Positions 1 through 64,000 of a stretch of DNA of 64,000 nucleotides are shown one piece after another. The notes under the pieces are model-generated. The model did not search any database. It was not told the origin of the DNA and was given only the letters and a program-made list of their open reading frames with translations. The number at the start of each line of letters is the position of its first letter. Position 1 is the first letter of the stretch. The translations under genes were made by a program, and so were the position numbers. Origin of the DNA: an uncultured Opitutaceae bacterium (GTDB taxonomy: Bacteria > Verrucomicrobiota > Verrucomicrobiia > Opitutales > Opitutaceae); assembly GCA_951813085.1 (NCBI GenBank), contig OX638348.1, positions 62,001-126,000 of the forward strand, written 5' to 3'.

Positions 1-925
1 CGACCAGCCAAAGCATGGGCATGGTCGTCAGTCCCCAAAATCCGCCATCTCGATTTGGATTGGTAGTGCCGCCATTCTCGCCCGCCCCGATCGTGGAATG
101 GAATTCCCAGGGGCCCTTGTGAAGGCGGAGAATGATAGCGCCTCCCCATTCATTGCCACGAGCGAGCTGATCTTCCGCGATATCCGCGTCTTGGGTATAC
201 GCGCTGACCACTGCTTGTTTCAGGTCAAAGCTCGATCCTTCAGTGAGATCGTGTTCCCATTGTGAATACAGTAGTGTCCCGTCTTCCCAACCCGGGAATT
301 CGTCATCTTGGGTCGTCGAGAAAATCCCGATCTGGAAATCGTTGCGATCCACTACGGTGCGGACCCACAGGCCAGCGGGGTGGGATCCTCCAGAATCGGT
401 AGGCCAGAGCTTGTTGGAAAAGGGGGAACGCTCTACGGGATTGAATAGGGTTGCGGAGCGTTGCCACTCGTCGACGAGCTTGAGGCTGCGACGCCCATAG
501 CCGACCTCGAACTTGTCATACCCGGAGAAATTGCCGTTGTTCGTCTTGGTGAGGTCGTAGGAAAGGTAGAGATTGCGGAAGTGTTGAAACTCGATGTCTT
601 GGTCTCCGGTTGCGGCGTTCTCCCCTTGGGTCAGGCTAAGGACGCTCTTGAACAGGAAACCATTGAGGAAATTGACGTCAGCGCCGACCCAGATCCGACG
701 GAATTCGTTTTGCGTATCGGAGAACCCGTTTCCTGCGGAGTCGGTTCCATCAATGTGCCCGACCTGGTATTGGGCCATTCCGAAGAGCTTGATCCGGCTG
801 AGGGAAGGGTCCTCGGAATCGTAGATGATCCCCAGCGTCTGTATCGTATCGCAAGGTTCCTCCGCCAAAGTGAAGGGTGCGAGGATCGATAGGAGCGCAA
901 TTGATGTATAGGAGGTTTTTCGCAT
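1..925 (-). CDS. Phosphate-selective porin-like (OprO/OprP) protein, 3' end beyond window
   Basis: The reverse strand is open from an ATG at 923-925 to the left edge, giving at least 308 residues without a stop. It begins with a Sec signal peptide (MRKTSYTSIALLSILAPFTLA, cleavage after ALA-type site before EEP). The mature part alternates aromatic and polar residues as in a beta barrel, with family-like stretches such as FRRIWVGADV, FKSVLSLTQGE and FEVGYGRRSLKL. This pattern matches Porin_O_P outer-membrane channels, which pass phosphate or other anions. The C terminus lies outside the window, so the family call rests on the N-terminal two thirds. The assignment is by recognition of the pattern; substrate is not predictable. 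No clear Shine-Dalgarno sequence precedes the start. Confidence 0.7.
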   Translation of the reverse strand, partial: MRKTSYTSIALLSILAPFTLAEEPCDTIQTLGIIYDSEDPSLSRIKLFGMAQYQVGHIDGTDSAGNGFSDTQNEFRRIWVGADVNFLNGFLFKSVLSLTQGENAATGDQDIEFQHFRNLYLSYDLTKTNNGNFSGYDKFEVGYGRRSLKLVDEWQRSATLFNPVERSPFSNKLWPTDSGGSHPAGLWVRTVVDRNDFQIGIFSTTQDDEFPGWEDGTLLYSQWEHDLTEGSSFDLKQAVVSAYTQDADIAEDQLARGNEWGGAIILRLHKGPWEFHSTIGAGENGGTTNPNRDGGFWGLTTMPMLWLV

Positions 926-1436
926 GAGCGTGATTGTGTCCAAGCGGTATTGAATCATTTCGAGCGCATTGCGATATCGAAATATTCTTGAACTATGACG
1001 GGGGTTTTCGGACTCCGCCTGTAAATTTGGACAAATAGGCTCAATGACTCGGGTCCACCCGTAGATTGCGTAAGAGTGCGGGCGCTGTCGGGGCAACGTT
1101 CACTACCGTTCCCTGGATCCCTAGTGAATCACAGCGATGATCCTCGTCGCAGACCTCCCCGATAAGTCGGTGGCGGGAAGAGGTGAGGATATTGTTTTAG
1201 AACGGGTGGACAATCCCAAGCGCCCTCGAACCTATTTTCAGCTTTGCTGAAACCCATTTCCAGACACGGTCGGGAACGAGCGATCGCAGAGAGCGATGTT
1301 ATAAACTATATCGAACAACGCCTACGCTTGTCCCCTCCCGCTTCGCGTGACGGGAATGGGCGCCTATGCGAGGCGATCGGCATAGTTATCGGGGAATCCT
1401 GAACACAGCCACGGAGGGGGAGTGATGACTTCGCGA
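926..1436. other. Gene-less stretch holding repeat A1
   Basis: No credible gene lies between the porin start and the NHL-gene stop. The stretch contains repeat copy A1 (1224-1380). The flanks at about 1105-1223 and 1381-1430 also resemble the flanks of copy A2 (20780-20873 and 21031-21080), for example the shared words GCGATGATCCTCG and CTTTGCTGAAACCCATTTC. The duplicated block is therefore nearer 300 bp than 157 bp. Confidence 0.6.
1224..1380 (+). repeat. Structured dispersed repeat, type A, copy 1
   Basis: This is one of three 157-bp copies (others 20874-21030 and 21191-21347), diverged by scattered substitutions. It is built from consecutive small hairpins, including TTTCAGCTTTGCTGAAA near the left end and CGCCTATGCGAGGCG near the right end. 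Read on the minus strand it starts CCGATCGCCTCGCATAGGCG and then follows the same backbone as the type B repeats at 48-50 kb (GGCGCCCATTC, GACAAGCG, AACATCG). It encodes no protein. Confidence 0.85.
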
Positions 1437-2477
1437 CTACTTATGGACGAGCGTCAGCTTATTGATACGGCCGGTGGAGTTCCAGTCTTGGACGTAGAGA
1501 TTGCCGTCCTTGTCATAGCTCAAGCCGTGCGGCGCCGTGAAAACGCCTGGAGGAATGTCGCCTATGGCGGTCTTGAATCCGGCGCGTTGCTCCATGATGG
1601 GATTGTCGCCGAGAAAAGCTACCGGGGTGCCGGTTTTGTCCAGGATGGTGACCCGTCCAGCGAGTTCAGCCACCGCGCAATAGTCCCCGTGGATGCTCAC
1701 GGCGCAAGGGCGACGCAAGTTAGTGGCGTGCACGCCGATTTGATTTCCTTCCAGATCGTAGTGCTTCAAGCGGCGATTTTCACGGTCGCATATGAGCAGT
1801 CGGGGCTCTCCGTAGCGAGTGTCGATCGAGATGCCATGGCAGGTCTTTGTCTGCTCGATCTCTGTCCCTTTGCTTCCAAATGATTTCAGCAAATTCCCTT
1901 CCGGGCTGAAGATATGGATCAAGTTGGATCCATATCCTACGGCAGCGTAAATGCGGCCATCGGGACCGACGGTGACGGCCGTGACTCCTTTTAGCGTCCC
2001 TAGTATGGGCTGCGAGTCTGTGTTTTCAATGGCAAGAACGATGTTGCCCTTGAGGTCGAGCTTGACGATTCGCTCCCCTTTGACGTGGGCTCCGTAGAGG
2101 TACTCTTTCCCGTTCTCTTCGCGAATGGCGAGCGAATGAGTCCCAATGCAATCGGGAGCGATGCTTTTGATGAACGTTCCGTTGGGCTGGAAGACGCATA
2201 TGCTGCGATCCGCTTGCGTAGAGACGTAGATGCGGCCCGCCTTGTCGACGGCGACACCGCCGTGAGTAGAGCCGATTGGCATGCCATCTGGGAATTGGGC
2301 CCAATTCGGATGAGTTTGGTAGGTAAAAAGGCCGTTGCCGGTTTGGACCGAATGATCGAGAGAATCGCGGCCACTGCCTCCGTGATCGCCTTCATGGGCG
2401 GCGGCGGAAAAGAGGAGCGCGGTTAATGAAAGCGCGACGTAAAGCGCGGATGAGGATAGTGAGACGATTCGATTCAT
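1437..2477 (-). CDS. Secreted NHL-repeat beta-propeller protein
   Basis: A 346-residue protein with a signal peptide (about residues 1-27, ending SAAA) followed by a His/Asp/Gly-rich stretch (HEGDHGG). The rest is NHL repeats: GGVAVDKAGRIYVS, AVTVGPDGRIYAA, GISIDTRYGEPRLLICD and HGLSYDKDGNLYVQDW mark successive blades of a propeller. NHL propellers bind proteins, or in the PAL branch cleave hydroxyglycine peptides; nothing here fixes a reaction. Planctomycetes and Verrucomicrobiota encode many such exported propellers. It is transcribed away from the sulfatase at 2695, sharing a 217-bp intergenic region. Length is normal for a single-propeller protein and no lesion is visible. Confidence 0.8.
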   Translation of the reverse strand: MNRIVSLSSSALYVALSLTALLFSAAAHEGDHGGSGRDSLDHSVQTGNGLFTYQTHPNWAQFPDGMPIGSTHGGVAVDKAGRIYVSTQADRSICVFQPNGTFIKSIAPDCIGTHSLAIREENGKEYLYGAHVKGERIVKLDLKGNIVLAIENTDSQPILGTLKGVTAVTVGPDGRIYAAVGYGSNLIHIFSPEGNLLKSFGSKGTEIEQTKTCHGISIDTRYGEPRLLICDRENRRLKHYDLEGNQIGVHATNLRRPCAVSIHGDYCAVAELAGRVTILDKTGTPVAFLGDNPIMEQRAGFKTAIGDIPPGVFTAPHGLSYDKDGNLYVQDWNSTGRINKLTLVHK

Positions 2478-2694
2478 GACAGAGTATAGGGTATCTTAAA
2501 GATTCAGTTGCGAGGCCGACTGGGACGGGGTGAATCGCGCGTGAACACGGGGGCCCGTCCGTATGGAGTTCACTAAGCTAGGAATTCCGGCTTGGATGCC
2601 AAGCCAAGCCCTAGTAAATCTGCTACGGTGTCCGAACGATTGTTCTGGTGTGTAATTTGTTGTAGCGACTAAGCTTTGCTGCATCCCAATCTAA

Positions 2695-4103
2695 ATGAAA
2701 TCGATTCTCTACCCCTTTGCATTTCTAATCCTTGCGACGTCGCTCGTCGGAGCCGAGCGTCCAAACATCGTAATATTCCTGGCGGATGATGCGGGCTATT
2801 CCGACTTTGGTTGCTTTGGTGGCCAGGCCAAGACGCCCCATGTCGATCAGTTGGCCCGTGAAGGGCTCAAGTTGACAGACTTTCATGCGGCGGCCCCCAA
2901 TTGCTCGCCGAGCCGAACGGGAATCCTCACGGGTCGCTATCCGTCGCGGGTTGGCGTATACAGCTATATCCCCCAACCGCCGGATGGGCTTCATCCAATG
3001 CATCTTCCCGCATCTGAAATTACGCTTCCGGAGTTGCTAAAGAAAAATGGATACAAAACAGCCCACTTCGGTAAATGGCATCTGGGTACATTGAATTCGA
3101 CCCAGCCGCAACCTGATGAACACGGTTTTGACTATTCTTTTGGGACGACGAGCAACGCGATCCCTTCTCATTTGAATCCGGTCAATTTCATAAGGAATGG
3201 CGAAGCTCTAGGCGAGTTGAAAGGCTATGCTTGTCAGCTCGTAGTGGACGAGGCGATACAATGGCTAGATGCGAAAGAGGGCGATGATCCTTTTTTCCTG
3301 TATGTTGCCTATCACGAACCGCACACGCGAATTGCGTCACCACCGGAAATGGTTGCCCAGTACAGCTACGACAAGAATCGCAACGAATACCTCGCGAATG
3401 TCCAGAATTTGGATGATGCGACCGGCCGTCTACTGGCTCACTTGGATACGCTCGGTCAAAGGGAAAACACGCTAGCGCTTTTCACCTCGGACAATGGATC
3501 CTTGCACGATGCGAGCAACGGGGGATACCGAGGCCAGAAATCAATGGTGTTCGAAGGCGGTATCCGAGAACCCGCAGTCATTCGCTGGCCAGCAAAGGTG
3601 AAAGCAGGACGAACGAGCGACGCGACCTTGGACCATGTCGATCTGCTGGCGACCTTCTGCGCCCTCGCGGGCATTCAGCCACCGCAGGACCGGACCTTGG
3701 ACGGCGTGGATTTCAGTCCGCTCCTTACGAGCGACGATTGGGAGCGCGATCAACCCTTGCTCTGGTTCTTCTATCGTTCGATCGCGGGCGCTGGGCAGCG
3801 GGCCGAAGGGATGCCCAGAAGATGCCGGCGGGGGCGTTCCGCAAGGATGATTGGCTCGTGATCGGGGACCTGGAGCACGAGAACATGCCGAGCACTCATG
3901 CGATGGTGCCGTCCGATATGGACTTCATTCGCGAATCCACCTGGGAACGTTTCGAGCTGTATAACTTGGCTTCCGACCCGGCCCAGAAAAAGGATGTGGG
4001 CAATGAAAACCGAGCCTTGCTCAAGCAGCTGTCCGAAGAGATGGCCGCCCTCCACCGCGATATGATCGACGATGGGCCCTACCTGCGCTGGGAGGATGCC
4101 TAG
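2695..4103 (+). pseudogene. Secreted formylglycine sulfatase, frameshifted near the C terminus
   Basis: The first frame (2695-3861, 388 aa) holds a signal peptide (to LVGA, residue 20), the metal-binding ADDAGYSD stretch, the formylglycine motif C70-S-P-S-R, the FGKWHLG block and the LFTSDNG block. After LLWFFYRS the frame degenerates. The normal C-terminal sequence (FRKDDWLVIGDLE, then FELYNLASDPAQKKD) continues in the next frame and ends at 4103. The break lies around 3790-3830. Joined, the product is about 469 residues, normal for an arylsulfatase A-type family S1 enzyme that hydrolyses sulfate esters of glycans after conversion of Cys70. One indel explains the break, so it may be an assembly error rather than a dead gene. 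Confidence 0.85.
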
Positions 4104-4209
4104 AGCGGTAGCTGGTATCGACGGATAGATTCGCCAACGCCCATTTATATGTCGACTTCGAGCTCCGAAAAAAATTTAGTTACAAGATAATTAACCCTAT
4201 TCAATACTT

Positions 4210-5265
4210 ATGATACCTCGATTCTTTTCCTTCATGGCGCTGGCGGGACTTGCGCTGACTGTGGCTCAGGGAGCGGGCTCCGGCCCTGAGTGGACCGACG
4301 TCGCTGAAGCGGACAAAACGCTGATGGGCGACTATGTAGGGGAGTGGGTGAACCCTGAAAGCGGCTACCAGAAAATCAACCCGAGCCTTTGCGCGCAAGT
4401 GATCAACGTAGACAAAGGGATCTACCACTTGAAGTTCACCCAAGACCACAATCTTAGAGCGGATGTTTACTTCTCGGGAGAGGCTCGTCTCAAGGGCGAC
4501 GCCATCGTTGCGAAGAAAGATGGCTGGGACATCCGCATTACCAAGTCGGGAATGACCGGGAAAGGAAAGTTGGGTGACAACGTTGAGAGCTTCTCCTTGA
4601 AGCGCGTCAAGCTTGGCTCGCCGACAATGGGGCAGAAGCCGCCAAAGGGGGCGATCGTGTTGATTGGCGAAGGAAACATGGACGAGTGGCGGCACCCTGA
4701 TGGGCGCGAGTCGACCTGGACCATCCTCGACAATGGCGTGGTTGAGATTAATCCGAGAAAAGCAAATAAGGACGCCGATCCTCCCATCGGTGGAGGGATT
4801 GAGACCAAGCGTAAGTTCGGGAAGGTGCGCTACCACATGGAGTTCCGCTATCCGGTCGAGCCGGGGAAGAGCGGCCAGGGTCGTGGAAATAGCGGCCTGT
4901 TCTTCCACGGGTACGAAGCCCAGATTTTGAATAGCTATGGACTGAATGGCCATTGGAACGAGCTCGGGGCCCTCTACAAGATGTCGCCGCCGAAAGTGAA
5001 TGCGGCTCGCCCGCCTATGGAATGGCAGACCTACGACGTGAATTTCACCCCGGCAGTGTACGAAAACGGCAAGCTCAAGGAGAACGCCCGCATTACAGTT
5101 CGGCTTAACGGTATCATCGTTCAGAAAAACGAGGAGCTCCGTCACCAAACGGCTCATGCGCTTAAAGACAGGACCAAGCCGGCTCCAGATAGTCCCCAGC
5201 CCATTTCATTACAGGATCACTCTAATCGTATCCAATTTAGAAATACTTGGGTAAAGGAACTTTAA
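4210..5265 (+). CDS. Secreted DUF1080 (3-keto-disaccharide hydrolase domain) protein
   Basis: A 351-residue protein with a signal peptide (MIPRFFSFMALAGLALTVAQG). An N-terminal domain (about 40-140) precedes the DUF1080 concanavalin-like domain (about 150-350), recognisable from GNMDEWRHPDG, GGGIETKRKFG, GNSGLFFHG and IQFRNTWVKEL. DUF1080 proteins are abundant in Verrucomicrobiota and Planctomycetes and some hydrolyse 3-keto-glycosides. The gene lies between two sulfatases on the same strand and is followed by a strong terminator at 5287-5320, so it probably ends a transcript. Its role in glycan breakdown is inferred from family and neighbours. Confidence 0.85.
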   Translation: MIPRFFSFMALAGLALTVAQGAGSGPEWTDVAEADKTLMGDYVGEWVNPESGYQKINPSLCAQVINVDKGIYHLKFTQDHNLRADVYFSGEARLKGDAIVAKKDGWDIRITKSGMTGKGKLGDNVESFSLKRVKLGSPTMGQKPPKGAIVLIGEGNMDEWRHPDGRESTWTILDNGVVEINPRKANKDADPPIGGGIETKRKFGKVRYHMEFRYPVEPGKSGQGRGNSGLFFHGYEAQILNSYGLNGHWNELGALYKMSPPKVNAARPPMEWQTYDVNFTPAVYENGKLKENARITVRLNGIIVQKNEELRHQTAHALKDRTKPAPDSPQPISLQDHSNRIQFRNTWVKEL

Positions 5266-5286
5266 TTCTGATTTTTAATCCCTTTA

Positions 5287-5320
5287 GCCGCCCACAGCAA
5301 TTGTTGGGCGGCTCTTTTAT
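5287..5320 (+). terminator. Rho-independent terminator after the DUF1080 gene
   Basis: An 8-bp GC-rich stem, GCCGCCCA (5287-5294) pairing with TGGGCGGC (5305-5312), is followed by the T-rich run TCTTTTAT. It starts 22 bases after the DUF1080 stop. Confidence 0.85.
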
Positions 5321-5333
5321 CTCCAGCTGTCAC

Positions 5334-7181
5334 ATGAAAAACCGCTTACGCTCTCTTTTGCCTATTGCCTATCTGGTATCCGCTTCGGTCGCTTATTGCG
5401 CGGACTTGCCCAACATCCTGTGGATTTCATCCGAAGATCACGGTCCGCACCTCGGCTGCTACGGCGACGAGTATGCGACGACGCCTAACATTGATGCGTT
5501 CGCCAAGAAGAGCCTCCGCTATACGCATGCCATATCGAATGCTCCTGTATGCGCGGTGGCTCGGACAACCTTGATATCGGGAATGTACGCGCCGTCGACA
5601 GGCGGCCAGCACATGCGCTCGCGCGTTCCTTCGCCTGAAGGCTTGCAGTTTTATCCGGCTTATCTGCAGGACGCAGGCTACTACACGACCAATAATTCCA
5701 AGCAGGACTACAACCTGATCGATGCCCGAATGGGATGGGACGAGTCCTCCAGCAAGGCGCATTGGAAGAACCGACCCGAAGGGAAGCCGTTTTTCGCGAT
5801 TTTCAACTACACGATCAGCCACGAAAGCCAGGTGCGAAACAAGAACCCGAATCCGCACCATGATCCCGCCAAGGCCCCGATCCCTCCCTACCATCCGGAT
5901 ACGCCAGAATCGCGGAGCAACTGGGCCCAGTACTACGATCGACTTACTACAATAGACGAGCTCTTCCAGAAGACGCTCGATGAGGTGGAAGAAGCGGGTT
6001 TGATGGACGATACGATTGTGATGTTCTTCGCTGACCACGGTTCAGGCATGCCGCGTAGCAAGCGGTATCCTGGCTGGTCGGGACTCAACGTACCGGTCAT
6101 CGTGCATGTTCCGGAGAAATTCAAGCACCTCGCCTCGGCGGACTACGTTCCAGGTGGGGCGTCGGATCGGCTGATCGGGTTTATCGATTTTGCGCCGTCT
6201 ACGCTTTCCATCGCTGGGGTCGAGCCACCTGAATACTATCAAGGGGAAGCCTTCATGGGGCCTCACCAGACGCCTGATCCTGAATTTTCGTTCGGATTTC
6301 GCGGTCGCATGGATGAGCGGCCGGATTTCTGCCGCACGATCTTGGATGGACGCTATGTCTATATCCGGAATTACTATCGCCATCTGCCCCACGGGCAATT
6401 CGTGGCCTATCAGCAAAAGACTCAAACCACGAATGTATGGTTTCAGAAATACAAGGATGGAGACTTGAACGAGGCTCAGTCGCTGTTCTGGAAACCGCAC
6501 CCTCATGAGGAATTGTTCGATTTGCGGAATGATCCGCACGAGATCAATAACCTCGCAGGGAGCGCAGAGCATCGAGAGGAGCTGATTCGCCTTAGAAAAT
6601 TGCTGGATGCCAAAATGGCGGAGATCGATGATCTTGGCGTGTGGCCCGAGCCCATGCTTCGAGAGATTGTTCTGGATGGAAAGTCGCCTCGCGACGAGCT
6701 GTCAGGGCTTTTTCAGGACAAGCCACTCAAGAACAGCCCTGAGTTGAAGCTCGTAGCTCCGGTTAGATGGAATAGCGACGCGTGGAAAAGTGAATTGAAC
6801 TATGGCCACCCGGTGAGACGCTATTGGACGGTCGTTCAGCTGATAACCAAAGGGGGTAGGCACTATCGCTCGGTCGAGTCCGATCTCGAGAAGATGCTAT
6901 CTGAGGAGCAGGGTGTTCTAGCGGTTGCCGCTGCGGAGTGTATCGGAACGCATACGCGCGACGCAAGCTTGCGTCAGAAGAGCATCGATTTGCTGTATGG
7001 ATATGCCAAGTATCCAAATAATGAATTCATATTGGCCATCCATGCATTCAATGCCATGGAGCACCTAAAGGATCTGGGTCACAAAACTCCTGCTGGGGCG
7101 GCGAGCCTAACATCGACGCACGAAACCGTTCCCGATTGGGGACGAGCCTACCTGCCTGACTTGGTGGATCGCTACAAGTAG
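5334..7181 (+). CDS. Secreted sulfatase, heparan N-sulfatase-like branch, variant active-site motif CAVAR
   Basis: The ATG at 5334 is chosen because it begins a typical signal peptide (MKNRLRSLLPIAYLVSASVA) and lies after the terminator; upstream in-frame codons run through that hairpin. The 615-residue protein has the sulfatase core (NILWISSEDHGPHLGCYGD), a cysteine in the formylglycine position (C73 in PVCAVARTT), the block TTNNSKQDYN, the acidic HWKNRPEGKPFF region and a C-terminal helical segment resembling a short HEAT tail. The order of blocks resembles the SGSH (N-sulfoglucosamine sulfohydrolase) branch and the paralogue at 51722. Unusually, the usual Pro/Ala two residues after Cys is Val, and Ser is Ala, so efficient maturation is uncertain. 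Confidence 0.85.
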   Translation: MKNRLRSLLPIAYLVSASVAYCADLPNILWISSEDHGPHLGCYGDEYATTPNIDAFAKKSLRYTHAISNAPVCAVARTTLISGMYAPSTGGQHMRSRVPSPEGLQFYPAYLQDAGYYTTNNSKQDYNLIDARMGWDESSSKAHWKNRPEGKPFFAIFNYTISHESQVRNKNPNPHHDPAKAPIPPYHPDTPESRSNWAQYYDRLTTIDELFQKTLDEVEEAGLMDDTIVMFFADHGSGMPRSKRYPGWSGLNVPVIVHVPEKFKHLASADYVPGGASDRLIGFIDFAPSTLSIAGVEPPEYYQGEAFMGPHQTPDPEFSFGFRGRMDERPDFCRTILDGRYVYIRNYYRHLPHGQFVAYQQKTQTTNVWFQKYKDGDLNEAQSLFWKPHPHEELFDLRNDPHEINNLAGSAEHREELIRLRKLLDAKMAEIDDLGVWPEPMLREIVLDGKSPRDELSGLFQDKPLKNSPELKLVAPVRWNSDAWKSELNYGHPVRRYWTVVQLITKGGRHYRSVESDLEKMLSEEQGVLAVAAAECIGTHTRDASLRQKSIDLLYGYAKYPNNEFILAIHAFNAMEHLKDLGHKTPAGAASLTSTHETVPDWGRAYLPDLVDRYK

Positions 7182-7203
7182 GCATCCATTTCGTCACTAG
7201 CGA

Positions 7204-8146
7204 ATGATTGGCGATCCGGAGCTTTTCGCTTTCTTCATCGGGATCGCGATTGATGCGGTCGTAGGCGATCCGCGCCGCATGCCGCATATTGCCCGATCTA
7301 TCGGTTGGCTCGCGGCTAAGCTGGAGTCCGCTGTCGTTCGCGTTTTGGGGCGCTCCGTGATTGCGGGGACGCTCTTCTGGATTCTTATGGTGGGTTTCTT
7401 TTTGCTGATCTATGTCGGAATCAGTCGTTGGCTCTATGGTTGGAATTTGTATGCTGGAGTCGCTCTCGATATCGCAGTGGTGTTTCAATGCATTGCGTTT
7501 AAGGATCTTGTGGGTCATGTAAGGGCGGTAGAGAGAGCGTTCGAAAATGGGTTGGATGATGCTCGCCTACGCGTATCCTATATTGTAGGACGCGACACTG
7601 ATCGTATGGGTGAGGCGGAAGTATGCAAGGCGGCCATTGAGAGCGGTTCCGAGAACTTGAACGACGCAGTGTTTGCTCCGCTTATATGGTTTCTGATTGC
7701 TGGACCGTTCGGAATTCTCGTCTATCGAATTTCGAATACCTTGGATGCGATTGTGGGGCATCGATCTGAGCGCTACGAACGCTTCGGAACGTTTTCTGCC
7801 CGCGTTGACGATGTCTTGAATCTTATACCTGCGCGTGTCTGCGCGGTCTTTATTCTTGGGCTAAGGAGAATCGGTGAATGGCGTTCACTGGATAAAGATG
7901 CCACAAAGCATCCGAGTCCGAATGCGGGTTGGCCTGAGGGGGCGATGGCGCGACGGCTGGGTGTGGCCATTGGAGGACCCATGTATGCGGATGGAGCGCC
8001 TCGTTGAAACGGCGCAGATGAACGCGAATGCGCGCGATCCCAATCGCGAGGATATCCGCCGCTCCATCTCTCTTATGAAAAGGGCGTTCGGGGGCTTTGT
8101 AGTTTTGACCCTGATCATTTCTTTGCTTCTAGGGTTAGCAGTATAG
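7204..8146 (+). pseudogene. cbiB: Adenosylcobinamide-phosphate synthase CbiB, one frameshift near the end
   Basis: The main frame (7204-8007) encodes a polytopic membrane protein with CbiB hallmarks: an early DAVVGDPRRMPH segment, the YIVGRDTDRM motif, ENLNDAVFAPL, the RYERFGTFSARVDDVLN region and SPNAGWPEGAMA. At about 7985-8000 the frame shifts. The remaining family sequence (VETAQMNANARDPNREDIRR and a last hydrophobic helix, VVLTLIISLLLGLAV) continues in the next frame to 8146. Joined, it is about 313 residues, normal for the family. CbiB joins aminopropanol phosphate (or ethanolamine phosphate) to adenosylcobyric acid. The gene begins 22 bases after the sulfatase stop and lies upstream of the corrinoid-import genes and cbiZ. 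Confidence 0.85.
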
Positions 8147-8247
8147 GTGAAAGAGAGGCCGCGCTTTTATGTCATAGCGGACCTATTTTCCTTGCATCCG
8201 TTCTGTAGCGCTACTGTGTATCGAATGAAGTCGATCTGCATCGGCCG

Positions 8248-8387
8248 TTTCGTTCTTTTATTTTCTAGTCCGCAGAATTCAGGGAACGCCGTGAGAATCG
8301 GCGACAGTCGCGCTAAGGTATGGAGCATCGCTCTAAGTCCTATTGCTGACTGCGGGCAAAATGCCAAACGAACCTAGGCATAGGTTC
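8248..8387 (+). promoter_or_regulatory. Cobalamin riboswitch
   Basis: The leader of the TonB-receptor gene carries the cobalamin aptamer core: AGGGAACGCCGTGAGAATCG (8281-8300), then GCGACAGTCGCGCTA, AGTCCTATTGCTGACTGCGG and GCAAAATGCC, matching the B12-box consensus order. An outer closing stem can form between TTCGTT near 8248 and AACGAA at 8367-8372. A following hairpin, GAACCTA (8370-8376) with TAGGTTC (8381-8387), overlaps the 3' strand of that stem, so the two are mutually exclusive, as expected for an expression platform. It probably represses the import genes when cobalamin is plentiful. Pairing was checked by eye only. Confidence 0.85.
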
Positions 8388-8556
8388 ATTTAACGCTTGT
8401 CGCGAAAACGAGTGGTATAGAAACGCCTAGAGAGCGAATCTCTCTAGCCTGTAGCGTGTCGCTGCCAATGGAGATATTCATTGGTGGGGACTGCAATTAT
8501 GCGGGTTGATAGGTTGTCTGTATTGATGTTGTCGCGATGATTTCAATACGGATTTT
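8388..8556 (+). promoter_or_regulatory. Remainder of the btuB leader with two further hairpins
   Basis: Between the riboswitch and the TonB-receptor start are two more inverted repeats: CTAGAGAG/CTCTCTAG (8427-8434 with 8440-8447, loop CGAAT) and CCAATG/CATTGG (8465-8470 with 8479-8484). Neither is followed by a T tract. No gene is visible here. Confidence 0.5.
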
Positions 8557-10407
8557 ATGATCACAACTCAAACCTATGCGAGCCCTATTCGAGCATTCAG
8601 AACCCTAGTCCTGCTGGGCCTTTTATCCTTTGGGCCACTCAGTGGCGAAGAGCGCCATGAATTTGACCCATTCGTTGTGGGGGCCACGCGCACTGAACGG
8701 GCGAGCGATTCCTTAGGTGTGAGCGCGGATGCGCTTATTGGCGGCGACATCGACCAGCGTATGTTCCGCGACATGCGCCAAGCCCTTTTCGATCTCAATG
8801 GCGTCTACGCCCAGAGCGACGAATCATTGGGCTCCTCGGCGGAAATAATGATTCGAGGGAACTCAGGGACGCGCGTCCTTAGCCTGGTCGATGGCGTGAA
8901 AACGAATTCCTCCATCTTTTCGCAAGGTCGATTCATGGCGGGAGCCAGCGGCTTCAACTTGGAAAGGGTGGAGGTGATTCGCGGAGCCCAAAGCACGCTT
9001 TATGGGTCAAGCGCGATCGGTGGCGTCATTTTGCTTGAGACTCGTCGAGGTCGAGGCGATGCCAGCTACCAGATTACAAGCGAAGTGGGCTCATTCAACA
9101 GCGCCTTAGCCGCGTTCGAGGGCCAAGGAGAAACGGGGAATCTAGACTATTCCTTTCACGTGGCGAGTCAGGAGAGCGACAATCAAGGGGCGGATCACGA
9201 GGGAAAGATGAAAAGCTACTCGATTCGTTTGGACTACGATCTCAGCGAACGCCTGACAATAGGATTTGCCTCGCGAGGGGAGTTCACCGACTACAGCAAT
9301 CCAAGCGGCGATCTGACGCCCCCGCCATCCGCGCGTATTCAAAGCGATACGATAGCGTTTAGCGCCTACGTGGAATCGACCCAGAATGACTGGACGCAAA
9401 CGCTAACTTTGTCATTGCTAGACGAATACTACCGACAAACAGGCTTCTTATATATAGGCGATGCAGCGACCCTAGCTCTCGACTGGGAGAATGTCTTGAA
9501 TGTTTCGGATAGCGTGAGGCTCGTAGCGGGTGGAACTTGGGAATCGCAAGAAGGCAACGACAACTCTTTTCCTGAAAGCGAAGGCGAAAATGGAGCTGTC
9601 TTCGCGCAGGCGGAATGGGAGGCGAACGAACATGTGAATTTCGTTCTCGGGGCGCGGCATGACGACTACGAGTTTGCTGGAGGAAAATCCACTTGGAGAG
9701 CCAACGGGTCCTGGTTCTTGCCTTCGAATACCCGTTTGCGAGCGGCGATTGGCACTGCCTTTCGGGCCCCCAATTTTTTCCGCCTCTTTTCCACCTCTAG
9801 CTTTGCCTTGGGAAATCCGAATCTGAGGCCTGAAGAGAGCGAGAGCTGGGAAGTGGGATTGGATCAGTATCTAAAAGGTGGAGACCTTCGATTGGGGCTA
9901 ACCTACTTCGATAACGACATCGAAAATCTGGTGGTGTGGATCCCAACGACTGGATTCGATGGTACCTACGAGAACCGAGATGTTGCCGAAGACTATGGGG
10001 TAGAAGCCTTTGCAGAAGTTAGAATTTCCGATGCGTGGCGAGCGCATTTCGCTTATACTTGGACTGAGTCGAACTCGACGAATCAGGCCTTTGGCTCCAC
10101 GAGTCGACTCCCGGGAGCGCCGCGGCATCAACTCAGCCTGTCGAACGACTTTCTGATCGATGACGCCTGGTCGTTTGGCCTTGGACTGAGCTATGTTTTA
10201 GGCCGCGAGAGTTTCGGAAGCATTGATATCGACAACTACGTATTGGCCCGAGCCTATGGGCGCTATCGAGTCAATGAGGGGCTCGCCGTAACGGGCCGCA
10301 TTGAGAACGCGATTGATGACGACTATAATGCGAGCTTTTCGAGCTTCTCAGGAAGGGTGAAAGCGCGCGGAATGGCCGCCTTTGGAGGACTTGAATGGCG
10401 ATTCTAG
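8557..10407 (+). CDS. btuB: TonB-dependent receptor, BtuB-like corrinoid transporter
   Basis: A 616-residue outer-membrane receptor. A signal peptide (about residues 1-30, ending LSGE) precedes the TonB-box region (FDPFVVGATRTER), the plug domain (IMIRGNSGTRVLSLVDGVK, then RVEVIRGAQSTLYGSSAIGG at about 140-160) and a 22-strand barrel. The last residue is Phe (GLEWRF), as usual for barrel insertion. It follows a cobalamin riboswitch and overlaps the periplasmic binding protein gene by 13 bases. The context makes vitamin B12 or another corrinoid the likely substrate. Length fits the compact BtuB class rather than 700-plus-residue siderophore or SusC receptors. Confidence 0.88.
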   Translation: MITTQTYASPIRAFRTLVLLGLLSFGPLSGEERHEFDPFVVGATRTERASDSLGVSADALIGGDIDQRMFRDMRQALFDLNGVYAQSDESLGSSAEIMIRGNSGTRVLSLVDGVKTNSSIFSQGRFMAGASGFNLERVEVIRGAQSTLYGSSAIGGVILLETRRGRGDASYQITSEVGSFNSALAAFEGQGETGNLDYSFHVASQESDNQGADHEGKMKSYSIRLDYDLSERLTIGFASRGEFTDYSNPSGDLTPPPSARIQSDTIAFSAYVESTQNDWTQTLTLSLLDEYYRQTGFLYIGDAATLALDWENVLNVSDSVRLVAGGTWESQEGNDNSFPESEGENGAVFAQAEWEANEHVNFVLGARHDDYEFAGGKSTWRANGSWFLPSNTRLRAAIGTAFRAPNFFRLFSTSSFALGNPNLRPEESESWEVGLDQYLKGGDLRLGLTYFDNDIENLVVWIPTTGFDGTYENRDVAEDYGVEAFAEVRISDAWRAHFAYTWTESNSTNQAFGSTSRLPGAPRHQLSLSNDFLIDDAWSFGLGLSYVLGRESFGSIDIDNYVLARAYGRYRVNEGLAVTGRIENAIDDDYNASFSSFSGRVKARGMAAFGGLEWRF

Positions 10408-11534
10408 TCAATAGCTCGTTAAGTCGCTTGCTGTGCCATTCCTTGTTGGGGATAGCGTTCGCTTGCATCGTATTCGCAAGGGGCGAAGACGTCCCTTTGG
10501 ATTACGCTAAGAATTTTTCGATCACGCGCCTGGATTCCCATACGGAGCTTACGGTTCGCAATCTCTGGAATGGCTCCGGAGACTTGACCTTCACGTACGC
10601 GCTCGTGCCTAGAGGGGCGTCCTTGCCTGAATTGGATCCTGAAGCCCAAGTGATACGGACGCCCGTGAAGCGGCTCACAATATTGGCGACTGTATACCTG
10701 GGAGCGATACAGGAGCTAGATCTTTATGAGTCGCTCGTAGGCATGGCCCATTTGAAGTATTCGAATGATGAGCGGGCCATAGAGCAGGTGAGAACGGGGT
10801 ACACGAAGGAGATCGCAGCGGGCAGCGCTTTGAATATTGAATCGCTGCTCTTGCTTGAATCCGATGCCATTTTCACCAGTTCCTTGGGCGATCCCCAGTA
10901 TGATGCCCACCCGCAGCTACAACGGGCGAAGCAACCGGTTGTCGTTACTTCCGACTATATGGAAGCCCATCCGCTTGGGCGTTCGGAATGGATCAAGTTC
11001 ATGGCTGCGTTCTTCAACAAAGACGTGGAAGCAAAGGCGATATTCGATGATATTGCCGCATCCTACGAATCGATTGTCACCTTAGCTCGTTCTGCAGAAA
11101 AGCGTCCTACCGTACTAGCCAACGCTCCCTATGGAGGAGCATGGCATGTTCCCGGAGGAGCCAGCTATTCCGCCCGGGCTATCGAGGACGCGGGGGGAGA
11201 CTACTTGTTTAAAGACAATGATGCTCGCGGAGGCGTCTCTATAGAATTCGAGAGCGTATACCTTGAGGGAGCGAATGCTGATTTTTGGATACATCCTGGC
11301 CAATCGCGCTCATTGGATTCGCTCTTGGATCAAGATTCTCGATTCGCAAAGTTTCTCCCTTTCAAAGCGGGTCATGTATTTAACAATACACGTCGATTGA
11401 ATCAAGCAGGCGGCAACGATATCTGGGAGCGAGGCGTTACCCACCCGGATGAGGTGCTCGCGGACCTTGTCGCGATATTCCATCCAGAGCTGCTGCCGGA
11501 TCACGAATTCACCTATTACGAACGTTTGCGATAG
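10395..11534 (+). CDS. btuF: Periplasmic corrinoid-binding protein of the ABC importer (BtuF-like)
   Basis: A 379-residue protein with a signal peptide (about residues 1-30). Periplasmic_binding_2 blocks follow: KRLTILATVYLGAIQEL, ESLVGMAHL, LNIESLLLLESDAIFTS, KQPVVVTSDYMEAHPLGRSE and FLPFKAGHVFNN. These belong to the class III helical-backbone binding proteins that serve BtuCD/FhuBG-type permeases. An 80-residue segment before the binding domain is longer than in E. coli BtuF. It overlaps the receptor gene by 13 bases and precedes permease and ATPase genes, so it is read as the corrinoid-capture component. A heme or siderophore ligand cannot be excluded by sequence alone, but the riboswitch, CbiZ and adenosyltransferase favour corrinoids. 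Confidence 0.85.
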   Translation: MAILVNSSLSRLLCHSLLGIAFACIVFARGEDVPLDYAKNFSITRLDSHTELTVRNLWNGSGDLTFTYALVPRGASLPELDPEAQVIRTPVKRLTILATVYLGAIQELDLYESLVGMAHLKYSNDERAIEQVRTGYTKEIAAGSALNIESLLLLESDAIFTSSLGDPQYDAHPQLQRAKQPVVVTSDYMEAHPLGRSEWIKFMAAFFNKDVEAKAIFDDIAASYESIVTLARSAEKRPTVLANAPYGGAWHVPGGASYSARAIEDAGGDYLFKDNDARGGVSIEFESVYLEGANADFWIHPGQSRSLDSLLDQDSRFAKFLPFKAGHVFNNTRRLNQAGGNDIWERGVTHPDEVLADLVAIFHPELLPDHEFTYYERLR

Positions 11535-11597
11535 GATTTTGGATGAGAGGAACGTCAATAAACATCGCCGCGCGATCTATGGAAAGGAGCGCAATCT

Positions 11598-12641
11598 GTG
11601 GGACCTAGTCGCTCAACTCTAGTTTTTGTTGTCATCACCTTGTGCGCGATCTGCGCGATGCTAGCAAATATCTGTCTTGGATCGGCTCCCATTCCATTTG
11701 GAACGGTCATCGACTCCATTCTAGGAGCGAAGGATTCCGGTGATATCATGTCCGAAATCGTGCGTGAATTTCGGATTCCGAGAGCACTGACGGCCTTCCT
11801 ATCGGGAGCGGCCCTGGCGGTTGCTGGATTGGCCATGCAAACGGTATTCAGGAATCCACTCGCAGATCCTTTTGTGCTGGGCGTTAATAGCGGCGCGAGT
11901 TTAGGAGTTGCCATCGTATTGCTAGTTCTGGCCCCGACAGGCGTAGCTCTTACTCAAGGGCTTCACCTGTCTGGGCACCTTCTGGTGGTTTTAGGATCGA
12001 CCGGAGGAGCGGCCATCGTCTTGGTTCTGCTCCTTGTTCTCGCTCAGCGAGTTGATGTCATGTCTTTATTGATACTGGGATTGATGTTGAGCTATGGCAT
12101 TGGAGCAATTGTGAGCATCCTGATGTTTTACAGCATGGCCGAACGCTTGCAGTCGTTCTTTAGCTGGTCCTTCGGCAATTTCAGCGGGGTGACCTGGTCG
12201 CAATTGAGCGTCTTCGCTCCGGCAATCCTCATTGGCCTTGCTGCGATGGCGCCGCTGATTAAGACATTGGACGCGTTCCTCCTAGGCGAGCGGTACGCGC
12301 AGAGCATGGGTGTACGAGTCAAGCAAGGGCGAGTTGCTATCTTGGGTTGCGCCTCTCTGCTGGCGGGGGTGGTGACAGGATTTTGCGGGCCCATTGGGTT
12401 CTTGGGAATCGCTGCCCCTCACTTCTGTCGCTTCCTCTTCAAGACCTCGCAACATCGGATTCTTGTTCCCGGTTCTCTTTTGATTGGGGGATTTGTCGCT
12501 TTGATGGCGGACTTGATCGCTAAGGCCCCGGGAGTTGAAGCGACCTTGCCGCTCAATGCTGTAACCGCTCTTTTTGGGGCCCCGGTTATCGTGGCAGCGC
12601 TTCTCAAGCAGCGAAATCTGAGAAAGGTGTTCGGAGGATGA
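11598..12641 (+). CDS. btuC: FecCD-family ABC permease (BtuC-like)
   Basis: The start is GTG at 11598, chosen because AAGGAG (11583-11588) sits nine bases upstream. The 347-residue protein is highly hydrophobic with about ten membrane helices. FecCD/BtuC signatures are present: [55 protein letters not shown] and a final [14 protein letters not shown]. It forms the transmembrane channel of the importer with the ATPase encoded next, whose start overlaps its stop (ATGA at 12638). No lesion is visible. Confidence 0.9.
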
Positions 12642-13678
12642 GCGAAGAATTGGATACAGCCGTATCTCTTGAGGGAGTTAGCATTGGCTATGAGTCGCGC
12701 AACGAGGCGAACACGGTCGTTGGTTCTGACTTGTCGCTGTCATTGAAGTTTGGAGAACTGGTATGTTTGCTCGGACCGAATGGGGCAGGGAAATCCACCT
12801 TGATCCGAACCTTGGCGGGATTGGATCCCGCATTGTCGGGGAAAATAAAGATTGATGGGTCCGATCTGGAAACGCTCTCGCCAAACGAGAGAGCGCGGAA
12901 ACTGAGCGTTGTCCTTACGGACGCAGTTCCCGCAGGCCTGTTTACCGTGTACGGAATCGTCTCGCTCGGTCGTCATCCGCATACGCGTTGGACGGGCGAG
13001 CTGGGCGAAGAGGACCGGGCGCGTATCAACTGGGCGATGGAGTCAGTAGGTGTAGACTCGTTGGCGCGGCGCCAGTTCGATGAGTTGAGCGATGGGGAGC
13101 GCCAAAAAGTAATGATAGCGCGGGCCTTGGCCCAGGAAGCTTCGATCCTTGTATTGGATGAGCCGACGGCTTTCGTTGATTTGCCGCGTCGCGTTGAGCT
13201 CATGCGAATCTTGCAAGAGCTCGCCCACAAGGAGAATATGGCAATACTGCTTTCATCGCACGACTTGGAAATCTCGTTGCGCAGCGCAGACCGACTCTGG
13301 TTGATGAATGATCGCGGCGCAATTGCTGCGGGTTTGCCGGAGGACCTGGCGATTAGAGGCGCCTTCGCCGAGGTCTTCGAAAGCGACGGAATCGGGTGGG
13401 ACTTCGAACAAGGCGGATTTCAACTGAAGCGAGATCCGGATCGGTTCGCCCGTATCGAAGGAGAAGGTGACGTAGCGGTTTGGACAAGGAAGGCATTGCT
13501 GCGAAAGGGCTATGGTCTCGATGCCGACGCGGAATGGGCCCTTGAAGTAATCATCTCAAACATCAACGGACACCCGATTTGGCGGGCGAGCGCGCGAGGT
13601 CCTTGGAAAACATTCGATTCCTTAGAAACCTTGTTTCAGTGGGTAGAGGCTCAAGAAAAAGCCGGGCGTTCACCATGA
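12638..13678 (+). CDS. btuD: ABC transporter ATPase of the corrinoid importer (BtuD/FecE-like) with C-terminal extension
   Basis: A 346-residue protein. Walker A is GPNGAGKST (residues 46-54), the signature is LSDGERQ (150-156), Walker B is ILVLDEP (170-176) and the switch histidine lies in LLSSHDLE. The start overlaps the permease stop. After the canonical ATPase (about 250 residues) there is an extension of about 90 residues including [13 protein letters not shown] and [19 protein letters not shown], not part of the minimal FecE/BtuD fold. Its role is unknown; a regulatory or membrane-contact module is possible. The stop overlaps the start of cbiZ (ATGA at 13675), showing translational coupling. 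Confidence 0.88.
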
Positions 13679-14823
13679 TAATTGGAAACTATTACAATGG
13701 TTTGGAGCTCCATCGGAAGGAGAAGGTTATCTATGGGAAAATGCGCCAACCGCACCGAACGCTGTCGACTTGTCGAACGAACGGTGGGTTGAGGGAGGAT
13801 ATCGAGTATCTATATAACCATCAGTCTTGCGAGCCGAAGGGGCATACGGAAATCGATCTTTGCGAGGTGGCTGTGAACGATCCGCAACGGTATCACCGCC
13901 GGATCGCCAGGCATGCAGGGATACCCGCGAATGCGTCTGCAGGCATCGGTACAACGGCGAACATGAACAATGCTGCGATTGCGACCGAAACGTTTGAGGG
14001 TCTCGAGGTTGTCGCTGTGAGTACGGCGGGGGTAGCGTCGAACGCGTCTCGAGCGGGCGACCCCGCATCGTATTGGCAATCGCAAACGGGAAGCGTAGCT
14101 TTGCAAGAGCCGGTTATTCGTCATGGAACCATCAATACGTTGCTCTTCATTAGCGAAGAATTGACTCCCGGATCAATGGTCGCCGCCGCTACGGTGATGG
14201 CGGAAGCGAAGGCGGCGGCGCTGCAGGAGCTATCTGTCCCGTCACGATACTCCGAACGGATCGCGACAGGGACGGGCACCGATCAGATTGGAATTGCGTG
14301 CCAACTGGGAAGCGCGGTCACGCATACAGATTCAAATAAGCACTCCAAGTTGGGAGAGCTCATCGCTAGAGCGACCCGTTCCTCCATCCTGGAGAGCCTG
14401 AGTTTACAGGGAGGCGTCAACCCGGACAGAGTGCGATCATGCATTTTTGCGCTGGAACGGTTTGGCGGATCCAAAACGGCGCTGCTAAAATCGGTTAAGG
14501 AACGACTGAGCGATGAGGCTTTCGCCTTGTTCGAGAAGAATTTCCTATCGATTAATCACGACCCGATTACGGTGGCGGCGATTCTGGCATGGACCCACTT
14601 GAAGGATCTGATCGAATGGGGCGTGTTGCCGGATGGATGCCGTGTAGAGGTTTTGACGGGCGCTGCCAGCGCGGTTGCGACAGCGGTGGCGGGAAAGCCC
14701 GTCGAAGCGGAGCGCATCGCCACGAATGTCGCCGGCCTCGCGGCTACGGATCCGCTAGAGGTCCTCTATCTAGCGTTCGTGATTGGCTTCGAGCGCAAGT
14801 GGGCGGACCGTTTCGAGGATTGA
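13675..14823 (+). CDS. cbiZ: Adenosylcobinamide amidohydrolase CbiZ
   Basis: The ATG at 13675 is chosen because it forms an ATGA overlap with the ATPase stop; the open frame extends upstream to 13579 inside that gene. The 382-residue product has the CbiZ (DUF105) blocks [57 protein letters not shown] and [14 protein letters not shown]. CbiZ hydrolyses the aminopropanol arm of adenosylcobinamide (and in bacteria of pseudocobalamin), giving adenosylcobyric acid, which CbiB then re-arms. An N-terminal region of about 80 residues before the core and a C-terminal domain ([18 protein letters not shown]) make it longer than the minimal archaeal enzyme. The pairing with cbiB indicates corrinoid remodelling. 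Confidence 0.85.
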
Positions 14824-14861
14824 GTTTGCGTGGGGTTCGAGACGTGAAATAGTCCTAGGCG

Positions 14862-15437
14862 ATGAAAGGCAATATTTCCACGAAAGCGGGTGATAAGGGG
14901 AAAACGGGTATCGTCGGGGGCGATCGCGTATTCAAGGATGATGCCCGAATCGAATGCTTAGGCGCATTGGATGAGGCGAATAGCTCTTTGGGTTTGTTAC
15001 GGGCCAAGTTAAGCCCAGACCACGACTGGGAATCCGGATTGCGGCGTATCCAGACGGAGATGATGAATCTCATGTCCCATGTTGCGACACCCAGCGCTGT
15101 TGAGAGAAAGCCTCAAGTCCCCCTTCCTGAAGATTCTGCGGAATGGATGGAATCCTGGATGGAGGCGATCGAGGGCGATTTACCTTCGACGACGGAGTAC
15201 TTCCTGCTCCCAGGCGGTTCCGAGATTTCCGCCCTCTGCCACGTATGTCGTACCCAAGCCCGTCGAGCGGAGCGTCGGCTGGTGACCCTGGATCGGATCG
15301 ATCCCGTCGATCCCTGCATCTTGAAGTTCACCAATCGTCTCTCGGATCTGCTATTCAAGCTCTCCCGACAGGAGCAGCATGCGAGCGGCGCGGATGAAAT
15401 CCGGTGGCGTTTATTCAAGGGCGAGCAGTCGAAGTAG
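14862..15437 (+). CDS. pduO: PduO-type cob(I)alamin adenosyltransferase
   Basis: A 191-residue protein with the three PduO/MMAB signatures: STKAGDKGKTGIVGG at the N terminus (ATP binding), LPGGSEISALCHVCRTQARR with the AERR sequence in the middle, and FTNRLSDLLFKLSRQEQ near the end. It transfers adenosine from ATP to cob(I)alamin or cobinamide in the cytoplasm. It begins 38 bases after the cbiZ stop on the same strand and completes the salvage block, because CbiZ and CbiB act on adenosylated corrinoids. Length is normal for the family. Confidence 0.92.
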   Translation: MKGNISTKAGDKGKTGIVGGDRVFKDDARIECLGALDEANSSLGLLRAKLSPDHDWESGLRRIQTEMMNLMSHVATPSAVERKPQVPLPEDSAEWMESWMEAIEGDLPSTTEYFLLPGGSEISALCHVCRTQARRAERRLVTLDRIDPVDPCILKFTNRLSDLLFKLSRQEQHASGADEIRWRLFKGEQSK

Positions 15438-15651
15438 GCTTTCTGTTAATCGCCCGACGATTTCGACACGAAAGCCCTTTCGATACTAGGCACGTTATCC
15501 GACTCCGGGAAAAGCTGGGTAGCGACCGCTCTCTGCGCTTGGTCGTAACGGAAGCATGAGCGCTCCTTCGCTAAGGCGAACCTGCTCGAGGAGCAGTTGA
15601 ATAGGGGGGGCTGCTCAATAGAAATTTATATATCTAGCAGCGGCGTTCAGG

Positions 15652-15687
15652 AAATAGTAAGGCCGGAGGCGATAATCGCCTCCGGCC
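15652..15687 (-). terminator. Terminator downstream of the first EF-hand gene
   Basis: A perfect 12-bp stem, GGCCGGAGGCGA (15661-15672) with TCGCCTCCGGCC (15676-15687), lies 31 bases after the gene's stop. On the minus strand it is followed by TTACTATTT. Confidence 0.8.
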
Positions 15688-15718
15688 CTGTTCCCCTACT
15701 GACAAAAGTGTTTACTTA

Positions 15719-16171
15719 TTAGGACTCGCAGGCGAATCCGGGACGGTATCCGAGATTCAACTGAAGGAAGTCGCGAGTCGATGCGAGTAGCTCGTTCGCT
15801 TGAAGGACGTTGTCTTCGTTTTGATCGTGACCGTTCATCAAGAACGCGGCCGCTTCGTCGGGCATAGGCGTCAAGGTAACGAATCCGTTGTCCGCTTTTT
15901 CGGCGGCGATGAATCCTTTTTCGATCATTGCCTCGCGACGATCGCGCATCGCTAGATTACGGTGTTCGAACATATCCTCGATTGAAATGGCGAGCTCCAG
16001 GTCATTCAAGGCGCCGTCGTTGTTGAGATCGTAGTTCTCGATCATGTTGGCGACGATGCTAACGGGGCTCGGCTTCTTGTGCTCGACGATTCTCGACCCG
16101 ACATCTGCGAAGGAAGTCGCTGAGATTGAGAGGGTGGCTACGATAGCGATGAGTGTGTTCTTTGCGTTCAT
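15719..16171 (-). CDS. Exported EF-hand protein, paralogue 1
   Basis: A 150-residue protein with a signal peptide (to SFA, about residue 22). Two EF-hand-like loops follow: YDLNNDGALNDLEL near residues 48-60 and HDQNEDNVLQANELL near 115-128. Both have Asp/Asn at positions 1, 3 and 5 and an acidic residue at position 12. Calcium binding in the periplasm or outside the cell is inferred. The protein is clearly paralogous to the product at 16452-16898 (same length, same loop spacing, matching VTLTPMPDEAAAFLM and VTLSLMPEDGAAILM), and the two genes also share conserved upstream DNA. The exact role is unknown. Confidence 0.78.
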   Translation of the reverse strand: MNAKNTLIAIVATLSISATSFADVGSRIVEHKKPSPVSIVANMIENYDLNNDGALNDLELAISIEDMFEHRNLAMRDRREAMIEKGFIAAEKADNGFVTLTPMPDEAAAFLMNGHDQNEDNVLQANELLASTRDFLQLNLGYRPGFACES

Positions 16172-16283
16172 GTGATTGATTCTCCTGTGTATAATTTTGT
16201 TTGCTTTAAAGGGTTTGAAGAGAGGTCTCTTCGTTTTGTCTGCACCTAGTAAACCATAGGAAGATTACAGAACTCTGGCGCCT

Positions 16284-16303
16284 ACATTACGCTTTTGTAA
16301 TGT
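16284..16303 (-). promoter_or_regulatory. Candidate operator upstream of EF-hand gene 1
   Basis: A perfect 7-bp inverted repeat, ACATTAC-N6-GTAATGT, is centred about 120 bases before the start codon. The same ATTAC-N6-GTAAT element sits at practically the same distance before the paralogous gene. A 5' UTR hairpin (GAAGAGAGGTCTCTTC, near 16217-16232) and the word CCTAGTAAACCA are also conserved between the two regions. The regulator is unknown. Confidence 0.5.
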
Positions 16304-16355
16304 ACGGGAAGGCGCTCTAGATTTTGGGGACAAAGGGATCTCGATGCTCGCCTCA

Positions 16356-16391
16356 CGAAAAAGGCCGGAAGCGATAGTCGCTTCCGGCCTT
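16356..16391 (-). terminator. Rho-independent terminator of the second EF-hand gene
   Basis: A 14-bp stem, AAGGCCGGAAGCGA (16361-16374) with TCGCTTCCGGCCTT (16378-16391). On the minus strand it ends in a T run (complement of the A run at 16357-16362). Confidence 0.88.
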
Positions 16392-16451
16392 GGTCCCTCT
16401 ATTCCTACACTAGCAGCGCTTCCCCAAGCGCTCGCTAGCTAAAGTCTGATT

Positions 16452-16898
16452 TCAGCTTCCGAAGAAAGAGCGCGCTCCGAGGCTGAGTGAGCGCCACTCG
16501 CGAGTTGACGCGATCAGCTCATCCGCTCCCAGAACAGCGTCGTTGTTTGCATCTGCGCGAAGCATCAAGATGGCGGCGCCGTCCTCAGGCATCAGCGACA
16601 GCGTAACAACGCCATTGTCGGTTGCAGGGATGCGTCCGTATTCTGCCAAGTGTTCGCGGTGGTTGCGGATCGAGCTATTGCGGAAGTCGTAGAGACTTTC
16701 GATCGACTCGGCCAATTCTACAACGTTGAGGCCTCCGTCTTCATTCTGATCGTGTTCGGCGATCATGATTGAAACGATCGTTTCGGGATTGTCGATTTGC
16801 TTGTGGTTGTGCCGTGGGCCTTCCTTCGCGATTGATGCGGTTGCGGTTGCGGTTGCGATGATTGCGATTGCTGCGGTGATGATTTTCTTGGTGTTCAT
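16452..16898 (-). CDS. Exported EF-hand protein, paralogue 2
   Basis: A 148-residue protein with an alanine-rich signal peptide (about residues 1-25, ending SIAKE region). EF-hand-like loops occur at HDQNEDGGLNVVEL and ADANNDAVLGADEL, each with acidic or amide ligands at the loop positions. The spacing between the loops equals that in the neighbour at 15719-16171, so the pair arose by tandem duplication. Upstream DNA is duplicated as well, implying shared regulation. Its function is not known; secreted EF-hand proteins can buffer or sense calcium or mediate adhesion. Confidence 0.78.
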   Translation of the reverse strand: MNTKKIITAAIAIIATATATASIAKEGPRHNHKQIDNPETIVSIMIAEHDQNEDGGLNVVELAESIESLYDFRNSSIRNHREHLAEYGRIPATDNGVVTLSLMPEDGAAILMLRADANNDAVLGADELIASTREWRSLSLGARSFFGS

Positions 16899-17009
16899 TT
16901 TATGTAATTTCCTGTTGTTAATTTTTTAGTCTTTAAGGGTTTTGAAGAGAGGCTCTTCGTTGTGCTTGTCCCTAGTAAACCACGGGAAGATTACAGAATG
17001 CGCTCGGCC

Positions 17010-17029
17010 AAATTACGTGTTTGTAATTT
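17010..17029 (-). promoter_or_regulatory. Candidate operator upstream of EF-hand gene 2
   Basis: AATTAC (17011-17016) and GTAATT (17023-17028) form an inverted repeat with a 6-base spacer, about 114 bases before the start codon. It matches the element before the paralogous gene in arm sequence, spacer length and position. Confidence 0.5.
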
Positions 17030-17133
17030 TAGGTATCGAGGGGAGATAAGGCGGAGTTTTAATTCACTTAAAACATTGAATAACAGCAATTTAAGAGAAA
17101 TGTAATTCCCTCGAAAAAATGCTGAAATATTTG

Positions 17134-17167
17134 GAGAAAAAGAAAGCCGACCCATTCGGATCGGCTT
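17134..17167 (-). terminator. Rho-independent terminator of the Gly/Arg-rich protein gene
   Basis: The stem AAGCCGA (17144-17150) with TCGGCTT (17161-17167) is followed on the minus strand by TCTTTTTCTCC. It lies 30 bases after the stop. Confidence 0.8.
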
Positions 17168-17196
17168 GAAAGCATTGCGATGAATCGAAGGTGTGG

Positions 17197-17724
17197 CTAG
17201 CGTCCGCCGCCTCCGCCACCCCTTTGGGCACCGCCTCCGCCCCGTTGGCCACCTCCGTCGGCCCGTCGGGCTTGCATTCGGGCTCTCTGCTCGGCCACGC
17301 GCGTGGTGATTTCGCCGACCTGAGCAATTTGCTCTGGCGTAAAGAATTCTGCCATGGCGACTTCGAACTCTTCGTTGATCGCGTTTCCTTCCGCTTCAAG
17401 GGCGGCCTTGTCGGCCTTGATCTTCTCGATGACTTCAGGAGGGATATCGGATTGGCCGACGTACTTCCTGCTCTTGTTCTGGAAGGTCCTGAACTTGCTA
17501 GCGAGCTTGTTGCGCTTGCGATCCATGGCTCGGTACGCCTTGACGAAAGCTGCCTTGGTTTTCCCTGTTAGCTCCATTTGCCGGACGTAGGGCTGTGTGG
17601 GATCCATCTGCTGAGGACGACCTCCGCCGCCTCCTCGGTTTTGGGAGAAGGCAGTCGAACTTAGGAAAGTGAAAAGAGATAGAGCGATTAATACAATTAG
17701 GGTTAGGCGATTTCGAGGGTGCAT
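17197..17724 (-). CDS. Small periplasmic helical protein with Gly/Arg-rich tails
   Basis: A 175-residue protein with a signal peptide (to AFS, about residue 27). A glycine-rich stretch precedes an all-helical charged core (LTGKTKAAFVKAYRAMDRKR to EFFTPEQIAQVGEITTRV), and the C terminus is a tail of GGGGGR-type repeats. The core resembles Spy/CpxP-like LTxxQ proteins in composition and in the FTPEQIAQ motif, but similarity is weak. The RGG-like tail is low complexity. It stands alone on the minus strand with its own terminator. Function unknown; a periplasmic stress or metal-binding role is only a guess. Confidence 0.65.
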   Translation of the reverse strand: MHPRNRLTLIVLIALSLFTFLSSTAFSQNRGGGGGRPQQMDPTQPYVRQMELTGKTKAAFVKAYRAMDRKRNKLASKFRTFQNKSRKYVGQSDIPPEVIEKIKADKAALEAEGNAINEEFEVAMAEFFTPEQIAQVGEITTRVAEQRARMQARRADGGGQRGGGGAQRGGGGGGR

Positions 17725-17926
17725 AGGACTGATCAGGGGTTGATTAGAAGTGTAGAGATAAGAACGCGGACGGGTGTCGCTAGGTTACTGACTAGATTTG
17801 CTCACTCCAAGGCGCCGATCAAGCTAGAAGATCTACGCGCCATTTCGTAGGGAACTCCGCGCTTTTTGAATTTGCCGGGGAGCGAAAGTTCGCGATGATC
17901 GGCCTCATAACGCAATCCGTTCTCCT

Positions 17927-19060
17927 ATGATAAAGTTCGTCTCCTCCCTGCTTGCCTTTTTTGCCGCCCTCACGGCGGTTGCGGAAAACTGCTTAGTCAG
18001 CCTCGTGCGGTACGGTGAATTGCCCGGTGGCGAGGCAGTTCATCTCTATACCTTGAAGAATGCCAATGGAATGGTGGTCGAGATTACCAACTATGGCGGG
18101 ATTGTGACCCGAATGCTCGTCCCTGATCGCTACGGGAAGCTGGAGGATGTCGTGCTCGGCTACAATTCGCTCGATGGCTACTTGGAGGCGACTCCCTATT
18201 TCGGAGCGATCGTAGGCGTCTATGGAAATCGGATCGCGGGAGGCAGATTCGAATTGGATGGCAAGGCGTACCAATTGACTACCAATAGCGAAGCGGGCGG
18301 AGTCCCTGTGCACCTTCATGGCGGAACCAAAGGCCTGGACAAAGTGCTATGGGCGGCGAGACCGAGTGTGCAAAAGAACGGGGCGAGCTTGGTCCTCAAC
18401 TATGTCCACCCCGATGGCGCCGAAGGGTTTCCCGGGAATATCCGCATGCGCGTGGTGTATAAGCTTACCAACCAGAATGCCTTGGAGGTCTCCTATCGAG
18501 CGACCACCGACAAATCTACGGTCATAAATCTCACCCAGCATTCCTACTACAATCTAAATGGAAATGGCAGGGGAACGCCGCTCGAGCACGAGCTGATGAT
18601 CAATGCCGACCATATTACGCCGGTCACGGCCCAGATGGTGCCCACTGGAGAGTTGATGCCGGTGAAGGGGACTCCCTTCGACTTTACATCTCCGGCCAAG
18701 CCGGGCGATCAGATTGGCGGCGACCATCCCCAGCTAGAGCTCGGGGGCGGTTTTGACCACAATTGGGTGTTGAACCGATCCGAGGAAGGGCTTCAGCTCG
18801 CCGCGACCGTTTACGAGCCCCAGAGCGGGCGCTTCATGGAAGTGCTGACCGAGGAGCCTGGTATTCAGTACTACGCCGGGAATTTCCTCGATGGCTCGAT
18901 TATCGGAAAAGAGGGCCAGCCCTACGAATTCCGCTCCGGATTTTGCCTCGAGACGCAGCACTATCCCGATTCCCCCAACCATCCGAATTTTCCGTCGACC
19001 CGGCTCGATCCGGGCGAGATCTACAAGACTAAGACGGTTTACCGATTCAGCGTGCGCTAG
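17927..19060 (+). CDS. galM: Exported aldose 1-epimerase (galactose mutarotase)
   Basis: A 377-residue enzyme with a signal peptide (to VAEN, about residue 20). GalM hallmarks are VEITNYGGIVTRMLVPD, GNRIAGGRFELDGK, VPVHLHGGTKGLD with catalytic His, INLTQHSYYNLNG with the second His, GGGFDHNW and the glutamate in FCLETQHYPDSPN. It interconverts alpha and beta anomers of galactose or related sugars. The secretion signal places it in the periplasm, ahead of sugar uptake, and the next gene encodes a sodium/sugar symporter 105 bases downstream on the same strand. Both probably handle sugars released by the polysaccharide-degrading enzymes around them. Confidence 0.92.
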   Translation: MIKFVSSLLAFFAALTAVAENCLVSLVRYGELPGGEAVHLYTLKNANGMVVEITNYGGIVTRMLVPDRYGKLEDVVLGYNSLDGYLEATPYFGAIVGVYGNRIAGGRFELDGKAYQLTTNSEAGGVPVHLHGGTKGLDKVLWAARPSVQKNGASLVLNYVHPDGAEGFPGNIRMRVVYKLTNQNALEVSYRATTDKSTVINLTQHSYYNLNGNGRGTPLEHELMINADHITPVTAQMVPTGELMPVKGTPFDFTSPAKPGDQIGGDHPQLELGGGFDHNWVLNRSEEGLQLAATVYEPQSGRFMEVLTEEPGIQYYAGNFLDGSIIGKEGQPYEFRSGFCLETQHYPDSPNHPNFPSTRLDPGEIYKTKTVYRFSVR

Positions 19061-19165
19061 CCCCTCGAGCGGGCTCTAAAAATTTAGCGCTTGCGGATGC
19101 CGCGGAGCTCGCGCGTTTTTGTAGGCGACGCGGATACGCTTCCTAACCCCTATTTCTCACCCACT

Positions 19166-20761
19166 ATGTTTTCCCTCATCTCCTTCATAGCGTTCACGGG
19201 CCTGGTTGCCACCATCTCGTACCTAAAAACGCGCAACGACGACCATGCCCATGGCAAGAGCTACTTCCTTGCGGGCAACATGCTGACAGGATGGGTAATC
19301 GCGGGATCGCTCATGTTGACGAATCTGTCGACCGAGCAACTGATCGGATTGAACGGGAATGCGTATACGCATGGGGCTCAGGTGATGGCTTGGGAGATCA
19401 TCGCGGCATTCGCTATGGTGGTGATGGCGCTGTATTTCTTCCCGCGCTACTGGAAGGGCCAGATTGCGACCGTTCCCGAGTTTCTTGAGCGCCGCTTCGA
19501 CAAGCAGACCCGCCGCATCCTGGGCGCGGTGTTTCTCATTTCGATCTTCACCAATTTCCTTCCCTTCGTCCTCTATTCCGGAGCCATTGGAATGAACACG
19601 CTTTTTGGCGTCCCTGACCTGCTCGGTGTAAGCGACGGCGCGGCGATTTGGATAATGGTCTGGGCGATCGGCATCGCCGGGGGCGTATACGCGATTTTTG
19701 GAGGATTGAGGGCAGTTGCGATCTCGGATTCAATCAATGGGATTGGACTTCTGATTGGCGGCTTGCTGATTCCGATTCTCGGCCTGGCGGCGCTAGGCGA
19801 CGGCAATGTCTTTTCAGGGGTAGGGGTTATCGTAGAGAACATCCCCGAAAAGCTCGATCCTGTCGGCAAGGAAGGGGAGAACATCCCGCTAAGCACGCTC
19901 TTTACGGGTATGATCCTGATCAATGTCTACTACTGGTGTACCAACCAGTCCATCGTGCAGCGAACCTTCGGGGCGAAATCGCTCAAGGAAGGGCAGAAAG
20001 GAATCTTGATTGCCTCTATGCTCAAGCTGGCGGGGCCCTTCTACTTGGTGCTGCCCGGGATCATCGCGTTTCAAATGTTCGGGCCTGACTTGCCCAAGCA
20101 GGACATGGCCTATCCCATGCTCGTGTCGGAAGTGCTGCCTCCCGCGCTGGTGGGATTCTTTGGAGCCGTAATTTTCGGGGCGATCCTAAGTTCCTTCAAT
20201 AGTGGGCTCCATAGTTGCTCGACGCTGTATGGACTGGATATCTACAGAGGCATGATGCATCCCAATGCAACGGATGAAGAAACGGTTCGTGCGGGTAAGC
20301 GCTTCGGATTGATTCTGGCTGTAATCGCTATGGCCTTGGCTCCCTTGATCGGAGGCGCCGAGGGATTGTTCGATTTGATGAAGAAGCTAGCAGCTGTCAC
20401 CAATGTTCCGATACTAGCGATTATTTTCATGGGCATCGTATCTACCAGCGTTTCGACGAAAGCTGCCAAGATTTCCTTGTTTACGGGAATGGGACTGTTT
20501 GTTTTGTCGACGCTGATATTGAATAATACGATTTTCGGCATCGAGCTGCACTGGTTGCACTTTACGGCCATCAATTTCGTTATCATGTGCGTGCTCATGC
20601 TCGTATTGAGCAAAGTGTATCCGACATCGAAAGACGCAGAATCAATCGCCTTGAAACCCGAAACGGAAGGCGCTTGGGGCATGGCCAAGGGGATCGGGAT
20701 TACCGTCATTATTTTGGTATTCCTGATCTACATGTTCTTGCACAACGTGGGTAGCGTCTAG
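19166..20761 (+). CDS. Sodium:solute symporter (SSS family), probable sugar transporter
   Basis: The start ATG at 19166 is chosen because it immediately precedes the first membrane helix (MFSLISFIAFTGLVATISYL); upstream in-frame codons are polar and unlike the family. The 531-residue protein has about 14 helices. SSS/vSGLT signatures are SYFLAGNMLTGWVIAGSLML, NLSTEQLIGLNG, IAGGVYAIFGGLRAVAISD and GAILSSFNSGLHSCSTLYGLD. It uses the sodium gradient to import a solute. Its position after a secreted mutarotase suggests galactose, glucose or a related monosaccharide. The sodium dependence suits a marine organism. Confidence 0.9.
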   Translation: MFSLISFIAFTGLVATISYLKTRNDDHAHGKSYFLAGNMLTGWVIAGSLMLTNLSTEQLIGLNGNAYTHGAQVMAWEIIAAFAMVVMALYFFPRYWKGQIATVPEFLERRFDKQTRRILGAVFLISIFTNFLPFVLYSGAIGMNTLFGVPDLLGVSDGAAIWIMVWAIGIAGGVYAIFGGLRAVAISDSINGIGLLIGGLLIPILGLAALGDGNVFSGVGVIVENIPEKLDPVGKEGENIPLSTLFTGMILINVYYWCTNQSIVQRTFGAKSLKEGQKGILIASMLKLAGPFYLVLPGIIAFQMFGPDLPKQDMAYPMLVSEVLPPALVGFFGAVIFGAILSSFNSGLHSCSTLYGLDIYRGMMHPNATDEETVRAGKRFGLILAVIAMALAPLIGGAEGLFDLMKKLAAVTNVPILAIIFMGIVSTSVSTKAAKISLFTGMGLFVLSTLILNNTIFGIELHWLHFTAINFVIMCVLMLVLSKVYPTSKDAESIALKPETEGAWGMAKGIGITVIILVFLIYMFLHNVGSV

Positions 20762-20873
20762 TTTTTTGGGCAAGGCTCTCTATCGTTCGAGATCCCTGGT
20801 GAATCAGGGCGATGATCCTCGCTGCGCATGATAAGAGGAATCAGCAATTAGGATGGTGAATATTTCCAGTCAT

Positions 20874-21030
20874 CCTCGAGCCTATTTTCAGCTTTGCTGA
20901 AACCCATTTCCCGACGCAGTCGGGAACGAGCGAACGCAGAGAGCGATGTTAGAAACAATATTGAACAGCGCTTGCGCTTGTCCCTTCCCGCTACGCGTGA
21001 CGGGAATGGGCGCCTCTGCGAGGCGATGGG
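20874..21030 (+). repeat. Structured dispersed repeat, type A, copy 2
   Basis: 157 bp, very similar to copies at 1224 and 21191. Minus-strand reading: CCCATCGCCTCGCAGAGGCG, then CCCATTC, a CCCG...CGGG hairpin, GACAAGCGCAAGCGC, AACATCG, a CCCGACTGCGTCGGG hairpin and a TTTCAGCAAAGCTGAAA hairpin. Confidence 0.88.
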
Positions 21031-21190
21031 CTTAGTTATCTGGGATTGCTGAACGCGGCTTCGGAGGGTGAGTGATTTGAGGTCAGTATGAATATTGTTG
21101 GGACAATACTCTCTGCTAATCGCTTGATTCTAGGTAATTCCGAGCGAGTAGATGAGTCGGCCCTTCGAACTGATTGGCAATCCCAGCCAT

Positions 21191-21347
21191 CCTCGAACCT
21201 ATTTTCAGCTCCGCTGAAACCCATTTCCCGACGCAGTCGGGAACGAGCGAACGCAGAGAGCGATGTTAGAAACAATATTGAACAGCGCTTGCGCTTGCCC
21301 CTTCACGCTTCGCGTGACGGGAATGGGCGCCTCTGCGAGGCGATGGG
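21191..21347 (+). repeat. Structured dispersed repeat, type A, copy 3
   Basis: 157 bp, nearly identical to copy 2 (20874-21030) in the same orientation. Differences such as GCTCCGCTGAA versus GCTTTGCTGAA fall in hairpin loops. Confidence 0.88.
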
Positions 21348-21381
21348 TCTATGAGTCCATTGCCATCGAGGACTTCATTGC

Positions 21382-22350
21382 CTATCGCCGGATTTTGGAA
21401 ACGATAGGCTCCGTCAGCGATCGCATATGCTCGATGTCGGCTAGCACGGATTCCGAATCGCCGAATACGGGCCGGATCGCGAGAGAATTTAGTCGGTCCT
21501 GCGTCTCCGAATCTTCGATTGCAGCGCGTAGGGCGATTCGCAAGACTTCAAGTCTATCCTGGGGCACGCCCTTGGGAGCTAGCCAAATACGTGACTCAGT
21601 AATGGAAACATCGATACCGCTTTCCTTGGCCGTGGGCGTGTTGGGGAGGAGCGGATGGCGTTCGTCGGAAAAGAGCAAAAGGGGCCGCAGCCCGGCCTCT
21701 TGGAAATTGATAAGGGCTTGAGCGGAAAATAAGCTGATATCGGTATGTTCTCCCAGTACGGATGCAAGTCGTTTGGATCCTCCACCTGAGTTGACGACTC
21801 GAAACTCGAAGCCCGCTTGGTCAGCGAATATGGAAGGAACGATATGCGTAGCCGTGCCGATTTCAGTAGCGAGTTTCAAGTTCCCAGCAGTTGCTTTTGC
21901 TTGCTCGATCAATTTGGCGACGGAAGCGATTGAGGAGTCTTCCTTCACTCCCATTCCGAGATCGGTGTAGCCGGTCATGCCGATGATCTCGTAGTCATTG
22001 TGATCGTAGTTGGTGATTCCCATGAGGCGGGCTGATATCAATGCGTTCGGATTCCAGATGCCAATCGTGTATCCATCATTTGGGGAATCTTTCATCTTGC
22101 GAGTACCGACTGCGCCACCAGCTCCGGGAATATTCACAATCACAAGCTTCTCCGGCAGAAGCTTCTGTTCCTGAACGGTTCGCTGAATGATGCGGGCTAG
22201 GTTATCATGCCCACCACCTGCGGCCGTAGGCACAATTACCCGGATGGGCTTGTCGGGGAAGGCGTTCAGCCCTGCGCAGCCTAGGGCGCAAATCGCTAGG
22301 AAGAGGACGGCGCGTTTACTTCTAAGAGGCGCGGGGGAGAATGAAACCAT
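21382..22350 (-). CDS. Tripartite tricarboxylate transporter-type binding protein (TctC/Bug family)
   Basis: A 322-residue exported protein (signal peptide about residues 1-30, with a Cys at ALGCAG that could be lipidated). Bug-family blocks are PIRVIVPTAAGGGHDNLARI, IVNIPGAGGAVGTRKM, DGYTIGIWNPNAL, VVNSGGGSKRLASVLG and APKGVPQDRL. Such proteins bind carboxylates such as citrate, tartrate or aromatic acids for TctAB permeases. No TctA or TctB gene is nearby, so it is an orphan here. It starts 19 bases after the sulfatase stop at 22369 on the same strand, so the two genes are probably co-transcribed. Confidence 0.85.
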   Translation of the reverse strand: MVSFSPAPLRSKRAVLFLAICALGCAGLNAFPDKPIRVIVPTAAGGGHDNLARIIQRTVQEQKLLPEKLVIVNIPGAGGAVGTRKMKDSPNDGYTIGIWNPNALISARLMGITNYDHNDYEIIGMTGYTDLGMGVKEDSSIASVAKLIEQAKATAGNLKLATEIGTATHIVPSIFADQAGFEFRVVNSGGGSKRLASVLGEHTDISLFSAQALINFQEAGLRPLLLFSDERHPLLPNTPTAKESGIDVSITESRIWLAPKGVPQDRLEVLRIALRAAIEDSETQDRLNSLAIRPVFGDSESVLADIEHMRSLTEPIVSKIRR

Positions 22351-22368
22351 AAGGATCGTTGGGCGGCT

Positions 22369-23784
22369 TTAGTTCGAGCTGGGAATCGGTAGCTTGGCCA
22401 AGGTTTCTTCTTGGATCTGGGCGAGCCGGTCTAGGAGGTCGCGGAGCTTTTCGGGGTGCGATCGAGCGAGGTCGTTGGTTTCGCCGATGTCGCTGCCAAT
22501 GTGGTAGAGCTCCGCCTTCTCGTAGTGATAGAAATTGATGGCTTTCCAATCGCCCACGCGAATCGCAGCGCCAGGCTTCCAGGTAGATCCGTGGTAGTGC
22601 GGGTAGTGCCAATACAGCGTGTCCCTTTCGACGGACTTCCCTTTGATGGCATTGACAAGGCTAATGCCGTCGACGTGTCGGTCGGGCTGCAGGTCAAATC
22701 CGGCCAATTCGAGCATTGTAGGGAAATAGTCCATACTGATAGCGGGCACCTCGGAAACGAGCCCTGCCTGACTGACTCCGGGCGCTTTAATGATCAATGG
22801 GACGCGAATTCCTCCCTCGTAGCACCAGCCTTTGCCGGCTCGTAGAGGGAGCACTGACGTGGGGCCCTGGGTGGCTTTGGTCGTTAGGCCTCCATTGTCG
22901 GAAGTGAAAATGACGATTGTATTGTCATCTAATCCCTTGGCGTGCAACGCGTCCAGGACGCGGCCGATGTTGTCATCCATCGATTTCGCCATGGCCGCGT
23001 ATTTCGGACCGTCCTGGCGCGACTTGGTTTTGCCTTCGTGCTCCGTTATCGGATCGGCGAATCCCTTGATCGTTTTCGCCTTATCGGTGAAATAGGCGTC
23101 GTATTTGTCGGCTCCTTGGATGGGGGTGTGGACTGTGTAGAATGCAAGGTAGAGAAGGAACGGCTTGGACGTATCTCGGTAGTCCAGAAACTCGATGGAT
23201 TCATCGGTCAACCGATCGGTCAAGTAGTGGTCGTCGGGCTTGTCCTCTAGTTGGGGATTGTTGAAGGGGGCGTAGTAGCCGCCCGGAGGACTGCCTTTGT
23301 GGTGGCCCCCTTTGTTGATGTCGAAGCCCTGATCCTGCGGGAAATGGCCTTCGTCTCCCAAGTGCCATTTTCCTGCGTAGAAGGTTTGATAGCCCTTTTC
23401 CTTGAACGCTTCCGCCAGGGTGACTTCGCTGTGAGCGAGATTGTCGCGATCTTCGGGGGCGAGGAGTTTTGGTTCCTTGGCGACGGCTCCGGGAATCCAG
23501 TCTGTGATATCGACGCGAGAAGGGTAGCGACCGGTCATGATGGCGGCCCGCGTGGGAGAGCAAACCGGTGATGCGGCGTAGGCGTCCGTAAAGCGAACGC
23601 CAGAGGCCGCTAAGGCGTCGATCCTCGGAGTCTCGTAGAACTCGCTCCCGTAGCAGCCGAGGTCCGTCCATCCAAGATCGTCGATCAGGATAAAGAGGAA
23701 GTTCGGCTTTTCCGCCGATAGACGGGGAAGCAGAGCGACAGCGGCTAGAGCGATGATCGGAATGATGCGGAAAGTCAGTTTCAT
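22369..23784 (-). CDS. Secreted formylglycine sulfatase (arylsulfatase A-like)
   Basis: A 471-residue protein with a signal peptide (to LSA, about residue 24). It has ILIDDLGWTDLGCYG for metal binding, the formylglycine motif C75-S-P-T-R followed by AAIMTGRYPSRV, the FYAGKWHLGDEGHFP block with catalytic Lys and His, and IVIFTSDNGG. It is a complete family S1 sulfatase that removes sulfate from glycans in the periplasm or outside the cell. The gene is divergent from the sulfatase at 23992, with 207 bases between them, and is followed by a TctC-like gene. Substrate cannot be predicted from sequence alone. Maturation requires a formylglycine-generating or anaerobic maturase encoded elsewhere. 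Confidence 0.93.
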   Translation of the reverse strand: MKLTFRIIPIIALAAVALLPRLSAEKPNFLFILIDDLGWTDLGCYGSEFYETPRIDALAASGVRFTDAYAASPVCSPTRAAIMTGRYPSRVDITDWIPGAVAKEPKLLAPEDRDNLAHSEVTLAEAFKEKGYQTFYAGKWHLGDEGHFPQDQGFDINKGGHHKGSPPGGYYAPFNNPQLEDKPDDHYLTDRLTDESIEFLDYRDTSKPFLLYLAFYTVHTPIQGADKYDAYFTDKAKTIKGFADPITEHEGKTKSRQDGPKYAAMAKSMDDNIGRVLDALHAKGLDDNTIVIFTSDNGGLTTKATQGPTSVLPLRAGKGWCYEGGIRVPLIIKAPGVSQAGLVSEVPAISMDYFPTMLELAGFDLQPDRHVDGISLVNAIKGKSVERDTLYWHYPHYHGSTWKPGAAIRVGDWKAINFYHYEKAELYHIGSDIGETNDLARSHPEKLRDLLDRLAQIQEETLAKLPIPSSN

Positions 23785-23991
23785 GACTAAGGTTCGTTTG
23801 TGGATGCGGGACCGGCGGGTCCGGCGTCCTTGGCTAGAAATAGGTATCCTCTAAAGTGGGGGACGTTTCAATGGAATTTCCACGCTCTGCGGTAATGTTT
23901 TCGAGCGCATTGGCGCTTTCGGACCGACTAGCCACTTGCATCTTTCGAACGATCCTTCTTCATTGGGCGTTACGAACGAATCTACCCTGAT

Positions 23992-25425
23992 ATGAAACGA
24001 CTTATTACGACCCTATTTTGCATCGCCGCAATCGCGGCGGCCCCTTTTTGCGCTGCGGATGAGAATCCTCCCAACATCGTCTATATCCTCGCAGACGACC
24101 TTGGCTGGGGAGACCTGAGCCTCTATGGGCAAAGGCATTTCGATACCCCGAATATCGATCGCATCGCGAAGGAAGGCATGCAATTTACGCAGCACTACTC
24201 GGGAAGCACGGTGTGCGCTCCGTCCCGGTCCTGTCTGATGACGGGCCACCACACGGGCCATACGCCCATTCGAGGCAATTTCGAAGTGCAGCCGGAAGGG
24301 CAAAGACCGCTCCCAGCCGATTCGTTGACTATAGCGGAGATCTTGAAAGCGGAGGGCTATACGACGGGCGCGTTTGGAAAATGGGGACTGGGATTCCCAG
24401 GATCCGAAGGGGACCCGGTTAATCAAGGATTCGATGTATTTTTTGGATACAATTGCCAGCGAATCGCTCACAACTACTATCCCTACCATCTTTGGTCGAA
24501 CACGGCTAAGGTCATTTTGGACGCTAACGAAGGGAAGCGCGAAGGCGTGTATGCCCCGGATCTGATACAGGAGAAGACATTGGATTTCATTGAAGCGAAC
24601 AAGGATCGACCGTTCTTCTGTTTCGTTCCTCATGTGATTCCTCACGCAGAGCTCCTTGTTCCAGAGCGCTACATGGCTCGCTTTCGGGGCAAGCTGCTCC
24701 CTGAGTTGAGCTACGAAGGAACCGACGATGGGCCCAAATATCGGAATGGTCCCTATGGATCGCAGCCAGAGAGCCACGCTGCGTTCGCGGGCATGGTTAC
24801 CATGCTGGACGATCACGTAGGGCAGATACTCGATAAGCTGAGCGCGCTCGGTATCGAGAAAAACACGTTGGTGATCTTCACTTCCGACAACGGCACTCAC
24901 AAGGAAGGCGGAGCCGATCCAGACTACTTCGATAGCAATGGTCCGTTTCGCGGTTACAAGCGCGATCTGTACGAAGGGGGAATCCATGTGCCCATGCTGG
25001 CCCGGTGGCCGGGAACGATTGCGCCGGGATCGAGCTCCGACCATGTGTCCGCGTTCTGGGATGTATTGCCGACGTTTTGCGAAATCGCGGGAATCGCGGC
25101 GCCGGCGGATATCGATGGACTTTCCTTTGCCCCCTCGCTCTTGAAGCGCGGTTCGCAAGAGGTCCACCCCTACCTGTATTGGGCATTCCACGAACGAGGC
25201 GGTCGCGCCGCGATCAGGAAGGGAAAATGGAAACTGATAAAATACGATGTGGACGAGAACCCCGAGGCCCAGTGGGAGCTTTACGACCTTTCCAAGGATG
25301 TTGGAGAATCGCATAACCTGGCCTCCGAGCGCCCCGAGGTGGTCAGAGAGCTGGCTGCCCTCGCTGCTGCGTCGGAAGTCCCGTCGCCGATTGAAAAATT
25401 CCGTTTTCAACATCCTCTGAACTAG
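23992..25425 (+). CDS. Secreted formylglycine sulfatase
   Basis: A 477-residue protein with a signal peptide (to CAA, about residue 21). It has YILADDLGWGDLSLYG, the formylglycine motif C75-A-P-S-R (VCAPSRSCLMTGHHTGH), GAFGKWGLG, the VIFTSDNGTHKEGG block and KGKWKLIKY near the C terminus. The HHTGHTPIRGN continuation marks a distinct S1 subgroup from the neighbour at 22369. The enzyme is complete with no missing active-site residue. A DUF2959 lipoprotein gene begins 15 bases after its stop, so the two may be co-transcribed. Substrate is unknown; sulfated polysaccharide is inferred from the gene neighbourhood. Confidence 0.93.
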   Translation: MKRLITTLFCIAAIAAAPFCAADENPPNIVYILADDLGWGDLSLYGQRHFDTPNIDRIAKEGMQFTQHYSGSTVCAPSRSCLMTGHHTGHTPIRGNFEVQPEGQRPLPADSLTIAEILKAEGYTTGAFGKWGLGFPGSEGDPVNQGFDVFFGYNCQRIAHNYYPYHLWSNTAKVILDANEGKREGVYAPDLIQEKTLDFIEANKDRPFFCFVPHVIPHAELLVPERYMARFRGKLLPELSYEGTDDGPKYRNGPYGSQPESHAAFAGMVTMLDDHVGQILDKLSALGIEKNTLVIFTSDNGTHKEGGADPDYFDSNGPFRGYKRDLYEGGIHVPMLARWPGTIAPGSSSDHVSAFWDVLPTFCEIAGIAAPADIDGLSFAPSLLKRGSQEVHPYLYWAFHERGGRAAIRKGKWKLIKYDVDENPEAQWELYDLSKDVGESHNLASERPEVVRELAALAAASEVPSPIEKFRFQHPLN

Positions 25426-25440
25426 TGTAGCGTTTGTACC

Positions 25441-26130
25441 ATGGAAATGCGTTCACCCGCCGCTGCGGCCCACTTCAATTTCATCAGAGCGATTGCCGTT
25501 CCCCTGGCCGTCGGAGCGCTTGCGTTCTCCGGTTGCCAAAGCGTCTACTACGAGGCGATGGAAAAGATGGGCACGCACAAGCGCGACATCCTTGTGGACC
25601 GTGTGGAGGAAGGAAAGGAGGCGCAGGAAGAAGCCCGCGCCCAATTCTCGAGCGCGTTCGACGAATTCCTGGCGGTTTCCGAGGTTGACCTGGGCGATCT
25701 GAAGAGCGCCTACGAGCGGATACAGGATTCCTTCGACCGGAGCGAGAAGCGGGCTAAAGCCGTACGGGATCGCATCGATTCGATTAAGAGCGTGTCCAAA
25801 GCGCTATTCAAGGAATGGGAGGCTGAGCTTGGCCAGTATACCAATCAGGAGCTTCGCCAAGCGAGCGAGGATCAAATGAATCAAACGCGTATCCTTTACT
25901 TGAAACTGATCGGCGCCATGGAGGAGGCAGCTGAAAGCATGGACCCGGTTCTGAACGCGTTTCGCGATCAGACCTTGTTCTTGAAGCACAACTTGAATGC
26001 TCAGGCGGTTGCCGCCTTGAACAAGATGTCTCTCGGATTGCGCGATGAAGTTGATTTGCTGATACAACAAATGTCGGAGTCAATCGAGGAGGCGAATGCG
26101 TTTATCGTAAAGATGCGTTCGGGAGGCTGA
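25441..26130 (+). CDS. DUF2959 lipoprotein
   Basis: A 229-residue protein with a lipoprotein signal (LAFSGC, lipobox Cys at about residue 32). The DUF2959 signature follows directly: VYYEAMEKMGTHKRDILVDR. The remainder is long amphipathic helix with strong coiled-coil character (EEGKEAQEEARAQF, then two further helical stretches). Starts at 25441 or 25447 are both possible. The family is widespread in Gram-negative marine bacteria and has no assigned function. Anchoring in a membrane of the periplasm is inferred from the lipobox. Confidence 0.85.
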   Translation: MEMRSPAAAAHFNFIRAIAVPLAVGALAFSGCQSVYYEAMEKMGTHKRDILVDRVEEGKEAQEEARAQFSSAFDEFLAVSEVDLGDLKSAYERIQDSFDRSEKRAKAVRDRIDSIKSVSKALFKEWEAELGQYTNQELRQASEDQMNQTRILYLKLIGAMEEAAESMDPVLNAFRDQTLFLKHNLNAQAVAALNKMSLGLRDEVDLLIQQMSESIEEANAFIVKMRSGG

Positions 26131-26165
26131 ATCCGCGTTGCCGGAAGCCAATTCCCAAAACGTCA

Positions 26166-26195
26166 AACGCTTCTCCCGTTTCCAGGAGAAGCGTT
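26166..26195. terminator. Bidirectional terminator between convergent genes
   Basis: A perfect 11-bp stem, AACGCTTCTCC (26166-26176) with GGAGAAGCGTT (26185-26195), lies between the DUF2959 gene and the DoxX-like gene. The minus-strand side has the T-richer tail (TTTGACGTTTT). Confidence 0.75.
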
Positions 26196-26236
26196 CTAGT
26201 CTTGAGGGTGATGTATATGACCAAATTCGTTCGGAC

Positions 26237-26611
26237 TTAGCTCAGGAGACCCTGGTACTTGTCCTTGTTGCCCATCATAGTGAGAACGAGCAGAACCGTG
26301 ACTACGATTGCAGGCGGTAGGCCCGCAGGATCGAGTACGATATGGAACAAGAGAAAGTTGAACGCGACTGCGGCCATTACGACCGTGGCCAATCCGACCA
26401 TCTTGTTGGTGCCCAGCATGACGGCGGATGCTAAATAGATAATCCCGAGAATGGGAAAGAGGTGTACGCCTGAAAGGCCCGCCATGTAGGTCATTTGAGG
26501 AGATCCCAGCGAGTACTCGGGCGCAGGCATGAAGCCAAGAAATTTGTTCAGTCCGAATACGAGGAGAACGAGGGCGAAGAGATAGCGTGAATAGAGCGAG
26601 GCTTTTCCCAT
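26237..26611 (-). CDS. DoxX-like small membrane protein
   Basis: A 124-residue protein with four predicted helices: YLFALVLLVFGLNKF, HLFPILGIIYLASAVML, GLATVVMAAVAFNFLLFH and PAIVVTVLLVLTMM. The layout and the early FGLNKFLGFMP motif match the DoxX/DoxD superfamily of four-helix inner-membrane proteins, whose roles range from quinone-linked redox to unknown. It is a single gene facing DUF2959 and 93 bases downstream of the metal ABC operon on the same strand. No specific function can be assigned. Confidence 0.7.
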   Translation of the reverse strand: MGKASLYSRYLFALVLLVFGLNKFLGFMPAPEYSLGSPQMTYMAGLSGVHLFPILGIIYLASAVMLGTNKMVGLATVVMAAVAFNFLLFHIVLDPAGLPPAIVVTVLLVLTMMGNKDKYQGLLS

Positions 26612-26704
26612 AATATTTTTCGGTTGAGGGGTTTTTTTGAATCTACGGTTAGGTAGACGAATGCCGTGCCCGATTGATTGACGGGGAGGGGGATGGTCCC
26701 TGTC

Positions 26705-27682
26705 TCAAACCGACGATTCTAGCGGCTCGATAGGGGATTCAAGCGCTTGATTCGGTCGGACGTAACGGGCTATCAGGCCGCGTCTCGGAGCGACGAGCCA
26801 AACCAGGGCGAACAAGAATCCAGCGATCACCGTCATGCCGCCTGCGATCGACGCGTTGAGCCAAGTCGCCAAATGAAATCCGAGCAGTGCGTATAGGGCT
26901 GAGAAGAGCGTGGAAAGCCAAAGGGCGATCGGAAGGCGGTCCGTTAGCAACAGAGCGGTAGCTCCGGGAAAGATTATCATCGCTATCACGAGCACGACCC
27001 CAACCGATTCGAAGGAGCTAACGATCACTATGGAGAGAAGCAGCGTAAGCCCGTATTGGTAGCGGGTGGGATTGATGCCCAATGAGGCTGCGAGTGCGGA
27101 ATCGAATGAGGTGACGAGCATCTCCTTGTAGAAGATAAGCAATAGGACGATCGCGATCAAAGCGATGACGGCCATACGAACCACTGGCCCCGGTCCGATC
27201 TCGATGCCACCGAATTGAGCGATATCCTGAAGCGGGATGAAGCCGAGTTCTCCATAGAGCACGCACTCCGCATCCAGGTCCACCTTGTCGGCGAATGCGG
27301 AAATGAGGAGAACGCCGACGGCGAACAAGCTTGAGAAAACGATTCCAATGGCGGCGTCCGGCTTGATTCGCGACGAGTAGCGAATAGCTTCAATCAAGGC
27401 GACGGTGGCCACGCCGGCTACGATGGCGCCGATCATCATGGGCAAGGTGGCCCGGGAATTCGTAAGAAGGAAAGCGAGGGTGATGCCGGGAAGCAGGCTA
27501 TGGCTGATCGCGTCACCCACCAGCGCCATGCGTCGCAAGATCACGAAGCATCCGACGAGTCCGCAGGTTCCGGATACAAGAAATCCCATCAACGCGATCC
27601 AAAAGGAATTGCTCGCGTATTCCGTCCATGGCTGGACGAATACGGTGTGCCAATCGAAATCTGGAAAGAAGCTCTCGCGCAT
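26705..27682 (-). CDS. mntD: Manganese/iron-type ABC transporter permease (second permease)
   Basis: A 325-residue ABC-3 family membrane protein with eight to nine helices. Signatures are GLVGCFVILRRMALVGDAISHSLLPG near the N terminus, PDAAIGIVFSSLFAVGVLL, and VGVVLVIAMIIFPGATALLLTDRL near the end. The presence of two different permeases in one operon is typical of Mn/Fe systems (TroCD, MntCD, SitCD) and less so of zinc ZnuB systems. It begins 17 bases after the stop of the permease-DtxR fusion gene and ends the operon. Confidence 0.85.
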   Translation of the reverse strand: MRESFFPDFDWHTVFVQPWTEYASNSFWIALMGFLVSGTCGLVGCFVILRRMALVGDAISHSLLPGITLAFLLTNSRATLPMMIGAIVAGVATVALIEAIRYSSRIKPDAAIGIVFSSLFAVGVLLISAFADKVDLDAECVLYGELGFIPLQDIAQFGGIEIGPGPVVRMAVIALIAIVLLLIFYKEMLVTSFDSALAASLGINPTRYQYGLTLLLSIVIVSSFESVGVVLVIAMIIFPGATALLLTDRLPIALWLSTLFSALYALLGFHLATWLNASIAGGMTVIAGFLFALVWLVAPRRGLIARYVRPNQALESPIEPLESSV

Positions 27683-27699
27683 CAGTGTAGTGAATACTT

Positions 27700-29124
27700 C
27701 TATACGGTTAATTGATCCTTGCTTGGGATGAGTCGACCGTGTGGATCGTGAATGGGATTTTGAAGCCTCTTTTCTAGGCGTTGCACGAGATCCTTCCCCA
27801 GCAAGTGCTCGATCTCCTCCGCATCATCGTGAACGTGGTCCGATTGGTAGTCGGCGGCATTGGTGAGGTATAGCTCCCAGAGCCGGTGATTGCGGACGAT
27901 TTCGCAGGCGCGGTACCATCCTTCTGTGGTGAGCTTGAATCGGGCCTTGCCGCTCAATTGAGCTTGGGAGGGATCATCCATAGGCTCCGCCATGCCGGCC
28001 TTTTCAAGATTTCGAATTTCGCTCTCGATGGCGCGGAGATTGGAATTGCGTTCGACTGAAAGCTCGCTCGTAGCAAATGCCTTTCGCTTGAAGTGAGCCT
28101 TCTCGCACAGGTGGAACACCGCCTTGAGCGTGTTTTCGAGGGCGATGCGTTGACGTTGTCTCCTGCGATGTATGATCTTTGTCAGCAATCCATGCCGCGG
28201 TCCGAAGAGGAGCGCTAGGATGAAGATGAGCGTCGCCCCGAGCACGATCAACGGGCCCGTAGGCAGGTTGTGGGAGAGATAGGAGATGAATGCGCCGAGG
28301 ACGCCTGACAACATGCCGAATGCGGCGGAAAGGACCAGCATCCAATGCATCCGATCGGTCAGCAGGAATGCCGCTGCGGCGGGAGTAATGAGAAGCGCGG
28401 ATACGAGCACGACGCCGACCGCTTGAAGTGAAACCACCACCGCGAAGGTTAGCAGCGCCATCAGAGCGTAGTGGAGCAGCTGCACTGGCATGCCGATGGC
28501 TTGGGCGAATCCTACATCGAAGCTGATCGCCAAGAATTCCTTGTAGAAGAGCAGTACGAGGATGATCGTAATGACGGAAATGATACCCAGCAATTGGATA
28601 TCTCCTGATGAGAGCGCTGCAGCCTGCCCAAAAAAGAATTTGTCGAGGCCTGACTTGTTCCCCATAGCCATGTTCTGAATGACGGTCGTCATGCAAATGC
28701 CCAAGCCGTAGAAACCGGCGAGCACCATGCCCATGGCGCTATCCTCTTTCAAGTGCGTGGTTTGCTTGATCCATCCGACGAGGGCGACTCCCAGAATTCC
28801 GGCGGCAGTGGCCCCGATGAAAATGGCCCAGGGGTCCTTGGAAGCATTCCAGAGAAAGCCCAGAGCGACTCCCGGAAGGACAGCATGCGATAGGGTGTCG
28901 CCCAGTAGGGCCAATTTCCGAACGACGAGGAAGCTGCCCAGCACGCTGCAGCAGAATCCGATCAGCAGGGTGCCGAGGACGGCAGAGCGTACGATCGGTG
29001 TATCGAGGGACAGGAATTCGATTGCCTGGCTGGTCCATGTGGTATCCGTCAGGTCGCCTATCTTGGCAGCGTGAGCCACGGATGCCGCGCAGAGCGCGGC
29101 TGCTATGGATGCTACGCGCTTCAT
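27700..29124 (-). CDS. mntC: Metal ABC permease fused to a DtxR/MntR-type regulator
   Basis: A 474-residue fusion. Residues about 1-310 form a complete ABC-3 permease (GSFLVVRKLALLGDTLSHAVLPG, DSAMGMVLAGFYGLGI, ALLITPAAAAFLLTDR). Residues about 320-474 are a full DtxR-like module: a winged helix (ENTLKAVFHLCEKAHFKR, ELSVERNSNLRAIESEIRNL, FKLTTEGWYRACEIVRNHRL) and a metal-binding dimerisation domain (RNHRLWE, VHDDAEEIEHLLG, DPHGRLIP). The His/Glu ligand pattern H..E and H-D-D-A-E-E-I-E-H is preserved. The domain would sit in the cytoplasm tied to the channel, possibly sensing metal and gating uptake, or acting as a membrane-tethered repressor. The start overlaps the ATPase stop (ATGA). Confidence 0.85.
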   Translation of the reverse strand: MKRVASIAAALCAASVAHAAKIGDLTDTTWTSQAIEFLSLDTPIVRSAVLGTLLIGFCCSVLGSFLVVRKLALLGDTLSHAVLPGVALGFLWNASKDPWAIFIGATAAGILGVALVGWIKQTTHLKEDSAMGMVLAGFYGLGICMTTVIQNMAMGNKSGLDKFFFGQAAALSSGDIQLLGIISVITIILVLLFYKEFLAISFDVGFAQAIGMPVQLLHYALMALLTFAVVVSLQAVGVVLVSALLITPAAAAFLLTDRMHWMLVLSAAFGMLSGVLGAFISYLSHNLPTGPLIVLGATLIFILALLFGPRHGLLTKIIHRRRQRQRIALENTLKAVFHLCEKAHFKRKAFATSELSVERNSNLRAIESEIRNLEKAGMAEPMDDPSQAQLSGKARFKLTTEGWYRACEIVRNHRLWELYLTNAADYQSDHVHDDAEEIEHLLGKDLVQRLEKRLQNPIHDPHGRLIPSKDQLTV

Positions 29125-30071
29125 TCCGCTAAATTGTCCGGCGTGTCACCTTCCGCCTTCTTGCGAGCGCGGCTAAGAGCGACTTCCGATAGAATGCTGA
29201 GCCGTCCGCCGTAGGCCATTTGCAGATTGTCGAAATTGAATACGTCCTCGGTCTTGCCGAAGGCGACTACGCGCATATTCAAAAGCAGGATACGGTCGAA
29301 GTAGTCGGGCGCTGTGGTGAGGTCGTGGTGTACGACGATCAAAGTCTTCCCTTGCGCTTGAAGCTCTCGCAGGATCTCGATGATCGCGGCTTCAGTGGTC
29401 GCATCCACTCCCACGAACGGCTCGTCCATGAGATAGAGGTCGCTTTCCTGGGCCAGCGCGCGGGCGAGAAAGACTCGTTGCTGCTGACCGCCGGACAAGT
29501 TGGAAATCTGTCGGTTCGCGTAGGGCAGCATTTTCACTTTTTCCAAGCAGGCCATGGCGATCTCCTTGTCCGCCTTGCTGGGACGCTTGAAGGGACCGAG
29601 CCGTCCGTAGCGCCCCATTAGGACAACATCCATCGCATTGACCGGAAAGTCCCAATCGACAGATTCCCGCTGCGGGACATAGCCGACCCGCGTGACGGAT
29701 TGATTGAAAGACTTGCCGAATACCTTTATCCAACCGCTGGCTACGGGAAGCAGTCCCATGATTGATTTGATCAGGGTCGATTTACCGGCTCCGTTGGGCC
29801 CGACCACTCCTACGATCGACCCCTTCGGCACCTCGAGATCGATTCCGTAGAGAACGGGTCGCTTGGTGTAGGCCACCGTTAGATCGTGCACTTCAAGGGG
29901 CGAAGGCGTTTTTGGATTCGTATCGTTTGTCATGGGAACGGATGTCTCGTTCGAGTGTTTTGCATCGCTCGCAAATGAACTTGCGCTTTGTATGCTTGCG
30001 GCAAATCGCGGGCGCCGCCATCGAGCGAGCGAAAGAAGGGAACGCTTGTATAGAGTTAGATTGGCGCTCAT
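29121..30071 (-). CDS. mntB: Metal ABC transporter ATPase
   Basis: Walker A is [11 protein letters not shown], the signature is LSGGQQQRV, Walker B is LYLMDEPFVGVD and the switch His is in VVHHDL. This is the Mn/Zn subfamily (TroB/MntB/ZnuC-like), recognisable from RVGYVPQRESVDWDFP. The open frame starts at 30071, six bases after the porin stop, but its first 46 residues are an Arg/Ser-rich stretch unlike the family. An internal ATG at 29933 (MTNDTNPKTPSP) gives a normal 270-residue ATPase and may be the true start. Neither start has a clear Shine-Dalgarno. It couples ATP hydrolysis to metal import with the two permeases. Confidence 0.88.
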   Translation of the reverse strand: MSANLTLYKRSLLSLARWRRPRFAASIQSASSFASDAKHSNETSVPMTNDTNPKTPSPLEVHDLTVAYTKRPVLYGIDLEVPKGSIVGVVGPNGAGKSTLIKSIMGLLPVASGWIKVFGKSFNQSVTRVGYVPQRESVDWDFPVNAMDVVLMGRYGRLGPFKRPSKADKEIAMACLEKVKMLPYANRQISNLSGGQQQRVFLARALAQESDLYLMDEPFVGVDATTEAAIIEILRELQAQGKTLIVVHHDLTTAPDYFDRILLLNMRVVAFGKTEDVFNFDNLQMAYGGRLSILSEVALSRARKKAEGDTPDNLAE

Positions 30072-30077
30072 GTGCGT

Positions 30078-31184
30078 TTATCGCTCTATAGAAAAGCGGA
30101 TACCTGCTACCCAGGCGTCTTCAGTCGTGTTGATTGGATTGGCGATGTACTGGATGCTTGGCTGAATGCTCATGCGTTCATCTAGGTTTGCCGCGTAGGT
30201 TAGCTCGACGACGCGTTCGCTATTGATGGGACCGATCGCATCGGAAAAGCTTGTATGGGTATAAGCGATTCCTAGCTGGTCTTCGGGCCGGTTTTCAATT
30301 ACGCCGGTCCAGTTGAACCCGCAATCGAAATAGCGACGAGCGATGCTGTATTCAGTTTCTTCGTTCGTTCCGATTCGGGCGAAGAATGTGCGTGTTTCAG
30401 AAAGCGCGAACTCTGTTATTGCATAGTATCCAAAATTCCCTCGCTTGCGGGACGCTCCAGAAAGCGATTCGAATTGGCCGCTGTGATAGTGCGTCCCGAG
30501 CTTGAAGCTCCCGGACGAGTCCTCACCTGGATAGAGGCGCCATGCCTTTTCCGCGATCATAAAATAGCCGGCATCCCCGCCCATTTTCCAATTGAGACCG
30601 TGATCGTCCCGATCGCCCGGTCCGGGATCACCCGCGTAGACGCCGATTTGATGAAAGCCGTTTTCGGTTTGAGTGACGAATTCCACCCCCGCAGAAGCCA
30701 CCGAGAATGCGGGTACGGGAGCGTTGCCAGCGACTGTAGGAAGGGGGCCGAAATTGGCATTGATGAATAGGCCGGCTCCCTCTGCTGCATAGAACGTTTC
30801 ATCTGACGCGAGCTGGCCATAGCGAATTGTGGACGCGCCGAATTCATGCTCTAGCCAAGCAGTGAAAAGAATGTAGCGCGAGTCCGTGATAATGCTACTG
30901 TAGATCCCGAAGTCGCCGGTGAAGGTGTCCACGTCGCGATCTCCCCCGAAAACGAAGGCGCCCACGTGGCCAACCGTATGGTCGGAAACCGTGAAGTCGG
31001 CGCCAAAATCGATTAAAGCAAAGGCTCGTTCGCCTGATCCCGCCCCGCCATCGATCAGGGACCAACCTTCCGTAGTGATGCTGCCATAGGGTTGTATGGA
31101 GAAACTGGACTCAACGTTCTCGGAAAAAGCGCTACTCGCAAAAAGAATCGCGAAAACGGCGAAATGTGGACGCAACGATCTCAT
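30078..31184 (-). CDS. OprB-like outer-membrane porin inside the metal-uptake operon
   Basis: The start at 31184 (MRSLRPHFAVFAILFASSAF) gives a clean signal peptide and lies 17 bases after the binding-protein stop; the frame is open to 31229. The 368-residue product resembles carbohydrate-selective OprB porins: QPYGSITTEGWSLIDGG, GDFGIYSSI, IRYGQLASDETFYAAEGAGLFINANFGP and repeated aromatic beta strands to the terminal WVAGIRFSIER. Its position between the metal-binding protein and the ATPase gene implies that it admits metal ions or a metal chelate across the outer membrane. That function is inferred from context, not from the family, which normally passes sugars. Confidence 0.72.
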   Translation of the reverse strand: MRSLRPHFAVFAILFASSAFSENVESSFSIQPYGSITTEGWSLIDGGAGSGERAFALIDFGADFTVSDHTVGHVGAFVFGGDRDVDTFTGDFGIYSSIITDSRYILFTAWLEHEFGASTIRYGQLASDETFYAAEGAGLFINANFGPLPTVAGNAPVPAFSVASAGVEFVTQTENGFHQIGVYAGDPGPGDRDDHGLNWKMGGDAGYFMIAEKAWRLYPGEDSSGSFKLGTHYHSGQFESLSGASRKRGNFGYYAITEFALSETRTFFARIGTNEETEYSIARRYFDCGFNWTGVIENRPEDQLGIAYTHTSFSDAIGPINSERVVELTYAANLDERMSIQPSIQYIANPINTTEDAWVAGIRFSIER

Positions 31185-31200
31185 AGAATAGAAGACCGCT

Positions 31201-32130
31201 TTATTTAAGAGCTTCGGCGATTGTGGCAATGTTGCTTTTTACCATACCTTCGTAGGTGCCGACATCGAAGGACGATCCGTCCGCCGCTTTTTCGATGTGG
31301 CCTTTGGCTCCCATAGCATCGGAATAGAGCTCTCCTCCAATGACAGCGCCGGAACCTTCGCTGATTCGTTGTATCGCTGCTGGGGATACGCTAGACTCGA
31401 TAAAAATTGCCTTGATGCGGTTCTTCTTAATAAATTCTACGATCTCCACGATGTCCGCTAGCCCAGCTTCGCTTTGGGTAGAGATTCCCTGGACTCCGAT
31501 GACCTTGAAATTGAAGGCGCGTCCGAAATAGTTGTAGGCGTCGTGGCTCGTAATCAGATAGCGCTGACCGTCGCCAACTTGGGAAAGATACTGTTCGCCC
31601 CATTGGTAGTAGGCGAGATAGTCGGCTTTCACCGCCGCGCCGCGCTGGGCGTATTCATCAGCATGATCGGGGTCGATCGCTTGCAGGGCGTCAACTACGG
31701 TATCGACGCAAAGCGCCCATAGACGCGGATCGAACCAAACGTGGGGATCGTAGTGCCCCTCGAATTCTTCGGGTTCTAGGAGCTGGTCCTCCGGAATATT
31801 CTCAGTGACCGCGTAGACCTGCTTCCCGCGGCGTCCGAGCTTGACGAGGATGTCGGCCAATCGCCCCTCGAGATGGAGGCCGTTGTAGAGGATGAGGTCG
31901 GCGGATTGGAGCGTGTTGATATCGGACGCCGTTGCCTTGTAGAGGTGGGGATCCACGCCCGGCCCCATCAGGCCGGTGAACTGAGCCCGATCGCCGGCTA
32001 TGGACTCGGCTAGGTCGGCCACCATGGTGGTCGTGGCTGCGATGCGCAGTTCATTCGCTCCTGCGATCCAAGGGGAGAGGCCGAGAGATAGCATGGGCAG
32101 TATACGGACTAGGAATGTGCGCTTTTTCAT
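31201..32130 (-). CDS. mntA: Periplasmic Mn/Zn/Fe-binding protein of the ABC importer
   Basis: The ATG at 32130 (MKKRTFLVRILPMLSLGL) starts a signal peptide; the frame extends to 32166 with atypical residues. The 309-residue product is a cluster A-I (ZnuA/TroA) binding protein: LRIAATTTMVADLAESIAG, GVDPHLYKA (first His ligand), HYDPHVWFDPRLWAL (second His), SHDAYNYFGRAF and IEGSV-like FIESSVSPAAI with the Glu ligand, then SDAMG with the Asp. There is no His-rich loop like that of zinc-specific ZnuA, favouring Mn or Fe. It is the first gene of the operon and has a tandem operator-like element upstream (32170-32210). Confidence 0.9.
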   Translation of the reverse strand: MKKRTFLVRILPMLSLGLSPWIAGANELRIAATTTMVADLAESIAGDRAQFTGLMGPGVDPHLYKATASDINTLQSADLILYNGLHLEGRLADILVKLGRRGKQVYAVTENIPEDQLLEPEEFEGHYDPHVWFDPRLWALCVDTVVDALQAIDPDHADEYAQRGAAVKADYLAYYQWGEQYLSQVGDGQRYLITSHDAYNYFGRAFNFKVIGVQGISTQSEAGLADIVEIVEFIKKNRIKAIFIESSVSPAAIQRISEGSGAVIGGELYSDAMGAKGHIEKAADGSSFDVGTYEGMVKSNIATIAEALK

Positions 32131-32169
32131 TGAATGCCGTTTTGCGCGGAGTTTGAACGCTGTCAATTC

Positions 32170-32210
32170 TTAATTTTAATTAGCAAAGGATTAATTTTGA
32201 TTAGTCAAAG
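32170..32210 (-). promoter_or_regulatory. Promoter with tandem operator-like repeats before the metal-uptake operon
   Basis: Two direct units, TTAATTTTAATTAGCAAAG (32170-32188) and TTAATTTTGATTAGTCAAAG (32191-32210), are 21 bp apart, two helical turns. The second contains the inverted repeat TTTGA-TTAG-TCAAA. On the minus strand a TTGACT -35-like hexamer lies in unit 2 and AT-rich -10 candidates lie in unit 1, so a repressor bound here would block transcription. A metal-responsive regulator is inferred. Confidence 0.5.
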
Positions 32211-32251
32211 TAAGCGTGGAGGGTTCACGATGCACGCATGGAATGGAAACA

Positions 32252-32273
32252 AACGCGACGGGGACGTCGCGTT
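32252..32273 (-). terminator. Terminator of the TrmH-family gene
   Basis: A perfect 9-bp stem, AACGCGACG (32252-32260) with CGTCGCGTT (32265-32273), lies 17 bases after the stop. On the minus strand it is followed by TGTTTCC. Confidence 0.7.
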
Positions 32274-32289
32274 CCAACTTGGTGGGGTT

Positions 32290-33102
32290 CTATTTCGCCA
32301 GCCTGCGTTGTCGGACTGCCTCGAATAGGGTGACGAGGGTGGCCATGGCGACGTTTAGCGAATCGGCTTGGCCAGGCCATGGGGATGCGACCTTTGGCGT
32401 CGCACGCGTCCAGCCAAAGGTCGGAGAGCCCGAATTGCTCGCTTCCCATCACCACGGCGATCAGGCCAGATAGGTCCGTGTCGGTGTGGTAGGGTCGGCG
32501 TGCGGCGTAGTGGCGATCGAGCGTATGCCTTCGCTCTTAAGCCAAGCGATGGTTTCTTCGCTGGTCGTCATAACCGTGGGCATTGAAAAGAGCACTCCGG
32601 TCGAAGAGCGTACGACATTGGGATTGAAGAGGTCGGTTACAGGATCGCAGCAGATGACGGCGTCCACACCGGCCGCGTCGGCGGATCGGAGTATGGTGCC
32701 GAGATTTCCAGGCTTTTCAATGGACTCCGCGATGAGCAGGAACGGTGGATTTTTCAATGTGAGCGACTCCAGCGAGTGGCTCCATTGATCGAATACACCC
32801 AGCACGCCTTCAGGGCGGTCCCGATAGGCTATTTTCTCGAATGCGATCTTGCTCAGTTCAAAGAGGGCAGCTCCTCGGCCTTGCGCTTCCTCGAGAAGGG
32901 TAATTTCGTTGTCGCCGAGAAACCACTCAGGGGAGAAGTAGACTTCCTTGGGGACGACGCTTTTCTCCAGGGCGCGGCTAATGGCGCGGTAGCCTTCGGC
33001 GATGAATACGCCCTGCTGATCGCGGGGTCGACGATTGCGCAGCTTTACGAGGTTCTTGATGCGCGCATTTTGCAAACTGGAGATGGGTTCAGCGCCGAGC
33101 AT
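32290..33102 (-). pseudogene. TrmH/SpoU-family RNA 2'-O-methyltransferase, two frameshifts
   Basis: The first frame (33102-32461) has the substrate-binding N-terminal domain (KLRNRRPRDQQGVFIAEGYR) and the start of the SPOUT fold (LLIAESIEKPGNLGTILRSADAAG, motif 1). The rest of the family sequence continues in two other frames: PYHTDTDLSGLIAVVMGSE (motif 2), then after IPM the last motif GQADSLNVAMATL, ending VRQRRLAK at 32290. The shifts lie near 32470 and 32385. All three SPOUT motifs are intact, giving about 270 residues in total. The enzyme would methylate ribose in rRNA or tRNA; target base unknown. Two indels in 800 bases with perfect motif preservation suggest sequence error. Confidence 0.82.
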
Positions 33103-33298
33103 GGGTTGCGCTTACGTAAGGAATGGGGATTCGTCAAGATTCCCGACACGATCGTCCGGTCGATGGATTTGTAACAAAGACGTAAGCAGGTCGGTCGGGG
33201 ACGCAATAAAGAGAAATCTGTAAAAAATCTGGCATAAGCTTTCCTGCTATCGCGTCGCCGGTAAAGAGGCGGCCTTAGGTAACGTCTGTATAATTAGC

Positions 33299-33957
33299 AT
33301 GTTACTGCCCATTATATTGGTAGCTGGATTGGCCCTGCTTGCCGCATTTTTGTCCTGAATCAGAAAAGCGAGAAGCAGGAGCGTGAGGGCGTTGTGAAGG
33401 AGATCCTGAACAAGGACGCCCTATTCGTCGATTTCGACGACAATCGGTCCAATGTCGTGAAGCTCCATGGCGTGAGCATGGCGACTGAAAAGGAGATGCT
33501 GGACGAGCAGATCTTCGAATTCCTCCATTCTGAGATCCGTGGCAAGCGGGTACGCGTGAACCCCGTTCGCGTGGATACCGGCGACATCCTCGTTTCCGAG
33601 GTCTACTCGATGGCCGACGAGTACTTGAACGCGATTTTGATTCGTCAAGGATTCGGCCGTTGGAATCCATCCGAGGCAGCGAATGACAAGCGTATGTCCG
33701 ATGCTCAGGAAACCGCTCAAATCCATCTGCAAGGCGTTTGGAATCCGGCGGTTCAGACGCTTATGGCTGACGACCATCGAGAGGATCATCTGGAAGAGGA
33801 GGACGCAAATTCCGAAGATGAGGACCTGGAATCGTCCGGGGCGAGCGAGCCAAAAGCCAAGGAATCCTCCGAAACGCCTGAGCCCGAAAGCGAGCCGGTT
33901 GCCAGCGCGCGGCCGGAATCCGAGGGCAATTCCGATTTCAAGCCCGGCTTGGTCTAG
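33299..33957 (+). pseudogene. SNase-like (thermonuclease-fold) protein, frameshifted after the N-terminal helix
   Basis: An ATG at 33299 starts a membrane or signal helix (MLLPIILVAGLALLAAFL). A one-base shift near 33355 then leads into the frame 33394-33957 (NQKSEKQEREGVVKEILNKD before its first Met). The domain VVKLHGVSMATEKEMLDEQI, then ILVSEVYSMADEYLNAILIRQGFGRW follows the staphylococcal nuclease fold (the LN..LI..G.G pattern), but the catalytic Arg/Glu/Arg set is not recognisable, so it may be non-catalytic. The last 60 residues are strongly acidic (EEEDANSEDEDLESS). It probably stays anchored in the envelope. The function is unknown. Confidence 0.6.
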
Positions 33958-34020
33958 AGATCAATAGGAGCTGGCTAGTACGATCCGGATCGCTCCTCCA
34001 CTGGAGGCAGGATCGCGCTT

Positions 34021-34670
34021 TCAATACATCCCGCTGCGGTATTGCTCTCCGTAATACTTTTTCAGCTCTTCAAGAGACACGTCTGGGTTTTCCAGTTCTT
34101 TCGCGATCATGCCCGCGAGGGAACGCGGTCTGGCTCCCAGCTTGCCGGTTCCCAGAGCTCCGAACGCAGAAACGCTTTGGAGCAATGGAAAAAGACTTCG
34201 TCGATAGAGACAATCAAAGCGAACGCGGGACGGTGGCCTTTAACGATGAGTGAGTCGAAGAACGGTCCATCGCTGGCTAGCTTGGCGCTTCCGTTTATTC
34301 TCAAGGTATCGCCGCGACCCGGAATCAAAAAAAGAAGGCCGACCTGTCCGTTCTCAAGGATGTTGTGAAAGCTATCCGCGCGACGGTTGCCGATTCTCTC
34401 GGGAATAGCGATGGTTCGCTCGTCGATTATATGAACGAAGCCCGCCGGATCCCCCTTTGGGGAGACGTCGCATTGGCCGCTCTCGTCGCTAGTACCCATG
34501 AGGCAGAACGGCGATGCGGCGATCCAGGCGCGATCCAATTCCGTAAGGCGGTCGCGCACCTTCGTCCGAACCCTCTCGGATACCGGACCGAGGATTTCTC
34601 GAAGCTGCTCAGGCGATTCAACGAATGTTAGGCCTTGGGGATCCATGGTTCGGATTAATGTATTCAACAA
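34021..34670 (-). pseudogene. Pyridoxamine 5'-phosphate oxidase-like flavin-binding protein, frameshifted at the end
   Basis: The main frame (34670-34107; MDPQ at 34646 is an alternative start) has family blocks FCLMGTSDESGQCDVSPKGD, ERIGNRRADSFHNILENGQV, LLFLIPGRGDTLRINGSA and FFHCSKAFLRSELW, matching the MSMEG_1061-type subgroup of the split-barrel flavoproteins. At about 34108 the frame shifts and the normal C terminus (GMIAKELENPDVSLEELKKY) continues to a stop at 34021. Joined length is about 215 residues. These proteins bind FMN or F420 and reduce small substrates. It lies convergent to the SNase-like gene with 63 bases between them. Confidence 0.8.
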
Positions 34671-34766
34671 GTTGTATCTTGGAGGAACGGGAAAGAGGCG
34701 TCAGTCGTCCACAGCCAGAGTTGCGCTGCGTTCGACTCGAGTTGTCTTGTCGTCTTATAAATCAAA

Positions 34767-35135
34767 TTACTGGATACGTTCCGCCCCTTGTATCTCGATG
34801 CGATTTCCTTCCGGATCGGATGTGAAGAATCGATCGACTCCCAGGATCTTGTAGGGATCCCATTTGACTTCAAATCCCGCTTCCAAGACGTCCTCCGCGC
34901 ACTGATGAATATCTTCCACCCAGAAAGCGATATGATGCTTCCCCATTGCGGGCTTCCGAGGACCCACGATATGCAGCACGATATTGCCGAGATCGTACCA
35001 CAAACCCGGAAAATCAAAGCTCTCGGGACGAGGGATTTCCTTCAGCCCGAGGAGGGTCCCGTAAAACGACTCGGCCTTATCGACGTCCATGACATCCAAA
35101 GCCACATGATCCAGCTTCTGCACTTTTATACTCAT
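34767..35135 (-). CDS. Glyoxalase/bleomycin-resistance (VOC) family protein
   Basis: A 122-residue single-domain protein. VOC pattern: KLDHVALDVMDVDKAESFYG with the first metal-ligand His, then WYDLGNIVLHIVG, HHIAFWVEDIHQCAEDVLEA and FFTSDPEGNRIEIQG ending with the Glu ligand. Two beta-alpha-beta-beta-beta modules are evident from the repeat of the H-x-A pattern. VOC enzymes include lyases, dioxygenases and binding proteins; the specific reaction is unknown. It is upstream of and on the same strand as the PNPOx-like gene. Confidence 0.88.
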   Translation of the reverse strand: MSIKVQKLDHVALDVMDVDKAESFYGTLLGLKEIPRPESFDFPGLWYDLGNIVLHIVGPRKPAMGKHHIAFWVEDIHQCAEDVLEAGFEVKWDPYKILGVDRFFTSDPEGNRIEIQGAERIQ

Positions 35136-35563
35136 TGTTTTTTCGTATTCGTTCTAATCCCTTGCTAAGGAATCCGCGTTCGTATCATTTTTCCAGCGTG
35201 AGCAAGGATTGAGTATCATTGAGTGCCTCTGCGGATCAAACTCATTAATTGCGATTCGACTTATCTAGGAGCTGAGTTTGAATTCGAGGCTGGAGTTCCC
35301 TTCGTTCACTTGGGGTTTTGGATACCTGCCTAAATCGAGACAAACTGACAGGATTTGACTTGTGCTACCATTCGGGAGGGATTCGAATGAGGTTGGTCAT
35401 GATTGAAATCTGTTACCTCTCGGATCATCAATGTTCGTTCGGTTCACGACGCATAGTTCTATGGTAATGATGAGTATAGAGGGTAGGGAGCAACTCGGAG
35501 ATGTAGAAATTCGAAATTACACGCATTGATCCTGCGCTTTATAATCAAAGCAATTTTATCACC
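35136..35563. other. 428-base intergenic stretch, nothing recognised
   Basis: No open frame with family character, no repeat copy and no clear terminator or RNA was seen between the VOC gene and the truncated sulfatase. It begins a zone of decayed sequence that extends to the island. Confidence 0.5.
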
Positions 35564-35767
35564 ATGAACTCGAAGACCTTTTTATCTCTGCTCTTCGCGA
35601 CTGCGGTCAGCTTTATTTCGGCCGCCGACGAACGCCCGCCGAATGTTGTTCTCATCCTTGTAGACGACCTTGGATGGATGGATCTGACCTGTCAGGGATT
35701 GGATTTCTATCGGACGCCGAATGTGGATCGCATGGATAGCGAAGGCAGAATCACCCAATGCGACTGA
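35564..35767 (+). pseudogene. Truncated sulfatase (N-terminal fragment)
   Basis: A 67-codon frame with a signal peptide (to ISA, about residue 20) and the sulfatase start block VVLILVDDLGWMDLTCQG and FYRTPNVDRM, followed immediately by a stop. The formylglycine motif and the remaining 400 or so residues are absent; nothing downstream resembles them in any frame. This is therefore a deletion remnant, not a single frameshift. It lies about 830 bases left of the island's left direct repeat. Confidence 0.85.
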
Positions 35768-35908
35768 GCAGTGAATTCGGGCGCTATCTGAGAACGGGCG
35801 TGAGCTATCTCCCGAGCACCGTTATTTGATGGATCAATTGACGAGCAACTGGAGATCGACTCAGTTGCTCGTGGAGCCCTGATATAGAAAATACTCAATT
35901 TCTCCACT

Positions 35909-36560
35909 ATGCAAAATATGATTAACTGTACCCTCGCCATTAGCGTAATTTTGGTATTATCTGCCTTTGTAGGGTGTTCACGGCCAGGCTCGCCCTTGAA
36001 GGAATAAAAATTTCTTTGGCTCGCCTCTCGCAGTCCGAGCGGCGTGGCTGCAGTGGCAGGTCCACTAGTGGGATTGGCGGAATCGCGCATAGAGGCTCTG
36101 GTCATTGGGAAGACGCTAAAATGGATCGATGGGAAAACATACCAGAATTGGACAGTGGAAACGCTTATGTCATCATCTTTGGGACGGCACGACCCTATTT
36201 TTGAGGACGTTTATTTTCAGATAGAAGAAGACTCCAGAATGGAAACGCATCGCTATGAGTCGGAGGGAACGACGATTGGAGTCGTACACCAAGTAGACAG
36301 CCAGGCTGCGATTAAGCGAAGCCTCTGGGGGTTCTCCTGTATTCATTTACGAAAGACATATTCTGAAAGAAGACGCCATGGAATTCGAGGCAAAGCTCCT
36401 AGATATGAAGTTCGATCCTGGGCCGGTTGACGGGATAGTCGACTCCGATACTCGTGCTGCGATGGGACTTTATCTAGAGTATCGAGGGGCTGTCTACCGA
36501 CCTTTGGCACCTGCACTGTCTTCCGCTCTCTTCGAAGAAATTGTGGGACGACCTCTTTGA
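35909..36560 (+). pseudogene. Decayed lipoprotein with a C-terminal peptidoglycan-binding domain
   Basis: An ATG at 35909 opens a lipoprotein signal (MQNMINCTLAISVILVLSAF, then VGC). A TAA at 36005 interrupts the frame, which continues unchanged through PLVGLAESRIEALVIGKTLK and YFQIEEDSRMETHRYESEG. A shift near 36340 then leads to YERHILKEDAMEFEAK and a PG_binding_1-like unit (LDMKFDPGPVDGIVDSDTRA) ending at 36560. Rejoined, it is about 217 residues and would attach to murein in the periplasm. One stop and one shift suggest a dead or badly sequenced gene. It ends 35 bases before the left direct repeat of the island. Confidence 0.6.
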
Positions 36561-36595
36561 ATTGAGACCTGGTTAAGTCTAGTATTTCAGTTATC

Positions 36596-36625
36596 AGGAA
36601 ATTCAATTGTTCCGATTTGATTCGG
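36596..36625 (+). repeat. Left 30-bp direct repeat bounding the island
   Basis: It begins AGGAAATTCAATTGTT and ends with the inverted repeat CCGATTTGATTCGG. All 30 bases are identical to 43464-43493, 6.87 kb to the right in the same orientation. Genes with foreign character lie between. Confidence 0.85.
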
Positions 36626-36684
36626 GGAGATATACCCAAAGAACCGCGCATTGACACGTGCCCCTTCAAGGATGTTAAACGAAA

Positions 36685-37861
36685 CTAGGCGGAAAGCGCC
36701 CGGACCAGCAATTCTGGCAGGGAGGCCGTGCTGTTGATCCGCGCGGCCTCGCCGAAACATTGCCCCGTGGTCAGACCGGCACGTTCCGCCAGGTCGATGG
36801 TCGTGACAAGTCCCGAAGCTTCGCCTGTTGTACTGGTGCCATCAGCCCAAGCGCCATAGCCCTCACGTTCGATGGCGGCTGTGGCACCGCCAAACAGGAC
36901 GCTGTGCAATGCACCGGGCAGAGCAGTTTGTAATGGCACGGCATGTATAACCAAGTCTTCGCAATAATGTTGCTGAACCTGGTGCATGGGTTTGTGGTCG
37001 ATACTGAGGGTGTGAAATAGTAGAAACGGCCCCTCGTCGACGATGGGCCAACCATTGATCAGTGATGTCGCCATCCCGGCTTTGGTCAGGGCCTGGGCAA
37101 ATCGTGGGTAGTGATAGTGCGCTGCAATATCGGTGATGCCGTTAGTGTCAGCGGCAATTTCCTGTTGGTATGAAAGTTGTGCGCGCATGACGTCAAAAAG
37201 GCTCAACATCCATGACGATGGTGAAAAAGCTTTGGGCTTTATCGTCTGGTTTAAGGCCATGGCGCGTCATGAACTCTGTTGCTGTTTCTGTCGCGGAATG
37301 GGAATTGCCGGCCCAGCCGCTGATATTGGTGCGACCGAGCAGTCTGCCCATGTCGTCGAGAACGATCCGGGCCTTTGTTACTCTATAGCCTGCAGCCGCC
37401 AGCACAGATTTCCCGTATCGGACCGAATGGGTCATCATCAGCAATCGTGATAATTCATCGGCGGGGAGGTCCAGCAAGTCTTTGGTGGGTGGTAGGCTTT
37501 GCGCAGGAATTCCAGTTTGGCGATGGTGGCAAAGTTGGCGATGTGTTCCATCGTTGCCTGTTTAATCGCTCCTAGGCCTGTCGTGCCATAGGCAACACCC
37601 AATTTGTTCATGACCCGCATGGTCGCGTATTGAATGGCGGGCACCCCACGCGGCGTTAGGGGGGACGGGCAAAATATTTTCAATCATGCCTTGGATGGGC
37701 CCAGAGACGGCGCCCGGCGGCGTTGGTTTTGCCTCTCGGAAGGCCGCATCCATTTTGAAGGTGCCGGTGCCCGGATCGAACGATCTGGCAACATCGCCTG
37801 CCCGCCCGTTTGGATCACGGATGTTGATGCCCGCAGATGTGCCGCTTTGCTCTACTTCCAT
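36685..37861 (-). pseudogene. Island protein 3, about 390 residues, broken by three frameshifts
   Basis: Four overlapping frames continue one another: 37861-37562 (INIRDPNGRAGDVARSFDPG), 37683-37438 (IQYATMRVMNKLGVAYGTTG), 37477-37193 (LLDLPADELSRLLMMTHSVR) and 37260-36685 (LFDVMRAQLSYQQEIAADTN to SLPELLVRALSA). The frames alternate between only two phases, as expected from single-base gains and losses. The start ATG overlaps the stop of the 1114-residue gene, so the two were co-translated. No signal peptide is evident and no known domain was recognised. The composition is soluble and globular. Function unknown. Confidence 0.55.
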
Positions 37862-40800
37862 ACGCTAACCAGCGTTTTCAAGCGCTTCCGTAATGTCGGC
37901 CCGATTGGGTCAGCCTGGCCAAAATAATCAGGCCCCTTTGGTTCAGGCTTTCGTTTCACCAAATCATTCACCAATTCCTCAAACCGTGCAGGGGTGATGC
38001 CCGGTTCACTTTCCAGAACTTCGCGGGCGAGGCGGGCGCGGGTTGGGTCGGTAGAATCCAGTTGGCGGGCGATGCGTTCTGCCCCGGCTTCCATCAGCTC
38101 GAAGATGCCGGTGCGGCGGGCGTTGATCAGGTTTTTGACAGTGCCGAAGGTATCTGGTCTGAAGGCTGAAGCCCAGCCTGGTTGGTTTGCACCTTCGCCA
38201 ACGACTCCAGCCAGTCGGTCCATCTCAGCCATAAAGGCATCGTCGAGTTGGGACATTAGGCCCGAGCCATCAAGGTCATCAAGATAGGAAAATACGTCGT
38301 CGACACTACTATCGAGAGCATCAGGCAAATCATCGAAACGGACGCCGCGCGCAGGTGGCGATAGGGCTGCTTCTATTTCCGGGTCGAGGCCCGAGGTTGA
38401 AGGCTCGCGCAGGGTGGGGGCATCAACACTTTCCCCGGCAGCCTGGGCTGCGCGGGTACGGTCGAGCGATTCTTCGAGTTCTTGCGATACTTGGGCGGCC
38501 CGTGAAGGCACGACTTCTGCGGCTTCGGTAATGTTATTGGCTTCCATCAACGCCTTGCGGCTGCGCGCAACGCGGGTCAGAGTCATCCCCTCGCCGAAGG
38601 CTTTAAACAGGTCCGGGGCGTCAATCATCATGCCCATGGCCGCGAAGGTCACCTGAGGGAACAGGGTTCCCATCACCGCCGACCAATCTCGTGTGCGAGA
38701 CTCGGCTCTTTCCAGCCGCCGCATGCCGGTAATGTCTGCGGCTGCCATGGCGAATTGAAGTTCAGCATCGCGGGCCCACTTTTCGTCCACTTCCTTATAG
38801 GTGGCATATCCCACGTCGATAGCATCGATGGCGAAAGTGGAGACAATGGCCGCACCAGAGCCCATGGCACCACCAACGATGGCCACCGGGATGGTCGCCA
38901 GTCCAACGGCCATGACCGCTTCGCGTCTGTCGGCCTCGGCCAGCTTTTCGTTGATCTGTACTTGCTCACCTGCAAATTTGACGGTGTCGACATGGCCCCG
39001 GGCTCGATAGTCTGGAGCCCAATAGAGCGGCGCAGGTGCGGGTACCATCAGCTTGGCTTTGGCTAGCGCGGCGACAGCGTCAAACTCATAGGCCGTCAGC
39101 TTGAGCAATTCTTCGACATCGCAGTTATCAATTTCGCGCACGCGCGATGACTGAGCGGCCATCAGATCTTGGTATTTGCGCAAAGCTTCGCGTGTGGCAT
39201 TGATGGCCCAGCGTTCAACCTCGGTGATTTCCTTGTCATGGACATCACCAATGACGGCCTTGTGAAACGTCCAGTCAAACGTGGTCTGGGACCCATCGAT
39301 GCCGATTACTTCAATACGACTGAGGGGTGTTTTGCCCTGTAATACCACAGGTTCCATAGCACGGCGGAACGCGAGAATTTCTTCATCACTTTGCAAGTTC
39401 GCAAAGCCGGCACGGTTGCGATCCAGCTGGCGCACAAAGGTGTCACGCATCATCAGCATGGCTGCGTGCTGACCTACAGAGACCTTGCTTTCAACCCAGC
39501 CGGGGATGGGGAAGCGCGATCTTCCCGAATTAATGAGGAATTTGGAAATCGACTCCGCATGGGCTCGTTCTGTTCGCACCCGGTCTGCATTGGGGATCCC
39601 CGCACATTGTGCTGCAATACTGAGCCAGCGTGTCCAGTCGCCGCCAACTGCCGTATCGCCCGCTGTAGCGAATGTCGTTGCCTGCACCATGGGCGGTGGC
39701 AGTGAAATGATGCCGGGCTTGCCAATGCGGGCAAAAACCCGTGAACCATGGCCGCCCGAGACGCTGTGGTAGGGGCGTCCTGACGTCGATTCGATGACTT
39801 TCCCCGCAGGCAGGCGTGGGTCCACCCGAATGAACTCAGTGCGATAGATCCGGGGATTTTCCAGGTCCTGAATTGCAGGAATGCCTTCGCCGTCAGCGAC
39901 AAGCAGGCCGCCTTCATGCCAAGCATCCATGCCCGTGCCTGGCGGCGAGGACCCGACAATGATCGGGATGGATTTGACGGGCAGGGGATGCTTCGTCTCG
40001 ATTTCGATGCGGATCATCTCACCAGAAAACAGATAGGATGACGATTCATGCTCGTTGTTCTGGCGACCGATCTTCCGGACAATGCGCAATCGGGCTGTAT
40101 TATCCCCGAATTGGAGGAGCCAGGCATTTTCCGAACCACCATAGGTCAGGGTCTGCCAGCCTGGTACGACTTCGCGTGACAGGGTTGCGCGCACGATGAC
40201 AGCATCCAATTTGTCTACTTTAGCGCGGGCCGATGCGTCTAGGCGCCTTTTGACGATGTCGCGACCGCGGGTGAAGTCGTCAAAGCTGCGGTCTTCATCA
40301 GCAACACTGGGGCGGTAGGCTTCTCGTCGTTCCTCGCGCTGGCGATAGTCAGACAGTCGGCCGATTTCGACATAGCGAACCCCCGTTGAGCCCGCCTTTA
40401 TTTCGATCGATTGGCTCCAGTCGCGAGGAAGGTCGCACCCGAATATAAACAATGTCCGTGATTCCCCATTGCCGCTTGCACCAGATGCGAACGGATATTC
40501 GTAGTAGGGCATAAAGGTGCCGTCAGAAAACATCTCTTTGGCGAGTTGGTCCTGAATGGGCACGATGCCATAGACTTGTGGTTTCGGTCGCCGCCAGCCC
40601 TCGCCGCCGATTGCCCACCAAAGGCCTTCATCATCTTGCTCGAGGCGTCCAGCGCGGCCATAACCGTCAGCCGCACGATGGATGAAAGAGTTAACTCGAT
40701 AGCGCCAGCTTCCCACCAACGCTGCTTTCGATATACGTTTCAGCCGCACTTCGACCTTGTCGATGTCCGTTTGCTGAAGCGGCGTGAAGGGTAGTTCCAG

Positions 40801-41196
40801 ATCCTCGGTGCCGCCCGTAATAGTGATGGGTCCCAATTCTGGCGTATCGACTAGGATAAGTTCATCCGGGAAGTATTTCCCCGTCTTTCGGGTGCCATTG
40901 GGGGAGCCAGGGCCAAACTCCACCACGAGCTCGTCGCCTTCAAGGGCGCTGGATTGCGCCTCCAGCGGTATTTCTTCGCCGGTTTTCGGGTGGAACAGAA
41001 TAAGCCGTACCGAGCCGTCTTGAATACGCGCTTCACTAGGAACACCGCCCAATTCAGCATCCCAATAGGCGGTTTTCCAGGTGCCTTCCAGGGCCTCCCA
41101 GGTCAGCGGTGCGGGATCTGGTGTCTGTGCGCCTGCAAGCGGCGCTAAACATACCAGGCAGAAAACAGCGATTGTGGGTTGCAAAATCTGGCTCAT
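37852..41196 (-). CDS. Large exported protein of unknown function (1114 aa), island protein 2
   Basis: An intact 1114-codon frame with a signal peptide (about residues 1-23, ending PLAGA). Residues about 30-130 look like a beta-rich domain (WEALEGTWKTAYWDAELGG, RLILFHPKTGEEIPLE). A long middle region has further beta-rich and helical parts. Near residues 765-800 an Ala/Gly/Val-rich hydrophobic segment (VGLATIPVAIVGGAMGSGAA) could enter a membrane. The last 250 residues are charged and helical (EELVNDLVKRKPEPKGPDYF). No known domain was recognised. The start overlaps the stop of island gene 1 and the stop overlaps the start of island gene 3. It is the only undamaged gene of the three. Confidence 0.75.
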   Translation of the reverse strand: MSQILQPTIAVFCLVCLAPLAGAQTPDPAPLTWEALEGTWKTAYWDAELGGVPSEARIQDGSVRLILFHPKTGEEIPLEAQSSALEGDELVVEFGPGSPNGTRKTGKYFPDELILVDTPELGPITITGGTEDLELPFTPLQQTDIDKVEVRLKRISKAALVGSWRYRVNSFIHRAADGYGRAGRLEQDDEGLWWAIGGEGWRRPKPQVYGIVPIQDQLAKEMFSDGTFMPYYEYPFASGASGNGESRTLFIFGCDLPRDWSQSIEIKAGSTGVRYVEIGRLSDYRQREERREAYRPSVADEDRSFDDFTRGRDIVKRRLDASARAKVDKLDAVIVRATLSREVVPGWQTLTYGGSENAWLLQFGDNTARLRIVRKIGRQNNEHESSSYLFSGEMIRIEIETKHPLPVKSIPIIVGSSPPGTGMDAWHEGGLLVADGEGIPAIQDLENPRIYRTEFIRVDPRLPAGKVIESTSGRPYHSVSGGHGSRVFARIGKPGIISLPPPMVQATTFATAGDTAVGGDWTRWLSIAAQCAGIPNADRVRTERAHAESISKFLINSGRSRFPIPGWVESKVSVGQHAAMLMMRDTFVRQLDRNRAGFANLQSDEEILAFRRAMEPVVLQGKTPLSRIEVIGIDGSQTTFDWTFHKAVIGDVHDKEITEVERWAINATREALRKYQDLMAAQSSRVREIDNCDVEELLKLTAYEFDAVAALAKAKLMVPAPAPLYWAPDYRARGHVDTVKFAGEQVQINEKLAEADRREAVMAVGLATIPVAIVGGAMGSGAAIVSTFAIDAIDVGYATYKEVDEKWARDAELQFAMAAADITGMRRLERAESRTRDWSAVMGTLFPQVTFAAMGMMIDAPDLFKAFGEGMTLTRVARSRKALMEANNITEAAEVVPSRAAQVSQELEESLDRTRAAQAAGESVDAPTLREPSTSGLDPEIEAALSPPARGVRFDDLPDALDSSVDDVFSYLDDLDGSGLMSQLDDAFMAEMDRLAGVVGEGANQPGWASAFRPDTFGTVKNLINARRTGIFELMEAGAERIARQLDSTDPTRARLAREVLESEPGITPARFEELVNDLVKRKPEPKGPDYFGQADPIGPTLRKRLKTLVSVWK

Positions 41197-43149
41197 TGGT
41201 CGGCCTCCGGAGTTTCTGGGTCACCGTGGGAGACGTCCCACATGAAATAGTGCAGCTCGTGCGCAGCAATTTGGTGTCTTCCTCTGTGGGGTACAGGAAT
41301 ACATCATACGGTTGCTCTTCGCCATAATTCAGCTCAAGCCGATAGACTTGGCGGGCGGCAGGTTTTTCCAGCGTCCCTTCGACAGCGAAGGCCTCGCCAA
41401 ATTGAATAGGACCTTCCAGGGGCACATAAATATTATTTTGCAAGCGCACGAGGCGTGCGGTGATTTCAACAGGATTGGCCTGCCAGACCTCGCCATTGTG
41501 TTCGATCTGCCACAAGATGTTATGGGTGTCCCTTTCTTCTTCGGCATATTGGTGGGCACCACTTTCGCTCACGACCGTTTCGTTGAACTCATAGTGTGCG
41601 GTCAGCCGACCTTCGAAACGTTCGCCTTCAACAGCCGCGTGCACCAGCGAGTCAGAGTGGACAATACCGCCAGCGTCTAACAATTCGTGTCGCTGCCGCG
41701 CGGGATTGCTGACCATATAGTCATATTCCTCCCGGCGATTATTACTAAGGTTGAATTGTCCTTGAAATTCGCCGTAGGCCGCGACGGACCTGCCAGGGTG
41801 GTCGGTTGGACAAATAACCTAATTGGGGCATGGACAGTAAGGCCAAAGTGTCTGTTGGCAATGGTGGTAGGCGCATATTGGAATCGCGATCCGGATAGCG
41901 GGTGTTCATCCGATTGACCAACAATCCACCATTGGGCCTCACGACTTCGGCATGCCCGACCCAGGCGGGATCCATGCGTTCCTCGGTTTTCGCCCAAAAG
42001 CTGTCGGGGGCCTTGTTGGGACCGATCCACCAAGCCATACGAGACACCTCGAGCAGGCCGGCGATCAGGGGATCACGAAACACGTTGTAAAAATAAGGGG
42101 GTGTCGTTTCATGGAGCTGTCGTTCCATGTCGGTCATCTCCACGGAAGACAGATCCAGGGTGAGTGAAGTGCGTATCTCTTCAATCCTGTCGATCAACTC
42201 GCCGACTCGCTGCATATCTTCAGGCGTGTAGCGCCAGACAATCAGTGTCAGGTTTTCACCGCCGCGAACGTGCCCTTCAGGATCGTTGGCGCGTGACTAG
42301 GGACTCATTTCGTCTGTATTTATTTTGGTGGGATCGTCGGGGCTTTGGTGCACCTGCCTAGCTTGGGCCCCTTCAAAGTAGATGTTGGTGGGGCCAGAGT
42401 CGGGTTTAGCCGAGTCTGGGTCCCAATACCGTTCTTCAATATGGGTGTAGTATTGTATGCCCTCAAGAATGCGGACAATGGTTTCAGCGTCATCAGATAA
42501 TTTTTTTACCTCGTTCAACGCGGCCCGAAATTCGTTCTCGACCGGCTTGTAGCTGGGGAATTTGTGCAGTCGCTCAAGCCATTGGTCGAGCGAGGCTTGC
42601 CACATGGCGAGATCAATTTTAATGCCGTCCTCGCCCAGATTGTTGGCACTATCCTGTGTTACTAACCTTGCCGATATTGTTGTTGGACCGTGTCGCCATG
42701 TATTGAGCGTGTCGAATGTCCGGCCCGATGCCAGATGTGTGCTGCGATTGTGATCCAGCCCTTCGCGCGTGATATTTCAGGGTGACCACATAGGAATCTT
42801 CTGCATTGGGCAGAATGCGGTCTACCGCCTCGTCGCGTGCGGATCGTGGTCGCACGACCGGGGTTGCAGGTACAGGTGAAACCGGGGGAGGTTGAGGGCT
42901 ATCTTCTGGTGGTTCCCATGCTGGCGGTGGTTCGACGGTTGGTATATCGGGAAATTCGAAGTCTGGCATCTCGACGGGTTGAAATTCAATGGGTTAAAAC
43001 TCAATAGGCTTGGTTTCTTCCACCTGCGCCAGGGCCGCGGGTGCAGGCAAAACAGCAGCGAAGGCAATTGTCAGGCCCTGGGTAAGAGCGAAACCTGCTG
43101 GAGACAGACTATTTATAGCCAATAATTTTGGCGACCTGACAGTATTCAC
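41193..43149 (-). pseudogene. Exported island protein 1, about 650 residues, broken by shifts and stops
   Basis: A GTG at 43149 with GAGGAGG upstream begins MNTVRSPKLLAI and a long signal peptide ending PAALA. Then follow a TAA in frame near 42997, a Pro-rich linker (PTVEPPPAWEPPEDSPQPPP), a shift near 42758 into REGLDHNRSTHLASGRTFDT and LAMWQASLDQWLERL, a TAG at 42297, the continuation GGENLTLIVWRYTPEDMQRV in the same frame, a shift near 41810 into AAYGEFQGQFNLSNNRREEY and VYRLELNYGEEQPYDVF, and a last shift near 41250 into AHELHYFMWDVSHGDPETPE. The final stop overlaps the ATG of the 1114-residue gene. Three shifts and two stops point to real decay. No domain recognised. Confidence 0.6.
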
Positions 43150-43337
43150 GCACTTTAACCCCTCCTCGCGGCAAGGCCCGCGAGCACCCCCTAAACCTAG
43201 GCGTAGAGAGTTGCGGCCTGACCCCGGGCTGGCCGGTTCCTGCGCCTCCCGTGGTCGCTGATGGACGGCTATATTGACCGATGGTCGTCGGCGTTGCGGA
43301 GGTTGCTGTTACTGACTGGCTCATGGCGTTGCTCGAT

Positions 43338-43493
43338 CTAGTCGAAAGCCCGCCTCAGGCTCCGGGCAATTTTTGCAACATCCTCAGCTGCCTCGGCCGT
43401 CGGGTGGCGTGTCATCATCAGTATTTGATGGCGAATGGCGTCGGTGACCCGAAGGTCGTTGAAAGGAAATTCAATTGTTCCGATTTGATTCGG
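43338..43493 (-). pseudogene. C-terminal gene remnant at the right island border
   Basis: The minus strand reads GTIEFPFNDLRVTDAIRHQI, then LMMTRHPTAEAAEDVAKIAR and SLRRAFD followed by a stop at 43338. The part left of the repeat looks coding. The direct repeat itself forms its first codons and no start codon is available, so this is a fragment cut or fused at the border. A short frame after it (43324-43109, beginning MSQSVTATSATP) may be a further small gene but cannot be supported. Confidence 0.4.
43464..43493 (+). repeat. Right 30-bp direct repeat bounding the island
   Basis: Identical over 30 bases to 36596-36625. The terminal CCGATTTGATTCGG is a short inverted repeat (CCGA/TCGG). Confidence 0.85.
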
Positions 43494-43503
43494 AGGGGTT
43501 GAT

Positions 43504-43519
43504 AGGAAATTCAATTGTT
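43504..43519 (+). repeat. Partial third copy of the border repeat
   Basis: AGGAAATTCAATTGTT repeats the first 16 bases of the border repeat exactly 40 bp after the right copy, then diverges. Confidence 0.6.
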
Positions 43520-43948
43520 GGAATAGCTTGGCCTTAATATTAGATAGGCGATTTGAGCCCCAGAAACAAGCGTTTTAGTAGCGATTCTGAGATTAACGGG
43601 AGGAGCCTATACCTTGGCCTACCTCCGACACCCCCAGCTTCCAAACAGGCCCTTGAAGAGGCTGTTCTGAAGCAGAAGAAGCAATCCGAGAGGATACCCT
43701 TGGTCAGAAAACTGGTCCCTTCGGCCTTTTACCTAATGACTGATATTCCATCTCGAATTCCGTTTGCTCCGGTGTTCCACTCATTTAGCTAATCTCCCTT
43801 CATGTTTTTCAAAGTGTCAGCGGGATAACCAAAGTCCGCCAACCCTCAATCTTCACGAATGTACGAAAATTTCGTAGTGAAAAATAGAGGACATGCCTCG
43901 ATTGACATTTCCCTATTTCCGATAGGTTGGCAGGAATAAATTCCAGCC
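43520..43948. other. About 430 bases right of the island without a supported gene
   Basis: An 79-codon frame at 43553-43792 (MSPRNKRFSSDSEINGRSLY...) has no family character, codon bias or ribosome-binding site to support it. Nothing else was recognised. Confidence 0.4.
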
Positions 43949-44194
43949 ATGCGAAACAAGATCATTGCAAGGCTGAAACACGTGCGACCCGGATATGATC
44001 TGGACAAGTTGCCAACTACCTTACTCGAAGCCGTAGTCGAAACGGCGATACCTTTGATCGAGCAGGAAGCCAGGGAAGCTGAAGAGCGAGCCATTCAGAA
44101 AATGGTGAACGATAGGTTTATCGCCAAAGTTATTAAGACCACATTGGAAAAGAAGACTGGACGGCAGCCAAAGCAGACTGAAAAACGACCTTAG
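43949..44194 (+). CDS. Small charged helical hypothetical protein
   Basis: An 81-codon frame starting MRNKIIARLKHVRPGYDLDK. It has regular amphipathic helices (TTLLEAVVETAIPLIEQEAR) and a Lys-rich C terminus. It is not recognised. The coding-like composition and absence of a better frame on either strand make it the only plausible gene between the island and the tRNA cassette. No signal peptide or clear ribosome-binding site is visible. Confidence 0.4.
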   Translation: MRNKIIARLKHVRPGYDLDKLPTTLLEAVVETAIPLIEQEAREAEERAIQKMVNDRFIAKVIKTTLEKKTGRQPKQTEKRP

Positions 44195-44930
44195 GTCGGC
44201 AAGAGAAGATCCTTTCCCGCTTTACTTAGTAAGGCTACCTACCACTTACAACCCCTTTCCCGCAATTCGCCGCGTTGCGATACTTGGGGGAAGGATCATG
44301 CAATCGAGTCAGCGAAAGACTGTCCCTCTATGAGAACAGACATTCGCTTGGTACTCGATCTTAGAACTTATGCAGGCCAACAACCGGAACACGCTCCGGT
44401 AGATGGCCTTTCTTTTGCTAAGGGGCGCTGCCACCTAGCGCAGGGTAAGGGCCTCCCCAACCTTCCGCGCTACGCTTGTGCAGGCCGGGCGATTCCCCTC
44501 CCTTGCCCTTTGCCTCCTTGTTCTCGCCGAAGGGCAGGTTTCGCAAATTCGAAACTGCAACCTAACTGAATAAAAATTGACACCCGAAGCTCGGAAGATC
44601 CGGACTGAAGACGATACTCTAGCCGATTCCTTACAGGAATGTTAGCGAGCATAGCGGCACACCGCCAGCGAAGGGCAAGAACCTCGATCAATTAATTCCT
44701 CAAATGAGGATATCACGAATCAACGACATTCCCTATTAGGCCTCCTCGGGTTCTGTTATAAAACACTTAAAAGCCCGATCGACTCTAGCAGAACTTGGCG
44801 TCTGTTGACACTCTCATCAACCTGTTCCTAGGCAGAGTTTGAAACACCCAAAATAAGCAACAAAATTAAATAAACAAAGGCAACAGATCTACTTTATCTA
44901 TATAAATACGTAATAATAAGTATTTTAAAA
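44195..44930. other. 736-base gene-less stretch
   Basis: No supported gene. Short inverted repeats occur (GCGCT/AGCGC near 44427-44443, TCCGG hairpin near 44386-44400, TGCCCTT/AAGGGCA near 44504-44536), but they do not match repeat types A or B. The last 200 bases are AT-rich and lead to the tRNA fragment. Confidence 0.4.
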
Positions 44931-44989
44931 TGGTGGGTCCGGAGGGATTTGAACCCACGACCAACCCCGACTAGTCAGGGCTGCTCTAA
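44931..44989 (-). pseudogene. Partial tRNA (3' three quarters, 59 nt)
   Basis: The minus strand reads TTAGAGCAG, an altered anticodon arm with 18 instead of 17 bases (GCCCTGACTAGTCGGGGT), TGGTC, then the same T arm, acceptor 3' strand and CCA as the complete tRNA at 45244-45319; 34 bases of the 3' part differ by a single base. The 5' acceptor strand and most of the D arm are missing. The loop GACTAGTC lacks the usual U33 arrangement, so it cannot be a working tRNA. Confidence 0.75.
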
Positions 44990-45234
44990 GTTTCGTTCGC
45001 CAAAAACTCTATCGCCTTTGAAGGGTTCTTCCAGCGCTTGAGTTTAGCTTCGATCGATCGCGCCTCAGCTATCGAATCAAATTCGCAAGACGTGACTAGC
45101 TCCAGCGGCAAACCCAAGCGTTTTGTGGAGTAGACCCATCCAGAGTTGTGCCTTTCCAATCGCTTCTCAACATCCTGGCACGACCCAATATAGAAACGGC
45201 CAGATGTACCTTTTAGAATGTACACGTATCCCAT
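44986..45234 (-). CDS. GIY-YIG endonuclease-domain protein embedded in a tRNA cassette
   Basis: An 82-residue single-domain protein. The motif GYVYILKGTSGRFYIGSCQD has the GIY-YIG-type pair (VYI...YIG), followed by the catalytic Arg in VEKRLERHNSG and the Glu in EARSIEAKLKRWKNPSKA. This is the small UvrC-Intron-type (URI) family. The ATG lies nine bases after the CCA of the complete tRNA, with no Shine-Dalgarno. The TAG stop is supplied by the TTAGAGC of the partial tRNA copy downstream. The gene is thus exactly bracketed by tRNA sequence. A nicking or homing-like activity linked to the duplication is inferred, not shown. Confidence 0.85.
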   Translation of the reverse strand: MGYVYILKGTSGRFYIGSCQDVEKRLERHNSGWVYSTKRLGLPLELVTSCEFDSIAEARSIEAKLKRWKNPSKAIEFLANET

Positions 45235-45243
45235 CTGCAGAGT

Positions 45244-45320
<77 letters not shown>

Positions 45321-45446
45321 CCCAGAAAAGAGATGGGGAATAAACGGGTGCCGGAAAGCGTTGGCAAGTCGAATATTCTACATCGAAGGGCAATCGCGGA
45401 CCTTACCTTAGCTGCGTTGACAAAGGAGCAACTTCGACGCTAGGAA

Positions 45447-46697
45447 TTGTCGTTGAATGTCAAAGTTGGGACGAGAGCGTTTATTGTGTGGATCGTGCTT
45501 GGTGTGGGCGCGTTTCTATTGGGATATGGCTGGCAAGGTGGTGGTCTCAAAATGGATTCCAAAGGCAATGCGACTGAGAATAGATCAGTGTCTGAAAACA
45601 GTTTTGTTGAAATCCCACAGGTTGAATCGAGAGGTGCCAATGCAGTCGAAGCCGTTCAATCGCCATTGAGCTTTAGGCAGAGCATATCGGATGTACTGAG
45701 GCGTAGTAGCGGGAGCGATCGGATGTTGGACTTAAGCGACCTGCTTCGTAATCTTGATCGAAGCAACTGGCTGGTCACATTGGACGCTTTCGTGGAGCAA
45801 ACTCAAGTTCATGGGCGTCGTCATCCGATGGAATGGAGCCTTTTCGTTCAGCGTGCAGGGGAAGTGGTGGGAAAGGAAGCGATGCTCTACTTTGCTGAAA
45901 GCGGAATCCCGAACGCTGCTCGAATAAGCTTGGAGGGATGGGCTTCCGTAGATCCCGAGGGAGCATTTGAATGGTTGGAGCAGGAAGCGGATCCCGATCT
46001 TCGGGAGAATATCCTCGGGGCTGCCATCCGTGGTGTTGGCCAAACTAAGCCGGATCTAGCTATCTCTCTGCTGGAATCCCTGGATGTCGCGGACAGGGCG
46101 AAGTACACGGGGCAGCTATTTCCCATCTTCGTTCAATCGGTAGGGATGGATGAGGCGAGCGCCTTGTTTGATGATATGGCGGTGAGGGCGGTTGAGAACG
46201 GAGAACAGGACGCTCCTCATATGAAAGCGCTGATAGGTCAACTGGCGCAGCGGACGTTGGCAAATGCGTATACGCAGGGAGGCTGGGACTATGCCATAGA
46301 GCGGATAGAAAAGCACGTTGGCCACCCATATTTAGAAACAAGATACGTTGCCAGCCTTGCTTCTGGGTATGCGCGGGAAGAGCCTGAGAAGGCGATCGAC
46401 TGGCTTGGTGGATTGTACGAGTCCGATCCTGATGGCGCTCCCCAAGGTTTGGGATACTTTTCGATAGTTGATACTTGGATCGAAAAGTCTGGATATGAGG
46501 AAGTAGGAGAGTGGATGGAAACCAACACAGGCCACCCTCATTATGATCGGATGGTCAATCGGTATGCTCAGAGAATATTGCTCAATGGAGGCGGAGCCGA
46601 CGAGGCGATTAGCTGGGTCAACCGAATCGAGTCACCGGAAAAGCGCCGCCAAATCGCTCAGAGCATTTCCTCAGCCTTTCAGAACGGTGAGAGATAG
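45447..46697 (+). CDS. Membrane-anchored helical-repeat protein of verrucomicrobial type
   Basis: A 416-codon frame with TTG starts (45447, or 45453 which has AGGA seven bases upstream). A single N-terminal membrane helix (FIVWIVLGVGAFLLGYGW) precedes a polar linker and then a long all-helical region of weakly repeated units built on SVDPEGAFEWLEQ, REEPEKAIDWLGGL and GGADEAISWVNR (pattern P..A..W). Similar repeat proteins are common in Verrucomicrobiota and have no assigned function; a scaffold role in the periplasm is plausible. No known enzyme motif is present. Confidence 0.65.
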   Translation: MSLNVKVGTRAFIVWIVLGVGAFLLGYGWQGGGLKMDSKGNATENRSVSENSFVEIPQVESRGANAVEAVQSPLSFRQSISDVLRRSSGSDRMLDLSDLLRNLDRSNWLVTLDAFVEQTQVHGRRHPMEWSLFVQRAGEVVGKEAMLYFAESGIPNAARISLEGWASVDPEGAFEWLEQEADPDLRENILGAAIRGVGQTKPDLAISLLESLDVADRAKYTGQLFPIFVQSVGMDEASALFDDMAVRAVENGEQDAPHMKALIGQLAQRTLANAYTQGGWDYAIERIEKHVGHPYLETRYVASLASGYAREEPEKAIDWLGGLYESDPDGAPQGLGYFSIVDTWIEKSGYEEVGEWMETNTGHPHYDRMVNRYAQRILLNGGGADEAISWVNRIESPEKRRQIAQSISSAFQNGER

Positions 46698-46773
46698 AAC
46701 TCAAAATGAGAGATTGCTCTCTTTAGGTGGCAATCAGGTCCAATCAAGTCAGATAATCAGGTAAGATCAATTA

Positions 46774-47958
46774 ATGCGGTTATATTCTATCGTTTCCCTT
46801 CTTATTCTCGGATTTTTGTCTAGCCCACTTCACGCGAACTCCAGGCTCGCGTTCTGGGATGAGCAGCGAAAAGGCGCCAATGGGGGCGGCGAGGATGCGG
46901 ATGCGGCTTATTTCGAGGCTGCTGCTGCAGCGGGCATCGACTATATTCGATTGAGCCCAACGAACATGAAATCGGATAGCCGCGATTTCTTGATGGGTGA
47001 CGCGGATAAGTTCTTTGGAATCCCCGAGAGCGATCTAGCGAAGCTGGTGACTGCCTTGGACCATGCGGACGATGCAGGCGTCAAGATCGTGTTGACGACC
47101 TTTACGCTTCCGGGCCGGCGTTGGCGGCAGCACAATGAGATGGAGTTCGATTTTCGGCTTTGGAACGATCACGCGTTCCAAGACCAAGTGATCGCATTTT
47201 GGCAGGAGCTCGCGTTCGAATTGAAGGATCATCCTGCCGTCGTGGGATACAATATCGTGAACGAGCCGCATCCAGAAAGGGAAGCGGGATTTCAGGCCGG
47301 CCAGACGGAAGGCTTCGATGAATGGCTAGCGGAGAACGAAGGAGGAATCGCGGACCTCAATCGTTTCTATGTTATGATGGTCAATACTGTTCGTAGCGTA
47401 GATTCGAATACGCCAATTTTCTTGGATAGTCGATTTCATGCAAGTCCCGCTGGATTCCCGACGCTTAAGCCGATCGACGATGATGCGGTGTTTTATTCCT
47501 TCCATTGCTATGAACCGTGGAATTACACAACGTTCAGAGTAAACAAGGAACGCTTCGCGTATCCGGATCGAATGCCAACAGGAAACGGGGATGAGACGGA
47601 GGCATGGACTCGGGCCGATCTGGCGCCGCGTTTCGCGCCGATGATTGAATGGACGAAGACTCATGGAGTCCCCGTGAACCGGATACATTTAGCCGAGATT
47701 GGCTGCGACCGGAAAGTGGAGGGCGCCCAGCAGTATTTGACGGACCTGATTAGCATCGCGAATGAGCAGGGTTGGCATTGGGCGTTCTACTCCTATCGGT
47801 CGAGCGGATGGGATGGTATGAATTACGAGCTGGGTCCGAAGAAGCTGAACTGGAAGCAGTGGCAAGCGATCGAGAAGGGAACGCAGGGGTACAACGATTT
47901 TATCTTGGAAGGGGAAAATCCGCTCTGGGAAGTCATCGCCAGGGAAATGAAGGACTGA
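46774..47958 (+). CDS. Secreted glycoside hydrolase family 5 enzyme
   Basis: A 394-residue protein with a signal peptide (to LHA, about residue 21). The TIM-barrel GH5 signatures are GIDYIRLSP near the first strand, VVGYNIVNEPHPE with the acid/base Glu after Asn, and RIHLAEIGCDRK with the nucleophile Glu, followed by WHWAFYSYRSSGWDG. GH5 enzymes hydrolyse beta-linked glucans, mannans or related polymers; the subfamily cannot be set by eye. It stands 76 bases after the helical-repeat gene on the same strand and is followed by repeat B1, which separates it from convergent folA. Confidence 0.88.
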   Translation: MRLYSIVSLLILGFLSSPLHANSRLAFWDEQRKGANGGGEDADAAYFEAAAAAGIDYIRLSPTNMKSDSRDFLMGDADKFFGIPESDLAKLVTALDHADDAGVKIVLTTFTLPGRRWRQHNEMEFDFRLWNDHAFQDQVIAFWQELAFELKDHPAVVGYNIVNEPHPEREAGFQAGQTEGFDEWLAENEGGIADLNRFYVMMVNTVRSVDSNTPIFLDSRFHASPAGFPTLKPIDDDAVFYSFHCYEPWNYTTFRVNKERFAYPDRMPTGNGDETEAWTRADLAPRFAPMIEWTKTHGVPVNRIHLAEIGCDRKVEGAQQYLTDLISIANEQGWHWAFYSYRSSGWDGMNYELGPKKLNWKQWQAIEKGTQGYNDFILEGENPLWEVIAREMKD

Positions 47959-47969
47959 CCTGGCTCAAG

Positions 47970-48098
47970 CCTATCGCCCGGCCCGGGCGCCCATTCGCTC
48001 CGTAGGAGCGACAAGCGTGAGCGTTGTTAACATCGGCCTTCGGCCTAGTGCCCTCGCTGGGCGAGGCCAATGGGCGCCGCTGCGCGGCGATGGGTTTT
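47970..48098 (+). repeat. Structured repeat type B, copy 1
   Basis: 129 bp between the GH5 and folA stops. Hairpins in order: CGCCCGGCCCGGGCG, GCTCC-GTA-GGAGC, GGCC-TTC-GGCC, CCTCGC-TGG-GCGAGG and GCCGC-TGC-GCGGC. The ends carry an inverted repeat (CTATCGCC at the left, GGCGATGGG at the right). Confidence 0.9.
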
Positions 48099-48102
48099 GT
48101 TT

Positions 48103-48579
48103 CTACCTTTTTAGGTAGTGTTCTATCTGGAACTCGGCCTCGTTCCGGACGATTTCGTTTAGTTGGAATTGGTCTTCGAATTCGGGGAAAAAGGCATCGC
48201 CTTCTACCTCGCGCTTTAATCGAGTGAGAAGGAGTTCACTGCAATAGGGAAGGGCTTGGCGGTAGATTTCACCGCCGCCGCAGATCCAAACGGGGTCAGT
48301 ATAGTTTTGGGCGTGGATCGCTTCCAGGCTATCTAGAAGATCGACGCCTTCAGGCAAACTGGGTCGCGAGCGGCTGACGACGGCCGTTTTCCGTCCGGGC
48401 AGGGGACGGCCGATGCTATCCCAGGTTTTGCGGCCCATCACCAGGACGCCGCCCATGGTGGTTGCTTTGAACCATTTGAAGTCTTCCGACAGGCGCCAAG
48501 GAATCTCGTTTCCATTGCCGATGACGCGATTTTCGCTCATGGCGGCAATCGCTTTCCAAGGTCTAGGCTCGTGAGTCAT
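48103..48579 (-). CDS. folA: Dihydrofolate reductase
   Basis: A 158-residue enzyme with the DHFR pattern: WKAIAAMSENRVIGNGNEIPW with the catalytic-loop Asn/Gly, DFKWFKATTMGGVLVMGRKT, GRPLPGRKTAVVSR and WICGGGEIYRQALPY for NADPH binding. The Asp of the active site lies in LSEDFKWF. It reduces dihydrofolate to tetrahydrofolate, restoring the pool consumed by ThyA, whose gene ends 24 bases upstream on the same strand. The stop lies five bases from repeat B1, which may serve as its terminator. Confidence 0.95.
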   Translation of the reverse strand: MTHEPRPWKAIAAMSENRVIGNGNEIPWRLSEDFKWFKATTMGGVLVMGRKTWDSIGRPLPGRKTAVVSRSRPSLPEGVDLLDSLEAIHAQNYTDPVWICGGGEIYRQALPYCSELLLTRLKREVEGDAFFPEFEDQFQLNEIVRNEAEFQIEHYLKR

Positions 48580-48602
48580 GGGCGTGACGATTCCGTGCCT
48601 TG

Positions 48603-49403
48603 TTAAACGGAGATAGGCGCTTTGATGGTGGGGTGCGGGTCGTAGTCGAGCAGCTCGAAATCCTCGAAGGTGAAATCCGCGATATTTGTCTTGTCAGGAT
48701 TGATACGCATGGTTGGCAGCTCGCGGGGCTCGCGGGCGAGCTGCTGCTTGGCCTGATCGATATGGTTCTTGTAAAGGTGGAGATCCCCAAACGTGTGAAC
48801 GAACTCGCCCCCTTTCAAGCCGCAGGCTTGCGCGACCATGAGCGTGAGCAGGGCGTAGCTAGCGATGTTGAACGGGACGCCCAGGAACAGGTCCGCGCTG
48901 CGTTGATACAGCTGACAGGATAGCTCGCCGCGGTCGGTATCGACATAGAATTGAAACAGGCTGTGGCAAGGAGGGAGCGCCATGAGATGGAGCTCGCCGG
49001 GATTCCAGGCGCTGACCATCAGGCGTCGGCTGGTGGGGTTGTTCTTGATCTGCTCGATTACTTGTTCGATTTGGTTGAGGCTTCCGCCCTCGGGTGTTTT
49101 CCAGTCTGTCCATTGAGCGCCGTAGACGCGACCCAGATCGCCCTTCTCGTCCGCCCATTCGTCCCAGATGGTGACACGGTTGTCGTTGAGGTACTTGATG
49201 TTGGTATCGCCTTTGAGAAACCAAAGCAGCTCGTAGATGATAGATCGAAGATGGAGCTTCTTCGTGGTCAGGCAGGGGAAGCCATTGCGGAGATCGAATC
49301 GAGACTGCGCGCCGAATACAGAGTAGGTGCCGGTGCCGGTGCGATCGTCGCGATAGTGGCCGTTGTCGAGGACGTGCTGGAGCAGGTCGAGGTATTGCTT
49401 CAT
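48603..49403 (-). CDS. thyA: Thymidylate synthase
   Basis: A 266-residue enzyme of the classical ThyA type. The dUMP/folate-binding parts are [51 protein letters not shown], the catalytic Cys in [14 protein letters not shown], the [19 protein letters not shown] block and [20 protein letters not shown]. It makes dTMP from dUMP, using methylene-tetrahydrofolate. It forms a two-gene unit with folA. Length and all motifs are normal, and upstream lies repeat B2. Confidence 0.97.
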
Positions 49404-49466
49404 AGATTGTGACTGGAGTTTTTCCGCTCATTGCTCCGTCGTCGATGATAAAACAATGCCCAATTA

Positions 49467-49595
49467 CCTATCGCCCGGCACGGGCGCCCATTCGCTCCGC
49501 AGGAGCGACAAGCGTAAGCGTTGTTAACATCGGCCTTCGGCCTAGTGTCCTCGCTGCGCGAGGACAATGGGCACCGCTTCGCGGCGATGGGTTTT
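49467..49595 (+). repeat. Structured repeat type B, copy 2
   Basis: 129 bp upstream of thyA. Hairpins: CGCCCG-GCA-CGGGCG, GCTCC-GCA-GGAGC, GGCC-TTC-GGCC, CCTCGC-TGC-GCGAGG, CCGC-TTC-GCGG. It has the same orientation as copies 1, 3 and 4. Confidence 0.9.
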
Positions 49596-49681
49596 TGTTG
49601 CTGATTGTATTGGATGCTCGGTGAATCGAATTGCTGAATCTTTTTCTAGATCGAGACTTTGATCTCAATTACTTGGTCGAG

Positions 49682-49810
49682 CCTATCGCCCGGCCCGGGC
49701 GCCCATTCGCTCTGAAGGAGCGACAAGCGTAAGCGTTGTTAACATCGACCTTCGGCCTAGTGTCCTCGCTGCGCGAGGCCAATGGGCGCCGCTTTGCGGC
49801 GATGAGTTTT
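49682..49810 (+). repeat. Structured repeat type B, copy 3
   Basis: 129 bp, ending just before the GxxExxY gene. Hairpin 2 is GCTCT-GAA-GGAGC (a G-T pair replaces G-C), and the last is GCCGC-TTT-GCGGC. Differences from the other copies keep pairing or fall in loops. Confidence 0.9.
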
Positions 49811-49847
49811 GATTGATGCAATGGAGATTGGGATCCAGGTTCGATTG

Positions 49848-50222
49848 ATGGATACCAACCTGTTAGTTAAGAAGATTGTCCGCGTGTGCTATGATGTTCA
49901 AAGCGAGCTTGGATGCGGTTTTGTGGAAAAGGTCTATGAGCGGGCGCTTGCAATCGCTCTCTCTGAGGCGGGATTCGCTTTTGAAGTTCAGTATCCGATT
50001 GCGGTTTCTTTTAGAGGAAACGTAATTGGCGAATTCTATGCGGATCTACTTGTGGAGGGTAGGATAGTGGTAGAGCTGAAAGCGGTCTCCGCGATTGAAT
50101 CGATACACAAGGCTCAAATGATGAACTATCTCAAAGCGTCGGAATTGGAAACGGGAGTGTTGGTGAATTTCGGTTCACTAAAGCTTGAAATAAACCGGCT
50201 TTACAATCGGCACTTGAGTTAA
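49848..50222 (+). CDS. GxxExxY protein (PD-(D/E)XK nuclease-like)
   Basis: The ATG at 49848 (MDTNLLVKKIVRVCYDVQSE) gives the usual family N terminus; the frame is open from 49809 with an alternative ATG at 49821. The 124-residue product has the name-giving motif as GFVEKVYERAL, then the nuclease-like core GEFYADLLVEGRIVVELKAV (D...E-x-K pattern) and the C-terminal HKAQMMNYLKASELETGVLVN and FGSLKLEINRLY. The family is widespread, often near repeats, and has no proven function; nucleic-acid cleavage is inferred from the fold. It sits exactly between repeats B3 and B4. Confidence 0.85.
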   Translation: MDTNLLVKKIVRVCYDVQSELGCGFVEKVYERALAIALSEAGFAFEVQYPIAVSFRGNVIGEFYADLLVEGRIVVELKAVSAIESIHKAQMMNYLKASELETGVLVNFGSLKLEINRLYNRHLS

Positions 50223-50224
50223 AG

Positions 50225-50353
50225 CCCATCGCCCGGCACGGGCGCCTATTCGCTCCGTAGGAGCAACAAGCGTAAGCGTTGTTAACATCGGCCTTCGGCC
50301 TAGTGTCCTTGCTGCGCGAGGCCAATGGGCGCCGCTTCGCGGCGATAGGTTTT
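50225..50353 (+). repeat. Structured repeat type B, copy 4
   Basis: 129 bp between the GxxExxY gene and the S4 gene stop. Hairpins: CGCCCG-GCA-CGGGCG, GCTCC-GTA-GGAGC, GGCC-TTC-GGCC, CCTTGC-TGC-GCGAGG (one G-T pair), GCCGC-TTC-GCGGC. Confidence 0.9.
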
Positions 50354-50356
50354 GGC

Positions 50357-50590
50357 CTAAGAGCTCGGTCGGGTGACGGTGTAGGTTTCGCCTTGAAAAG
50401 CGATGGTGTCGTTAGCGACGATCTTGCGGCGCTTGCGGGTTTCCGTTTCGCCGTTCACCGTTACGAGTCCGTTGGCGATGACTTGCTTTGCCTCACCGCC
50501 GCTAGAGACGAGTCCTTCAAACTTTAGCAATTGGCAGAGCTCGATCACCTCGGATCGAATTTCAATAGTATGGGACTTGTCCGCTGTCAT
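50357..50590 (-). CDS. Small S4-domain RNA-binding protein
   Basis: The ATG at 50590 (MTADKSHTIEIRSEVIEL) is preferred; the frame is open to 50614. The 77-residue protein is almost entirely an S4 domain of the YbcJ/YaaA type: IELCQLLKFEGLVSSGGEAK, then QVIANGLVTVNGETETRKRR and KIVANDTIAF. Such proteins bind structured RNA, in some cases ribosomal, but have no fixed role. It lies four bases after repeat B4 at its 3' end and 58 bases downstream of the PDZ gene on the same strand. Confidence 0.85.
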   Translation of the reverse strand: MTADKSHTIEIRSEVIELCQLLKFEGLVSSGGEAKQVIANGLVTVNGETETRKRRKIVANDTIAFQGETYTVTRPSS

Positions 50591-50647
50591 AGTGCGGCAG
50601 AGAACAGCGTCCATCTGCAGGGCTGTCGATAGGAAAGGCGCTAGACG

Positions 50648-51544
50648 CTAGCCCTTTCCGCCAGAATCGAGGATGAGGAGATCCCGTACCAGGGTGGCGC
50701 TATGCTCTTCGAGCGCCCCGGTTTCCTTATTTTGACGGAGTACGCGGATCTCGATGTCGGTTCCAGGCGGGCTGCGCAACGTGTCCACCGTGGTGCGAAG
50801 ATCGACGCCGTAGTGATCGCGCGAGCCATTTATGGAGTCGCTAGACGAAACGATCAGGTCCCCCGGCTGAAGATCCGTGGATTCGAGCGCGCCGGGCGCG
50901 AGGCACGCTAGAATCTCAGAGCGGCCGGGGTGGTCGGAGAACGAATCGATCCAGGCATAGGCGGTTTCTGGTTGGGCGCGTGCGTTGGCGAGGATTCCCG
51001 CGAGCTCTACTTCCAGACCAAATCGTCCGGATCGGAATCCTAGGATGCGTTGCTGACGATTGGCTTGATCCGTTTCACTCGCTTGCGGATCGTTTGTCCA
51101 CTCGGCGACGAGAGACTTCAACGCGATGGATCGAATCGCTCCGTCTTGTCCATTTGCAATCGTCAGTGGGTCGGTAGGCGAGCTGTGAGTGGCAATGTAT
51201 GCGAAAACCCCGTAGATGTAGTGGATCTGTTCCCGTCCTTGGAGAGACCGGGCGTGAGCCAATGCCGCCTCAATGTCGGTGGCAGCGTCTTCGCGTCCTA
51301 TCGCCTGAAAATCGATCAGTGGGCGCGCGACCGGTCGATTTGTCTCGGTCCGAATCGCTTCAGCAGGCGCGTTTTCGGCTCGTGGTTCATGGAAGGCTTC
51401 GACGAGTGGACCTGCCTCTCGAGTAATTGCGGATTCCTCCAAGGCGATAGGCAGCGTCGCTTTTTTGCCTGTATTGAAACCGACGGCATAGGCGGCAATG
51501 ATTGCGAGGAGCAGCGTGACTAATTGGGGTGCGTAGCGTTTCAT
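50648..51544 (-). CDS. Membrane-anchored protein with C-terminal PDZ-like domain
   Basis: A 298-residue protein with one N-terminal helix (LVTLLLAIIAAYAVGFNTG), a polar linker, a helical middle domain (ATDIEAALAHARSLQGREQI, then ALKSLVAEWTNDPQ) and a PDZ-like C terminus (LQPGDLIVSSSDSINGS, TTVDTLRSPPGTDIEIRVLR). The last unit matches the carboxylate-loop, Gly-Asp and pG..v.l.v.R pattern of bacterial PDZ domains. No protease domain is attached. The helical middle recalls the repeat protein at 45447. Periplasmic scaffolding is inferred; the function is unknown. Confidence 0.7.
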   Translation of the reverse strand: MKRYAPQLVTLLLAIIAAYAVGFNTGKKATLPIALEESAITREAGPLVEAFHEPRAENAPAEAIRTETNRPVARPLIDFQAIGREDAATDIEAALAHARSLQGREQIHYIYGVFAYIATHSSPTDPLTIANGQDGAIRSIALKSLVAEWTNDPQASETDQANRQQRILGFRSGRFGLEVELAGILANARAQPETAYAWIDSFSDHPGRSEILACLAPGALESTDLQPGDLIVSSSDSINGSRDHYGVDLRTTVDTLRSPPGTDIEIRVLRQNKETGALEEHSATLVRDLLILDSGGKG

Positions 51545-51721
51545 GGCGGATACTGGGGCCTCTCTTTACAGCGAATTAGTCAGGCGAACGAGAGAATTGT
51601 GCCGCTTGATTGAAGCCTTTGAGCGATTTCTGTCGAATGCTGACTTGAATCGAGGAAATAGGAGAATAGAGATGTAAAATCCTTTTCCGCTCCTTTAGCT
51701 ATCCGTTAACCCAATGCTGCT

Positions 51722-53602
51722 ATGCTACGATTTCTGACTTTGCTTGTTTCGCTATTCTCCTTGAACATTGCGTCGGGGGAACGACCCAACGTCCTTTGGC
51801 TAAGCTGCGAAGACATCAGCGCCCATTTGGGTTGCTATGGCGATCCGCATGCCATCACGCCCAATCTGGACAAGCTCGCGTCCGAAGGAACGCGCTACAC
51901 GCATGCCTTCACGACCGCAGGCGTGTGCGCTCCGTGTCGCAGTGGAATCATTACAGGAATGTATCAGACAACGCTGGGAACGCAGCACATGCGCGGCGAA
52001 GCCCAGCTTCCGTCTGAGGTGAAGCCTTTCCCAGTCTATTTACGCGAGGCGGGATATTATTGCACCAATAATAGCAAGCAGGACTACCAATTCGTGACAC
52101 CCGACAATGTCTGGGACGAATCGAGTGGTAGAGCGCATTGGCGAAATCGACCTGACGCGAACCAGCCGTTTTTCGCGGTCTTCAATTTCACTGGCTGCCA
52201 TGAAAGCGGCATCGCAGGAACCAGCAAGTATCAGGAAGTCACCAAGGACCTGTTGCCCAGCCAGCGCCAAGACGCCGCGGCTTTGACGACGTTTCCTCCC
52301 TACTATCCCGAGACGCCCGCTGCTCGCGAAGATTGGAAACGCAACTACGAGCTCATCACTGCTATGGATGCCTGGGCGGGAGACTTGATCGCTCAGCTCA
52401 AGGAAGATGGGCTCTACGAAAACACGATTATCATGTATTGGTCCGATCATGGCGTGGGTCTGCCTAGGGCTAAGCGCTGGCTCTACGACTCGGGCACGCG
52501 TGTGCCATTGATCGCGCGCATTCCGGAATCGCTCCGCGTTGACGGTCAGGGCATTCCGGGAACCGTTACCGACCAGCTCGTCAGCTCGATCGATTACGGC
52601 CCGACCGTATTGAATTTGGCGGGACTGGAAGTGCCCGAGCACATGCAAGGCCAGGCCTTCCTGGGATCTGGAGCCGCCGCTCTACGCGACTTCGTATTCG
52701 GGGCGCGCGACCGAATGGACGAGCGCTACGACATTATTCGCATGGCTCGCGACAAGCGCTACAAGTATATCCGCAACTACGAGCCGCTGAAGACCTACTA
52801 CCAGTACATGAATACGCCAGAGAAAGGGCAGACGATGGCGGATTTGCGCCGATTGCATGAAGCGGGCGAGCTACCTCCTGCAGCGGAGCGCTATTTCAAT
52901 CCCACGAAGCCAGTAGAGGAATTGTACGATACCTGGACAGATCCGCATGAGATTTCAAACTTGGCAAGCGATCCAGCGTATTCAAAGAACTTGGAAACCC
53001 TACGCAGCGCCCATTTGGATTGGGTAAAGCGCACGCGCGATACTGGACTCATTGCTGAACCCATTCTGGTCGAACGGGAAAAGGAGATTGGCCATCGATA
53101 CGGAGTCCTGCGCCAGAGCGACGATCCAACCTTTAACAAGCGGCTTGCCGAAATTGCCGTGAATGCATCCGAAGGACCCAAGGCGCTTCCCCAGCTGCTA
53201 GAGGGCCTAAGCGACCGGGAAGCCGCGATCCGCTATTGGGGCGCCGTAGGGATTGGCAATATAGGCGAGCCGGCCCTGAATGCGGCTTCAACGGTCAAGA
53301 AGGCGCTCAATGATGAATCCTCGGTCGTCAGAGTGGCGGCAGCTAGAGCGTTGTGCCGACTTGGTCAGCCCGAAGAGGCGCTGCCGATACTGGTGAAGGA
53401 AATTCGAGATGGCGAGCAATGGGAACGTTTGCATGCGGCCATTGTTCTGGATGAGATAGACGACATGGCTCGCCCGGTTCTGAAGGAAATGCACGCTGCG
53501 CTAGAGTATCGGCCAGATTTGTATGCGGAAGGCAAGTACGTCGTTCGCGTCATCAACCGCGCCCTTAACCAGCTCGAAGGTACCAATCGAAAAGTTCGGT
53601 AA
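51722..53602 (+). CDS. Secreted sulfatase with C-terminal HEAT-like repeats
   Basis: A 626-residue protein with a signal peptide (to ASG, about residue 19). The core matches the SGSH-like branch seen at 5334: VLWLSCEDISAHLGCYGD, formylglycine motif C69-A-P-C-R, TNNSKQDYQFV, HWRNRPDANQPFFAVFNF and IIMYWSDHGVG. Here the Pro after Cys is present, but the usual Ser is Cys. From about residue 490, HEAT-like repeats follow (LPQLLEGLSDREAAIRYWGA, LNDESSVVRVAAARALCRLG). The two paralogues probably act on related sulfated glycans. It heads a same-strand run with a PHP protein and a DUF1080 protein. Confidence 0.9.
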   Translation: MLRFLTLLVSLFSLNIASGERPNVLWLSCEDISAHLGCYGDPHAITPNLDKLASEGTRYTHAFTTAGVCAPCRSGIITGMYQTTLGTQHMRGEAQLPSEVKPFPVYLREAGYYCTNNSKQDYQFVTPDNVWDESSGRAHWRNRPDANQPFFAVFNFTGCHESGIAGTSKYQEVTKDLLPSQRQDAAALTTFPPYYPETPAAREDWKRNYELITAMDAWAGDLIAQLKEDGLYENTIIMYWSDHGVGLPRAKRWLYDSGTRVPLIARIPESLRVDGQGIPGTVTDQLVSSIDYGPTVLNLAGLEVPEHMQGQAFLGSGAAALRDFVFGARDRMDERYDIIRMARDKRYKYIRNYEPLKTYYQYMNTPEKGQTMADLRRLHEAGELPPAAERYFNPTKPVEELYDTWTDPHEISNLASDPAYSKNLETLRSAHLDWVKRTRDTGLIAEPILVEREKEIGHRYGVLRQSDDPTFNKRLAEIAVNASEGPKALPQLLEGLSDREAAIRYWGAVGIGNIGEPALNAASTVKKALNDESSVVRVAAARALCRLGQPEEALPILVKEIRDGEQWERLHAAIVLDEIDDMARPVLKEMHAALEYRPDLYAEGKYVVRVINRALNQLEGTNRKVR

Positions 53603-53699
53603 GTGCCTAGGGGACGTTTCCGAGCGAAATCGCTAAGTAAATAGAGCGAAGCGCTAAGTGAATTCGATTGGCGCGGTCTATAATGCGCCCCTCGTAAAA

Positions 53700-54969
53700 A
53701 TGAAGCGCTTTCTCTACCTGGCCTTTCTAGCGTGTTCCATCCTGCTGCAAGGCGCGCTTGCGGATACGCCGTCGCGTACTTGGTTCAAAGGCAATACGCA
53801 TACGCTTTGGTCCGATGGCGATGATCTGCCGGAGTCGGTTGCGGAATGGTACAAGCGAAATGGATACCACTTCCTCGTGCTGTCGGACCACAACATCCTT
53901 TCGAGAGGCGAGCGTTGGATTGAGCTGAGAGCGGACGAAGCGATCCCCGTCCTGCGCAAAGCGGAAAAATTATGGGGAGCCAACCACGTGCGTACGCGGT
54001 TTAGGGAAGGACAGAAGGAGCGTCGCCTGATGCCGCTTCCAGAAGTCCGGTCCCTGGTTGAGGAAGAGGGCTCCTTCCTATTGATCGAAGGTTTGGAAAT
54101 GACGACGAATCCAGGGGGCCTGTCGGTGCACACGAATCCTATGAATGTGAGTTCGCTCCTCAAGGTGGATAGGAATAGCGATCGGTCTGTTTCAGAGGAA
54201 CTCGCCGTGCAAGCGAGGCTGGTGGACAATCACTCTATGGAAACGGGGAACTCCGTCTTTTGGCAGGTGAATCATCCGAACTTCAAGTTTTCGATCACGA
54301 GCGAGCATCTGGTTAGCGAACACCGGATTGACGGGGTCGAGATTATGAATTCCAGCACTAATTGCTTCAATCTCGGCGATGGCTCTCGGCCGTCAGTGGA
54401 GCGGATCTGGGATATCGCCAATACGCTGCGGCTGAAGCGGGAACGGATTCCTCCCATTTACGGAACGGCCACCGATGACACTCACGACTATCACAAGGAA
54501 AACCCGGTTCTGAATGGCCCAGGTACGGCCTGGGTCATGGTCCGGAGCGATCGCCGAGGCAATGCGAATTGGCGAGTTCTACTCGACCACAGGAGTGATT
54601 CTGAAGACGCTGGCGTTCGATCCGATGGAGCGAACCCTTACGGTGGAGGTGGATGCAGAAGCGGGCGTGAACTACTCGATCGAATTCGAGGGATCCGAGA
54701 GGAATGTGTCGCTAGAGCACGAGCGCATACCGCCTGTCATCGACGAGAAGGGGATTGCCCATCCAGTGACGCCCCGCTATTTGGATGAGGGAATTGGCAT
54801 GACTTTCCAAAAAACGGATGGAGCCGCAGCGGTGTATCGAATGACGGGTGAGGAATTATTTGTTCGAGCGGTGGTGCACAGCGACGCGCCACCGTATTTT
54901 AAATACGATGACTTTAGCGACTATGAAAAGAAAGCATGGACTCAGCCGGTGGGCTGGAGACTGGACTAG
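53700..54969 (+). pseudogene. Secreted PHP-domain (polymerase/histidinol phosphatase fold) protein, one frameshift
   Basis: The ATG at 53700 starts a signal peptide (MKRFLYLAFLACSILLQGAL). The first frame has the PHP metal-binding blocks: WFKGNTHTLWSDGDDLPE, FLVLSDHNIL, LIEGLEMT, VHTNPMN and QVNHPNF, then YGTATDDTHDYHKE. At about 54550 it shifts, and the frame 54514-54969 continues with EAMRIGEFYSTTGVILKTLA and a beta-rich C-terminal domain. Joined length is about 422 residues. Secreted PHP proteins of this kind occur in Verrucomicrobiota and Planctomycetes; hydrolysis of phosphoesters is inferred from the conserved His/Asp. The shift may be a sequence error. Confidence 0.8.
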
Positions 54970-55669
54970 AGGGTTGATTGCCCGGTGTGTTGCGTTGGCC
55001 GTCTTCGCCCAATCATTCTCGGCGCTCGCCGAGGCTCCCTTGCAATTTCGATCCCTATTCGACGGCGAAACGCTGAATGGATGGGTGGATGTCAACACCA
55101 GCCCGGAAACGTGGTCGGTCAAGGATGGCGTCTTGATTTGCAGCGGATCGCCGATCGGCGTGATGCGTTCGGATCGCCAATACGAGAATTTCATTCTCGA
55201 GATCGAATGGATGCATCTCGAAGCGGGGGGCAATTCGGGCGTGTTCGTTTGGAGCGAAGGAGAAGTGACTGCCGCTAACCGGCTGCCCAGCGGTGTTGAA
55301 GTGCAAATGCTTGAGAACGATTACCCGAAGATCCATAATCGGGTTAAGGAGTATGTGAGCGGAGAGCTTTTCGGAGCGGGAACGGTTACGACGATCCCGG
55401 ATCATCCGCGCGGGAAACGCAGTTCCTCGGTGGAATACCGGTGCAAAGGGAAAGGCGAGTGGAACCATTATCTCGTGGTCTGCGTGGATGGGGTGGTCAA
55501 GCTGGCCATCAATGGTAAATTCGTGAACGGAGTCCGGGCGTCATCCGTGAAAAAGGGCTATCTTTGCCTCGAATCGGAGGGGGCGGAAATTCACTTCCGC
55601 AATATTCGAATAATGGAATTGCCCCCTGGATTCGCAAAGGCGTCGGAAATCGTTCCGCGGGTCGATTAG
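54923..55669 (+). CDS. Secreted DUF1080 protein
   Basis: The ATG at 54923 overlaps the end of the PHP gene by 47 bases; a TTG at 54973 is another possible start. The 248-residue product has a signal peptide ([21 protein letters not shown] region). The DUF1080 domain follows: [83 protein letters not shown] and [11 protein letters not shown]. It is the short single-domain form, unlike the two-domain protein at 4210. 3-Keto-glycoside hydrolysis or glycan binding is inferred from the family. Confidence 0.88.
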
Positions 55670-55751
55670 GTCAGCCCCAGAAACTCGTTCTTTTCTTGGC
55701 ACAATCGCCGAATCGCGCTGGTCTAGTGTCGCTACCTCCGAGCTATTTGCC

Positions 55752-58547
55752 ATGCGCTTCCATCTCTATAAAACTCGTTTTCTCGACTTCGCATTGCTTG
55801 TGTCGAGGGGGCTGTTGGCGTGTTGCTTGCTATTATTGAGCGCTCCGCTTGGCCTGTCGGAAGATTACTTGGATTCCGAATCCGACTGGGAGGAGGGCTA
55901 TAGGGAGGCGCTGACGCTCCTAAGCCAGAGGGGTTCCGATAGCCTGAAGAAAGCCCCGAAGCTACTCAAGAAACTGGCGGTCGCGGGCCATGCGCGCTCC
56001 CAAAATACTCTGGGCACGCTGTATCGTTATGGTATCGGCGTCATTGAAAACGACAAGCAAGCGGTTCGATGGTTTACGGAAGCGGCGAACCAGTCGTATC
56101 CTTCCGCGATGCTGAGCCTGGCCGAATCCTACATGGAGGGATTGGGAACGGATAAAGACTATAGCCAAGCGCGGGCCTTGCTCGAACGCATAGTGGATCC
56201 GAAATCTAATTTTGAGGTGCGCGTTGAAGAATTCGCTTCGATGCGTAAAACGAAGTCGCGAGCTAGCTATTTATTGGGCGTGATCTACTCCAATGGATTC
56301 GAGGTGGATGTCGATATCCCTCGAGCCATCGAGCTCTTTGAAAAAGCGGCCCATACAGGAAATCAGGATGCAACCATGTATCTAGCGATCACGTACGCTG
56401 AAGGGAAGGAAGTCGAAAAGAGCGTGGAGAAAGCGAAAGAGTATTTCGAGCTGCTGAACCTTCAGTCCTCCGACGCATTGAGGCGTTCGCTCGATTCTGC
56501 CGTCTTGCCGGGGGATGATCAGTCGGAGGTTGAAAATTTGCGAGAGTATGGAGAAGTGATGCGCAATGCCATTTCCCAGACGATTCTCGAAATGCAAACG
56601 GACTTTGCAAAGCAAGTATTGTATTCAGAAGGTGAGGACTTCGATGCGAACTTCGCATTCGGGCTGCTTGAACTCGCTGCGAACGGTGGATACGCTGAAG
56701 CGAAATCGGAATTGGGCGTTCTGTACTACCGAGGCCTGGGCGTAGAGGAGGATAAGAAGAAGGCGGCTGCCTTGATCGCCGAAGCCGCGGAAGAAGGCTG
56801 GTTGATGGCGCAGTACAATTTGGCGGTGATGATCAGGGAAGGCATTTGGGAGGAAAGCGATTCCTCCACGCTCGTGGAATTGCTGGAGAGCGCCGCGGAT
56901 GAAGGCTTGTTGGCGGCCCAAATTTTGCTGGATGGGACGGGGAACGAAGGTGTTCTAAATTCCGAAGAAGCGAAAGATCTTTGCTTGGATTGGGTGGAAA
57001 GGGGCGATCCGCGCGCCTTGTACAGCTTGGCCCGTCGAAAGATGAATGGATGGATGGTGGAGCCAGAGCCAGATCACATGAAGCTCGTGCAGCTGTTTAA
57101 GCAATCGGCGGACGCGGGGTATTCGAGAGCGCAATACACGATGGGGATGCTCTATATGACCGGCGAGGAGGTGGATCAGAATATACAAACCGCATATTGG
57201 TGGCTCAAGAGCGCTGCCGCGCAGGACCATCCCATTGCCCTTCATCATATCGGGATTTGCTATGCCCAAGGAATCGGGGTCGAACCGGATATCGAGCAAG
57301 CCTTCCACTTCTTTTCTAAGAGCGCTGACTTGGGGCTGGACGCCGCCAAGAATAGCTTAGCGGTCTTCTACAATAATGGAATCCACGTAATCCAGAATGA
57401 ATGGAAGGCGAGCGAACTCTATTTGGAAGCGGCAGACGAAGGCGATCCGACTGCAGCCTTCAATATCGGGAATTGCTACCTGGATGGAAAGGGCGTGAAG
57501 CGCGATGTGGGCATGGGGATTGAATGGATCGCCCGGTCGGCGGAAAAAGGAAATTTAGCCGCGTGCAGCCAGCTATCTCGAATCTACGAAGAAGGATTGC
57601 TCGCCGACTTCGATGCCGTCGAGGTGGCTTACTGGAGAGAGAAAGCAGCGGAATTGGGGAATCGGTATTCCATGAAGCGAACGGCGTTGAACTATTTCTA
57701 TGGAAAAGGAATTCCAAGAAATCGAGGGAAGGCGCTATTTTGGATATCTGAATTTCTGAATAGCAATGGACCGATGGATACATCGAACCTGACCTTGGAG
57801 GGAGAGTTTGAGGACTTCTCGGAAATCCAAAATCTGCTTCCTCAAGACTATTCCGCTCTGGTGGTATACGCCGATCTGGTGGCGGACAGCGAGTGGTCCG
57901 GCTACGATTCGGAAGAAGCCTATCGGATCTTGGATAGGCTAGCAGGCAAAGGATTTTACGGGGCGCGCTTTCGTTTGGCTGCACTGCATGAAGCGGGGGG
58001 ATTCCCTAAAGCGAACCCTAAAAAGGCGTACAGTTTGTACCGTTCGCTTTACGAAGAGAATCGAAATTCGGATCTGGAAGTGAAACGCTCACTTGCGGGT
58101 CAGGCGGCATACCAAATGAATCTATGCCTGTCGAAGGGAGTGGGTATCCGCTCAAATGAGGCGAAAGCGGACCGGATGCTGGAGGAATCGGCTTTGCTTG
58201 GGTATTTCGAATCCCAATACGAATTGGGAAAACGATTGGTTTCCAGTCCTTCGAACGATGCAGATCTGGAACAGGGCGTTAGTTGGCTTATCCTAGCCGC
58301 AAACCAAGGACATGATGCGTCGCACGTTGAACTGGCTAAACTAAACTTGGAACGACCGATTAGGTCTCTGGACCAGGATACGATTATCGCCTGGTTGAAG
58401 GACTTGGTGGATGCGGGCTCAGGCGAGGCTCGAGCCCTGCTGAAGAAGTACGGCGTTGACTACAAGAATCCCAAGCGGGAGCCTAGCAGTCCGATTCATC
58501 GAGAGAAGAAAGAGACCGATCCTTATTTGCCGATCGAAGCGGCTTGA
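55752..58547 (+). CDS. Large Sel1-repeat (TPR-like) protein, 931 aa
   Basis: An exported protein (signal peptide to GLSED, about residue 37) consisting almost wholly of Sel1-like repeats, for example [99 protein letters not shown] and [17 protein letters not shown]. More than a dozen units build an elongated superhelix for protein-protein contact. The last 40 residues are charged and non-repeated. Partner unknown. It is convergent with the kinase-like genes, with only ten bases between stops. Confidence 0.9.
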
Positions 58548-58557
58548 GCGCTCCTGG

Positions 58558-59364
58558 CTATACTTCCTCCGGGATGTATCGGTAGCGCATGCGAAGTTCC
58601 GTATCGGACGGCATGTCGACGTCGATCTTGCGATCCAATGCCGACGCGATCCGGTTGTTCTGGCTCTCGTCTAGCTCTCCGTAAGCAAGTGGCTTTCCGC
58701 TGGAATCCACGGCGAAGGTGATGTGCTCGTCTTTCCGGTAGACGCGAAGTTTCACGTTTCCTTCCTGCCACTGGTAGATCGCGATCTCCAGCAAGTTGCT
58801 CAAAACACTTTCGAGGAGCTCTTCGTCAACTTCGATATCGATATCCTCGTCGAACTCGGCATCCACCTTAATCTTTTCCACTTCGTTGGCGTAGTCTCCC
58901 ACCAACTCGAATACCAGCGCCTGAAGAGCGGATAGAGAATCGGGATCGATCTCTTGAGTCTCCGCTTCTATCGCTTCAGGCTTTGGAGCGCTCTCGCTTT
59001 CCGAGTCGAACGGTAGCTCGTCGATCGATTCTGTATCGATGACGACGGGCTCTTCCGGAGCGTCGTCGCTTTCAGATTCGATCGCTTCTTCTTCTGAAGT
59101 GGGGGCTAGCGCAAACACCTCGGTGTCGCTCTCTGGGACTTCTTCGTCGTTTGGAGTGGCTTCGCTTTCCGGTTCAGTCTCGGAAACGGCGCCGGAGTCT
59201 TCCTCGGACGCCTCTTGCCCCTCTACGTTTTCGCCGATAAGCGTTTCGCTGTATTCTGAGGCTTCGGACGCTTCCTCGAATTCTTCAGCTTCATCCAGCT
59301 CGCTTTCCAGAGGTACTTCGATGGGGAGGATACCTTCGGGCTCAACCGTTTCGAGAAGGACGCA
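58558..59364 (-). CDS. C-terminal half of a histidine-kinase-like protein: acidic linker and degenerate HATPase domain
   Basis: The frame runs from the codon after the TAA at 59365; its first standard start is GTG at 59118. It encodes about 80 residues of very acidic linker (ELDEAEEFEEASEASEYSET...), more acidic sequence, then a helix-beta domain resembling HATPase_c: DEELLESVLSNLLEIAIYQW aligns with the N box but lacks the second Asn, and ITFAVDSSGKPL aligns with the G1 box but lacks DxGxG. ATP binding is unlikely. It is in the same frame as the upstream 59365-60051 gene, so the two may be one gene with an in-frame stop, or may be TAATG-coupled with an indel. Confidence 0.6.
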   Translation of the reverse strand, partial: CVLLETVEPEGILPIEVPLESELDEAEEFEEASEASEYSETLIGENVEGQEASEEDSGAVSETEPESEATPNDEEVPESDTEVFALAPTSEEEAIESESDDAPEEPVVIDTESIDELPFDSESESAPKPEAIEAETQEIDPDSLSALQALVFELVGDYANEVEKIKVDAEFDEDIDIEVDEELLESVLSNLLEIAIYQWQEGNVKLRVYRKDEHITFAVDSSGKPLAYGELDESQNNRIASALDRKIDVDMPSDTELRMRYRYIPEEV

Positions 59365-60051
59365 TTACAGATCGCTCCAATTGTCCTGTAGGCGTTTCGT
59401 AAGCTCGTTGATCAGAGTGGTAGGCGTCTCGATCTTGTTCAGTAGATTCGGGATCCAAATGGCTCGGGCAGAAGCTTCTGAGACAGCGCGCTCCACCTGA
59501 GAGTAGATTTCTTCCGTACGTCGCTTCACTTCGCGACCCACCTTGGTCTTCCGCTCGGTTTCCAAGGCGGTCTCAAGGACTTCGTTGGCTGCGGATAGGG
59601 ACTGGGACTCGACGCGGAGCTTTTTCTGGATGCGGTCCAGCTCACCGATCTCGCCTGCCTGGCGATCGTTCTTGGACTGGGCGGCCTCGCAGTCGTTCCG
59701 AGTTTTCTTGAGCTCTTTTTCAAAGCGGTCTCGTTCGTCACGAACGTCCGCTACTTTCTGGTCGTGCGAGTCGATGTATCCTTTGATAGCGATCTCCTCC
59801 TTGCTGCGGCTTCTGGCGCAGAGATTGTAGGCGTTGGACTCGCCTTCGCGTATGTGTTCGGCGAGGGCGTTGAGCGGCTTCGCGATCGTTGCGTTCAACC
59901 AAACGTAGGCGAGGTAGAGCGAGAGGGCGAGAATGCCGGAAATGGGTAGCCAAAGCAGGTCCGGGGCGAGCCGATCGCGTTGGCCACCGCCGTTTTGCCG
60001 CCTTCCGCAAGTTGCCAGGGAATGCTTAATTTGGTTTTGAATTTCTTTCAC
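59365..60051 (-). CDS. N-terminal half of a histidine-kinase-like protein: membrane helix, coiled coil, degenerate H box
   Basis: A 228-codon frame (GTG start at 60051; true start uncertain). One membrane helix (LLWLPISGILALSLYLAYVW, residues about 33-53) is followed by a HAMP-like segment (KPLNALAEHIREGESNAYNL), a long coiled coil (residues about 95-190) and a final helix W199-I-P-N-L-L-N-K-I-E-T-P-T. The latter aligns with the kinase H box F-L-A-N-L-S-H-E-L-R-T-P-L, with the phosphorylated His replaced by Asn205. The domain order is that of a sensor kinase without the key catalytic residue. It ends in TAA immediately before the acidic C-terminal part in the same frame. Confidence 0.6.
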   Translation of the reverse strand: MKEIQNQIKHSLATCGRRQNGGGQRDRLAPDLLWLPISGILALSLYLAYVWLNATIAKPLNALAEHIREGESNAYNLCARSRSKEEIAIKGYIDSHDQKVADVRDERDRFEKELKKTRNDCEAAQSKNDRQAGEIGELDRIQKKLRVESQSLSAANEVLETALETERKTKVGREVKRRTEEIYSQVERAVSEASARAIWIPNLLNKIETPTTLINELTKRLQDNWSDL

Positions 60052-60270
60052 GTCGAATACCGCGGTTATTTGGATGAATTCCGTCTGGATTCAATCGTCA
60101 CGAACGAATCGAACTGTATCGCTGTTCGCGAACGACCGAGGAAGAAACGGAGAACGGCTCAAGGTTGCGGCAATCCCTCAAGAAGCCTAGAGGACGCCCT
60201 CTATCGAGTAACCGAGGAATCCGACCAAATTCGAGAGATCGATCCTCTAGGAAGATTCCTCGTCTTTAGG

Positions 60271-60654
60271 CTATCTGAAAACGAACCATTTCTGGCCGAT
60301 AAAATTCCAGCAGGCCCAAGCGAACGTCGCTACGAGAAATGCTGGCTTGGACGAGTGGTCCAGATCGATCGTCGCGTCATACACGTAGCTGTTCAAGATC
60401 CAGCCGGCGAGGTAGACGATGGCGAATCGAATCGGCTCGCTCGTCCGGAAAACGCGGTGCCGGAACGTAAAGTGCTTGTGAGCGAAAAACCCCCAGACTG
60501 AAATGCAACCGAAACTGATTCTCTTGGCCCAGGAGCCGTCCATCTCGAAGGTCTCGGATAGCAGCAAATAGACACCCGCATCGATTGCGAAAGCAATGCC
60601 GCTCACTACGATGAATCGTAGAATTTCAGGGACAAGTTTGCGGCCATCGAGCAT
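60271..60654 (-). CDS. GtrA-family membrane protein
   Basis: The ATG at 60654 (MLDGRKLVPEILRFIVVSGI) is preferred; the frame is open to 60714 with non-family residues. The 127-residue protein has four helices with the GtrA layout: FIVVSGIAFAIDAGVYLLL, RISFGCISVWGFFAHKHFTF, FAIVYLAGWILNSYVYD and VATFAWACWNFIGQKWFVF, ending at the conserved FxF. GtrA-type proteins are thought to flip or help move lipid-linked sugars in envelope polysaccharide synthesis. No glycosyltransferase partner is adjacent. The 219 bases between this gene and the kinase-like gene hold nothing recognised. Confidence 0.85.
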   Translation of the reverse strand: MLDGRKLVPEILRFIVVSGIAFAIDAGVYLLLSETFEMDGSWAKRISFGCISVWGFFAHKHFTFRHRVFRTSEPIRFAIVYLAGWILNSYVYDATIDLDHSSKPAFLVATFAWACWNFIGQKWFVFR

Positions 60655-60853
60655 GGGAATGGAGGAAAGGATGTCTGGAGGGGTGAGGAAGAAGAGGGCG
60701 TGGCGGAGACGCAATTATTTTCTCCCATGAACGAAGACTGGGTTTGCTTGGTTACTGGCAGTGTTCTCCGCCCGCGGATTATAGACTTGCGACGGGGCGG
60801 GCGGGATGGACAATCCGAGCTCCTTCGAATAATCCGATTTCTGAGAAAGCGAT

Positions 60854-61399
60854 ATGAGCCAAAAAATTCTAATAGTCACGGGCGACGGCGGTGAAAGCTA
60901 TGAAGTGCTTTACGCCTTGCACCGCTTTCAAGAGGCGAATTTCGTCACGGAGATAGCGGCTCCGAGCAAGCGTCCGTTGAATCTCGTGCTGCATGATTTC
61001 GCCCCAGGCTGGGACACCTATGTTGAGAAGCCGGGCTATGTCGCCGAGTCGAACCTCACCTTTCCCGAGGTCGTCGTGGACGACTACTTCGCGGTCATGC
61101 TAATCGGCGGACGCGCGCCTGAGTACCTGAGGAACGACCCCAAGGTGCTTGAAATCGTTCGTGAGTTTCACGCGAAAGGGAAGTGGATCTATAGCGTCTG
61201 CCACGGTATACAAATTTTGGCGACAGCGGGGCTTCTCGGTGATTCCAAGATTACTTGTTATGAGCATTGCCGCCCCGAGGCCGAAGCCGCCGGCGGGACT
61301 TGGATGAAGGATGAGGCGACAATCGATGGCAAGATCATCAGCGCCCAGACTTGGCTGTCGCATCCCGATTTCTACCGTCTCATTTTCGAGAACATGTAG
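60854..61399 (+). CDS. DJ-1/PfpI-family protein
   Basis: A 181-residue single-domain protein: KILIVTGDGGESYEVLYALH, then a parallel beta sheet, VMLIGGRAPEYLRND, and the nucleophile elbow YSVCHGIQILATAGLL with Cys followed by His. The acidic partner could be Glu14. The family includes protein deglycase-like and chaperone enzymes and intracellular proteases. The C terminus (AQTWLSHPDFYRLIFENM) matches the family. It is a single gene, divergent from gtrA. Confidence 0.92.
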   Translation: MSQKILIVTGDGGESYEVLYALHRFQEANFVTEIAAPSKRPLNLVLHDFAPGWDTYVEKPGYVAESNLTFPEVVVDDYFAVMLIGGRAPEYLRNDPKVLEIVREFHAKGKWIYSVCHGIQILATAGLLGDSKITCYEHCRPEAEAAGGTWMKDEATIDGKIISAQTWLSHPDFYRLIFENM

Positions 61400-61438
61400 G
61401 CCGAGAAAGACGGTTGGCGCCGTCTAGTCAATACGGGC

Positions 61439-61786
61439 CTATGAGCGGCTGGGTTCGGGCGCGTCGTCGTTGGAGTCGGCGCCCTCCGCCTCTTCTTCCG
61501 ATTCAAAGGGCATGCCCTCGTATCGATAGTCGGAAATGCTGCGTTGATAGCGTCGGGCCGGCTTGAAGAAGCGGCCGGCCAATCCACCAAATACAATGCC
61601 AAAAGCGGAGCCGATCCCGAGACTCGCTACGGGATCGGCTCCGCTCTTGGAAGCGGCCACCACGCCGATTCCAATGCCGATGATCAGGCCGAAGTTCATA
61701 CTGATCGGCGCATCCATCTTGCGCCGTTTCCGGGAGAACCGCTCCTTCGAGCGATCCGACATGCGAACTATAAGCAGATCATCCAT
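61439..61786 (-). CDS. Small glycine-rich membrane protein
   Basis: A 115-codon frame, with MSDRSKERFSRKRRKMDA at 61762 as an alternative start. A basic N terminus precedes two hydrophobic Gly-rich helices (MNFGLIIGIGIGVVAASKSG and VASLGIGSAFGIVFGGLAG) and an acidic C terminus (ESEEEAEGADSNDD). The helices have GxxxG-like packing and resemble Gly-zipper proteins. No known family was recognised, and the function is unknown. It is convergent with the DJ-1 gene. Confidence 0.6.
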   Translation of the reverse strand: MDDLLIVRMSDRSKERFSRKRRKMDAPISMNFGLIIGIGIGVVAASKSGADPVASLGIGSAFGIVFGGLAGRFFKPARRYQRSISDYRYEGMPFESEEEAEGADSNDDAPEPSRS

Positions 61787-61995
61787 CTAACAATATATTT
61801 ACAATAGCGCGCTGCGTTGAAATGTCCATCGGGGAATGGCCCTTCTCGCGAGTCAGGTTTTTTCGCAGGTAGGGTTACGGGCCATGACATTTCTCTGACA
61901 TTCTTTTTGCGTCGCGATGACAACTGGGGCGTGGGAACGCGCTTTAATGCCGGTCATCGCCCAATGGTTGGGCTCAAATTGAAGAAGGGAAAATT

Positions 61996-63135
61996 ATGAA
62001 AGCAAAAATAGCACTAGCAGTTGGAATCGCATTGCTGAGCGTGTTCTCAGCCAATGCTTCGAGGGGCGATGCCGTTGGGGTCGCCGCGGATCTGGACCAT
62101 AAGGTCCTCAAAGCGAATGACACGGGGTCGGTTTACTTGAAGGTGAGCCTGAAGCCCCACGATCGAGCGAGTCGCGTGTCCCGGTCAGTTTAGCGATTGT
62201 CTTGGATCGCTCGGGATCTATGTCGGGCGAAAAATTGGAGACGGCGAAGCAAGCGGTCATTCAGGCCATTGGTCGATTGAGGGACCGGGACCGGATCGCT
62301 CTCATCACCTATGATAGCTCGGCGCGAATTGAGATACCGTTGCGGAAGGTAGGGTCTCTCGAAGACGCGATCGCCCGAATTTCAAGGATTCAACCTAGCG
62401 GTAATACCGCGATATACGAAGCTGTAAATCTGGCTGCTTCCCAATTGAGGAGAGAAGAGAACCGCAATGTATTTCGACGCGTGCTGCTCCTATCGGATGG
62501 TCTTGCCAATGTAGGTCCAAGCGATCCGAGCGATTTTTCCCGATTGGGACGCGCTTTGATGGGGGGAAGGCATCAGCGTATCCACCATTGGTTTGGGAAC
62601 GGATTACAATGAGGACTTGATGGCCGGGCTCTCCCGAGCAGGCGAAGGAAACACGTATTTTGCGGAAAACTACCGGGACTTGCCCAAGATCTTCGATTCG
62701 GAAATGGGAGATACGACTTCCGTCATCGCTCAAAATGCTACCGTCGAAATCGAATGCTTTGAAGGGTTCAAGCCCAAACGTTTCCTAGGGCGCGAAGGAA
62801 AGATCATTGGCAACAAGGCGATATTCGGAGTCCCGCAGCTCTTCCTGGGGCAAGAGAAATTCGGTCTCTTGGAGCTTGATTACAGCGCCCGGGACCAAGG
62901 CGAATTCGTGATTGTGAAGATTTGCGACAAGGGTCCCGGCTTGCCGCTCGATCGAGTGGACGCCTTGTTCAAGCCCTTTGAGCGTGGTGACAAGTCACTC
63001 GTGAGCGAAAAGAGCGGCTTCGGTCTAGGGCTGAGCATCGCCCGAGGGCTGGCTACGGAAATGGGGGGATTCTTGAACTACCGGAATGAAGCGGGCGGCG
63101 CTTGTTTCGAAATCGGTCTGAACGCGCGACGATAG
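61996..63135 (+). pseudogene. Chimera of an exported VWA-domain protein and a histidine-kinase ATPase domain, two frameshifts
   Basis: A signal peptide (MKAKIALAVGIALLSVFSANA) and beta-rich lead are followed, after a shift near 62170, by a VWA domain with an intact MIDAS (LAIVLDRSGSMSG, GNTAIYEAVN, LLLSDGLANVG). A second shift lies in a run of six G at 62561-62566; five G restore MGEGISVSTIGLGTDYNED. VWA C-terminal sequence runs to LGQEKFGLLELDYSA, then changes without a break (near 62885-62905) into a kinase HATPase half: ICDKGPGLP (G1) and KSGFGLGLSIARGLATEMGG (G2). The phosphoacceptor domain, N box and membrane helix are missing. A deletion or misassembly probably joined two genes. Confidence 0.75.
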
Positions 63136-63137
63136 CG

Positions 63138-63829
63138 ATGGCGAGGATACTGATAGCAGAGGACGATCCCAATATCCGAATGGGTCTTGTAGATACGCAG
63201 AGAGCGAAGGCTATACGGTTGCGGCCGCTTCCGATGGCGCTCAAGCGCTTCAGCTATTCGCTCAGGATACTTACGACTTGGCCCTGCTCGATGTGATGAT
63301 GCCTAAGCGGGATGGCTATGCGGTGTGCCAGGAAATTCGGCGTCAGAGCCAGCGAATCGCCATACTCATCTTGACGGCGAAAGGACAGGAGATCGACAAG
63401 GTGCTTGGACTGAAGCTGGGCGCCGATGGCTACATAACGAAGCCTTTCGGCATCCAGGAATTGCTCGCCCGGGTTGAAGCGGCTTTGAGGCGATCCCAGA
63501 CGGTAACCGAGCCCGAAAATGAACAAACGCTTCCGGACACGCTAGAATTCGAGGGGTTCTCAGTGGCGCGCAAGGCCTATGAGGCGAGCGCGTCTGCGGG
63601 AACGGTGGCTCTCTCCACGCGGGAAATGAAGCTTCTGGAAACCTTTTACCAGCGTCCGGGAGAGGCGCTTTCAAGAGACTCTCTTCTGAATATCGCTTGG
63701 GGCATCGAGTACTATGGGACCACCCGAACGCTCGATCAGCATATTGCCCAGCTCCGGAAAAAATTGGCGTCCATCGGTGTAGAGAGTTTCCTGAAAACGG
63801 TTCACGGGGTGGGCTACCGCTATCGATAG
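63138..63829 (+). pseudogene. OmpR-family response regulator, one frameshift in the receiver
   Basis: The ATG at 63138 is two bases after the kinase-domain stop, the classic kinase/regulator spacing. The first frame has MARILIAEDDPNIRMGLV with the acidic pair. A shift near 63190 leads to ESEGYTVAAASDGAQALQLF, then LALLDVMMPKRDGY with the phosphoacceptor Asp, ILTAKG, GADGYITKPFG and the winged helix (STREMKLLETFYQRPGEALS, then TLDQHIAQLRKKL and FLKTVHGVGYRYR). Joined length is 230 residues, normal for OmpR/PhoB types. Its cognate kinase is probably the gene whose 3' end is fused to the VWA gene upstream. Confidence 0.85.
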
Positions 63830-64000
63830 AGATTTTCTCCGGGGAATTGTTGGAATGATGGGTTGAGGGAATAGGCTCGACTTTGTTTCGTAAGAAAATT
63901 CTTTAGAAACAGTGAAGGACGGTAAGTACAAGGGCGCTCATTGGGAAACGCGCCGGGCGATTCTCGGAAAGCTCAAGCGCCGTGGGGCCCTGGCGAGCTC
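63830..64000. other. Right end of window, nothing supported
   Basis: The last 171 bases hold no complete gene. The stretch from about 63910 may start coding sequence on the plus strand, but too little is visible to tell. Confidence 0.3.

What the first reader, a model, noticed from the sequence alone, without database searches (positions are those of the whole stretch)
47970..50353. Four 129-bp structured repeats fill the intergenic spaces around folA, thyA, GxxExxY and S4 genes
Copies at 47970-48098, 49467-49595, 49682-49810 and 50225-50353 have identical length and orientation and occur nowhere else in the window. Each is a string of five or six hairpins flanked by an inverted repeat (CCCATCGCC ... 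GGCGATGGG). Differences between copies fall in loops (GTA/GCA/GAA; TGC/TTC/TTT) or turn G-C into G-T, so pairing is kept. This is seen directly. It resembles BIME/REPIN-type or MITE-type elements, but the sequence is not one I recognise.
Basis: partly seen in the sequence, partly recalled or inferred. Interest (0 to 1): 0.75.

Follow-up and report, generated by a model that had tools for sequence, protein, structure and literature searches.

The report
Folding DNA repeats beside nuclease gene
Short DNA units that can fold into a fixed pattern of hairpins are scattered between genes in one group of marine bacteria, and in this window two of them enclose a small nuclease-like gene that may help them spread, which would be an unusual kind of mobile DNA.

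Summary
The four 129-bp repeats are real, discrete and structured: 91-92% alike, with flanks only 20-28% alike. They belong to a larger family (108-186 bp) that a covariance model finds in 10 of 11 genomes of the genus. The own genome has at least 21 places, three more of them in this window. An exact-pattern scan of 84,980 species genomes hit only Opitutaceae/Opitutales MAGs (23 stretches).

Pairing is conserved with many compensatory changes, but G.T and A.C cells are about equally common (75 and 66), so the palindromes look kept as DNA, not as one RNA strand. No target-site duplication was detected. RAYT transposases of the genus rarely have this element nearby (1 of 30 loci); 18 of 22 analysed carry other repeats.

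The window's GxxExxY gene (PD-(D/E)XK nuclease family) sits exactly between two copies; the same holds clearly in a second species and weakly in a third. GxxExxY genes often lie inside repeats (23 of 35 genus loci; 4 of 400 random segments), and those with hairpin-type repeats form one lineage (96/92).

Best reading: miniature palindromic mobile elements moving as folded DNA, GxxExxY nucleases being candidate partners. Mobility and enzyme are inferred.

The parts
47968..48100 (+). copy 1, between a GH5-type gene (+) and folA (-)
   Evidence: R1 152.9 bits; DNA match
49465..49597 (+). copy 2, upstream of thyA
   Evidence: R1 152.8 bits
49680..49812 (+). copy 3, abutting the 5' end of the GxxExxY gene
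   Evidence: R1 147.4 bits
50223..50355 (+). copy 4, abutting the stop codon of GxxExxY and the end of the S4 gene
   Evidence: R1 148.9 bits
49809..50222 (+). GxxExxY gene (TIGR04256 / PF13366 PDDEXK_3); D79, K91, Q103 and Y107 invariant in a 19-row alignment
20875..21032 (-). further family member, second subfamily (158 bp)
   Evidence: R1 E 3.1e-14; direct repeat D2
21192..21349 (-). further family member, second subfamily
   Evidence: R1 E 1.6e-13
1225..1382 (-). further family member, second subfamily
   Evidence: R1 E 1.8e-11
48103..48579 (-). folA, dihydrofolate reductase (host gene; elements downstream of folA also in five relatives)
   Evidence: positions
48603..49403 (-). thyA, thymidylate synthase (host gene)
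50357..50614 (-). S4-domain protein (host gene)

Best explanation
The repeats are miniature, non-coding mobile DNA elements of one marine Opitutaceae genus. Each is a fixed set of palindromes: an end stem (about ACCYAT/ATRGGT), a hairpin on each arm, an inner stem (CCYATT/AATRGG) and four inner hairpins, which together can fold into a four-way junction with a multi-branched tip. The unit is copied as a whole into mostly intergenic sites without detectable target duplication, and copies near each other are alike. The fold is most likely used as single-stranded or cruciform DNA. The proposed partner enzyme is the GxxExxY lineage whose genes lie between or inside such hairpin elements: a PD-(D/E)XK-family nuclease that would nick or cut the folded element or its target, with repair from another copy spreading the element and homogenising neighbours. 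Shown: discreteness, structure, covariation, no G.T/A.C bias, no target duplication, genus restriction at the sensitivity used, nuclease genes enclosed by repeats, hairpin-type repeats with one nuclease lineage. Inferred: mobility itself, the folded-DNA intermediate, nuclease activity and the role of GxxExxY. I hold 'mobile folded-DNA element' at about 0.8 and 'GxxExxY is its past or present partner' at about 0.4.
For: Discrete unit: window elements 91-92% alike, 60-bp flanks 20-28%; of 95 pairwise alignments of at least 110 bp, 60 begin within -5 to +2 and 60 end within -6 to +3 bases of the model ends (some of the rest being overlapping tandem neighbours). Structure: 44 pairs, 93.4% of cells paired against 33-44% when slid, 17 pairs with changes on both sides, 0 of 500 shuffles on four of five measures (9 sequences). 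At 62 genus places 2233 of 2514 ungapped cells are Watson-Crick, G.T 75, A.C 66 (alignment fitted to the model). No target duplication: mean match 3.13 against 3.27 shuffled, 62 places. Local clustering in the own genome: 16 of 21 places have a neighbour within 50 kb, p = 0.0012. GxxExxY: 23 of 35 genus loci have spanning direct or inverted repeats against 4 of 400 random segments and 0 of 10 thyA loci. Family elements lie on both sides of GxxExxY in the window and in G009:C70, weakly in G007:C386. The 10 of 42 tree rows with hairpin-type repeats form one side of a branch, 96/92, 0 of 500 shuffles; the two clearly family-flanked genes are sisters, 94/74. Two other genes of that lineage in the own genome lie in other hairpin elements that have further, mostly partial, copies.
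Against: No insertion or excision was seen: species are too diverged (thyA DNA 79-82%) for empty-site comparison. Only 2 clear and 1 weak of 35 genus GxxExxY loci are enclosed by this family, and 12 of 35 show no spanning repeat by the test. Genomes with many matches (G001 26, G002 19, G004 19, both strands counted) have no hairpin-lineage GxxExxY among the genes placed in the tree (several fragments were not placed). The three genomes without any RAYT are the three with fewest matches (G006 0, G008 2, G010 3), which would suit a RAYT partner. One of five covariation measures, the number of further pair types, did not exceed shuffles (26 against 27.6, 430 of 500). Hairpin/inverted-repeat labels were given by eye. 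A gene carried inside an element would cluster with its element even without a role in movement. Catalytic activity of GxxExxY was not tested, and its fold could not be predicted here.
Confidence: 0.5

Rival explanations
1. RAYT-mobilised REP/REPIN-like elements: a Y1 HUH transposase of the host recognises the hairpins on single-stranded DNA.
For: Palindromic, dispersed, compensatory changes, no target duplication. RAYT-like genes in 8 of 11 genus genomes, and the three without have the fewest elements. A degraded RAYT lies about 170 bp from one copy (places).
Against: Family elements near only 1 of 30 RAYT loci, flanks up to 1.5 kb. 18 of 22 RAYT loci analysed have their own spanning repeats, several plainly GTAG-tagged (8 of 30 were left out because their loci are cut by contig ends). 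GTAG/CTAC within 8 nt of an end in 1 of 62 places.
Confidence: 0.2
2. MITEs of a classical DDE-transposase element that has been lost.
For: Short inverted ends, small size, dispersed, no coding capacity.
Against: No target duplication above shuffles in 62 places. Among 155 neighbouring proteins only three clusters of 3 or more appeared, the largest (28) being sulfatases (8 of 8 checked); none looked like a transposase, by eye. The conserved inner hairpin set is not explained by end recognition.
Confidence: 0.1
3. A structured RNA (regulatory leader, small RNA or terminator) selected at the RNA level near gene 3' ends.
For: Strong covariation. The left gene reads toward the element in 39 of 54 places (p = 0.0015). 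Elements occupy the folA-downstream spot in six species.
Against: G.T and A.C about equally frequent (75 and 66), where an RNA should prefer G.U. No Rfam match on the repeats. Contexts mixed: ++ 20, +- 19, -- 9, -+ 6. Hairpin sequences are replaced wholesale between subfamilies.
Confidence: 0.15
4. Old inert palindromes kept alike by ordinary gene conversion and palindrome-templated mutation, with no dedicated enzyme today.
For: Copies are more alike within own (91-92%) and within G001 (84%) than at matching positions between them (70-74%). Equal G.T and A.C fits mutation rather than selection. Many degenerate copies.
Against: Needs an earlier mobile phase to explain at least 21 dispersed places and abrupt ends. 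Does not explain nuclease genes enclosed by repeats.
Confidence: 0.25

Closest known systems
REPIN / REP elements with RAYT transposases (PMC3116915 and PMC3733652; found passages seen)
   Same: Short extragenic palindromic DNA, compensatory changes, dispersed, clusters, a single-protein enzyme gene flanked by the repeats
   Different: Five to six hairpins in a fixed cloverleaf-like order, 108-186 bp, no terminal GTAG tag, no RAYT association; the enclosed gene is of a PD-(D/E)XK family
TIRYT / TIRtron elements (PMC3733652, found passages)
   Same: Enzyme gene flanked by terminal inverted repeats that also exist as repeat families
   Different: TIRYT is an HUH tyrosine transposase; here the gene is GxxExxY
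23S rRNA intervening sequences with S23 protein (PMC4990558, start of abstract in the listing)
   Same: Small selfish insert carrying one small protein gene of unclear role; S23-like genes of this genus also often lie in inverted repeats (6 of 12 loci)
   Different: Not in rRNA; gene-less copies common; different protein
Integron attC sites (recalled)
   Same: Folded single-strand DNA sites of similar size between genes
   Different: attC core boxes not visible at the ends by eye; genes between copies not all in one orientation; integrase not searched

Membership tests
REP/REPIN | palindromic extragenic repeats with compensatory changes | tested here: met
   a few weaker places overlap ORFs of 300 aa or more
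REP/REPIN | terminal GTAG (or CGTC) tag | tested here: not met
   GTAG or CTAC within 8 nt of either end in 1 of 62 places; CGTC not counted; GTAG tags seen instead on several RAYT-flanking repeats
REP/REPIN | association with a RAYT gene | tested here: not met
   1 of 30 RAYT loci has a family element in its flanks of up to 1.5 kb; against this, element numbers are lowest in the three genomes without RAYT
MITE | terminal inverted repeats | tested here: met
   short and imperfect: helix 1, 88.9% of cells paired
MITE | target-site duplication | tested here: not met
   62 places, no excess over shuffled flanks
MITE | parent element with transposase and the same ends | tested here: inconclusive
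   no recurrent transposase seen among 155 neighbour proteins (by eye); GxxExxY between two copies is the only candidate parent
structured non-coding RNA | strand-specific pairing (G.U preferred over A.C) | tested here: not met
   75 against 66 cells
structured non-coding RNA | match to a described family | tested here: not met
   two hits, E 0.11 and 1.8, below gathering scores and neither on a repeat
integron attC | core boxes at the ends and an integrase | not tested
   boxes recalled and not visible by eye; integrase not searched
GxxExxY-bearing elements (proposed here) | GxxExxY gene enclosed by repeats that also occur without it | tested here: met
   for three of seven own-genome genes; repeats spanning the gene in 23 of 35 genus loci
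GxxExxY-bearing elements (proposed here) | the nuclease acts on the element | not testable with these tools
   needs biochemistry; single-sequence fold failed, mean pLDDT 30.5

The most novel reading that the evidence does not exclude
GxxExxY proteins are the enzymes of a widespread, undescribed class of mobile DNA. One lineage recognises multi-hairpin (four-way-junction-like) DNA elements, other lineages recognise inverted repeats built of roughly 11-nt units. Each spreads gene-bearing and gene-less miniature copies by cutting folded DNA or target and copying by repair, without a transposase of any known kind.
Probability: 0.3. Interest if true: 0.85.

Novelty: new variant of a known kind. 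Interest (0 to 1): 0.62.

Why it matters
GxxExxY (TIGR04256) is found in 28 of 38 genomes searched here, own included, yet in the held open-licence library two papers name it, once each, and one names its Pfam accession. If its genes are parts of mobile elements, a common 'unknown' protein family gains a testable role, and the small set of enzymes thought to move palindromic repeats gains a possible new member. The element family is also a natural set in which DNA-level and RNA-level constraint on hairpins can be told apart.

Tried and rejected
RNA reading: Rfam search empty on the repeats; G.T/A.C symmetry argues against it. RAYT reading: tested in own genome and genus; kept as a rival because of the presence/absence pattern. 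Target duplication: none. Recurrent neighbour gene: one large cluster, 28 of 155 proteins, sulfatases in 8 of 8 checked, probably because these genomes hold many; not tested against a background. First regex count of hairpins was badly designed and is not used. First GxxExxY tree contained four rows read on the wrong strand; corrected, where one row (L037, label N) was also dropped. Labels: of the seven B rows outside the own genome, six were labelled from printed flanks and one (L120) from model hits; L025, L027 and L030 were labelled A from printed flanks although the repeat test found nothing; L150, L153 and L160 were labelled A from an inverted repeat alone, and printing their flanks afterwards agreed; L035 is a doubtful A. 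Not every GxxExxY hit was labelled. The thyA control used wrong coordinates for one locus (L137) and was repeated correctly (0 of 10). Structure prediction of the window protein alone failed. A profile search of the PDB gave only non-significant hits, best 'Endonuclease I' (3cae; phage T7 resolvase, recalled) at E 1.1. Viral contigs: no pattern match and no relative of the protein. Family-level search with R1 hit only the own genome among 61, but it also missed G010 of the same genus, so that negative is weak. The pattern scan is better evidence, but the pattern covers only the commonest type of first hairpin and does not fit the four window copies themselves.

Full report
OBSERVATION. The four repeats lie at the stated coordinates, in one orientation. 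Copies 2-4 are 92-94% identical to copy 1, and these are the only full-length DNA matches in the own 4,852,771-base genome. All four fold better than shuffles (z -2.6 to -5.1 on the + strand). Outside the element the copies are unrelated: 91-92% identity inside against 20-28% in 60-bp flanks for all six pairs. The copied unit is therefore the element, not a larger duplication.

FAMILY. A covariance model (R1) was built from nine copies: the four window copies, two from G001, one each from G003 and G009, and one more from the own genome. At E up to 1e-4 the window and 40 fetched loci hold 62 distinct places, 108-186 bp long, and the own genome has at least 21. Three of these are a second subfamily inside this window, at 1225-1382, 20875-21032 and 21192-21349 on the minus strand, which a sequence-level view could not connect. 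An exact-pattern scan over 84,980 species genomes returned 23 stretches, all titled Opitutaceae or Opitutales MAGs; contig lengths of six of these records equal those of G001, G002, G003, G004, G007 and G009 contigs. Viral contigs gave none. A family-level R1 search of 61 genomes matched only the own genome, but it missed a genus member, so it is insensitive. By plain DNA similarity 8 of 38 relatives' genomes matched, all of the one genus.

STRUCTURE. The shared plan is an end stem, about ACCYAT/ATRGGT; hairpin 1; an inner stem, CCYATT/AATRGG; four inner hairpins, one of them the conserved ACAAGC...GCGUUGU; then hairpin 6. End stem, hairpin 1, inner stem and hairpin 6 meet with hardly any unpaired base, which is a four-way junction on paper. 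Over nine sequences 93.4% of cells pair, against 33-44% with partners slid, and 17 of 44 pairs show changes on both sides; four of five measures exceed all 500 shuffles, the fifth (further pair types) does not. In the window subfamily hairpins 1 and 6 can also pair with each other, which gives the long CCCATCGCC...GGCGATGGG repeat; in relatives such as G001 they differ and only the separate hairpins remain.

DNA OR RNA. If one RNA strand were selected, G.U should outnumber A.C. Over 62 places there are 75 G.T and 66 A.C cells, with 2233 Watson-Crick, 140 other and 214 gapped cells (the alignment is fitted to the model, which would if anything favour G.U). Among the four window copies it is 5 and 5. 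So the pairing is kept about symmetrically, as DNA palindromes. Palindrome-templated mutation could produce the same pattern without selection; I cannot separate the two.

BEHAVIOUR. Of 62 places, 54 had ORFs within 600 bp on both sides; strands relative to the element were ++ 20, +- 19, -- 9 and -+ 6, that is, the left gene reads toward the element in 39 of 54 (p = 0.0015). In the own genome 16 of 21 places have a neighbour within 50 kb, against 7.1 expected (p = 0.0012; 13 of 18 and p = 0.0018 without three of the window copies), and 9 of 12 such neighbour pairs share orientation. No target-site duplication exceeds shuffled flanks. The folA-thyA-S4 neighbourhood is shared by 10 genomes (the 11th, G007, has thyA cut by a contig end). 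Elements lie downstream of folA in own, G001, G003, G005, G006 and G010 (some weak, E up to 0.004; G009 only E 0.14); between thyA and S4 in own, G001 and G008; on the far side of S4 in G004; none was found in G002. Yet own copies resemble each other (91-92%) more than the G001 copies at matching spots (70-74%), and the two G001 copies are 84% alike: local copying or homogenisation.

THE NUCLEASE. Copies 3 and 4 enclose a GxxExxY gene within a few bases on both sides. The protein scores 133 bits on TIGR04256 and 132 bits on PF13366; D79, K91, Q103 and Y107 are invariant in the 19-row alignment. The own genome has seven such genes. One (L017) lies between two 147-bp copies, 99% alike, of a different hairpin-string repeat, with a third copy (82%) nearby and six partial matches elsewhere; another (L018) is inside a split hairpin element with nine partial matches elsewhere; the other four lie inside inverted repeats of short tandem units. 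Over the genus, 23 of 35 GxxExxY loci, damaged ones included, have spanning repeats at E below 1e-3 within 400 bp (8 direct, 20 inverted, some both), against 4 of 400 random segments drawn from repeat-rich loci and 0 of 10 thyA loci. Family R1 elements enclose the gene in the window and in G009:C70, and weakly in G007:C386 (E 2e-5 and 1.4e-3); one lies on one side in G009:C15. In a tree of 42 proteins the 10 with hairpin-type flanks are one side of a branch (96/92; 0 of 500 shuffles), and the window and G009:C70 genes are sisters (94/74). Labels were given by eye before the tree; Tried and rejected lists the doubtful ones.

RIVAL ENZYME. RAYT-like genes occur in 8 of 11 genus genomes. The three without them (G006, G008, G010) have the fewest elements, which speaks for RAYT. 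But only 1 of 30 RAYT loci, a degraded one, has a family element in flanks of up to 1.5 kb, and 18 of 22 analysed loci carry other spanning repeats, several with plain GTAG tags. Against GxxExxY, G001, G002 and G004 hold many elements without a hairpin-lineage gene among those placed in the tree.

LITERATURE. 'GxxExxY' occurs once each in two papers of the held library (listing only), and PF13366 in one (listing only). The REP/RAYT comparison rests on found passages of PMC3733652 and PMC3116915. I saw no description of this element family in the listings of searches; that covers only the open-licence library.

VERDICT. A real family of folded DNA elements, restricted to one genus as far as tested, best read as miniature mobile DNA, enclosing a nuclease-family gene whose wider habit of sitting inside repeats is the more interesting result. 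Mobility and enzyme are inferred.

Noticed in passing
window 44931-45319: A small GIY-YIG gene (44986-45234, minus strand) lies directly downstream of tRNA-Met (45244-45319, minus), and a 34-nt copy of the tRNA 3' end follows it (44931-44964): looks like a tiny tRNA-targeted insert.
   Followed up: partly
L019-L021, L026, L028, L040-L043, L045, L046, L051, L052, L150, L153, L160: Many GxxExxY genes of the wider family and order lie some tens of bp inside inverted repeats made of roughly 11-nt units (ACCACGGATG-type); L047 and L023 have direct copies of what look like gene-less palindromes of that type beside the gene.
   Followed up: partly
L169-L180: S23 / 23S-IVP-like genes of the genus also often sit in inverted repeats of short units: 6 of 12 loci (L169 was cut by a contig end and misplaced in that test).
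   Followed up: partly
L118 15065-15177 and following: A family copy appears interrupted by another sequence after GTTGTTAAAATC and resumes near AACATCG: possible nested insertion.
   Followed up: no
L211, L208, L226, L056: RAYT genes of the genus are flanked by GTAG-tagged palindromes (GTAGCTCA...-type), a separate REP-like system in the same genomes.
   Followed up: partly
window 16196-16301 and 16922-17027: Another direct repeat pair, 106 nt, 72% identical.
   Followed up: no
L131, L132, L133 (G010, G003, G006): Downstream of folA two degenerate tandem elements are alike in three species (86-99% for the a copies, 88-91% for the b copies), so some insertions are old.
   Followed up: yes
loci L088-L101: Neighbours of the elements include many sulfatase genes (one cluster of 28 of 155 neighbour proteins; 8 of 8 checked are PF00884).
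   Followed up: partly
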